From: Klebsiella pneumoniae
GTDB lineage: Bacteria > Pseudomonadota > Gammaproteobacteria > Ga0077536
Assembly (NCBI GenBank): GCA_945876945.1
Contig: CAMCQE010000022.1
Location: forward strand, 1 to 39,465
Reading direction: 5' to 3'
DNA length: 39,465 nucleotides
In this document: positions 1 through 39,465 of the stretch, in pieces
Numbering within the stretch: the first letter of the stretch is position 1
Layout: each line of letters starts with the position of its first letter
Made by a program: the position numbers and the translations under genes
Notes under the pieces: generated by a model
Told to the model about the DNA's origin: nothing
What the model saw: the letters and a program-made list of their open reading frames with translations, nothing else
Database searches by the model: none

Positions 1-42
1 TGCCCGTTGAAGGCGCCAAAAGTGTCAGTGCCAGGACTCGCG

Positions 43-147
43 CTTCGACAGGCTCAGAGCGAACGGTAATCCGGGCTCAGGGCGAACGCTAAATTGATCT
101 GAAAGGTCAAACCCCCGTTCGTCCTGAGCCTGTCGAAGGATGAACGG
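43..147. repeat. Dispersed inverted repeat, copy 1
   Basis: The arm at 43-66 (CTTCGACAGGCTCAGAGCGA then ACGG) returns inverted at 116-139 with two mismatches, and a partial third copy (GGGCTCAGGGCGAACG) lies at 73-88. A related pair is at 5032-5144. The core resembles the short intergenic palindromes scattered through many proteobacterial genomes. No gene is visible between 1 and 437. The rest of that stretch holds the palindrome at 319-334 and nothing else I recognise. Confidence 0.75.
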
Positions 148-318
148 GCCGGCACTTTGTGAGTTTGGGATCAGAGTAAAAACTCGAAGAATCACTTGGC
201 GCCGGCCTAAACCCGAATAAATTTTTCTCTGACCACCAAATAGTTGGGCCCATTGGAAAACCGTCGGCACGGGCCTTAAGCGCGCGGTCGGCTTTCCCCC
301 GCTCTCCATCGGCCATTG

Positions 319-334
319 TGTGAACCCGTTCACA
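319..334. promoter_or_regulatory. Perfect CRP/Vfr-consensus palindrome
   Basis: TGTGAACCCGTTCACA is a perfect 7-bp inverted repeat around a CC centre. It matches the CRP-family consensus TGTGA-N6-TCACA at all ten specified bases. It lies in the gene-free stretch 104 bp before the start codon of the exported protein at 438. No convincing -10 box is visible at the class I or class II distance, so regulation of that gene by a CRP homologue is inference. Confidence 0.6.
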
Positions 335-437
335 TCGTTTTGTGCGGCTCGTGCAGGATTGCTTGCGCTCGTAGCGGGGGGAGGGGATTGTCCGGCCTGC
401 TTTTGAACGAACCTTGAATCAACCGGGAACCCGACTA

Positions 438-1067
438 ATGAAAACAAGAACAACGAAGGCGGTAGCGGCTACGGCGCTGACTGCGCTGAGTTTGATGCTG
501 GCGAGCGGTGCGGAAGCGGCGCTGGTGACACGTTTGGGTGGCAAGGCGATTTACGACAATGTGGCCAATCTCACCTGGTTGCAGGATGCGAACTACGCGC
601 AGACCTCTGGTTATGACGCGGATGGCCGGATGAACTGGGTTCAAGCCAACGCCTGGGCCGGGAGTCTGAACATTGATGGTGTGACGGGCTGGCGCTTGCC
701 GGGCGGGCCGATGGCTGAAGTAGGCTATAACCAGACGGCAAGCGAGATGGGTAATTTGTTTTACAACGTGCTGGGCGGTACGGCAGAGACCAGTATCACT
801 ACCACGCATAACGCAAACTACAACCTCTTCAAGAACGTCCAGTCCAACTATTGGTCCGGCGTTGAGTTTTATTCCAGCTACGCGGGGTCCTTCTACTTCA
901 ACTACGGTTACCTGAACCTCAACCTCAAGACCAGCAATTTCTTTGGTTGGGCTGTTCGCTCCGGCGATGTGGCCGCAAGTCCGGTGCCGGTGCCGGGTGC
1001 GCTGGTGTTAATGGGGCCCGCGCTGCTGGGCTTGCTGGGCGTGAAACGAAGCCGGCGCCGGGCTTGA
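438..1067 (+). CDS. Exported DUF1566-like protein with PEP-CTERM/VPLPA-type sorting tail
   Basis: This 209-residue protein is probably secreted and then processed at the C-terminus by an exosortase-type system. Residues 1-27 form a signal peptide ending in AEA. Residues 40-175 carry WLQDANYA, a WRLP motif and NYWSG, the pattern of DUF1566-type surface proteins. Residues 182-209 are PVPVPGALVLMGP followed by a hydrophobic stretch and KRSRRRA, which fits a PEP-CTERM or VPLPA sorting signal. The ATG at 438 is chosen because it begins the signal peptide; an in-frame upstream codon at 414 would add eight unlikely residues. The middle is rich in Asn, Tyr and Ser. No exosortase gene is present in this window. 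The function beyond surface localisation is unknown. Confidence 0.8.
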   Translation: MKTRTTKAVAATALTALSLMLASGAEAALVTRLGGKAIYDNVANLTWLQDANYAQTSGYDADGRMNWVQANAWAGSLNIDGVTGWRLPGGPMAEVGYNQTASEMGNLFYNVLGGTAETSITTTHNANYNLFKNVQSNYWSGVEFYSSYAGSFYFNYGYLNLNLKTSNFFGWAVRSGDVAASPVPVPGALVLMGPALLGLLGVKRSRRRA

Positions 1068-1116
1068 TCAGCGCTTGGGTGTTGGGTCATTTGGCGCTCG
1101 TTTGAAGGGCGGCAGG

Positions 1117-1162
1117 GGGAGGCTTCCTCCCGCAGGCTTAAGACCTGCGAGCCCTTGAGGGC
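1117..1162. terminator. Three short hairpins between convergent genes
   Basis: Three stems lie back to back between the convergent genes ending at 1067 and 1205: GGGAGG/CCTCCC (1117-1131), CGCAGG/CCTGCG (1131-1149) and GCCCT/AGGGC (1151-1162). None is followed by a clear T-run, so a bidirectional terminator role is only suggested by position. Confidence 0.3.
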
Positions 1163-1204
1163 AAACGCGGCGCGCGTCGATGCAAGCAAGCACACCGCGC
1201 TGCC

Positions 1205-4105
1205 TTACGCCCGACTGCGCGACCTCGCCGCCTCAATCAGCGCGTGCACCTTGGCCGGGAACAGGGTGCTGTCCATGACCTTCACGCCGAACGGCGCCAG
1301 CGCATTTTCCACCGCGCCCATCAGCACCGTGCTGGTGGCGATACAACCATCTTCACCCGCGCCCTTGGCGCCAATGCGCGTCGCGGGTGAGGGCGTGACC
1401 AGATGCTCCACTTCGATTTCCGGCGCGGCCCACACGGTGGGCATGCCGTATTCCTTCAGCGTGTTGGCCAGCGGCACGCCGTGCTCGTCGTAGCCCAGCC
1501 ATTCGTAGAGCGTGCCACCAATTTGTTGGACGACCGCGCCCTTGGTTTGACCGGTGAGAATCACCGGATTCAGCACCACCCCGTGGTCGGAGACCATCCA
1601 GATTTTCTTTACCTCCACGTGCCCGGTGCCGGGGTCAACTTCCACCCACGCGCCGGCGGCGCCGCCCGGATGTGAGGGATAGACCTGCGCGCGACCTTCG
1701 GCGTCGGCCTTCCAGTTCACCTGCGGATGGCGATAGGTGTTGGTGGATTCGAGCAAGGGGCCGTCGGCCTTGGCCAGGATAATCTCCGCGCCCGGTTGCA
1801 CATACGCCGCATAGGCCAGTTCGCGCAGCGTGCAGTGCGCGTCCCAGCCCCGACGTGAAATCACGCCGTTTTCGATTTCAATTTCCGCCGGCGCGCAGTC
1901 GAGATAGACCGCGCCGCCCTGCACGAGGCGTTCGCGCACGGTGGCCGCTGCCGCCACGATCGCGCCGATGGCGTACATCGCGCCACGGCTGGAATAGGTG
2001 CCCGAGCCAAAGGGAATGGCGGTGGTGTCGCCCCAGGACACGTTCACATCCGACAGCGCGCAACCGAGCGCATCCGCCGTGACCTGCGCGTAAGCCGTCT
2101 CGATGCCCTGACCGATGTTCTGGATGCCGGTCATCACGTGCACCGAGCCATCCGCCGCCACGCGCACCGTCGCCGATTCATAGTTCTGGAAAGTACTGCC
2201 AGGAAAAGCGAAGCCCGAGGGCTCGATGTAGGACGCCAGCGAATAGCCAAGGTAGCGACCCTCGGCACGGGCGTCCGCCTGCAGTCGCCTTAGCCCCGGC
2301 AGATCCATCATCTCCACCACGCGATCCAGCGCCTCCCGCAGCGAGCCGTTTTCGATGATCGCACCGGTGCAGATTTGATGCGGATAGGTTTCCAGCAGGT
2401 TGATGCGCCGGACTTCCACCGGATCGAGGCCAAGCTGCTGCGCGGCCTGATCGATCACGCGCTCGATAAACAGATTGGCGATGTCTTTGCCGTAACCGCG
2501 ATAGGCGGAGTAGGGCGCCTTGTTGGTGACGACACAGCGCACGCGCGTGCGGTAGGTGTCTACCCGATAGGCGCTGGGCGTGTAGAGACCGCCGTTGATC
2601 GGCATGCCAAGACCGCAGGCGCGTTCGGCGCCGTCGCAGCCCATGTCGGCAAAGATGTCGGTTTCCAGCGCGAGAATGCGACCGTCGGCGCGGAAGGCGG
2701 CGCGGGATCTCGTGTGGATATCGCGTGCCGCCGGCCCGGAGTGCAGCCACTCGCGGCGGCTTTCAAAGTATTTCACCGGGCGCCCGGAGATGATCGAGGC
2801 CAGCGCCACTACGTGTTCCACATCGACCGACAGCTTGGCGCCGAAGCCGCCGCCGACGTCGCCGGCCAGCACCTGAATGCGGGCTTCGGGAATGCCAAAG
2901 ACCTGGCTCAGATAGAGCCGGATCTGGTGTGGCACCTGCGTGGAGGCGCGCATCGTGAGGCGCCGTTCGCCGGGTTCGAAGTGGGCCCAGGTCACGCGGG
3001 TTTCCATCGGCATCGCGCCATAGCGATGCGAGGTGATGACTTCATCCACCACCAGATCGGCCTTGGCGAAAGTCTCGTCCACCGGGCCAATTTCGAACTG
3101 GAAATCGCGCTGGAGGTTGGTGCCCCATTCGGGATAGAGCAGGGCGGCGCTGCCGGCGGGCTCGGCGGCTGCTTTCAGCATGTCCACGTTCGCCGGCAGG
3201 TCGGCGTATTCCACCGCTATCAGCGCGGCGGCGTCTTCGGCTTGTTCGGGTGTATTCGCCAGCACGAAGGCCACCGGCTCGCCGAAGAAAATGACTTTGT
3301 CGCTCGCCATCGCGTGGCGTGCCGGCATGTTGAGGCCGTCCATGCGGATCGACGGCGCAATCGGCTGCCAGCGCGGCAGCGCTTCCTTGCCGGTCACCAC
3401 CCGCACCACGCCGGGTGCGGCTTCGGCCTTGCTCACATCAATAGCGAGAATCCGGGCGTGGGCCCGCGTTGAGCGCACGATGCCAAGATATAAATCGCCG
3501 GGCGTGGTGTGATTGTCGACATAGCGACCGCCGCCCATCACCAGGCGCCGGTCCTCGCGGCGGGCAATGGGCTGGCCGATGAAACCGCCCTTGGCGTCGA
3601 TTTCGGACTCCAGCTTGGCCAGCGGCTGCGCCCGACCGGCGGCGACTTTCGCCGCCTCAAAAATATGGTTGTAGCCCGTGCAGCGGCAGTAGTTGCCGCT
3701 CAGGGCTTCGCGTAATTCCTCTTCGGTGAACTGCCCGTCCGGGTGGCGATGCAGAAAATCCCGCGTGCTCATCACCATGCCCGCCGTGCAGTAGCCGCAT
3801 TGCACGGCATGACACTGCACGAAGGCCTGCTGAACCTTGGAGAGTTCGCCGTCTTCGGCCACGCCTTCGGCGGTCAGCACGTCGGCGCCGTCGGCCTGCA
3901 CCGCCAGCATCAGGCAGGATTTGATCGTGTCCCCGTTCACCGCCACCGTGCAGGCGCCGCAGGAGCCTTCTTCGCAGCCAAAACGTGGCCCGGTAAGCCC
4001 CGCATTCCGGCGCAGGAAATCGGTGAGCAGGGTGCGGCCTTCCACGCGCCCGGCCACCGTCTGGCCGTTCACGTTCATCGCAATCTCAAAAGTGTTCTCA
4101 GCCAT
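1205..4105 (-). CDS. Molybdenum hydroxylase, fused 2Fe-2S and molybdopterin subunits
   Basis: A 966-residue xanthine dehydrogenase-family enzyme that hydroxylates an unknown, probably heterocyclic or aldehyde-like, substrate. Residues 1-155 are the two-cluster 2Fe-2S domain, with all eight ligands visible: C44, C49, C52, C64 and C103, C106, C140, C142. From about 175 the molybdopterin domains follow, with GDVGGGFGAK, an AYRGYGK loop, a GQGIET stretch and a C-terminal GAKGAGEDG carrying the expected catalytic Glu918. The small and large subunits are normally separate genes, so the fusion is notable. The active-site loop is not the AYxCSFR of form I CO dehydrogenase, which argues against CO as substrate. 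The start overlaps the end of the FAD-subunit gene by 8 bp, so the two are translated together. No maturation factor (XdhC or CoxDEF type) is nearby. Confidence 0.9.
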   Translation of the reverse strand: MAENTFEIAMNVNGQTVAGRVEGRTLLTDFLRRNAGLTGPRFGCEEGSCGACTVAVNGDTIKSCLMLAVQADGADVLTAEGVAEDGELSKVQQAFVQCHAVQCGYCTAGMVMSTRDFLHRHPDGQFTEEELREALSGNYCRCTGYNHIFEAAKVAAGRAQPLAKLESEIDAKGGFIGQPIARREDRRLVMGGGRYVDNHTTPGDLYLGIVRSTRAHARILAIDVSKAEAAPGVVRVVTGKEALPRWQPIAPSIRMDGLNMPARHAMASDKVIFFGEPVAFVLANTPEQAEDAAALIAVEYADLPANVDMLKAAAEPAGSAALLYPEWGTNLQRDFQFEIGPVDETFAKADLVVDEVITSHRYGAMPMETRVTWAHFEPGERRLTMRASTQVPHQIRLYLSQVFGIPEARIQVLAGDVGGGFGAKLSVDVEHVVALASIISGRPVKYFESRREWLHSGPAARDIHTRSRAAFRADGRILALETDIFADMGCDGAERACGLGMPINGGLYTPSAYRVDTYRTRVRCVVTNKAPYSAYRGYGKDIANLFIERVIDQAAQQLGLDPVEVRRINLLETYPHQICTGAIIENGSLREALDRVVEMMDLPGLRRLQADARAEGRYLGYSLASYIEPSGFAFPGSTFQNYESATVRVAADGSVHVMTGIQNIGQGIETAYAQVTADALGCALSDVNVSWGDTTAIPFGSGTYSSRGAMYAIGAIVAAAATVRERLVQGGAVYLDCAPAEIEIENGVISRRGWDAHCTLRELAYAAYVQPGAEIILAKADGPLLESTNTYRHPQVNWKADAEGRAQVYPSHPGGAAGAWVEVDPGTGHVEVKKIWMVSDHGVVLNPVILTGQTKGAVVQQIGGTLYEWLGYDEHGVPLANTLKEYGMPTVWAAPEIEVEHLVTPSPATRIGAKGAGEDGCIATSTVLMGAVENALAPFGVKVMDSTLFPAKVHALIEAARSRSRA

Positions 4106-4949
4106 GGGGAGCAGCCTCGGTCTGGGTCTTCAGGGTGCGCGCGAGCAGTTCACGCGCGAGCTGTAGGCGATAGCGTGGTGGCGCGTAGATGTCCGGCGGT
4201 GGGTCTAGCGTGAGGCCGTCGAACAGGCCATCGAGTTCGCTGGCGCTGAGCCCGGCGCTGAGCGGGCGGGCGCCGAGCAGGGCCTCTGCGTGAGAGAGGC
4301 GGACCGGACGCTCCCCCAGTCCGCCCACCACGATCCGCGCGCTGCCGACCTGCCGCACCACGCACACATTCACCAGCGCGAGGTCTTGCCGCTGGCGCGA
4401 GAACTCCAGGTAGGCCCCAACAGCCGCGGCGCGCGGCACTTCGATGGTGAGCACGATGCCGGTGCCGGCGGCGGTCTGGCGGAAACCGGTGATGAAGTCT
4501 GCGATAGGCATTCGCTGTAGCCCGGACTGTCCGGGCGCTTGCAGCACTACCACGGCGTCGCTCGCGCTGAGCGCGACCAGCATATTGGCGCGCGGATCGG
4601 CCCAGCAGACGTTGCCCACCGTCGTGCCGCGCTGACGCACCTGCACGTCGCCCAGTGCGCGCACGGCCTGCGTCAGCCAGGGGAACGTGGCGGCCACGCG
4701 TTCGTCGCGGAGCAGGGTGGCATGCGTTACGCGTGCGCCGATGGCCAGGCTGTGCTCGCGCCAGTGCAATGCCGCGGCAAGTTCATCCACGTGTTGCAGG
4801 TCGACCAGCGCGGCCGGCGAGGTTTCGCGCTGGCGCATGGCGGCGATGAGCGATTGCCCACCGGCGAGCGGCACCGCGCCGCGCGCGGTTTCCTGCAAGG
4901 CCTCGGCCAGGGTGGCGGGTCTCGCGTAGCTAAAAGGAGAAGGTCGCAT
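4098..4949 (-). CDS. Molybdenum hydroxylase FAD-binding subunit
   Basis: This 283-residue protein is the medium, FAD-binding subunit (CoxM/XdhB type) that passes electrons from the iron-sulfur clusters to the final acceptor. The N-terminal FAD_binding_5 part has the AGGQSL motif at 29-34 and TTVGNVCWADP at 109-119, both contacts to FAD in the family. The C-terminal part (about 175-280) fits the CO_deh_flav_C domain. It is the first gene of a two-gene minus-strand operon and its stop overlaps the start of the fused catalytic gene. The ATG at 4949 gives the usual family start (MRPSPFSYARP), although its ribosome binding site is weak. The substrate is set by the partner subunit and is unknown. 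Confidence 0.9.
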   Translation of the reverse strand: MRPSPFSYARPATLAEALQETARGAVPLAGGQSLIAAMRQRETSPAALVDLQHVDELAAALHWREHSLAIGARVTHATLLRDERVAATFPWLTQAVRALGDVQVRQRGTTVGNVCWADPRANMLVALSASDAVVVLQAPGQSGLQRMPIADFITGFRQTAAGTGIVLTIEVPRAAAVGAYLEFSRQRQDLALVNVCVVRQVGSARIVVGGLGERPVRLSHAEALLGARPLSAGLSASELDGLFDGLTLDPPPDIYAPPRYRLQLARELLARTLKTQTEAAPHG

Positions 4950-5031
4950 CGGCGCTCGCTTTCTGGATTCAGAACGGGAAGAAGTTCATGGAATGTAGAG
5001 AGCGGCGCGGTGCAATAACAACGCTAGCGTG

Positions 5032-5144
5032 CTTCGACAGGCTCAGCACGAGCGGGGGCGGGCTTATCCCGCACAGTGTTCAAGCAACCACGCGGGCGCG
5101 AGGCCTTCAGCCCGAGTGACCGTTCGCGCCTCCGCCTGTCGAAG
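5032..5144. repeat. Dispersed inverted repeat, copy 2
   Basis: CTTCGACAGGCTCAGCACGA (then GCGG) at 5032-5055 is repeated inverted at 5120-5144 with several mismatches. It is related to the repeat at 43-147. It occupies the middle of the 340-bp gene-free stretch between the FAD-subunit gene and the 4.5S RNA gene. The remainder of that stretch holds only the 4.5S RNA promoter. Confidence 0.65.
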
Positions 5145-5248
5145 GGCGGGTGCAAGGGCACGGTAACGTGTGCCCAATCGTGACGTCTCAAGCACTCATC
5201 CTGACAGCGCCGTCTGCCCAAGCCTTGAGCCGAGCCCGCACGTAGTGG

Positions 5249-5277
5249 TTCCCATCACCGGAGGCAATCGTGATAAT
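5249..5277 (+). promoter_or_regulatory. Probable sigma-70 promoter of the 4.5S RNA gene
   Basis: A -35 box TTCCCA (5249-5254, four of six consensus bases) and a -10 box GATAAT (5272-5277, five of six) are separated by 17 bp. Transcription would begin near 5284, slightly before the mature RNA 5' end. That is consistent with a short leader removed by RNase P, as in E. coli 4.5S RNA. Confidence 0.5.
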
Positions 5278-5289
5278 GGCAGGCTCAAT

Positions 5290-5399
5290 GGTGACCCTGT
5301 CGGTCCCCTCGCGACGTAAGACCGCAAACCCCGTCAGGTCCGGAAGGAAGCAGCGGTAGTGGTGACTGCGGGCGCCGAGGTGTGGCTGGCAGGGTCGCC
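5290..5399 (+). ncRNA. ffs: Signal recognition particle 4.5S RNA
   Basis: The RNA partner of Ffh in co-translational targeting of membrane proteins. The universally conserved domain IV tetraloop and internal loop region is intact at 5333-5354, including GGAAGGAAGCAGC. The ends pair to close the helix: GGTGACCCTG at 5290-5299 with CAGGGTCGCC at 5390-5399, with one G-U pair. The resulting length of about 110 nt is typical of the short bacterial form. Its position directly before dnaX is common in proteobacteria. The exact ends are inferred from this pairing. Confidence 0.93.
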
Positions 5400-5429
5400 G
5401 CCTTCTCCCGCTGCAACGTGTGCATTCCC

Positions 5430-7160
5430 ATGGCTTATCTGGTTCTCGCCAGAAAATGGCGTCCGCGTGATTTTTCCGAGGTGGTCGGGCAGGGCCATGT
5501 GCTGCGCGCGCTCTCGAACGCGCTCGACAGCGACCGCCTGCATCATGCCTATCTCTTTACCGGTACTCGCGGCGTGGGCAAAACCACGCTGGCGCGGGTG
5601 TTCGCCAAATGTCTCAACTGTGAGCGCGGGGTCAGCAGCCGCCCCTGCGGCGAATGCAGCGCCTGCCGCGAACTCGACGAAGGCCGCTTCGTAGACCTGA
5701 TTGAAGTGGACGCCGCGTCCCGCACCGGGGTCGATGACACCCGCGAACTGCTGGACAACGTGCAGTACGCGCCCAGCAAAGGGCGCTACAAGGTGTACCT
5801 CATCGACGAAGTCCACATGTTTTCCAAGAACTCTTTCAACGCCTTGCTGAAGACGCTGGAAGAACCGCCGCCGCACATCAAGTTTCTGCTGGCGACCACC
5901 GACCCCAAAAAGCTCCCCATCACCATTCTCTCGCGCTGCCTGCAGCTCAATCTCAAACGACTGGGCGTGGAGCAAATCGAAGAACAGCTGCAGGCGATTG
6001 CCGGGCGCGAAGCCCTGCCCGCGCCGGCGCCCGCCCTGCGTCAGCTGGCGGTGGCGGCGGACGGCAGCATGCGCGACGCGCTGTCCTTGATGGATCAGGC
6101 CATTGCCTACTGCGGCGGCGCGCTCGACGAACAATCCGTCGCCACCATGCTGGGCACGCTCGGGACCGAACAGGTGCTGGCGCTGGTGGAAGCCTTGGCC
6201 GCCGGTGACGGCGCGGGGCTTATCTCGCTGGCGCGCCAGCTGGGCGAGCTGGCGCCCGACTTTGCGCAGGTGCTGGCCGACATGCTCTCCATTCTGCGCC
6301 GTGTGGCGGTGGTGCAAACCGTGGGCGACCAGACCGCTGAGCTGGCCGAAGATGCCGCCGTGCTGAGTTTGGCCGAACGCCTCTCGCCGCAGGATTGCCA
6401 GCTGTTTTATCAAATGGGCTTGCTCGCCAGACGAGACTTGCCTCTGGCGCCCGATCCGCAGGCGGGCTTTGAAATGGCGTTGTTGCGGATGCTCGCGTTC
6501 CGCCCGGCGGACTTCAATCCGGCCGGCGGCACTCAGCCCGCGCCACGTTCCGCCCCGCCCGTACGGCCCCCCAGCACGCCGTCGGCCGCCCCTAAGCCCT
6601 TGTCGGCTGCGCCGGTGACGCCGGCGGCGAGTGCGTCAGCCGTAGTCCCGCCGGCGCCGCCCGCAGTGGCGTCACCCAGCATCGAAATGCCCATCGCGCC
6701 ACCCGCGGAGCCGGCACTCAGCAACGAAGCACACGTCGCGCCGCCCGTCCCCCCGGCAGCGCCAGCACCCGTGGTGGCCGGCACCGCACTCGATTGGCCG
6801 GATCTGGTGTCGCGACTCGAGACCATTCCGCTGGCCCGCGAATTCGCCCGCAACTGCGCGCTCCGCGCATTTGATGGCCGGCAGCTGGAGGTGGTGGTGA
6901 GTCCGCAGTTCCAGAACCTGCGGGTGGAGCGCACGCTGAAAGCCCTGGAGGAAGCCTTGCAGAATCTGCTGGGCGCCCCGGTGAGCCTCAAAGTGACGGT
7001 GGAATCCGGGAGCGGCTTGGCGACGCCGGCCGCGGCCATCGAGGCGGCGAAAGCCGCCCGACAGGCCGCAGCCGAAAGCGCCATTGATGCCGACAGCACG
7101 GTCCAAGCCCTGCAAGCCCGCTTCGGGGCAACGGTTGAACATGTGCGAACGCTGCCCTGA
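5430..7160 (+). CDS. dnaX: DNA polymerase III subunit tau (clamp loader)
   Basis: The ATPase subunit of the clamp loader, which loads the sliding clamp and bridges polymerase cores to the helicase. The ATG at 5430 gives the family start MAYLVLARKWRP; the frame is open further upstream but there overlaps the 4.5S RNA gene. Visible motifs are Walker A GTRGVGKTT (45-53), zinc ligands C64, C73, C76 and C79, Walker B LIDEVH (124-129) and the SRC sensor (168-170). A Pro/Ala-rich linker covers roughly 360-460 and a conserved C-terminal tau domain follows, for 576 residues in total. I see no A-AAA-AAG slippery site at the linker, so an E. coli-style gamma product by frameshifting is not supported. 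It starts 30 bp after the 4.5S RNA and leads the dnaX-ybaB-recR set. Confidence 0.96.
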   Translation: MAYLVLARKWRPRDFSEVVGQGHVLRALSNALDSDRLHHAYLFTGTRGVGKTTLARVFAKCLNCERGVSSRPCGECSACRELDEGRFVDLIEVDAASRTGVDDTRELLDNVQYAPSKGRYKVYLIDEVHMFSKNSFNALLKTLEEPPPHIKFLLATTDPKKLPITILSRCLQLNLKRLGVEQIEEQLQAIAGREALPAPAPALRQLAVAADGSMRDALSLMDQAIAYCGGALDEQSVATMLGTLGTEQVLALVEALAAGDGAGLISLARQLGELAPDFAQVLADMLSILRRVAVVQTVGDQTAELAEDAAVLSLAERLSPQDCQLFYQMGLLARRDLPLAPDPQAGFEMALLRMLAFRPADFNPAGGTQPAPRSAPPVRPPSTPSAAPKPLSAAPVTPAASASAVVPPAPPAVASPSIEMPIAPPAEPALSNEAHVAPPVPPAAPAPVVAGTALDWPDLVSRLETIPLAREFARNCALRAFDGRQLEVVVSPQFQNLRVERTLKALEEALQNLLGAPVSLKVTVESGSGLATPAAAIEAAKAARQAAAESAIDADSTVQALQARFGATVEHVRTLP

Positions 7161-7194
7161 GGCAGCTCGCGCGGCAACATTGAAGGAGTCTTGA

Positions 7195-7518
7195 ATGAAA
7201 GGTCCCTTGGCCAATCTCATGAAACAGGCCCAGCGCATGCAGGAAGACATGCAGCGCGCGCAGGAAGAAATCGCCCGCATGGAATGCACCGGGGAATCCG
7301 GCGCCGGTCTGGTGCGGGTGGTGGTGAACGGTCGTCACGATGTGAAGTCGGTGAAAATTGCCCCGGAACTTCTGAGTGAAGACGTCTCGATGCTCGAAGA
7401 CTTGCTCGCCGCTGCGGTCAATGACGCCAATCGCAAGGTCGAGAAACAAAGCAGCGAGAAGATGTCTGGCCTGACCAACGGCCTCAATCTGCCGCCCGGG
7501 ATGAAGCTGCCATTCTGA
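7195..7518 (+). CDS. ybaB: YbaB/EbfC nucleoid-associated protein
   Basis: A 107-residue DNA-binding protein of the YbaB/EbfC family, a dimer thought to help organise the nucleoid. Typical features are the N-terminal charged helix with the [12 protein letters not shown] pattern, the central [14 protein letters not shown] strand region and the C-terminal [18 protein letters not shown] tail. A good Shine-Dalgarno (GAAGGAG) stands before the ATG. It lies between dnaX and recR, the conserved location of this gene, 34 bp after dnaX and 13 bp before recR, so the three are very likely co-transcribed. Confidence 0.95.
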
Positions 7519-7531
7519 GCGCAGCCCGACC

Positions 7532-8125
7532 ATGACCACGCCGCTGCTCAACGACCTCATCAAGGCGCTCACCGCCATGCCGGGCATTGGCCCGAAGTCA
7601 GCCCAACGCATCGCGTTCAATTTGCTCGAACGTAACCGTGACGCCGCGCGGCGACTGGCGCAGGTGCTGGAAGCGGCGATGACGCGCATCGGTCAGTGCA
7701 CCGCCTGCCGGACCTTCAGCGAAACCCCGCGTTGTCAGTTGTGCGATTCGACCCACCGCGACGCCGCCATGCTGTGCGTGGTCGAAACCCCCACCGATGT
7801 GCTGTCGATTGAGCAATCGGGTTCCTTCAAAGGGCGCTATTACGTGCTGATGGGACGGCTCTCGCCCATTGACGGCGTGACGCCCGACAGCCTCGGCATG
7901 CCGGCGCTGGAACGGCGCCTCGCCGAGGGCGAGGTGAAGGAAATGATTGTCGCCACCGGCACCACCATGGAAGGTGAAGCCACCGCCCATTACCTGCGCC
8001 AGATGGCGCGCCGCCATGGCGTAACGCCCAGCCGCATCGCCTACGGCGTGCCGGTGGGGGGCGAGCTTGAATACGTCGATGGCACCACCCTCTCGCACGC
8101 GATCAGCAGCCGTCGGGAATACTGA
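7532..8125 (+). CDS. recR: Recombination mediator RecR
   Basis: This 197-residue protein works with RecF and RecO to load RecA on single-stranded gaps. The order of parts is as expected: a helix-hairpin-helix near residues 15-30 ([14 protein letters not shown]), a four-cysteine zinc finger (C56, C59, C68, C71) and a Toprim domain starting near 80 ([14 protein letters not shown]). The C-terminal ATP-binding-like motif region includes [13 protein letters not shown]. Length matches the family (about 200). It closes the dnaX-ybaB-recR group and is followed after 14 bp by orn. Confidence 0.96.
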
Positions 8126-8139
8126 ATCGGAGAATTCAC

Positions 8140-8688
8140 ATGCAGTGCTCAGCCGACAACCTCATCTGGATCGATCTCGAAATGACCGGGCTGTACCCCG
8201 AGCACGACCTGATTATCGAAATCGCCACCATCGTCACTAACTCAACGCTGGACGAGCGGGTGGAGGGGCCGGTACTGGCGATTCATCAGAGCGACGAAAT
8301 TCTGTCCGCGATGGACGAGTGGAATACCCGGCAACACGGCGGCTCCGGCCTCACCGCCCGGGTGCGCGCGAGCCAGATCTCGACCGCCGAGGCCGAGCAG
8401 CAGACGCTCGATTTCCTTGCCCAATACGTGCCGGCCAAGGTCTCGCCGATGTGTGGCAACACCATTTGTCAGGACCGGCGCTTTCTTTACAAGTACATGC
8501 CCCGGCTGGCCGAGTTTTTCCATTACCGCAATCTGGACGTGAGCACGCTGAAGGAACTGAAGAAGCGCTGGGCGCCGGGTTTGCCGTCATTCAGCAAAGC
8601 GTCCAGCCACCTCGCGCTGGATGACATCCGCGATTCCATCGCCGAACTCCAGCATTACCGCGAACACTTCCTGAAGCTGCCTGCATGA
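8140..8688 (+). CDS. orn: Oligoribonuclease
   Basis: A 3'-to-5' exoribonuclease that degrades the last two- to five-nucleotide RNA fragments, including pGpG from c-di-GMP breakdown. The 182-residue length is typical. The DEDDh catalytic set is visible: D12 and E14 in [10 protein letters not shown]112 in CQDRRFL, and H157 with D161/D162 in [15 protein letters not shown] ribosome binding site precedes the ATG. It overlaps nnr by 4 bp (ATGA). In E. coli orn and nnr are separated by queG and tRNA genes; here they touch. Since the window also encodes an EAL phosphodiesterase producing pGpG, this enzyme would complete that route, though it is a housekeeping gene regardless. Confidence 0.96.
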
Positions 8689-10154
8689 GCGCCCTGCTGC
8701 CATCGGTCTTGTATCCGGTGGCGGCGGTCCGCGCGCTCGATGCGGCGGCCATCGCAAGCGGCATTCCCGGCCTTGAACTGATGCAGCGCGCCGGGCGCGA
8801 GGCTTGGGCGATGCTGGTCCGGCGTTGGCCCGCTGCGCGGCGTCTGTGCGTGGTGTGTGGCCCCGGCAACAACGGTGGCGATGGCTATGTGCTGGCAGCC
8901 GAGGCGCTGCGCGCAGGGCGGGAACTGGTGTTGATAGAAGTGGGCAACCCCGCGCTATCCGGTCCCGACGCGCAGGCCTGTCGGGCGCTCGCGCTCGCGG
9001 CCGGCGCCCAAGCTACCGGTGGCTTAAACAGCATGGTCGGCGCCGATCTGGTGGTCGACGGCCTGTTCGGCATCGGCCTTTCCCGCCCGCCCGCCGGGGA
9101 TTTCCTGGCCGCCATCGAGGCGATGAATGCCAGCCGCTTGCCGATTTTCAGTCTCGATATTCCTTCAGGCCTCAATGGCGATACGGGCCACGCGCCGGGG
9201 GCGGTGGTGCAGGCGACGGCCACGCTGAGTTTCATCGCGCTCAAGCAGGGCTTGTGCACCGGCCAGGCGGCGGATTGTGTGGGCGCGCTGGAGTACGCCG
9301 ATTTGGGGGTGCCAGCCGGGATTTTTGCCGGCGTGGCGGCCGGTGCGGTGCGCTTGCCGGCGCCGCGGCTGCCGCCCCGGCGCCGCAGCGCGCATAAAGG
9401 TGACGCCGGCCATGTACTGGTGATTGGCGGCGCGGCCGGTTACGCCGGGGCGGCCAGACTTGCCGCTGAAGCGGCCTTGCGCGCCGGGGCGGGGCTGGTC
9501 TCGGCCGCCGTTGCGCCGGAAAGCCTGACGGTCGTCAGCGCCGGACGCCCCGAAATCATGGCCCGCGCCGTGACCGGGGCGCGCGACCTCGGTCCGTTGC
9601 TGGCCAAGGCCAGCGTGATTGCCATTGGACCCGGTCTGGGGCAGAGCGATTGGTCGCGCGAACTGTTGGCGGCCGTGCGCGAGACGCGCCTCCCGCTGGT
9701 GGTCGACGCCGACGCGCTCAATCTGCTGGCGCTCGACCCCGAATACCGGGACGACTGGTGTTTGACGCCGCATCCGGGCGAAGCCGCCCGACTGCTGGGC
9801 TGGCCCCATGCCGGCGCGGTCAACGCCGACCGCTACGCCGCGCTGGCCGCCTTGCGGTCGCGCTACGGCGGGGCGGTGGTTCTGAAAGGTGCCGGCTCGC
9901 TGGTGGGGGATGCCGAGGGCGTTGGCGTGGTGACGGCCGGCAACCCGGGCATGGCCTCGGGCGGGATGGGCGATGTGCTGACCGGGGTGATTGCGGCGCT
10001 ACGCGCCCAGGGGCTCGGCGCCGGCGCGGCCGCGCGGCAGGGCGCGATGCTGCATGCGCTGGCTGCCGATCGGGCCGCCGCGCTGGGCGGTGAGCGTGGC
10101 CTGTTGGCCTCCGATCTGTTCCCGGCACTGCGGCAACTGGTCAATCAGGCCTAA
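8685..10154 (+). CDS. nnr: Bifunctional NAD(P)H-hydrate epimerase/dehydratase
   Basis: A metabolite-repair enzyme that restores NAD(P)H from its damaged hydrated forms. The N-terminal YjeF_N domain (about 1-215) interconverts the R and S hydrates and carries [10 protein letters not shown] at 59-68. The C-terminal ribokinase-like domain (about 225-489) is the ADP-dependent dehydratase and carries [12 protein letters not shown] near residue 420. The 489-residue bifunctional fusion is the usual bacterial form. The ATG overlaps the orn stop by 4 bp. The tsaE start follows four bases after its stop. The nnr-tsaE-amidase-mutL order is conserved in gammaproteobacteria. Confidence 0.95.
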
Positions 10155-10158
10155 GCCC

Positions 10159-10641
10159 TTGGCGCTCGCCAAGCTCACGCTCGCGGACGAAACGGCCACG
10201 CTGGCGCTGGCGCAAGCGCTGGCCGGCCTGGTCAAGCCTGGCATGCTCGTGCTGCTGGAAGGGGAACTCGCCGCCGGCAAGACCACTTTTGCGCGGGGCC
10301 TGTTGCATGCGCTGGGGCATGTGGGGAAGGTCAAAAGTCCGACCTTCACGGTGGTCGAAAGCTACGACCTGCCGCAGCTCACCGTTCACCATTTCGACCT
10401 CTACCGCGTCAACGATCCGGACGAACTGCATTACCTCGGCTTTGATGATTTTCTGGCGGCGGCGGCGCTGTGTCTGATCGAATGGCCCTCGCGCGCGGCC
10501 GGCTTGCTGCCCCCGGCAAGCCTGCGGCTGAGCCTTCAGATCGTGGATGAAGAGCGCCGTCTGGCGAGTCTCGAAACCTGTGATGCCGAACTTCAGAAAG
10601 GGCTTGAGCAAGCCTTGGCTATTTCTTTTATTTCAGTGTGA
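10159..10641 (+). CDS. tsaE: tRNA threonylcarbamoyladenosine ATPase TsaE
   Basis: The P-loop ATPase partner of TsaB and TsaD in making the t6A modification of ANN-decoding tRNAs. The Walker A motif is GELAAGKT, near residue 34, and SPTFTVVESY follows as in the family; the HHFDLYR stretch is the conserved Walker B neighbourhood. I choose the TTG at 10159, four bases after the nnr stop, because it gives 160 residues and the usual N-terminal strand. The frame continues upstream but only as a shadow inside nnr. Translation is probably coupled to nnr. The start codon is the only uncertain point. Confidence 0.92.
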   Translation: MALAKLTLADETATLALAQALAGLVKPGMLVLLEGELAAGKTTFARGLLHALGHVGKVKSPTFTVVESYDLPQLTVHHFDLYRVNDPDELHYLGFDDFLAAAALCLIEWPSRAAGLLPPASLRLSLQIVDEERRLASLETCDAELQKGLEQALAISFISV

Positions 10642-10728
10642 TACGGCTACTCTCGATATTTCACTTGAATAAAGCATCGGCGCGGGATACAAAGCGCCCA
10701 AAAGGCTTCAGGTGTTCTCGCTATCCCT

Positions 10729-12147
10729 ATGCTGGCGCGCATTTTTCTCGTTTCGCTTCTGGGCTTGACCGGCGTTAGCGCGGCTGAGGTCACCAAGCTG
10801 CGCGCCTGGCAGGCACCAGACCAGACGCGCCTCGTTTTTGATCTCACCGGCCCCGTCACCTTTGACGTCTTCACGGTTGCCAACCCCGCCCGGGTGGTGG
10901 TGGACCTCGCCCAAGTTTCAAGACACGAAGCGCTCGCCCTGGCGAACGTACTCGATGCCCGCGTGACCGGGTTCCGCTACGGCCCGCGCGGGCCTAACGG
11001 CCTGCGGGTGGTGTTCGAACTCGGGCATCCGGTTAGCGTGCATCAGGCCTTGCTACCGCCCACGGCGCCGTTCGGGCATCGGCTGGTGATTGACCTCGCA
11101 GATAGCGCATCAAGCCCGCCAAAGCCCACAGCCGGCCAGCGCACGCCCGCTCCGGCGATCGTCGCAGTCACGCCCGAACCTGCGCCTACAGCCCCGTCGA
11201 AAGCCAGTCGCCCCACCCCAAGCGCGCCGCTGGCCGCCCCGTCTGGCCCCGCCAGCAAAATCCCCGCCTGGCGTCGGGACGGCGTGGTGATCGCCATTGA
11301 TGCCGGCCACGGCGGCGACGATACCGGCGCCATCGGCGCCCACGGCACCTACGAGAAGAGCGTGGTGCTGGAAGTGGCACGCGAGCTTGCGGCGCTCATC
11401 AACCAGCAGCCCGGCATGAAGGCGGTGCTGATTCGCGACGGCGACTACTACATCGGCTTGCGCGAACGGATGGAGCGCGCCCGCGATAAACAGGCGGATC
11501 TGTTCATTTCCATTCATGCCGACGCCTTCCGTAACCCGGCAGTCCGCGGCTCGTCGGTGTTCGTACTCTCTCACCGCGGGGCCAGCAGCGAAGCAGCGCG
11601 GTGGTTGGCAGAGAAAGAAAACGCGGCGGACTTTGTTGGCGGCCTGACGCTGGACGGCAAAGATCACCAACTCAAGACTACCTTGCTCGACCTCTCCCAG
11701 AGCGCCTCGCTTGAAACCAGCATGGAAGTTGCCGACGCCGTCCTGACTTCGCTCAAGCGCATCGGACCGCTCCACTTTCAGAGGATTCAGCAGGCGGGTT
11801 TTATGGTGCTGAAGTCCCCCGATATCCCTTCGCTGCTGGTTGAAACCGCCTTCATCAGCAATCCCGATGAAGAGCAGCGCCTGCGCAATCACGCGTTTCG
11901 GCAAAAACTTGCCGGCGCGATTCGTGACGGTGTGATGGCCTACTTTGACGACCGGGAGTCGAAAGGACGGGTGGCCTCGCACCGGGGGGCCGAATCTTCG
12001 ATTGCCAGTCGTCAGCACCGGGTGAATCCCGGTGAAACCCTTTCAGGGATTGCGATGCGCTACGAGGTGCCGGCCCAGAAGATTCGACTCGCCAACAATC
12101 TGGAAGACGACACCGTGCGCAGCGGCGAACTGCTGCGGATTCCCTGA
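10729..12147 (+). CDS. amiC: N-acetylmuramoyl-L-alanine amidase, AMIN-amidase-LysM
   Basis: A periplasmic cell-wall hydrolase that cuts the amide bond between MurNAc and the peptide stem, splitting septal wall during division. The parts in order are a signal peptide (1-19, ending SAA), a septum-targeting AMIN domain (about 20-125), a Pro/Ala linker (125-185), an Amidase_3 domain and a C-terminal LysM domain (430-472). Zinc ligands H194, E209 and H263 and catalytic E372 are in place. In E. coli the gene at this position between tsaE and mutL is amiB, which also ends in LysM, so AmiB is an equally good name. There are 87 bp after tsaE with a possible weak promoter. Confidence 0.93.
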   Translation: MLARIFLVSLLGLTGVSAAEVTKLRAWQAPDQTRLVFDLTGPVTFDVFTVANPARVVVDLAQVSRHEALALANVLDARVTGFRYGPRGPNGLRVVFELGHPVSVHQALLPPTAPFGHRLVIDLADSASSPPKPTAGQRTPAPAIVAVTPEPAPTAPSKASRPTPSAPLAAPSGPASKIPAWRRDGVVIAIDAGHGGDDTGAIGAHGTYEKSVVLEVARELAALINQQPGMKAVLIRDGDYYIGLRERMERARDKQADLFISIHADAFRNPAVRGSSVFVLSHRGASSEAARWLAEKENAADFVGGLTLDGKDHQLKTTLLDLSQSASLETSMEVADAVLTSLKRIGPLHFQRIQQAGFMVLKSPDIPSLLVETAFISNPDEEQRLRNHAFRQKLAGAIRDGVMAYFDDRESKGRVASHRGAESSIASRQHRVNPGETLSGIAMRYEVPAQKIRLANNLEDDTVRSGELLRIP

Positions 12148-12237
12148 GCGCGCGCCGGCGGGCTGTCGCGAGCCGTTAACGCCTGGGCATCGCGGCCAGC
12201 AGGTCGCGCTCTCAAAAAGATTGCCGCCTGCCTCCCC

Positions 12238-12302
12238 GTGGGAGCGGCCCGTCGGCCGCGATGAAGTTCATCGGGCGGCCCATTCACGGCGCCCCCGGGC
12301 GC
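12238..12302. repeat. REP-like cluster of three palindromes
   Basis: Three perfect small palindromes sit in the 214-bp gap before mutL: GCGGCC-CGTC-GGCCGC (12244-12259), GATGAA-G-TTCATC (12260-12272) and GCGCCC-CC-GGGCGC (12289-12302). The opening GTGGGAGCGGCC (12238-12249) resembles the GTGGGAGCGGC repeats known from pseudomonads and xanthomonads. It could be a REP element, or a terminator without a T-run. Only one copy is seen here. Confidence 0.6.
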
Positions 12303-12361
12303 ATCGCGCTCCATTCCTTGCCAGCCGTGGCGCGCCACCGCCTGCGCTACACTCCCACGCT

Positions 12362-14029
12362 ATGTCCAGCGCCAGCATCCGCCAGCTCTCCGATTCCCTC
12401 ATCAACCAGATCGCCGCCGGCGAGGTGGTTGAACGCCCGATGTCCATCGTTAAGGAACTGGTGGAAAACAGCCTCGATGCCGAGGCGACGCGGATCGAGG
12501 TGGAAATCGAGGAGGGCGGGATACGGCGTCTGCTGGTCCGCGACAACGGTCGCGGCATTCCGGCCGACCAGATGAGTCTGGCGCTCCAGCGCCATTGCAC
12601 CAGCAAGCTGCAATCGGTTGAGCAACTCGGGCGGCTGGTGTCGCTGGGGTTTCGGGGCGAGGCGCTGGCCGCGATTGCCGCGGTGAGCGACCTCACGCTG
12701 TCGTCGCGTACGGCGGAAGACCCTCACGCCTGGCAGTTGGCGCCCGATGGTCGCGGCGGGGCGGGGGCGATGGCACCGGCCGCTCATCCGCAGGGAACGA
12801 GCATCGAAGTGCGGGACCTGTTCGCCCGCCTGCCGGCCCGACGCCGCTTCCTGCGCCAGCCGCAAACCGAGTGGCTGCATATCCTGCAACTGCTTAGACG
12901 GATGGCTTTTTGTGCCCCCTTGGTGAGCTTCTCGGTATTCAACGAAGGCCAGCGCGCGCTGACCGTGCCGGCGGCGGTCGATGAGGTGTCGGCCGCGCGG
13001 CGACTCCGGGCCCTGTTCGGCAGCGAGTTTGCCGCCGCCGCGCGCGAGGTGGATACCGCCAACGAGCGGCTGCGCGTGTTTGGCTATGTGGCAGGTCCCG
13101 AACTGGCCCGCAGCCAGCACGATCTGCAGATGCTGGCGGTGAACGGCCGGGTGATTCGCGACCGCCAATTGGCCCACGCCATCCGCCTCGCCTATGACGA
13201 CGCGCTCCCCGAAGGCCGGCACCCCTGCTACGCGCTGCAACTGGACATTAGGCCGGAGGACGTTGATGTGAACGTGCATCCGGGCAAGCTCGAAGTGCGT
13301 TTCCGGGATTTGCGGGAGGTCCACGATCTGGTGCATTCGGCCGTGCGGGCCGCGCTCAGGACGGCGCCTGAAACGCCGTCGCCGGTGAGCTACCGGCCGC
13401 CTGCTTTTGGCGCTCAGCCAACGCTGGGACTTGGCAGCGTGCAGGCTCGCGAAACAGCGCACCCGACCAGCCCGCGGCGGGACGCACCCGACCCGGAGAC
13501 CGAATGGCTGACCCTGCTGGCCGAACGCTACGCCGTGCTGCGCGAAGGGCAGTCCCTCGTGCTGGTCGACCTGATCTGCTTCGTGCAGGGGGTGCTGGCG
13601 GCCCGGATGCGGACCGAATTACAGGCAAGCACGAGCCTGCCCAGCCGGCCGCTGCTGTTTCCGGTGCGCATTGAGTGCGTGGACGAAGCCGCCGCCCAGC
13701 GGCTTGGCGCCGACTTGCAGGCGCTGGGTCTCACGCTGAATCCGCTGGGTCCGAAAACGCTCGCGCTGCGCGCCTTGCCCCGCGTGGCGCCCGAGGTCGA
13801 TGCCGAACGTCTGGGGCGCGCGCTGGCCGGCGGCGGCGTCAGCACGAGTGATGATCTGGCGGCGGCGCTGGCCGCGGCGGTGACGATTCCGGCGCTGGCC
13901 CACGAACGGAGCCAGTGGTGGCAGCGCTGGCTGGCCCAAGCGAGCGAGGCAGGCATTGCGCCCGAGCTTTTTATCCGCCGTCTGGACGCCGCGGCCCTGG
14001 ATCAGCTCACCGGTCGTCGGAATGGCTGA
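12362..14029 (+). CDS. mutL: DNA mismatch repair protein MutL
   Basis: The GHKL ATPase that links mismatch recognition by MutS to downstream nucleases. The ATG at 12362 gives the family start and the N-terminal motifs are intact: E32 in KELVENSLDA, DNGRGI at 61-66 and GFRGEAL at 97-102. The C-terminal dimerisation domain is recognisable from about 375. It lacks the DQHA(X)2E(X)4E metal-binding endonuclease motif, so this is the E. coli-like non-nicking type. At 555 residues it is shorter than E. coli MutL (615), mainly in the linker. It overlaps the start of miaA by 8 bp. Confidence 0.95.
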   Translation: MSSASIRQLSDSLINQIAAGEVVERPMSIVKELVENSLDAEATRIEVEIEEGGIRRLLVRDNGRGIPADQMSLALQRHCTSKLQSVEQLGRLVSLGFRGEALAAIAAVSDLTLSSRTAEDPHAWQLAPDGRGGAGAMAPAAHPQGTSIEVRDLFARLPARRRFLRQPQTEWLHILQLLRRMAFCAPLVSFSVFNEGQRALTVPAAVDEVSAARRLRALFGSEFAAAAREVDTANERLRVFGYVAGPELARSQHDLQMLAVNGRVIRDRQLAHAIRLAYDDALPEGRHPCYALQLDIRPEDVDVNVHPGKLEVRFRDLREVHDLVHSAVRAALRTAPETPSPVSYRPPAFGAQPTLGLGSVQARETAHPTSPRRDAPDPETEWLTLLAERYAVLREGQSLVLVDLICFVQGVLAARMRTELQASTSLPSRPLLFPVRIECVDEAAAQRLGADLQALGLTLNPLGPKTLALRALPRVAPEVDAERLGRALAGGGVSTSDDLAAALAAAVTIPALAHERSQWWQRWLAQASEAGIAPELFIRRLDAAALDQLTGRRNG

Positions 14030-14975
14030 AGGGGCACCCGCGCCGCGGGCCGTTCACTGCCTGATGGGACCGACGGGCGCGGGCAAGACAGCGCTCGCCC
14101 TGTGGCTCGCCGAGCGCTTGCCGCTTGAGATCGTGAGCGTTGATTCGGCGCTGGTGTATCGGGGGATGGACATCGGCACCGCTAAACCCGATCCCGGCGC
14201 CTTGCGCCGGGTGCCGCATCACCTGATTGACGTGTGCGAGCCGCAGGACGCCTATTCCGTGGCCCGTTTTTGCGCCGACGCCAGCGCGGCGATTGCCGGG
14301 ATCGAAGCGCGGGGACGGCTGCCCTTGCTGGTGGGCGGGACGGGCTTGTATCTCCGCCGACTCGAAACCGGCATCGCGGACATGCCGCCGGTGCCGGAGG
14401 CAGTGCGCGCCACACTCACCGCAGAGTGGCAGGCGCAGGGCAGCGCCGCGCTGCATGCAAGTCTGGCGACCGTGGATCCGGTAAGCGCCGCCCGCATCCA
14501 TCCCAACGACCCGCAACGGATTATCCGGGCGCTGTCGATCTGGCGGGTGAGCGGTCGCGCAATGTCCTCCTTCCTGCTGGCCCAGACGGCGCCGCCTGCG
14601 CGCCACTTCCATAAATGGGTGCTGGCCCCGCCGGACCGCACGGGCTTGCGACTGGGGCTGGCCGCCCGCTTTGAGCAGATGCTGGAGCGGGGTCTGGTGA
14701 ATGAAGTGATGGCCCTGCGGGCCCGCCCGGGCATGAGCCTCGAGTGCCCCGCCATGCGCGCGGTGGGGTATCGCGAGGTGTGGGCCTATCTCGATGGCGA
14801 ACTCTCCCGCGCGCAAATGCGCGAGCGGGCCATCGTCAGCACCGGACAGTACGCCAAGCGCCAGTACACCTGGTTTCGCGCCGAGCCTGAGGCCATCTGG
14901 CTTGACGCTGCGCAAGAGGAAACGCGCACTCAGCTGATCCAGACCCTGCTCGATTCGGCCCAATCTGGCGCCTGA
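14022..14975 (+). CDS. miaA: tRNA dimethylallyltransferase
   Basis: This enzyme adds a dimethylallyl group to A37 of tRNAs reading codons that begin with U. The 317-residue protein has the P-loop GPTGAGKT at 16-23 and the family signature around D41 and S42 (DSALVYRGMDIGTAKPD). VGGTGLYLR follows, and FHKWVLAPPDR marks the second half. The ATG at 14022 lies inside the end of mutL, which implies coupled translation; the open frame extends upstream but has no family-like sequence there. mutL-miaA-hfq-hflX is the conserved gammaproteobacterial order. Confidence 0.95.
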   Translation: MAEGAPAPRAVHCLMGPTGAGKTALALWLAERLPLEIVSVDSALVYRGMDIGTAKPDPGALRRVPHHLIDVCEPQDAYSVARFCADASAAIAGIEARGRLPLLVGGTGLYLRRLETGIADMPPVPEAVRATLTAEWQAQGSAALHASLATVDPVSAARIHPNDPQRIIRALSIWRVSGRAMSSFLLAQTAPPARHFHKWVLAPPDRTGLRLGLAARFEQMLERGLVNEVMALRARPGMSLECPAMRAVGYREVWAYLDGELSRAQMRERAIVSTGQYAKRQYTWFRAEPEAIWLDAAQEETRTQLIQTLLDSAQSGA

Positions 14976-15119
14976 TTGGGTATACTCCAGCCGCTCCTGT
15001 GGCATTTGCAGACCGATGACGGGTTTGCGTTTACCCAGCTCTCGCCGCCCGCTTTATTGGGTGGGAGACGGCGACAACCTGCAGGAGCCAATGGTGTAGA
15101 TAAAAATATGGAGACTCAC

Positions 15120-15362
15120 ATGAGCAAAGGCCAATCCCTTCAGGAGCCTTACCTGAACGCCCTGCGCAAAGAGCGCGTTCCCGTTTCGATTTACCTCGTC
15201 AATGGCATCAAGTTGCAGGGGCAAATCGAATCCTTCGATCAATTCGTCATCCTGCTCAAGAATTCCGTCAGCCAGATGGTTTACAAGCACGCTATCTCAA
15301 CCGTGGTGCCGGCCCGTAACGTCAAGTTGCCGCGCGCCGACGGCGAGCCCGAGGAGGAATAG
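15120..15362 (+). CDS. hfq: RNA chaperone Hfq
   Basis: The hexameric Sm-like protein that helps small RNAs pair with messengers. It has 80 residues, with the Sm1 region ([20 protein letters not shown]), the Sm2 motif YKHAIST and a short acidic tail (GEPEEE). The start is taken as the ATG at 15120 (MSKGQSLQ), preceded by GGAG at 15110-15113. An in-frame ATG at 15108 overlaps that site and would add only METH. In the 144-bp gap before it, TATACT at 14981 is a possible -10 box but lacks a good -35. The 15-bp gap to hflX suggests co-transcription. Confidence 0.97.
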
Positions 15363-15377
15363 TCACCTTGGTTTCCC

Positions 15378-16688
15378 TTGCTTGACCGTCCACGGGGCGG
15401 CGAACGCGCCGTCCTCGTCAATGTCGCGCTGGCGCCGCCAGCATCTGGCTGTGATGTCGAAGAATTCGCCGAGCTTGCTGCTTCTGCGGGGGTGAATTGC
15501 GTCGCGACGATGGCGGCGCGCCGCGACCGTCCCGACCCCAAGCACTTCCTCGGTGCAGGCAAAGCGGAAGAACTCAAGGCGCTGGTGGCGGACAGTGAGG
15601 CTGAAGTGGTCTTGTTCGACCGCACCCTCTCGCCCGCGCAGGAACGCAATCTCGAACGACTGGTCTGTTGTCGGGTACTCGATCGCACCGGGCTGATTCT
15701 TGACATCTTTGCCCAGCGCGCCCGCTCCTTCGAAGGTCAACTGCAGGTTGAAATGGCCCAGCTGAAACATCTCTCAACGCGCCTCGTTCGGGGCTGGAGC
15801 CATCTTGAACGGCAACGCGGCGGCATTGGCCTGCGTGGACCGGGTGAAACCCAGCTGGAGACGGACCGTCGCCTGATCGGGGTGCGCATCAAGCAACTCC
15901 ACGACCGGCTGGATAAGGTGCGCCGGCAGCGTCAGCAGGGTGGTCGGGCGCGGCGCCGGGCCTCGCTCTCGGTAACGGCGCTGGTGGGGTACACCAACGC
16001 GGGCAAATCCACCTTGTTCAATGCGCTCACCAGCAGCGACATCTACGCCGCCGACCAGTTGTTCGCGACGCTCGACACCACGCTGCGTCGAATGAATGTG
16101 CCCGGCGAACACCCGGTGTTATTGAGCGACACGGTGGGCTTTATTCGCGATTTGCCGCCCGATCTGGTGGCCGCCTTTCAGGGCACGCTTGAGGAAACCC
16201 GCGACGCCACCTTGTTGCTCCACGTGATTGATTGCTGTGCCGAGGACATCGAAGTCAAGCGGGATGAAGTGCTGTCGGTGCTGGAGCGCGTTGGCGCCAG
16301 CGAGCAGCCGATTCTCGAGGTCTATAACAAAATCGACCTCAATCCGGCCTTCGAGCCGCGCATCGATCGCGGCGCCGGCGGTGAACCGGTGGCGGTGTGG
16401 GTGTCGGCCCGAACCGGCGCCGGACTGGAGCTGTTGCGGGCTGCGGTGGCGGCCCGACTGGACGCAACCAAGCAGGTGCGCCAGCTCGTTCTCTCGCCCC
16501 GCGAGGGCCGACTGCGCGCCCAGCTCTACGCCATGGGCGCAGTGTTAGCTGAATCGATTAACGAAGCAGGAGAATGGATTTTGGACGCAAACCTGAGCAT
16601 CGAGCGCTGGGGGCGGCTGTTTGCCGAGCATCCGGAACTCACGCCGGCGGATTACGCGCATGGCGCTGAAGCGGACGAGTGGGCTTGA
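15378..16688 (+). CDS. hflX: Ribosome-associated GTPase HflX
   Basis: A GTPase that binds the 50S subunit and can split stalled ribosomes under stress. The 436-residue protein has the HflX N-terminal domain with the glycine-rich GGIGLRGPGETQLE signature (148-161), then the G domain: G1 GYTNAGKST (204-212), G3 DTVG (251-254) and G4 NKID near 317. The start is a TTG at 15378, which gives MLDRPRGGERAVLV, aligned with the known start of E. coli HflX (MFDRYDAGEQAVLV); no ATG fits. It follows hfq by 15 bp. Confidence 0.95.
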   Translation: MLDRPRGGERAVLVNVALAPPASGCDVEEFAELAASAGVNCVATMAARRDRPDPKHFLGAGKAEELKALVADSEAEVVLFDRTLSPAQERNLERLVCCRVLDRTGLILDIFAQRARSFEGQLQVEMAQLKHLSTRLVRGWSHLERQRGGIGLRGPGETQLETDRRLIGVRIKQLHDRLDKVRRQRQQGGRARRRASLSVTALVGYTNAGKSTLFNALTSSDIYAADQLFATLDTTLRRMNVPGEHPVLLSDTVGFIRDLPPDLVAAFQGTLEETRDATLLLHVIDCCAEDIEVKRDEVLSVLERVGASEQPILEVYNKIDLNPAFEPRIDRGAGGEPVAVWVSARTGAGLELLRAAVAARLDATKQVRQLVLSPREGRLRAQLYAMGAVLAESINEAGEWILDANLSIERWGRLFAEHPELTPADYAHGAEADEWA

Positions 16689-16705
16689 ACCCGCGCAGTC
16701 TCGCG

Positions 16706-16735
16706 TTGCCCTACAAAGCAGCACGCACTTACAAT
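16706..16735 (+). promoter_or_regulatory. Candidate promoter upstream of hflK
   Basis: A -35 box TTGCCC (16706-16711, four of six) and a -10 box TACAAT (16730-16735, five of six) are separated by 18 bp in the 84-bp gap between hflX and hflK. Transcription would begin near 16742. It would allow the hflKC group to be expressed apart from hfq-hflX. Confidence 0.4.
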
Positions 16736-16772
16736 CCCACCTCTATTCACGTCCCTACCTCGCGAGTGCTCT

Positions 16773-17927
16773 ATGGCCTGGAATGATTCCAACAACGGCA
16801 ATGACCGTGACCCCTGGGGCGGCCGACGCAACGATCAGGGTCCGCCCGACCTCGATGAGGTGCTGCGCAAGTTTCAGCAACGCCTGCGCGGCCTGTTTGG
16901 CGGGCCGCGCAAACCAGCTGGTGGCGGTGGCGGTGGCGAAAATGTGCCGGGTGCCGGCGTCCTCGCGCTGGGCGCGTTGGCGCTGGGCGTGCTCCTGCTC
17001 GGCGCCGAAATGTTCTGGCAGATCGAGCCCGCCGAGCGCGGCGTGGTATTGCGCTTCGGCCAGTACAAAACCACGCTGGAACCCGGCCCTCATCTGCGCT
17101 TCCCTCGCCCGATTGAAACCGTCATTCGGGTCAACCTCGACCAAATTCGCGCGTTTCCGGTGAACGCCACCATGCTCACCCAGGACGAGAACATCGTCGA
17201 CGTGCAGATTGCCGTGCAGTACCGGCTGAACAACGTCACCGACTACCTGCTGGAAATCGCCGACCCCGACGCCTCCGTGCAGCGCGTGGCCGAAAGTGCC
17301 ATTCGCGACGTGATTGGCACCAGCACCTTTGATTTCGTGATTGGTGAAGGGCGGGCCGAAATCGCGCTCAAGGCCACCGAACTCATGCAGCAGATGCTGG
17401 ACAACTACAAGTCCGGTATCGCGGTGACCAGCGTTAACCTGCTCTCCGCCAATCCGCCGGAACAAGTGAAAGCCGCCTACGACGATGCCATCAAGGCGCG
17501 TGAAGACGAGCAGCGCAAAATCAACGAAGCGCAGGCCTACAGCAATGAAATCACCGAACGCGCGGCAGGTAACGCGGATCGGGTGCGCCTCGAGTCGCAG
17601 GCCTACAAGGAACAGGTGGTGGCCCGGGCCGAAGGTGACGCCCGGCGCTTCAACCAGCTTGTGACGGAGTATCAAAAGGCGCCTGAAGTGACCCGCGATC
17701 GACTCTATTTCGACACCATGCAGGCGGTACTGCTCGGCAGTTCCAAGGTGCTGGTGGATGGTAAGACCGGCAGCAATATCAACTTGCTCCCGCTCGACAA
17801 ACTGATTGGCCGCGTGCCGACGGCGACAGGCGAGCCGACGGCGGCCTCGTCCGTTGAAGGGACGCCTGCCAGTCGCGAAAGCGGAGAACACAACCGCCCA
17901 GACAGCCGCAGCCGGGGGCAACGCTAA
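16773..17927 (+). CDS. hflK: FtsH protease modulator HflK
   Basis: An SPFH-family inner-membrane protein that forms a large cage with HflC around the FtsH protease. The 384-residue protein starts with a Gly/Asn-rich cytoplasmic tail. A single membrane segment lies at about 61-82, then the SPFH/band 7 domain begins with IEPAERGVVLRFG and ends in a long charged helix. The C-terminus is low in complexity. The last base of its stop codon is the first base of the hflC start (TAATG), so the two are translated together. Confidence 0.95.
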   Translation: MAWNDSNNGNDRDPWGGRRNDQGPPDLDEVLRKFQQRLRGLFGGPRKPAGGGGGGENVPGAGVLALGALALGVLLLGAEMFWQIEPAERGVVLRFGQYKTTLEPGPHLRFPRPIETVIRVNLDQIRAFPVNATMLTQDENIVDVQIAVQYRLNNVTDYLLEIADPDASVQRVAESAIRDVIGTSTFDFVIGEGRAEIALKATELMQQMLDNYKSGIAVTSVNLLSANPPEQVKAAYDDAIKAREDEQRKINEAQAYSNEITERAAGNADRVRLESQAYKEQVVARAEGDARRFNQLVTEYQKAPEVTRDRLYFDTMQAVLLGSSKVLVDGKTGSNINLLPLDKLIGRVPTATGEPTAASSVEGTPASRESGEHNRPDSRSRGQR

Positions 17928-18787
17928 TGGCCAGTCGCATCATTCTTGGAGTTCTGTTTCTCATTGCCGTGCTGTGGTCCTGCACTTTCAGGGTGTTTGA
18001 ACAGGAGCGCGCGGTGCTGTTCCAGCTCGGCGAAATCAAACGGGCCGATTTCACGCCCGGACTGCATTTCTTGATCCCTGTCTACCAGAACGTGCGGAAA
18101 TTCGACGGCCGCCTGCAGACGCTGGATTCCGAGCCGCAGCGCTTTCTCACCGGCGAAAAGAAAGACGTGATTGTCGATTCCTTCGTGCGCTGGCGCATCA
18201 AAGACGTGGTCAAGTTCTACCTCTCCACGGGCGGTGACTCCCGGCGCGCCGGCTTGCTGGTCTATCAAAAAATCAACGACGCGCTGCGCGTTGAGTTCGG
18301 CAAGCGCAAGGTGCAGGAAGTCGTTGCCGGGCAGCGGGGCGCCATTCTCGACATCGTTAACGCGAAAGCCGCAGAGCGTGGGCAGGAGCTGGGCATCGAG
18401 GTGGTCGATGTGCGCGTGAAGCGCATCGATCTGCCGGCCGAGGTCAGCAACGCAGTGTACGAACGCATGCGCGCCGAGCGCGCGCGGGTGGCGCGTGAAC
18501 TCCGGGCGCGCGGCGAAAAAGCAGCCATCCGCATTCGCGCCGATACCGATCGCCAGGCGACCGTCATTGCGGCAGAAGCCTATCGGGATGGTGAAAGCCT
18601 GCGCGGTGAGGGCGATGCCAAAGCCTCGCAAATTTCCGCCGCCGCCTATTCGCGCGATCCCGGTTTCTATGAGTTTTATCGCAGCCTCGGGGTGTATCGG
18701 GATAGCTTCAAAGACAAGTCCGACGTGCTGGTGCTTGCGCCTGACTCCGCCCTGTTCAAGTACTTCCGGGATCCAAACCCGCGCTAG
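17927..18787 (+). CDS. hflC: FtsH protease modulator HflC
   Basis: The HflK partner in the periplasm-facing SPFH complex that restrains FtsH. The 286-residue protein has one N-terminal membrane segment (about 5-22, IILGVLFLIAVLWSCTF), the SPFH core (FEQERAVLFQLGEIKR onward) and a long helical region with repeated Ala/Arg/Glu (about 180-240). It ends with the conserved SDVLVLAPDSALFKYF. The start shares one base with the hflK stop. Confidence 0.95.
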   Translation: MASRIILGVLFLIAVLWSCTFRVFEQERAVLFQLGEIKRADFTPGLHFLIPVYQNVRKFDGRLQTLDSEPQRFLTGEKKDVIVDSFVRWRIKDVVKFYLSTGGDSRRAGLLVYQKINDALRVEFGKRKVQEVVAGQRGAILDIVNAKAAERGQELGIEVVDVRVKRIDLPAEVSNAVYERMRAERARVARELRARGEKAAIRIRADTDRQATVIAAEAYRDGESLRGEGDAKASQISAAAYSRDPGFYEFYRSLGVYRDSFKDKSDVLVLAPDSALFKYFRDPNPR

Positions 18788-18807
18788 CGGCGGGCTGCCA
18801 AGACTTC

Positions 18808-18993
18808 ATGTGGCATGACCTGATGGCGGCAAGCGCGCTGGTGCTGGTACTCGAGGGCATGCTGCCTTTTCTCAGCCCTGCGCGTTATCGAATGGTAATG
18901 GCGCAGGTGCTCGCGCTGGGTGATGGCGCCTTGCGCCGGCTGGGCTTGCTCAGCATGATTGCCGGCGTTCTAGTTCTTTATTCCGTGAGATAG
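18808..18993 (+). CDS. Small membrane protein, DUF2065 (YjeT) family
   Basis: A 61-residue protein with two hydrophobic segments (about 5-22 and 42-60) joined by a short stretch containing PARYRMVM. This fits DUF2065, known as YjeT in E. coli, found next to hflC in many gammaproteobacteria. No function is established. It lies 20 bp after hflC and 3 bp before hisZ, inside the same transcription unit. Confidence 0.88.
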   Translation: MWHDLMAASALVLVLEGMLPFLSPARYRMVMAQVLALGDGALRRLGLLSMIAGVLVLYSVR

Positions 18994-18996
18994 TTG

Positions 18997-20175
18997 ATGA
19001 CGCGCGATAGTCGTTGGTTGTTGCCTGATGGAGTCGACGAGATCATTCCGCCGCACGCGGCGATGATCGAACACCTTCGCCGCCGTCTGCTGGATGTTAT
19101 TGCCACCTGGGGCTATGCGCTGTGCATCCCCGCCACGGTGGAGTTTCTGGACGCGCTGGTGTCGGGCGGCGGCGACGATCTCGAACTTCAGACGTTCAAA
19201 CTCACCGACCAGGTCAGCGGGCGCTTGCTGGGCATCCCTGCCGATATGACGCCTCAAATCGCGCGCATCGACGCTCACCGCATCAATGCCGAAACCCCCA
19301 CCAGGCTGTGCTACAACGGCCCCATCCTTCACACCATGCCGGATAAATTTGCCGGCTCGCGGAATCCACTCCAACTCGGCGCCGAACTCTACGGCCATGC
19401 CGGCATTGAGAGCGATGCCGAAGTGATTGCGCTGATGGTGGAAGTGCTGGCGGCGGCCGGCGTGGGCGAGGTCACCCTCGATCTGGGCCATATGGGCATT
19501 TTCCACGGGCTGGCTGAAGCCGCTGCGCTCGACGCCGCCGGCGAGGAACGCCTGCTCGATGTGCTGCTCCGCAAGGCCACCTGCGAACTGCCGGAAGTGT
19601 TGGCCGAGGTGCAAGCTCCCGCAGCGGGGTGGCTGTCGGCCTTGCTGGCGCTGAACGGCGACGCCAGCGTGCTGGCGCGCGCCAAACTCGCGCTGGCGGG
19701 CGCACCGGATGCGGTGCGTCAGGCGATTGAGGATCTGGACGCGTTGGTCGCGCTGCTGACCCAGCGCTGCCCCAGTCTGGATGTGCACGTGGACCTCGCC
19801 GACCTTCGGGGGTATCGCTACCACACCGGCGTGATGTTTGCCGCCTATACCCTCCGTATGGGGCGTCCGATTGCCTGGGGCGGGCGCTACGACAATATCG
19901 GCGCGCGTTACGGCCGCGCCCGCGCGGCGACCGGCTTCAGCACCGATCTCAAACTATTGGCGGCCCTTGCTGCCGTGCCGCCGGCCAGCACCAGCGCGAT
20001 TCTGGCGCCGGCAGGTGCAGCGGCCGATTTGCTGGGCGCCATGGCGGCGCTCCGCGCGAGCGGTCAGCGGGTCATTCAGGCACTGCCAGGACAAGCGGGC
20101 GGTGCACGGGAGATGGGCTGCACCAGCGAACTTGTACTGACCGACGGACACTGGGTCGTCACCACCAGCCGTTGA
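18997..20175 (+). CDS. hisZ: ATP phosphoribosyltransferase regulatory subunit HisZ
   Basis: A catalytically inactive relative of histidyl-tRNA synthetase that pairs with a short HisG in the first step of histidine synthesis and gives it feedback control. The 392-residue protein shows the class II synthetase fold: WLLPDGVDEIIPPHA at the start, FKLTDQVSGRLLGIPADMTPQIARIDAH, and GYRYHTGVMFAAYT then WGGRYDNIGARYG. The ATG at 18997 is used; a TTG three bases earlier is also possible. It follows the DUF2065 gene by 3 bp and lies before purA, an arrangement common in beta- and gammaproteobacteria that have the short HisG. Confidence 0.93.
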   Translation: MTRDSRWLLPDGVDEIIPPHAAMIEHLRRRLLDVIATWGYALCIPATVEFLDALVSGGGDDLELQTFKLTDQVSGRLLGIPADMTPQIARIDAHRINAETPTRLCYNGPILHTMPDKFAGSRNPLQLGAELYGHAGIESDAEVIALMVEVLAAAGVGEVTLDLGHMGIFHGLAEAAALDAAGEERLLDVLLRKATCELPEVLAEVQAPAAGWLSALLALNGDASVLARAKLALAGAPDAVRQAIEDLDALVALLTQRCPSLDVHVDLADLRGYRYHTGVMFAAYTLRMGRPIAWGGRYDNIGARYGRARAATGFSTDLKLLAALAAVPPASTSAILAPAGAAADLLGAMAALRASGQRVIQALPGQAGGAREMGCTSELVLTDGHWVVTTSR

Positions 20176-20203
20176 GGCTTGCGCCCGCGCGGCGGTCAAC
20201 TGA

Positions 20204-21526
<1,323 letters not shown>

Positions 21527-21545
21527 GACTGGAGCGTAAAGCCCT

Positions 21546-22127
21546 ATGAGTTTGCCGCAGCCTTTCAGCATTTTTGGCGAGTGGTTGGCGGAAGCCCACA
21601 CGCGCGAGCCCAATAACCCTTCGGCGATGTCGGTTGCCACCGTCGGACCCGGCGGCCGTCCTTCGCTGCGGATGGTGCTGTTGCGGGGTTTTGATGCGCG
21701 CGGCTTCGTGTTCTACACCAACATGGAAAGCCACAAAGGCCACGAGCTGCGCGAGAACGTACAGGTTGCGCTGTGCTTTCACTGGAAGTCGATGGACCGG
21801 CAGGTCCGCATTGAAGGGCGCGCGGCGCTGGTGGACGCAGCTGAGGCCGATGCCTACTACCACAGCCGCCCGCGCGATTCTCAAATCAGCGCCTGGGCGT
21901 CGCGGCAGTCGGAAGTACTGCCCAGCCGCGAAGTGCTGGAAGCACGGGTGGAGAAATACAGCGCCTTATATGCGGTGGGCAAAGTGCCACGGCCGCCATT
22001 CTGGTCGGGTTACCGCGTGGTGCCCGACCTCATCGAACTCTGGGAAGAACGTCCTTTTCGCCTGCACGACCGCCACGAATGGCGGCGCGAAGGTGAAAAT
22101 TGGACCGAAACCCTGCGCTATCCCTGA
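21546..22127 (+). CDS. pdxH: Pyridoxamine 5'-phosphate oxidase
   Basis: An FMN enzyme that oxidises pyridoxine or pyridoxamine phosphate to pyridoxal phosphate. The 193-residue length fits. Typical stretches are SLRMVLLRGFDARGFVFYTN, the SQISAWASRQSEVL region and the C-terminal RPPFWSGYRVVPDLIELW with RLHDR, which bind FMN and substrate. It begins 19 bp after purA and ends the + strand housekeeping run. The convergent gene's stop codon is only 4 bp away, with a small GCCTT/AAGGC hairpin (22129-22140) at the junction. Confidence 0.95.
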   Translation: MSLPQPFSIFGEWLAEAHTREPNNPSAMSVATVGPGGRPSLRMVLLRGFDARGFVFYTNMESHKGHELRENVQVALCFHWKSMDRQVRIEGRAALVDAAEADAYYHSRPRDSQISAWASRQSEVLPSREVLEARVEKYSALYAVGKVPRPPFWSGYRVVPDLIELWEERPFRLHDRHEWRREGENWTETLRYP

Positions 22128-22131
22128 AGCC

Positions 22132-22761
22132 TTACAAGGCCAGGCTGGGTCGTTCGCGGAGCGCGGCGCGCCAGCGCTGCAGGCCTAGATAGTTCTCCGG
22201 CACCGAAAGTTTTATCCAGCCCGCAAAGTCCACCACGCAGATGGCGGTGATGTCCGCCATTGAAAAGAAATCCCCGGCCAGATAGCGCGATTCCTGCAGG
22301 CGGGTGTCGAGGGTAAGCAGAAACTCCTCGGCCCGGGCGCGGCCGCGTTCGGCGAGTGCCGGGATTTGCGCAAAATCCTGTGGCCCGGTGATGGCGCGAT
22401 TCGCCAGCCCTTTGGAGCGATTGCGAAAACACTCCGCGACCGCCCACAGGCCTTCAAGCTCACAGCGTGCGTTCCAGTTGGCCACCAGCCCGCGTTCTTG
22501 TGGGGTGCGGCCCAGCAGCGGCGGTTCGGGAAACGCCGCTTCCAGATAGGCCGCAATGCCCTGATTCTCGGTCAGCGTGGTGCCGTCATCCAGCACCAGC
22601 ACGGGCACCGTGCAGCGCGGGTTAATGGCGCGAAAGGCCGGCGAGAGTTGTTCGTTGGTAGCGAGGTCGACCTGAACCGTTTCAATGTTCAAGCCCTTCT
22701 CGGCGATGAAAATCCGCGCCCGGCGGGGGCTGGGCGCGGTTTGGCAGTCGTAGAATTTCAT
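22132..22761 (-). CDS. Glutathione S-transferase family protein
   Basis: A 209-residue GST-fold protein. The N-terminal thioredoxin-like domain (1-80) has the cis-proline TVPVLVLDDG and the ENQGIAAYLE glutathione-contact region. The C-terminal helical domain has the usual MADITAICVVDF. The reaction is not predictable, since the family includes conjugating enzymes, dehalogenases and isomerases. It lies 38 bp downstream of an acyl-CoA dehydrogenase on the same strand, so the two probably form an operon. Confidence 0.88.
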   Translation of the reverse strand: MKFYDCQTAPSPRRARIFIAEKGLNIETVQVDLATNEQLSPAFRAINPRCTVPVLVLDDGTTLTENQGIAAYLEAAFPEPPLLGRTPQERGLVANWNARCELEGLWAVAECFRNRSKGLANRAITGPQDFAQIPALAERGRARAEEFLLTLDTRLQESRYLAGDFFSMADITAICVVDFAGWIKLSVPENYLGLQRWRAALRERPSLAL

Positions 22762-22799
22762 GGGGTAAGGGGAACGGCAGGGCGCCGTTCCCCTGTGCC

Positions 22800-24092
22800 T
22801 CAGGCGATGAAGCGCGGCTTGGTCGCCAGACCCGGACCCGCTTCGCGCTTGGCCACATGAGCGTTGCCGCCGCGCTTGCTGGGTTCGTCGGTGTAGGTCG
22901 ACATTTCAAGGCGGGCAATCTGGTCGCGATGCACTTCGTCCGGGCCGTCCGCAATGCGGATGAGGCGGGCGTTGGCATACTGATACGACAGGCCGTATTC
23001 CGCCGACACGCCGGCCGCGCCGAATGCCTGAATGGCCCAGTCAATGACTTTGCAGGCCATGTTCGGCACCGCCACCTTGATGCTCGCGATTTCCTTCAGC
23101 GCGAGCTTGTTACCCACGGTGTCCATCTTCCATGCCGCATGCAGGGTGAGCAGGCGGGCCTGGTCGATCATGATGCGGGACTCGGCGATGCGCTCTTTCC
23201 ACACGCTCTGTTCGGCCACGGTCTTGCCGAAAGCCTTGCGCAGACGCAGGCGGCGAATCATGCGTTCCAGCGCGCGTTCGGAAGCGCCGATGAGGCGCAT
23301 GCAGTGGTGGATACGGCCCGGCCCGAGGCGGCCTTGCGCAATTTCGAAGCCACGGCCTTCGCCGAGCAGCAGGTGGTCAACCGGCACGCGCACGTTGTCG
23401 AAAATGACTTCCGGATGGCCGTGCGGCGCATCGTCAAAGCCAAACACCGGATGCATGCGCTTGACGGTCACGCCCGGCCACGGCAGGGGCACCAGGATTT
23501 GCGACTGCTGGCGATGACGGCTCGGGTTGTTGGGGTCGGTCTTGCCCATCAGGATCATGATGCGGCAGCGCGGATCGAGGGCGCCGGAGGTGTACCACTT
23601 GCGGCCGTTGATCACGTATTCGTCGCCGTCGCGCACGATGCTGGTTTCGATGTTGGTGGCGTCAGACGAGGCCACTTCCGGCTCGGTCATCGCGAAGGCC
23701 GAGCGGATTTCACCGTTCAGCAGCGGCTTCAGCCAGCGTTCTTTGTGTTCTTCGTTGCCGTAGCGCTCAATGACTTCCATGTTGCCGGTGTCTGGCGCTG
23801 AGCAGTTGAAGACTTCGGGCGCGAAAGACGAACGGCCCATTTCTTCGCACAGCGGGGCGTATTCGAGATTGGTCAGGCCGGCGCCGCGTTCGGATTCAGG
23901 CAGGAAGAAGTTCCACAGGCCTTCGCTGCGGGCTTTGTCCTTCAGGGTTTCCAGCATCGGAATCGGCTGCCAGCGATCGCCATCGGCGATCTCCTGCAGG
24001 ATCGCTTCTTCGTTCGGGTAGATGTGGGCTTCCATGAAGGCGGCAATGCGCGCCTGCAGTTCCTTCGTTTTGTCGTTGTATTCAAAGTGCAT
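22800..24092 (-). CDS. Acyl-CoA dehydrogenase family protein (ACAD10/11-like)
   Basis: A 430-residue flavoprotein that probably introduces a double bond into an acyl-CoA. It has the N-terminal helical domain, the middle beta domain ([35 protein letters not shown]) and a C-terminal helical domain. That domain holds the FAD-contact motif [16 protein letters not shown] near 379-394, characteristic of the ACAD10/11-like branch. The substrate is unknown. A good AAGGAA site precedes the ATG. It diverges from the LysR gene across 152 bp and leads the dehydrogenase-GST pair, so LysR control is plausible but not shown. Confidence 0.9.
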
Positions 24093-24244
24093 GGCTTGTT
24101 CCTTGATGAACCCTGTGAGGGTCCGGTTTTGAAGGGACGTGGCTCACGTTTTCGGCGGCGCCGAGCAACGGGTGGGCGCATGCTAGGAATCCGGGCACAA
24201 TTAGTCCAATCAATTCTCGTGATACCGGTGCATAGAAATAAGTG

Positions 24245-25171
24245 ATGAAGCGCGCGCCTCGGGTCGACCTCAATCTGTACCGGATTTTCGATGCCATCTA
24301 TACCGAAGGCAGCCTGACTCGCGCCGGTGAGGTGCTGCACCTCACCCAGCCCGCGGTCAGCAATGCCTTGTCGCGATTGCGTCTCGCCTATGACGATCCG
24401 CTCTTCGTGCGCACCGCCGGCGGCATGGTGCCAACGCCGGCCGCCGAGAGCATCGTGGCCGGCATTCGCAGCGCGCTGCAGCTGCTGGATGAATCCTTGA
24501 ACGCGCGACTCGCGTTTGATCCGCGCGCCGCCAAGCGTCGCTTTCGGCTGAGCGCCGGCGACCAGACGGCGGCCATGCTGGTGCCGCGACTTTTACGCAG
24601 TATTGCGGCGTATGAGTCAGAGATCGAACTCGAAATCTTGCCGCTGCGGCGGGAGTCAGTGCTGCACGAACTGGCGTCGGGCCAGCTCGATTTTGCCTTC
24701 GACGCCTTGCCTCTGTCCGACCCGCAGCTGCTGTCGATGAAAGTGCTGGAAGAAGAAATGGTGTGCGCCGTGCGCGCCGGGCATTGGGCCACGTGCCAGC
24801 CTTTTGGTCTGGACGATTATCTGGCGCTGTCCCATGTGCATGCCTCAAGTCGGCGGCAGGGGCCGGGCCTGATTGATCTGGCGCTCCGGCGTCTTGGTCG
24901 CCAGCGCCGCGTGGTCTTGCGGCTGCCCTATCACCTCGGATTACCGCATGTGGTGGCGGCCACGGATCTGGCGGCGAGTATCCCCAAGTCGCTTGCGCTG
25001 GCCCATGGGCTGCAGGGGTTGCCGCTGCCCTTTGACACACCGCCGGTAGATATCCATGCTTTTTGGCATAAAAGCGCGAACCTTGACGGCGGCAGCCTGT
25101 GGGTGCGCGAACTGCTCGGCGCGTTCGGCGGATCGGGCGTCGAAATAGAGGCTTCAAGAACTGAAACTTGA
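24245..25171 (+). CDS. LysR-family transcriptional regulator
   Basis: A 308-residue activator-type regulator. The N-terminal winged helix (about 8-65) reads LNLYRIFDAIYTEGSLTRAG with LTQPAVSNALSRLR as the recognition helix, and the effector domain follows from about 90. It is closest in pattern to the NodD/LinR/PcpR-like group, by overall impression only. An in-frame GTG at 24242 is an alternative start. It diverges from the acyl-CoA dehydrogenase and is followed by the DUF1302 gene in the same direction. Target genes could lie on both sides. No clear T-N11-A box stands out in the divergent region. Confidence 0.9.
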   Translation: MKRAPRVDLNLYRIFDAIYTEGSLTRAGEVLHLTQPAVSNALSRLRLAYDDPLFVRTAGGMVPTPAAESIVAGIRSALQLLDESLNARLAFDPRAAKRRFRLSAGDQTAAMLVPRLLRSIAAYESEIELEILPLRRESVLHELASGQLDFAFDALPLSDPQLLSMKVLEEEMVCAVRAGHWATCQPFGLDDYLALSHVHASSRRQGPGLIDLALRRLGRQRRVVLRLPYHLGLPHVVAATDLAASIPKSLALAHGLQGLPLPFDTPPVDIHAFWHKSANLDGGSLWVRELLGAFGGSGVEIEASRTET

Positions 25172-25189
25172 TGCCGTTAGTTTTGAGCA

Positions 25190-25221
25190 TGTCGGCACTG
25201 CACAACTGTTCAAAGCCGACA
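25190..25221. promoter_or_regulatory. Inverted repeat between the LysR and DUF1302 genes
   Basis: TGTCGGC (25190-25196) is perfectly matched by GCCGACA (25215-25221) with an 18-nt spacer. No T-run follows. It could be a weak terminator of the LysR gene or an operator for the downstream pair. Confidence 0.3.
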
Positions 25222-25287
25222 CCAGGATGCGCCGCGAAAGGACTCGAAAGCCATGACGTTTTATCGAACGCCAATTGAGAAGCAGCT

Positions 25288-27078
25288 GTGTTCCAAAGGC
25301 TTTTGACATTACTCGCCGCAGGAACGTTGTCTTGCGCTGCGAACGCGACCGATACGACCTTTCACTTGCCAGGCGACATCGATGGCAGCATCCACGGTGT
25401 GCTGAGTTTCGGCACCCAGATCCGTCTTGAAAGCCCGAGCCCCGAGGCCTATGGCGATTGGCCATCGCGCGTGGTGCGCGGCGTGCCGACCGGCTATCTG
25501 ATTGGTCAGCACGGCGGCAGCAATCTTAATTTCGAGGCGGGAGACCAAATCTCGACCGTGCTGAAGGGCGCGATCGACCTCGACCTCCACCGCGGTGCCG
25601 CCGGCATCCTCGTGCGCAGTAATCTCTGGAAAGACTTTGCGCTGGGCGAGCAGGACGTGCGCTACGGCAACTTTCCAAACCGCTTCACGCCCGATTCGCC
25701 GCTGGCCGATCGGGGCTTTGAGGACAGCGCGCAATTCAGCAGCGCCGAACTCCGCGACGCGTACTTCTACAACAGCTTCAAATTAGGCCCGGCGCAAACG
25801 CTGGACGTCCGCATCGGGCGCCAGACCATGCAATGGGGCGAAACCCTGCTGTTGCCCAGCGGCCTGAACGCGGCAATCAATCCCGCCGACTATCCCTCCC
25901 AGCTCCGGCCCGGCGCGCTCCCGACCGACAGGATGCTGCCGGTGGGCAGAGCCAGCTTCAAATGGGCCGAAGGCCAGATCTGGAGCTTTGAAGGCTTCGC
26001 CGATTTTGAATTCCGGCGCACCGTGTTGCCGGCCTGCGGCACCTACTTCGATACCGCGTCCTTCGCCCCGCATGGCTGTGATTTTGGCGGCGTGCCGGGC
26101 GCTTCAGAGCGGCAGCTGCTGGCGTTGGGGAGCTATATCCGTCGCCGAGCGGATGTGGACGCCAACGACATCGGCGGTTTCGGGTTCGCGCTCGGTGCTC
26201 ATTCCAAACTGCTGAATACCGATTTCAAGCTCTACGGCCTGCATACGCCGGCCACCATGCCAACGTTCCGGGTGACGATGGAATCCACCACACCGGGCCC
26301 GCTGGCCGCCAGCTACGCCACGCTGTATCCCGAGGATTTGCCGCTGGTGGGCTTGAGCTTCAAGCACGCGTTTAATCCCGGCGCGAAGCTGTTCGGCGAA
26401 GTGGCCTACCGTCCCGACCAACCGCTGACGCTGAACGTCTTCGACATGTTTGCCGGCTTTGCCAATCGCAATCCGCTCTCCATTTTGGCTTTGCGTAAAA
26501 ACATTCTGGGCATTCCGGTGGGCGGCACCTTCGACGGCTATGACCGCTACGGCGTGGTGACCGGCAGCCTCGGCGCTACCGCCGTTATTCCCGGGCTGTT
26601 CCGCGCCGAGCGGGCGATATTCGCGCTCGAGGCCGGGTTCAGCCATGTGAATGACTTGCCGGCGCCCACCCGCATTCGGTACTGGCGGCCGCCGCAGTAC
26701 GGCGGGGCAGCTTATGCCGGGCCGGGCGGGGCGCTCACGCCCTGTGTGGATCCGCCGGGACTTGCCGGCAGAAGCTGCAGCACCGAGGGCTATATTTCGG
26801 ATTCTGCCGTGGGCTTGCGGGCGCAGGCCTCGGCCAGCTATCCCGGCGCGCTCCTCGGCGCCACCTTGATCCCTTCGTTGTTAGTCACCGCAGATCTGGA
26901 CGGGTTTGCCTTCGACGGCAGCCTCTCCGAAGGTCGCACTATGCTCCGGCCGGCGCTGAAGGCCGAATGGAGTCAACGATACTTTCTGGAACTCAGCGCG
27001 AACGTGTTTTGTGGCGGTGACTACAACCTGATCGTTGACCGTGACTATCTGAGTCTGGTCGCCGGGCTGCGCATCTAA
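25288..27078 (+). CDS. DUF1302 family outer-membrane protein
   Basis: A 596-residue exported protein of the DUF1302 family. Its members are predicted beta-barrels often found with MMPL/RND transporters in hydrocarbon and steroid degraders, and are thought to help move hydrophobic substrates. Residues 1-20 form a signal peptide ending in ANA. The family's GRQTMQWGET motif is near 176-186. The rest alternates short strands and turns and ends with LSLVAGLRI, a typical barrel terminus. Two cysteine pairs in loops (CGTYFDTASFAPHGC and CVDPPGLAGRSC) suggest disulfides. The start is a GTG at 25288. The usual partner DUF1329 is absent. Its stop overlaps by one base the start of an EAL gene. Confidence 0.85.
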   Translation: MFQRLLTLLAAGTLSCAANATDTTFHLPGDIDGSIHGVLSFGTQIRLESPSPEAYGDWPSRVVRGVPTGYLIGQHGGSNLNFEAGDQISTVLKGAIDLDLHRGAAGILVRSNLWKDFALGEQDVRYGNFPNRFTPDSPLADRGFEDSAQFSSAELRDAYFYNSFKLGPAQTLDVRIGRQTMQWGETLLLPSGLNAAINPADYPSQLRPGALPTDRMLPVGRASFKWAEGQIWSFEGFADFEFRRTVLPACGTYFDTASFAPHGCDFGGVPGASERQLLALGSYIRRRADVDANDIGGFGFALGAHSKLLNTDFKLYGLHTPATMPTFRVTMESTTPGPLAASYATLYPEDLPLVGLSFKHAFNPGAKLFGEVAYRPDQPLTLNVFDMFAGFANRNPLSILALRKNILGIPVGGTFDGYDRYGVVTGSLGATAVIPGLFRAERAIFALEAGFSHVNDLPAPTRIRYWRPPQYGGAAYAGPGGALTPCVDPPGLAGRSCSTEGYISDSAVGLRAQASASYPGALLGATLIPSLLVTADLDGFAFDGSLSEGRTMLRPALKAEWSQRYFLELSANVFCGGDYNLIVDRDYLSLVAGLRI

Positions 27079-29078
27079 TGACCACGCCCGCGAACGAGCC
27101 GCAAAGCCAGACCACCAACCCGCCACCGCCAGGGGGAGGGGATGAGGCGCCAAGCCATGACCAGATGGCGGACCTCGCGCGGGAATGGGCGGCTGAAATT
27201 GGTCAAATTCTGGATTCGCGCGCGCAACTGACCCGCCGTGGACTGCTGGCCACCATGGCGATCGCGGCGGTGATGCTGCTGGTGGTGGGTGCGCACACCT
27301 TGTGGATGATCCAGCGCGGTGAAAGCGTAATCATCGATCCCGGGCCGGCTTTCGGCGGCGTTTTCGCCGTGCTGGTGATGATGATGATGGTGGTGCGGAG
27401 TGGCCTGCCGCATCCGCGGCTCACGCTAATCGTGTACGGGGTGATTGCTGCGGTGCAGGTTGTGGCGGTGGCCGTCAACGGACTCCCTGCGATTTTGATG
27501 GTCGCGGCGACGCTGACCTTCTCTCACATCATGCTGACGCCCCCGCGTTCGCTGGTGCTGGGGGTCACGCTGATTGTCCTCAGCGGCGTGGCCTTGCGGG
27601 CTTTCCATCCGGAAACCCCACCCGAGCTCTATCTCCGGGCCTTGGGAAGTGAGGTGTCCATTCTGCTGTTCATGCAGCTCGCGACCCGCTTCTGGGAAAA
27701 ACTGCTGCGCCGCTTCCACTATCTTGGGCGGGAGATGAGCCGCGTGGTGGCGGAAATGGACGTCGAACTCAACGCCGCCAAGGTGGTGGACGTGGAGTCT
27801 CGTTTACCCAACCGGCTGGGCTTTACGCTGGATGCCACCGCCTGGCTGGCGGGAGAGCGCGCGCCGGCGCAGGCCTTGGTCGTGACTTTGAATCTCACCA
27901 AGTGGCAGGACTCCATCGCGAGCTTCGGACCCACTGACCAACTTGATTTGCTCAATCAGCTGGTGGCGCAACTGCGGACAGGTGTTGGCGCAGGGGCGCT
28001 GCTGGCGCGCAGCGGCGCCGGCGAGTTCTGGGCCATGCTGCCGGTAACCGAAGGCCGGGAGATCGACCCTATCCGAACGCTCGAAATGTGGCTGGCCGAC
28101 CTGCAGCGGCCGCTGACCCAGCTGGCCTTGGCCGCCTTGACCTTGCCCCGTTTGGGCTTTTGCCGATTTCCGCAGGATGCGACCGATGTGCCCACCCTGA
28201 TGCGCAAGGCAGAGGTGGCGCTGCGCGCAGCTGAACGAACGGCCGCCGGGCACGCCTGCGGATTCCACCCCTCGATGGAACAGCAGGCAAGCGACCGTAC
28301 CCGTCTCACCCGGGATATTTCCGCAGCGATAAAAACCGATCAATTCGAGCTGTTCTATCAACCGATTCTCAGTGCGGGAGGCGGCCTGTTATTGAAGGCA
28401 GAAGGGCTCATCCGCTGGAATCATCCGCAACGTGGGTTTCTCGGCCCCGGCCAGTTCATCCATCTCGCGGAAGAAAGCGACCTCATTGTGGATTTAACCG
28501 AGTGGGTTATCCGCGCGGGGGTCTCACAGGTGCGCCAGTGGCGCGGCACGCTGGACCCGCGCTTTGAGTTAAGTGTCAACTTGCCACCCCAATATCTGAT
28601 GCGCTGTATTGACCCCCACAGCGAATTACTGCGTCGTCTGGGCGAGATCCATGTGCCGCCGGGCGCGATAGTGCTCGAAATCACCGAGGGGGCGATGCTC
28701 AATCTCACGCCGGAGATGTTGCGCGCCCTCAACACGCTGCGCGAGCTTGGATTCCAGATTGCCTTGGACGACTTCGGCGTGGGCTATTCCAGTTTCGGCC
28801 AGCTCGACAAGCTGCCGCTCGATTATCTAAAGCTGGATAAAGCCTTTGTGGACGGGCTTGAGCTACGGCCCCAGCGACGCGTCGTGCTGGAAGGGATCGT
28901 CCAGATGGCGCACGCGCTGGGCTTCAAAATCGTCGCCGAAGGCGTGGAATTGGACATCCAGCGTGAATGGCTCACCGCGATGCGCTGCGATTATCTGCAG
29001 GGCTACCTGTTCTCCAGGCCCATCCCCGTCGCCGAGCTTGAGGCGATGGTCAAAGCCCGCTCGCCCCTCGGCACCTGA
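27078..29078 (+). CDS. Membrane-bound degenerate GGDEF-EAL phosphodiesterase
   Basis: A 666-residue inner-membrane protein predicted to hydrolyse cyclic di-GMP. The N-terminal 55 residues are cytoplasmic and Pro/Gln-rich. Four to six membrane segments follow between about 56 and 200. A GGDEF-like domain (about 235-395) has SGAGEF (312-317) in place of GGDEF and should not make c-di-GMP. The EAL domain (415-660) keeps the metal and catalytic residues: E442 (in AEGLIRW, EGL for EAL), N501, E537, D564, D565, K585, E621 and Q641. It is therefore probably active. The ATG shares one base with the DUF1302 stop, an unusual pairing. No sensor domain other than the membrane part is evident. Confidence 0.92.
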   Translation: MTTPANEPQSQTTNPPPPGGGDEAPSHDQMADLAREWAAEIGQILDSRAQLTRRGLLATMAIAAVMLLVVGAHTLWMIQRGESVIIDPGPAFGGVFAVLVMMMMVVRSGLPHPRLTLIVYGVIAAVQVVAVAVNGLPAILMVAATLTFSHIMLTPPRSLVLGVTLIVLSGVALRAFHPETPPELYLRALGSEVSILLFMQLATRFWEKLLRRFHYLGREMSRVVAEMDVELNAAKVVDVESRLPNRLGFTLDATAWLAGERAPAQALVVTLNLTKWQDSIASFGPTDQLDLLNQLVAQLRTGVGAGALLARSGAGEFWAMLPVTEGREIDPIRTLEMWLADLQRPLTQLALAALTLPRLGFCRFPQDATDVPTLMRKAEVALRAAERTAAGHACGFHPSMEQQASDRTRLTRDISAAIKTDQFELFYQPILSAGGGLLLKAEGLIRWNHPQRGFLGPGQFIHLAEESDLIVDLTEWVIRAGVSQVRQWRGTLDPRFELSVNLPPQYLMRCIDPHSELLRRLGEIHVPPGAIVLEITEGAMLNLTPEMLRALNTLRELGFQIALDDFGVGYSSFGQLDKLPLDYLKLDKAFVDGLELRPQRRVVLEGIVQMAHALGFKIVAEGVELDIQREWLTAMRCDYLQGYLFSRPIPVAELEAMVKARSPLGT

Positions 29079-29087
29079 AACTCGTCT

Positions 29088-29106
29088 CCCCTGCGCCAGC
29101 GCGGGG
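29088..29106 (+). terminator. GC-rich hairpin after the EAL gene
   Basis: CCCC-T-GCGC (29088-29096) pairs with GCGCGGGG (29099-29106) around a CA loop, with one bulged T. It begins 9 bp after the EAL stop and lies before the next ribosome binding site. There is no T-run, so its role as terminator is tentative. Confidence 0.35.
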
Positions 29107-29170
29107 CCGCTTCGGTTACTATCGCCCCGGTTTTGGTTTTCTCACTTTTCGACCTTTCTCCGGGGGAGCT

Positions 29171-29935
29171 ATGGCACGCGATCATTTCAATCTCGACGGC
29201 CGCGTTGCGCTGGTGGCCGGCGCCAGCCGCGGTATCGGCGAAGCCATCGCCAAACGTCTGGCGGAGTATGGCGCGACCGTGCTCGTGACCAGCCGCAAGG
29301 TGGAAAGCTGTCAGGCCGTGGCCGACGCGATCATCGCCGCCGGCGGTAAGGCCGAAGCGCTGGGTTGCCACATTGGCGATCTGGCCCAGATAGAGCGCAC
29401 CTTCCAGCACATCGACGCCCACTATGGCCGCATCGATATTCTGGTGAACAACGCGGCGGCCAATCCTTTCTACGGACACATCCTCGATACGCCCGTCTCG
29501 GCGTTCGAAAAAACCATCGAAGTGAACATGCGCGGCTACTTCTACATGTCGGTGGAAGCCGGCAAGCGCATGCGCGAGCAGGGCAAGGGCTCGATTGTGA
29601 ATGTCGCTTCCGCCAACGGCATCACGCCCGGCGACAAACAGGCCATTTACTCCATGACCAAGGCGGCGATTCTCAATATGACGCAGGCCTTCGCCAACGA
29701 ATGCGGGCAGTGGAATATCCGCGTGAATGCGCTGGTGCCGGGCGTGACCAAGACCCGCTTCGCGCAAGCCCTGCACGATGACGAATCCTTCCTCGCCCCG
29801 GCACGCGCCCGCACCCCGCTGGGCCGTTCGGCAGAGCCGGAAGAAATGGCCGGCGCGGTGCTGTATCTCTGCTCTGACGCTTCCTCTTACACCACCGGCA
29901 GCTTCGTCACGGTCGACGGTGGATATCTCGCATGA
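29171..29935 (+). CDS. Short-chain dehydrogenase/reductase 1 (probably NADP-linked)
   Basis: A 254-residue Rossmann-fold oxidoreductase. The cofactor motif is GASRGIG (17-23), followed by NNAA (93-96), and the catalytic triad is S147, Y160 and K164. Basic residues after strand two (TSRKVE) favour NADP over NAD. C-terminal PGVTKTRFAQAL and TGSFVTVDGGY are normal for the classical family. A strong GGGGGAG site precedes the ATG. It is the first gene of a tight five-gene cluster ending with an MFS exporter. By context it may act on a 3-hydroxyacyl-CoA or a related alcohol or ketone; the substrate is not known. Confidence 0.9.
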   Translation: MARDHFNLDGRVALVAGASRGIGEAIAKRLAEYGATVLVTSRKVESCQAVADAIIAAGGKAEALGCHIGDLAQIERTFQHIDAHYGRIDILVNNAAANPFYGHILDTPVSAFEKTIEVNMRGYFYMSVEAGKRMREQGKGSIVNVASANGITPGDKQAIYSMTKAAILNMTQAFANECGQWNIRVNALVPGVTKTRFAQALHDDESFLAPARARTPLGRSAEPEEMAGAVLYLCSDASSYTTGSFVTVDGGYLA

Positions 29936-30705
29936 AGGCGGCCCTCGAGTTTTCTCTGGCCGGCAAAGTGGTGCTGGTCACGGGGGCAGCCGGCGGCATT
30001 GGTCTGGCCGCAGCGCAGGCCTTGGCCAGCAGCGGTGCGCGCTTGATGCTGTCGGACGTCGACCCCGTGCGCGGCGCGAAAGTGCTGGCCGATTTCCATG
30101 CGCTGGGCCTCGATGCGCGCTTCACCCCCTGCGACGTCACGCAGGCCGACAGCGTCATCGCGCTGATGGCAGAGACGGTGGCGCAGTTCGGGCGCATCGA
30201 TTGCGCGGTGAATAACGCGGGCGTCGAACACAAACACGCGAAACTTGCCGATCATGACGACGACGACTTCGACCGCGCCATCGCGGTCAATCTGAAAGGC
30301 GTCTATCTGTGCATGAAGCACGAACTGCGGCAGATGCTGACGCAGGGCGGCGGGGTGATTGTGAACGTGGCCTCGGTGGCCGGCTTGGGCGGGGCGCCGA
30401 ATCTGGCGGGTTATGCCGCCAGCAAGCACGGCGTGATGGGACTCACCCGCTCGGCGGCGATTGAATACGCCCGCCGCGGGATTCGCGTAAACGCGGTGTG
30501 CCCCAGCTTCGTCAATACCGAAATGGTTCAGCGCATGGTCGAGCGCAATCCGGCGCTCGCCGACACCCTCAACAACGCGAGTCCCATGCGCCGCATGGGC
30601 GAACCGGAGGAAATCGGGCGCGCGATTGCATGGTTGTGTGCGGACGATTCGTCGTTTGTGAATGGTCAGGGGCTTGCTCTCGATGGTGGTCTTACCGCCT
30701 GGTAA
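29932..30705 (+). CDS. Short-chain dehydrogenase/reductase 2 (probably NAD-linked)
   Basis: A 257-residue classical SDR. The glycine motif is GAAGGIG (18-24), an acidic residue D42 follows strand two (LSDVD) and suggests NAD, and the catalytic set is S148, Y161 and K165. NNAGVEH and the C-terminal NGQGLALDGGLTAW are typical. The start overlaps the stop of the preceding SDR by 4 bp (ATGA). Two SDRs with opposite likely cofactor preference, side by side before an acyl-CoA dehydrogenase, suggest consecutive redox steps on one carbon skeleton. Confidence 0.9.
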   Translation: MKAALEFSLAGKVVLVTGAAGGIGLAAAQALASSGARLMLSDVDPVRGAKVLADFHALGLDARFTPCDVTQADSVIALMAETVAQFGRIDCAVNNAGVEHKHAKLADHDDDDFDRAIAVNLKGVYLCMKHELRQMLTQGGGVIVNVASVAGLGGAPNLAGYAASKHGVMGLTRSAAIEYARRGIRVNAVCPSFVNTEMVQRMVERNPALADTLNNASPMRRMGEPEEIGRAIAWLCADDSSFVNGQGLALDGGLTAW

Positions 30706-30730
30706 TCAGTCGTGACAGGAGAGGTCTGGG

Positions 30731-32530
30731 ATGAGTGTGTTGATTAACCGGCGCGATCTTGATTTCGTGCTCTACGAACTGCTGAACATCGAGCATCTGG
30801 CTCAGACCTCCCGCTATGAAGGGCAGGATCGCGCGCTCTACGAGGCCACGATCGACGCCGCCGAGACTCTGGCGGAAGATCAGTTCGCGACCCACGCGGC
30901 CGAATCCGACGAAAACGAGCCGAAGCTCGAAGGCGGCAAGGTCAAACTGATTTCCGCCATCAAGCAAGCCACCGACGCCTACGTCGAGGCCGGCTTTATG
31001 GGGATGTCGATGGACGCCGAGGCCGGCGGCATGCAGCTGCCCTGGACGATTGCCCAGGCCTGCGCGGCGTATTTCTGCGCCGCCAACATCGGCACCATCG
31101 CCTATCCGTTCATCACCATTGCGGCGGCCAATTTGCTCAGCAAGTTTGGTTCAGAGGCGCAAAAGGCCCGCTACCTCGCGCCGCTCGTCGAAGGGCGCTT
31201 CTTCGGCACGATGGTGTTGTCTGAACCGCAGGCGGGTTCGTCGCTGGCCGATATCCGCACGCGGGCGGCGCCGACCGATGACGGTCACTACCTCATTACC
31301 GGCAACAAGATGTGGACCTCGGCCGCCGACCACGAACTCTCCGAGAACATCATCCACATGGTGTTGGCGAAAATTCCCGGTGGTCCGCCCGGCGTGAAAG
31401 GCATTTCACTGTTCATCGTGCCCAAGTTTCTGGTGAACGACGACGGTTCGCTGGGCGAGCGCAACGATGTGCGGGTGGCCGGTCTCAATCACAAGATGGG
31501 CTATCGCGGAACGGTCAACGCTGTGTTCAATCTGGGTGAGCAGGGCGGCGCGAAAGGCTGGCTGCTGGGCGAGGCCCATCAAGGCTTGAGCTATATGTTC
31601 CACATGATGAACGAGGCCCGCGTCGGCGTTGGCCTGGGCGCGGTCGCGCTGGGCTACAGCGGCTATCTGCATTCGCTCAAATACGCCCGCGAGCGGCCGC
31701 AGGGCCGTCATCCCGGCAATAAAGACCCGGCGAGTCCGCAGGTGCCCATCGTGGAGCACGCGGATATCCGACGCCTGTTGCTGGCGCAGAAGGCGGCGGT
31801 GGAGGGTGGATTGGCGCTCGCGCTGTACTGCGCGCAACTGATCGATATCGAACGCACCACCGAGGACGCCGAATATCGCGATCGCCTCAATCTGCTGCTG
31901 GATCTCCTCACGCCGATCGTTAAGTCCTGGCCGAGTGAGTTTTGTCTGGAAGCCAACAAGCACGCGATTCAGATTCTGGGCGGCTACGGCTACACCCGCG
32001 ACTACCCGCTGGAGCGTCTGTATCGCGATAACCGTCTGAACCCCATTCATGAAGGCGCGCACGGCATTCACGGGCTCGACCTGCTGGGCCGCAAAGTATC
32101 GATGCGCGGCGGCGCGGCGCTCGAAGCGCTGTTCGTGGAAATGGAAGCCACGCTGATTCAGGCCCGCGCGCTGGATTCACTCAGCGCAGCGGTCGCCCAA
32201 CTCGAACAGGCCCGGGAGCAGTTGGCCGCCACCACCGCTACGCTCGGCGCGCTGCGTGACGGGGGGCAGGCGCCGCGTGCGATGGCCAACGCCGGGATTT
32301 ATCTCGATGTGTTTGGGCATGTGGTCATCGGCTGGCTGTGGTTGCGGATGGCGGTTATCGCTACGCGTGAAGCGGCAGAAACGCGCGGCAGCGAGCAGGA
32401 TTTCTATGCCGGCAAACTGCAGGCCGCGCAGTATTTCTTCCGCTATGAATTGGCCAAAGTGGGCGAGCGTCTGGCCTTGCTGGCCGCCGCCGACGATACC
32501 TGTCTTACCATGCAGGACCGCTGGTTCTGA
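30731..32530 (+). CDS. Long-form acyl-CoA dehydrogenase (FadE5/DmdC-like)
   Basis: A 599-residue flavoprotein of the long ACAD group that includes DmdC and FadE5. It has the extra N-terminal helical part and a C-terminal DUF-type dehydrogenase extension (about 460-599). The core shows FGTMVLSEPQAGSSLADIRT and GNKMWTSAADHE, and E441 lies in PIHEGAHGIHGLDLLGRK, the position of the catalytic base in this group. An AGGAGAGG ribosome binding site stands before the ATG, 25 bp after the second SDR. The substrate is unknown; family members act on straight, branched and thio acyl-CoAs. Confidence 0.92.
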   Translation: MSVLINRRDLDFVLYELLNIEHLAQTSRYEGQDRALYEATIDAAETLAEDQFATHAAESDENEPKLEGGKVKLISAIKQATDAYVEAGFMGMSMDAEAGGMQLPWTIAQACAAYFCAANIGTIAYPFITIAAANLLSKFGSEAQKARYLAPLVEGRFFGTMVLSEPQAGSSLADIRTRAAPTDDGHYLITGNKMWTSAADHELSENIIHMVLAKIPGGPPGVKGISLFIVPKFLVNDDGSLGERNDVRVAGLNHKMGYRGTVNAVFNLGEQGGAKGWLLGEAHQGLSYMFHMMNEARVGVGLGAVALGYSGYLHSLKYARERPQGRHPGNKDPASPQVPIVEHADIRRLLLAQKAAVEGGLALALYCAQLIDIERTTEDAEYRDRLNLLLDLLTPIVKSWPSEFCLEANKHAIQILGGYGYTRDYPLERLYRDNRLNPIHEGAHGIHGLDLLGRKVSMRGGAALEALFVEMEATLIQARALDSLSAAVAQLEQAREQLAATTATLGALRDGGQAPRAMANAGIYLDVFGHVVIGWLWLRMAVIATREAAETRGSEQDFYAGKLQAAQYFFRYELAKVGERLALLAAADDTCLTMQDRWF

Positions 32531-32561
32531 TTGGCTACAACCGCGTACGGAGCGCTGTGAT

Positions 32562-34184
32562 ATGACCATGAACATGATCGATTACGCCGCCGAGCGTGCC
32601 AGTTTCCAATGGGCGCCGCCGGCGCAGTTCAACTTCGCGCGCGACGTGCTTGACCGCTGGGCCGAAGACCCGGCCAAGCTTGCGCTGTGGTGGATCGACG
32701 ACTTCGGTCATGAAGAAAAAATCACCTTCGCCGGGCTTTCCGAGCGCGCGCAGCGCCTGTGCAACGTGCTGGCAAATGCCGGCGTGCAGCGCGGCGATAC
32801 GGTGATTGTGCTGCTGCCACGACTGGTCGCCTGGTGGGAGGTGCTGACCGCCTGCCTGCGGATGGGCGTGGTGGTGTCGCCGGGCACCACGCAGCTGGCC
32901 CCCAAAGACCTCGCCTATCGGATCGAAGCGTCCAAGGCGACTGCCGTTATCACGGATGAGCGTAACGCGGCCAAGTTCGACGAACGCGAGGGGCTCGCGC
33001 TGCGGGCCCGGTTGCTGGTAGGCGCCACGCGCGCCGGTTGGGAATCGTATGAAGCGGTGGTCGGCGCGGCCTCGCCGGTGTTCGCCGCTGCCGACACGGC
33101 GCCCGATGACGACGCGCTGTGCTATTTCACTTCCGGCACCACGGGCTATCCGAAAATGGCCATTCAGACTCAGGGCTATGGCCTGGCGCATCAAATCACG
33201 GGCCGCTACTGGCTCGACTTGCGCCCGGACGATGTGCACTGGAATTTGAGCGACACGGGCTGGGCGAAGGCCGCGTGGAGCAGTTATTTCGGACCTTGGA
33301 CCTGCGGCGCGACGATTTTCGTGCATCACGCCGAAGGCTTTGACCCCAAGCGCTCGCTGGAGGTGTTGGCCCAATATCCCATCACCACCTTCTGCGGCGC
33401 GCCGACCATCTACCGGATGGTGGTGCTCCAGGATTTAAGCCAATACGAGTTCAAAACCCTGCGCCACTGCGTGGGCGCCGGCGAACCGCTGAATCCGGAA
33501 GTGATCGAAACCTGGCAGCGCGCCACGGGCTTGGTGATTCGCGATGGCTACGGCCAGACCGAATCGGTGTTGCTCTGCGCAAGTTTCCCCTGCCTTGAGC
33601 CGCGCTTTGGATCCATGGGCAAACCGTCGCCCGGGATCGACCTTGCCGTGATTGATGACGACGGCAGCGTGCTGCCGGCGGGTCGCGAAGGCGACGTTGC
33701 GGTGCGCGTGAAGCCGGCGCGTCCGCCCGGCCTTTTCAAGGAATATCGCGGCGATGACGAGCGCACGCAAAAAGCCTTTCGCGGCGACTGGTACCTCACC
33801 GGTGACCGCGCGTATGTGGACGAAGACGGCTACTTCTGGTTTGTGGGTCGCGCGGACGACGTCATCCTTTCTGCCGGATATCGCATCGGGCCGTTTGAAG
33901 TGGAGAGCGCCTTGCTGGAACACCCGGCGGTGGTGGAGTCGGCGGTGGTCTCCAGCCCCGATGACATGCGGGGCGAAGTGGTGAAGGCCTTCGTGGTGCT
34001 GGCGGCCGGCGTGGCGGGCAGCGATGAACTGGTGAAAACCCTGCAGGATCATGTGAAGCACGTGACCGCGCCGTACAAATATCCGCGCAAGATTGAGTTT
34101 GTCGCCAGTCTGCCCAAGACCGTCAGCGGGAAAATTCGGCGGGTGGAACTGCGCGAACGCGAGTGGGCGAAGCCCGGCGCGTGA
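32562..34184 (+). CDS. Acyl-CoA synthetase, medium-chain (ACSM)-like
   Basis: Activates a carboxylic acid to its CoA thioester through an acyl-AMP. The 540-residue protein has the AMP-binding loop TSGTTGYPK (190-198), DGYGQTES and GDRAYVDEDGYFWFVGRADD. K524 in SGKIRR near the C-terminus is the adenylation lysine. Stretches such as the WNLSDTGWAKA region and the FDPKRSLEVLAQYPIT region are closest to the ACSM branch (medium-chain or aromatic acids). The ATG at 32562 has a GGAG site; the frame runs further upstream inside the previous gene, but without family sequence. Its stop overlaps the next start (GTGA). Confidence 0.92.
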   Translation: MTMNMIDYAAERASFQWAPPAQFNFARDVLDRWAEDPAKLALWWIDDFGHEEKITFAGLSERAQRLCNVLANAGVQRGDTVIVLLPRLVAWWEVLTACLRMGVVVSPGTTQLAPKDLAYRIEASKATAVITDERNAAKFDEREGLALRARLLVGATRAGWESYEAVVGAASPVFAAADTAPDDDALCYFTSGTTGYPKMAIQTQGYGLAHQITGRYWLDLRPDDVHWNLSDTGWAKAAWSSYFGPWTCGATIFVHHAEGFDPKRSLEVLAQYPITTFCGAPTIYRMVVLQDLSQYEFKTLRHCVGAGEPLNPEVIETWQRATGLVIRDGYGQTESVLLCASFPCLEPRFGSMGKPSPGIDLAVIDDDGSVLPAGREGDVAVRVKPARPPGLFKEYRGDDERTQKAFRGDWYLTGDRAYVDEDGYFWFVGRADDVILSAGYRIGPFEVESALLEHPAVVESAVVSSPDDMRGEVVKAFVVLAAGVAGSDELVKTLQDHVKHVTAPYKYPRKIEFVASLPKTVSGKIRRVELREREWAKPGA

Positions 34185-35593
34185 GCGTGCTGGAGACCCC
34201 AAGCATCACGCCGTCCTCGCAGCGGGCGGCGCTGCTGATGGTGGTCGTGAGTTCCTTCGCGCAGCCTCTGATGCTGTCATCGGTCACGGTGGCGCTGCCC
34301 AAAATTGCCGATGACCTCGCGCTGAGTGCGGTGACGCTCTCCTGGGTGCCGCTGGTGTTCCTGCTCAGCAGCGCGTGCACGGTGTTGAGCTTCGGGCGCC
34401 TCGCGGACATGTACGGGCGCAAGCGAATCTTCATTTTGGGTTCCTGCGGCGCTGTGGTCTCTTCGCTCCTGCTCGCGCTGGCGCCGGACGGTACTACCCT
34501 GATCGCCTTGCGCGCCCTGCAGGGCATTAGCGCCGCGATGCTATACGCCACGCAGGCGGCCATCGTGACCTCGGTCTACCCGCCGCAACATCGCGGGCGG
34601 GCGTTAGGCATGGTGGCGTCGGCGGTGTATTTCGGCCTAACGGTTGGCCCGCTGGTGGGCGGTTGGCTGGTGGAGCAGTTCGGCTGGCGGGTCGCGTTTG
34701 TGGTGCACGTGCCGCTCACGCTCGGGGTGTTGCTGTTTGCGCTACCGAGGGTGCAGGGCGATTGGTCGGCGCCGACGCGTGGGCGCTTCGACTGGCGCGG
34801 CGCGCTCGCCTATGCGGGCGGCATTCTGAGCGTGATTGTGGGGGCGAGTTCGCTGCATGCCTCCACCGGCCCCGGCGTGCTGCTGAGTGGGGTATTGCTG
34901 CTCCTGCTGTTTATTCGCAGCCAGCGTCGACACGAATATCCGCTGTTCGACGTGAGCCTGTTTTTCACTAATCGCGTGTTTGCGCTGTCGTCGCTGGCGG
35001 CGCTGCTGATGTACACGACCACGTTCTCCATTCTGGTGCTGGTGAGTCTGCATTTGCAGTATCTGAAAGGGCTCGCGCCGACGCAGGCGGGGTTGGTGAT
35101 GTTTGCGCAGCCGCTGGTCGTGGCGCTGATGTCGCCGGTAGTCGGGCGCCTGTCCGATCGCCTGGAGCCGCGCATGCTGGCGACCCTCGGCGTGGTGATT
35201 ACGGGACTTGGTCTCGGCATGCTCGCGGCCGTCAAGCAGGCCAGTTCGCTGAATCACATCATGCTGTGTCTGGTGCTTACCGGATTGGGCTTCAGTTTGT
35301 TCGCGGTCACCAATATGAACGCCATCATGAGTTCCATCGGGCGCGGCCAGCAGGGCGCCGCCAGCAGCGCGGTGGCGAGCATGCGGGTGTTGGGCCAAGT
35401 CTGCAGTATGGGATTGGTGGCGATGGCCTTCTCGCTGACCATGGGCGAACAGGCGATTCGCCCGGAGACCTATCCGGCGCTGGAGCAGGCGCTCCGGTTC
35501 AGCTTTGCGCTGGCGGCTGCTATCTGCGTGCCCTGCGCCCTGTGCTCGCTGGTGCGCGGCCAGCTACGCCCCGAGGGCGGCAAGCCGGCCTAA
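34181..35593 (+). CDS. MFS exporter, DHA2 (EmrB/QacA) type
   Basis: A membrane transporter of about 470 residues with roughly 14 hydrophobic segments, the DHA2 pattern of proton-coupled drug exporters. Motif A is GRLADMYGRKR at 72-82, and LSSVTVALPKIADDL in the first segment is typical. The GTG at 34181 overlaps the stop of the CoA synthetase gene by 4 bp, so it is translated with the catabolic operon. By context it may export a toxic substrate or intermediate. Its stop codon overlaps that of the convergent Nudix gene. Confidence 0.9.
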   Translation: MSVLETPSITPSSQRAALLMVVVSSFAQPLMLSSVTVALPKIADDLALSAVTLSWVPLVFLLSSACTVLSFGRLADMYGRKRIFILGSCGAVVSSLLLALAPDGTTLIALRALQGISAAMLYATQAAIVTSVYPPQHRGRALGMVASAVYFGLTVGPLVGGWLVEQFGWRVAFVVHVPLTLGVLLFALPRVQGDWSAPTRGRFDWRGALAYAGGILSVIVGASSLHASTGPGVLLSGVLLLLLFIRSQRRHEYPLFDVSLFFTNRVFALSSLAALLMYTTTFSILVLVSLHLQYLKGLAPTQAGLVMFAQPLVVALMSPVVGRLSDRLEPRMLATLGVVITGLGLGMLAAVKQASSLNHIMLCLVLTGLGFSLFAVTNMNAIMSSIGRGQQGAASSAVASMRVLGQVCSMGLVAMAFSLTMGEQAIRPETYPALEQALRFSFALAAAICVPCALCSLVRGQLRPEGGKPA

Positions 35594-36252
35594 AGCCAGA
35601 GGATCTGGCGCTTGCCGTGCTGGAAGCTCAGAAACACCGCGCGCGGATCGTCGTGCTCGAGCTGGCGCGTCAGGGCGTCCAGCATCAACAGCGTGACGGG
35701 CATCACGTTCAGGTCTTTGACGGCGGTCACGGGCACCCACTGCAGATCGCCCAACTCGTGGGTGTCGTCTGCTTCGCCAGAGACAAACTGCGCATCAATG
35801 GCAAAAAATCTGGCGTGAAAGCGGATGGGCTGCGGGCTCGGCGTGATGGCGCGTCCGAGATAGCGCAATTCCGCGAGCGGCGGCGTCACGCCACGTTGAC
35901 GATAGTCTTGCCACGACACGTGCGGAATCTCGCCGATGTCGCCCGGCACGCCCACCACCAAGCCGCATTCTTCAAACGTCTCCCGGATGGCGGCCAGCGC
36001 CAGCGCCTGCGCACGCGTCTGCGAGTTGCCCACCGCGAGCTTGGGCGCGATGGAATGATGGAGCGGTGAACTCACCAGGACGCGACGGTCGGCCGCTTCC
36101 AGACCGCCGCCCGGAAACACGTAAACCCCGGGCTTGAAGCGGGCCTTGTCGCTGCGTCGACCCATCAGGACTTCGGTGCCGCGCGGACTCTCGCGATGGA
36201 TCACAAGGGTGGCGGCATCACGGGGGCGAACCGGGGTAGATGAGTCGGTCAT
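35590..36252 (-). CDS. Nudix hydrolase, NUDT19-like
   Basis: A 220-residue Nudix protein. The Nudix box is split: PGGG (47-50) and LEAAD are followed by about 35 residues and then RETFEECGL (90-98), which holds the metal-binding glutamates. The same insertion is known in the NUDT7/NUDT19 group of CoA and acyl-CoA diphosphatases. Proximity to acyl-CoA genes fits such a role, but this remains inference. It converges on the MFS exporter with overlapping stop codons (35590-35593) and diverges from the YCII-family gene. Confidence 0.85.
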   Translation of the reverse strand: MTDSSTPVRPRDAATLVIHRESPRGTEVLMGRRSDKARFKPGVYVFPGGGLEAADRRVLVSSPLHHSIAPKLAVGNSQTRAQALALAAIRETFEECGLVVGVPGDIGEIPHVSWQDYRQRGVTPPLAELRYLGRAITPSPQPIRFHARFFAIDAQFVSGEADDTHELGDLQWVPVTAVKDLNVMPVTLLMLDALTRQLEHDDPRAVFLSFQHGKRQILWL

Positions 36253-36353
36253 GGGCGAACTCCGTCGAGGGGAGTGGATGATACGATGCAGGCAGGTCCT
36301 CTCACGAGCGACTCACATCGCCCGCCGCGCCGCCGGCAATGAAGGAAATCCGT

Positions 36354-36650
36354 ATGCCCTACATGATTAAGACCCTCGGCAAACCTGATTCAGAGGCGCT
36401 GCGACTGCGCCTGCGGCCGGCCCATCTGGAGTATCTGAAATCGCGCCAGACGATGATTCTTGCCGCCGGCGCCTTGCTGGAAGATGACGGCCGCGGCGGC
36501 AATGGCGGCCTGCTGATTCTGGATACGGACGACCGCGCCGTGGCCGAAGCCTTTATCGCCGCCGATCCTTTTACAACCGGCGGTTTGTTGGCCTCGATAG
36601 AGGTAACGCGCTGGCGCAAGGCCTTCTTTAACTTCGATTGCCTGCTCTAG
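36354..36650 (+). CDS. YCII-related small protein
   Basis: A 98-residue protein of the YCII superfamily. It has the usual RPAHLEYL with H24, a GALLEDDGRGGNGGLLILD strand pair, and the ADPFTTGGL and TRWRKAFF tail. Family members are small enzymes or ligand-binding proteins with a conserved His-Asp site; the role of this one is unknown. The ATG at 36354 is preferred to the one at 36339 because GAAGGA at 36342-36347 gives a good ribosome binding site. It diverges from the Nudix gene by 101 bp. Confidence 0.85.
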   Translation: MPYMIKTLGKPDSEALRLRLRPAHLEYLKSRQTMILAAGALLEDDGRGGNGGLLILDTDDRAVAEAFIAADPFTTGGLLASIEVTRWRKAFFNFDCLL

Positions 36651-37016
36651 CCGTTGCCCAGACCGGCGAGACGGTCCCGCTTCCCTCAAATAGGGGGCGA
36701 TTGCCCGGTGCGAGGCGCGAAAATCAGGGCCTTTTCGGTATCGCCATCGCTCATCGCATCGCATACCATTGAACTTGCCTTCGGGAATTTACCCGGCTCG
36801 GCATCCTGCTGTTCTTACGACAGGAATGACGGTGTCGGCATGCCTCGTTAGGAATGGGCGTCAGCGGGCTAGTACCACGGGAGCGTTACTGCTCGTTGAC
36901 CTTTGTGAGTGAGTGCTTCATTTGCCAGATTCGGCACGCTGAAGTCGTTCGAAACTAAAGTTCACCTGCCGGAGCAGGGAATAGGGGGAGTCTTGGCTGG
37001 TAACCACAATCATGAA
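36651..37016. other. Gene-free stretch before the MMPL transporter
   Basis: No open frame with gene character is visible in these 366 bp. It holds a small hairpin, GACCG-GCGAGA-CGGTC (36661-36676), which may end the YCII gene without a T-run, and an imperfect palindrome CGGGAATTTACCCG (36782-36795). TTGAC at 36896 resembles a -35 box but has no matching -10. It presumably carries the promoter and any operator of the transporter gene. Confidence 0.5.
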
Positions 37017-39446
37017 ATGCGACAGACACGCGGCGCCGCAATCGCCAACTGGCTGATGGATCGCAAATGGGCGTCTTTCCTGCTCATCTGTGTTCCGACC
37101 ATCATGCTCGCATTGCACATTCCGAAGATTAAGGTCGAATCACAGTTCTCTGACCTGCTCCCCAAAGAGCATGAGTACATCAAGAACTACAACAAGATGA
37201 AGCAGACCTTCGGTGGTGCCAACGTCATCACGATGGCGCTTGAGGTCACAGACCCCAACGAAGACATCTTCACCTACGACACGCTCTCCAAGCTCAAATA
37301 CCTGACCGACGAAGTCGACAAGATCGAAGGCGTTAACCACTATCAGGTCGCGAGTATCGCGCACGGCAAGGTGCGGCGAATCCGTACCACCGGCGGCGGT
37401 CTTATCAAGTCCGAGCCCGTGTTGCCCAAAGACCTGCCTAAAGACGTCGAACAGTTGAAGCAACTGCGTGAAGAAGCCTTCAACAACGACATCGTGTACG
37501 GCACCTACATCTCGACCGACGGTAAGCTGGCGCTGGTGTTCGCCGGCTTCGTGGAAGGCGTGCTGAAGTACAGCACCATTCACACGAAGATGCAGGAGTT
37601 CAAGGAAAACGTCGAGAAAGACGGCAAAACCAAGCTCTACGTTGCCGGCGAGCCGATGTTGAAGGGCTGGATTTACTTCTACACTCCAGAGTTGGTGCTC
37701 ATCTTTGGCGTGACTCTCGCCGTGATGGTGGCGCTGCTGTTCTTCCACTTCTACTCGATTGCCGGTGTGGTGGTGCCAATGTTGGGTACCGTCCTCTCCG
37801 CAGTCTGGGGCTTGGGCTTCGTGGGTTGGATGGACTTCAACCTTGACCCGCTGATTCTCGTGGTGCCGGTGCTCATCTCCGCGCGAACTGCCAGTCACTG
37901 TGTACAGATGATGGAGCGCTATTACGACGAAATTCGGGTGGGCGCTGAGAAGGAAGCGGCGGTCCGCGTGTCCATGGGCGAACTCCTGCTGCCGGCCACG
38001 CTGGGGATTCTGGCGGACGCCTTTGCGCTGCTGGTGCTCACGGTCTCCTCTATGCCGATGATCGCCAAGCTCGGTATGTACTGCTCCTTCTGGGGCGCGA
38101 GTAACCTCGTGACGGTAGCGGTGCTGGTACCGCTGGTCATGTCGCTGCTGCCGAAACCGACCGTCTCGATTCAGGAAGAGCACAAGCATCTTCCGTCCCG
38201 CATCATGCACAACCTCGGCGTGTTCCTGGTGGGCCCGAAGGCCTCCACGATCATTATGGGTGGCGCGGTGCTGTTGACGGTCTGGGCGTTCTACTTCGGC
38301 TGGACCATCCAGATTGGTGAAAGCAAGCCGGGATCGCCGATTCTCTATCCCGAGCATGAGTACAACATCTCCGCCTCCAAGATTGCCGAAAAGTTCGCGG
38401 GTGCGAACCAGCTCAGCATCTACTTTGAAGGTGACGGCCCGCACCGCATGAAGGACCCCGCTGTGGTTGCCACCATGCAGGCCTTTGGGCGCTACATGGC
38501 GGACACCCGTAACTTCGGTGGTACCCGCGACATTCCGCAGCTGGTGCGTTCGATCAACCGTCTGTACCACTACGACGATCCGCGCTGGTCGCTGGTTCCG
38601 AGCTCGCAGACCAACATCGGTAACACCCTGTTCATGTACGAAGCGGGCGCGTCCATGCCGGGCGTTATTCTCGAGTACATGGATTTGGAAGGCCGGACCG
38701 CCAACTTCGTGGTGTTCTACAAGGACGCCACGGGACCGACGGTCAGCGAAGCGGTTAAGAAGGCGCATGACTGGCTGGAAGCCCACCCGATGGAAGGCGT
38801 GACCCCGCGCTTCGCCGGCGGCATCATCGGCACCACGGCGGCGGCCAATGAGGAAACCCATGAGTCAGACATCAAGACGACAATTGCCATCGTGCTGGTG
38901 GTGACGCTGGCGATCATCGTGGCCTACCGCTCCTTGGTGGCGGGTCTTATGGTGTTCGGGCTGCTCATCCTCTGCGTGATGACCAACCGTGCGTTCATGG
39001 GCATGCGCGACATCGGCCTCAACGTGAATACCTTGCCGGTAACGGCGGTGGGTATCGGCGTCGGCGTCGACTACGCGATCTACATGTTGGACCGCCTGAA
39101 GGAAGAAGCGCGCCACCGTACGCTCATCGACGCCATCGTGACGTCCATGCGCACGACGGGTGCGGCGATTCTCTTCACCGCGACCACCATCTTCGCCGGC
39201 ATTATCTTCTGGATTCCGCTGTCGACCCTGCGCTTCAACGGCGAAATGTCGCTGCTGCTCTGCTTGCTGCTCTTCAGCAACATGATCGGCGCCATCACGC
39301 TGGTTCCGCTGCTTGTCCACCTGTTCAAGCCGCGTTTTGTGACCGATTCGCACATTGATGATCGCGACACCATTCGTGACCAGCAGCTGGGCGGTTGGCA
39401 GGCGAAGTCCATCGCACGGATGGGGGGCGGCGCCGTAGGCGCTTAA
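37017..39446 (+). CDS. MMPL/RND family transporter
   Basis: A large inner-membrane exporter of the MMPL/RND superfamily with two similar halves, about 12 membrane segments and two periplasmic loops, 809 residues from the ATG at 37017. The second half has the proton-relay GVGVDYAIYMLDR with D685. The first half has ISARTASHCVQMMERY (with H294) at the same position, with no aspartate. This half-asymmetric form is typical of the RND proteins found with DUF1302 proteins in steroid and hydrocarbon degraders. An in-frame TTG at 36993 beside GGGGGAG, or GTG at 36909, could be the true start; the ATG is preferred because it places a normal short tail before the first membrane segment (WASFLLICVPTIMLALHI). 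Confidence 0.9.
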   Translation: MRQTRGAAIANWLMDRKWASFLLICVPTIMLALHIPKIKVESQFSDLLPKEHEYIKNYNKMKQTFGGANVITMALEVTDPNEDIFTYDTLSKLKYLTDEVDKIEGVNHYQVASIAHGKVRRIRTTGGGLIKSEPVLPKDLPKDVEQLKQLREEAFNNDIVYGTYISTDGKLALVFAGFVEGVLKYSTIHTKMQEFKENVEKDGKTKLYVAGEPMLKGWIYFYTPELVLIFGVTLAVMVALLFFHFYSIAGVVVPMLGTVLSAVWGLGFVGWMDFNLDPLILVVPVLISARTASHCVQMMERYYDEIRVGAEKEAAVRVSMGELLLPATLGILADAFALLVLTVSSMPMIAKLGMYCSFWGASNLVTVAVLVPLVMSLLPKPTVSIQEEHKHLPSRIMHNLGVFLVGPKASTIIMGGAVLLTVWAFYFGWTIQIGESKPGSPILYPEHEYNISASKIAEKFAGANQLSIYFEGDGPHRMKDPAVVATMQAFGRYMADTRNFGGTRDIPQLVRSINRLYHYDDPRWSLVPSSQTNIGNTLFMYEAGASMPGVILEYMDLEGRTANFVVFYKDATGPTVSEAVKKAHDWLEAHPMEGVTPRFAGGIIGTTAAANEETHESDIKTTIAIVLVVTLAIIVAYRSLVAGLMVFGLLILCVMTNRAFMGMRDIGLNVNTLPVTAVGIGVGVDYAIYMLDRLKEEARHRTLIDAIVTSMRTTGAAILFTATTIFAGIIFWIPLSTLRFNGEMSLLLCLLLFSNMIGAITLVPLLVHLFKPRFVTDSHIDDRDTIRDQQLGGWQAKSIARMGGGAVGA

Positions 39447-39465
39447 TCCTCCCCTCTGGATTGAC

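Follow-up and report, generated by a model that had tools for sequence, protein, structure and literature searches.

The window, the whole stretch of 39,465 nucleotides that was analysed, is contig C22 of a 3.8-Mb genome in 219 contigs (G000) from an uncultured gammaproteobacterium. It carries a DUF1302 gene directly followed by a GGDEF-EAL gene, in the same order as in G001, a sister species of the same genus:

24242–25171, forward strand: LysR-type regulator upstream of the pair; bounds the empty site of the congeners G003 and G007 on the left
25277–25282, forward strand: Shine-Dalgarno-like GAGAAG, 5 bases ahead of the DUF1302 GTG; the same in the sister species
25288–27078, forward strand: DUF1302 outer-membrane beta-barrel gene, 596 aa, start GTG, stop TAA (Pfam PF06980, AlphaFold, fold matches)
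25288–25347, forward strand: predicted Sec signal peptide MFQRLLTLLAAGTLSCAANA, read from the sequence; helix 2–13 of the model has low confidence
27076–27080, forward strand: TAATG stop/start overlap, the same in the sister species, with no Shine-Dalgarno motif ahead
27078–29078, forward strand: membrane-anchored GGDEF-EAL gene, predicted c-di-GMP phosphodiesterase, 666 aa, start ATG (Pfam, solved relatives)
27240–27686, forward strand: N-terminal membrane region, about six predicted helices (aa 55–203) with short loops (hydropathy, low-confidence model)
27786–28241, forward strand: degenerate GGDEF domain, motif GAGEF (Pfam, alignment)
28311–29021, forward strand: EAL domain, complete in its eight catalytic residues (Pfam, alignment); omega 0.066 between the two species
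29171–29935, forward strand: SDR oxidoreductase; bounds the congeners' empty site on the right

The two reading frames have base 27078 in common, within ...CGCATCTAATGACC, as the first-pass annotation had stated when it described a DUF1302 stop and an EAL start sharing one base. We saw no ribosome-binding motif ahead of the EAL ATG, either here or in the sister species, and neither boundary of the pair has a terminator-like site. A GAGAAG motif at the DUF1302 GTG and none at the EAL ATG would fit coupling by translational re-initiation. The overlap itself is ordinary, since hflK and hflC in the same window are joined by an identical one-base TAATG (17925–17929) and the two SDR genes that follow the pair overlap each other by 4 bases. 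The best NCBIfam model for the LysR-type regulator is BsrA, at 228 bits and under its cut-off of 480.

The DUF1302 product matches PF06980 at full length, with 352.5 bits against a curated cut-off of 23.2 over residues 2–593 and profile positions 2–538 of 541. A profile sequence search against the PDB returned no real relative; the AlphaFold model (44 sequences) is a beta-barrel with strands throughout (mean pLDDT 84.6), and Foldseek matched it to porins, OccD/K channels, DcaP and AlgE, down to E 8e-10. The model supports an outer-membrane channel and says nothing about a hydrophobic substrate. The substrate is probably lipid-like or another hydrophobic compound, judging solely by the acyl-CoA, SDR and AMP-ligase genes nearby and by other DUF1302 systems. 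Uptake of such a substrate, which the first-pass annotation had assumed, is a guess, because the model resembles porins, AlgE and DcaP, and the published DUF1302 proteins belong to an apparent exporter or are required for growth on Tween 20.

The second protein scores 223.6 bits for EAL and a weak 33.4 bits for GGDEF in Pfam. Both earlier statements about these domains, an EAL domain with every key residue and a degenerate GGDEF domain, agree with the alignments. The eight catalytic and metal residues, E442 (of the ExL motif), N501, E534, D564, D565, K585, E621 and Q641, are each present and do not vary across a 24-sequence alignment. By sequence and fold, the EAL part lies nearest to PA0575, MorA, MucR, RocR and other phosphodiesterases, with LapD and FimX scoring far lower, and we predict a catalytically competent c-di-GMP phosphodiesterase. 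The GGDEF active site reads S-GAGEF, departing from GG(D/E)EF, and the upstream DxD/FKxxND metal and GTP residues are lost, with LNLTKW in the DLDRFK position; no cyclase activity or GTP sensing is therefore expected. Hydropathy and a model of low confidence in this part place about six membrane helices with short loops in the first 230 residues, followed by a long helix that leads to the catalytic part. This N-terminus matched no Pfam domain, a search of 369 class genomes at E 0.001 found no relatives of it, and Pfam found no HAMP or periplasmic output domain in the protein. The phosphodiesterase has no periplasmic sensor domain able to read the channel.

We searched for the pair in 144 relatives, 36 family genomes, 369 class-spread genomes and 80 DUF1302 loci from named GTDB genomes. 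Among the 144 relatives, a close copy occurs only in G001, where the DUF1302 and EAL proteins are 94% and 90% identical to those of the window and synteny is complete across 19.8 kb at 92% DNA identity; the contig-wide scan lists the sister under MAG Jr-16oct17-58 (unclassified Gammaproteobacteria bacterium). Among the matches listed, the DUF1302 that ranks next has only 32% identity. Outside the sister species, no DUF1302-EAL pair was found in the genomes and loci surveyed. These absences cover close relatives of the pair and the surveyed loci, not bacteria at large, in searches that were not exhaustive: a strong DUF1302 in G002, picked up with the profile, escaped a genome search with a single protein. 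Looked for in other genomes, the pair thus turned up in the sister species and was not found in seven of eight congeners, four of which show an empty site.

Between the window and the sister, dN/dS is 0.079 for DUF1302 and 0.066 for the EAL domain, rising to 0.25 for GGDEF and to 0.34 for the membrane part, the fastest-evolving region of the protein. The DUF1302 and EAL genes are under strong purifying selection, and this, with conservation in the sister, argues that both genes work. The pair is real and apparently kept by selection, and it is a local oddity of two uncultured species, not a widespread new system. Its occurrence in just these two close relatives offers no independent recurrence from which selection of the two genes as a pair could be shown, and being neighbours does not by itself prove that they share a role.

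In G003 and G007, LysR is followed directly by SDR with a gap of about 215–220 bp and no pair between them, and in G002 and G006 the two genes adjoin (about 240–285 bp) with LysR flipped. Four congeners show this arrangement, and the two genes thus seem to have been gained together in a single lineage. The closest relatives are uninformative because the G004 contig breaks within the LysR gene and G008 has other genes after the acyl-CoA dehydrogenase gene. The simplest history is a joint insertion of both genes in the common ancestor of G000 and G001, and loss of the pair elsewhere is less likely; in either case the pair was gained or retained as one unit. GC content is flat over the two-gene cassette and the same as in its surroundings, giving no foreign-DNA signature. 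Alignment to the empty sites did not locate exact insertion boundaries, and no target-site repeat can be claimed because the intergenic DNA is too diverged. The LysR gene is inverted in place in G002 and G006 (L181 5520–6395 and L182 6278–7156), facing away from the SDR genes, and points towards them in G000, G001, G003 and G007.

We also surveyed 146 DUF1302 genes, taken from GTDB genomes and from sampling across the class, for neighbours on the same strand and no more than 300 bp away. DUF1329 is the usual partner, adjoining DUF1302 in 123 cases, whereas an EAL gene met this definition once, in the sister species itself. By this survey the pair is not a general system, as no other DUF1302 gene in it had such a neighbour. 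Two further loci were considered and rejected as pairs: in Motiliproteus sediminis (L158 2828–5443 and 5908–7824) the EAL gene is divergent, on the other strand and 465 bp away, and in G319 (L234 4041–9323) it is on the same strand, 961 bp upstream; both are loose neighbours only.

The canonical DUF1302-DUF1329-RND operon is present in the congener G002 and the family member G023; at the window pair itself, neither DUF1329 nor an HAE3/MMPL RND pump adjoins. In the DUF1302 tree, the window protein falls within the DUF1329-associated family, beside two Pseudomonas proteins, on a very long branch (1.54), and its origin is therefore not resolved by the tree. Because of this position inside the family, we read it as a diverged DUF1302 that lost its usual DUF1329 neighbour, and a phosphodiesterase gene stands in that place. 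The genome holds nine DUF1329 match segments and three DUF1302 genes; the DUF1329 genes on C9, C136, C66 and C80 have no DUF1302 listed on the same contig, and DUF1329 from C9, C136 or C66 could act in trans. About 8 kb downstream of the pair (36909–39446) lies an 845-aa MMPL-family RND protein that shares 25–29% identity with the RND pumps found in canonical DUF1302 operons, adjoined by neither DUF1302 nor DUF1329.

We favour, with a probability of roughly 0.55, a co-expressed operon in which c-di-GMP removal would accompany induction of the channel. The locus would be a lineage-specific two-gene operon joining a DUF1302 channel that has no DUF1329 partner to an EAL phosphodiesterase, the two being transcribed and translated together. 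Whatever induces the channel would then also produce the phosphodiesterase and simultaneously lower c-di-GMP; the regulatory link would be co-expression, and we do not take the channel itself to signal to the enzyme. Supporting this reading are the identical overlap in both species, the missing Shine-Dalgarno motif of the EAL gene and the absence of boundary terminators, together with selection on both genes, the intact EAL domain, the empty site, the flat GC content and the beta-barrel prediction.

The two genes may instead share a message through an accident of insertion, the phosphodiesterase being one of several in the genome and having no functional tie to the channel. This is possible but clearly less probable than the co-expression reading: the pair was not found in most congeners or in any of the other families sampled, TAATG overlaps are commonplace and the genome holds at least seven GGDEF-EAL matches, all of which would suit a bystander, but the one-base overlap has been kept in both species, the EAL domain is under strong purifying selection and its gene lacks a Shine-Dalgarno motif of its own. 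The EAL protein might also have ceased to be an enzyme and serve as a c-di-GMP receptor of the LapD kind. LapD has a dead GGDEF domain and a membrane anchor, features that the window protein has too; a receptor of that type, however, has a degenerate EAL domain, whereas here the catalytic residues are all kept, the nearest solved relatives are phosphodiesterases and no HAMP or periplasmic output domain was found, which makes a receptor very improbable.

The first-pass annotation had gone further and suggested that uptake drives local removal of c-di-GMP. In such a scheme, substrate in the DUF1302 barrel, or the barrel itself, would alter phosphodiesterase activity through the membrane domain, and feeding would consequently lower c-di-GMP near the channel and favour dispersal; we consider both the mechanism and this consequence unlikely. 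The N-terminal membrane domain is unlike known ones and, in the model, its long helix to the catalytic part could pass a signal; moreover, the outer-membrane protein OmpS of Alcanivorax is reported, as cited in PMC6304351, to trigger a response to alkanes. Against this, the protein has short loops and no periplasmic domain, its membrane region evolves faster than any other part, no physical link to the outer-membrane barrel is visible and the pair does not recur. Without a periplasmic sensor domain in the phosphodiesterase, removal driven by uptake is unsupported, and co-expression is the simpler account. A true signalling unit of DUF1302 and the phosphodiesterase, with c-di-GMP lowered via a previously undescribed six-helix membrane domain when an outer-membrane hydrophobe channel is present or in use, seems to us a shade less credible again, though not as improbable as a receptor.

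If co-expression is correct, the locus is a small, clean case in which operon fusion has wired a nutrient or lipid channel to the switch between planktonic and attached life, and it has been caught at an early stage, since congeners still show the empty site. Direct sensing, if true, would provide c-di-GMP signalling with an input from the outer membrane and with a new sensor domain in the membrane.

Known systems share parts of this arrangement. A literature search for DUF1302 together with c-di-GMP found both words only in PMC7603352, in unrelated contexts. In AmeABCD of Castellaniella defragrans, DUF1302 works alongside DUF1329, YCF48-like and RND proteins, apparently to export monoterpenes (PMC6394551), and DUF1302 proteins have been found regulated together with aromatic catabolism (PMC6449761). 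The window resembles these DUF1302-DUF1329-(YCF48)-RND operons (PMC6394551; PMC6449761) in having a DUF1302 outer-membrane protein (AmeA in C. defragrans) encoded in an operon near lipid or hydrocarbon catabolism, but has no adjoining DUF1329, YCF48 or RND gene and carries a phosphodiesterase in the downstream place. PP_0765/PP_0766 (DUF1302/DUF1329) of P. putida, required for growth on Tween 20 (PMC10866462), belongs to the same beta-barrel family, with DUF1329 rather than a c-di-GMP enzyme as the partner; on the direction of transport, the published systems point both ways. The OmpS pathway of Alcanivorax dieselolei, in which a TonB-dependent receptor serves alkane chemotaxis, is alike in idea, tying an outer-membrane protein to a behavioural response to hydrocarbons; we claim no homology, and the account cited in PMC6304351 makes no mention of c-di-GMP. 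PA0575, MorA, MucR and BifA have the same domain order, catalytic EAL residues and fold as the window GGDEF-EAL protein, which differs from them in an unrelated N-terminal membrane domain and in a GGDEF domain that is degenerate at the metal and GTP positions as well.
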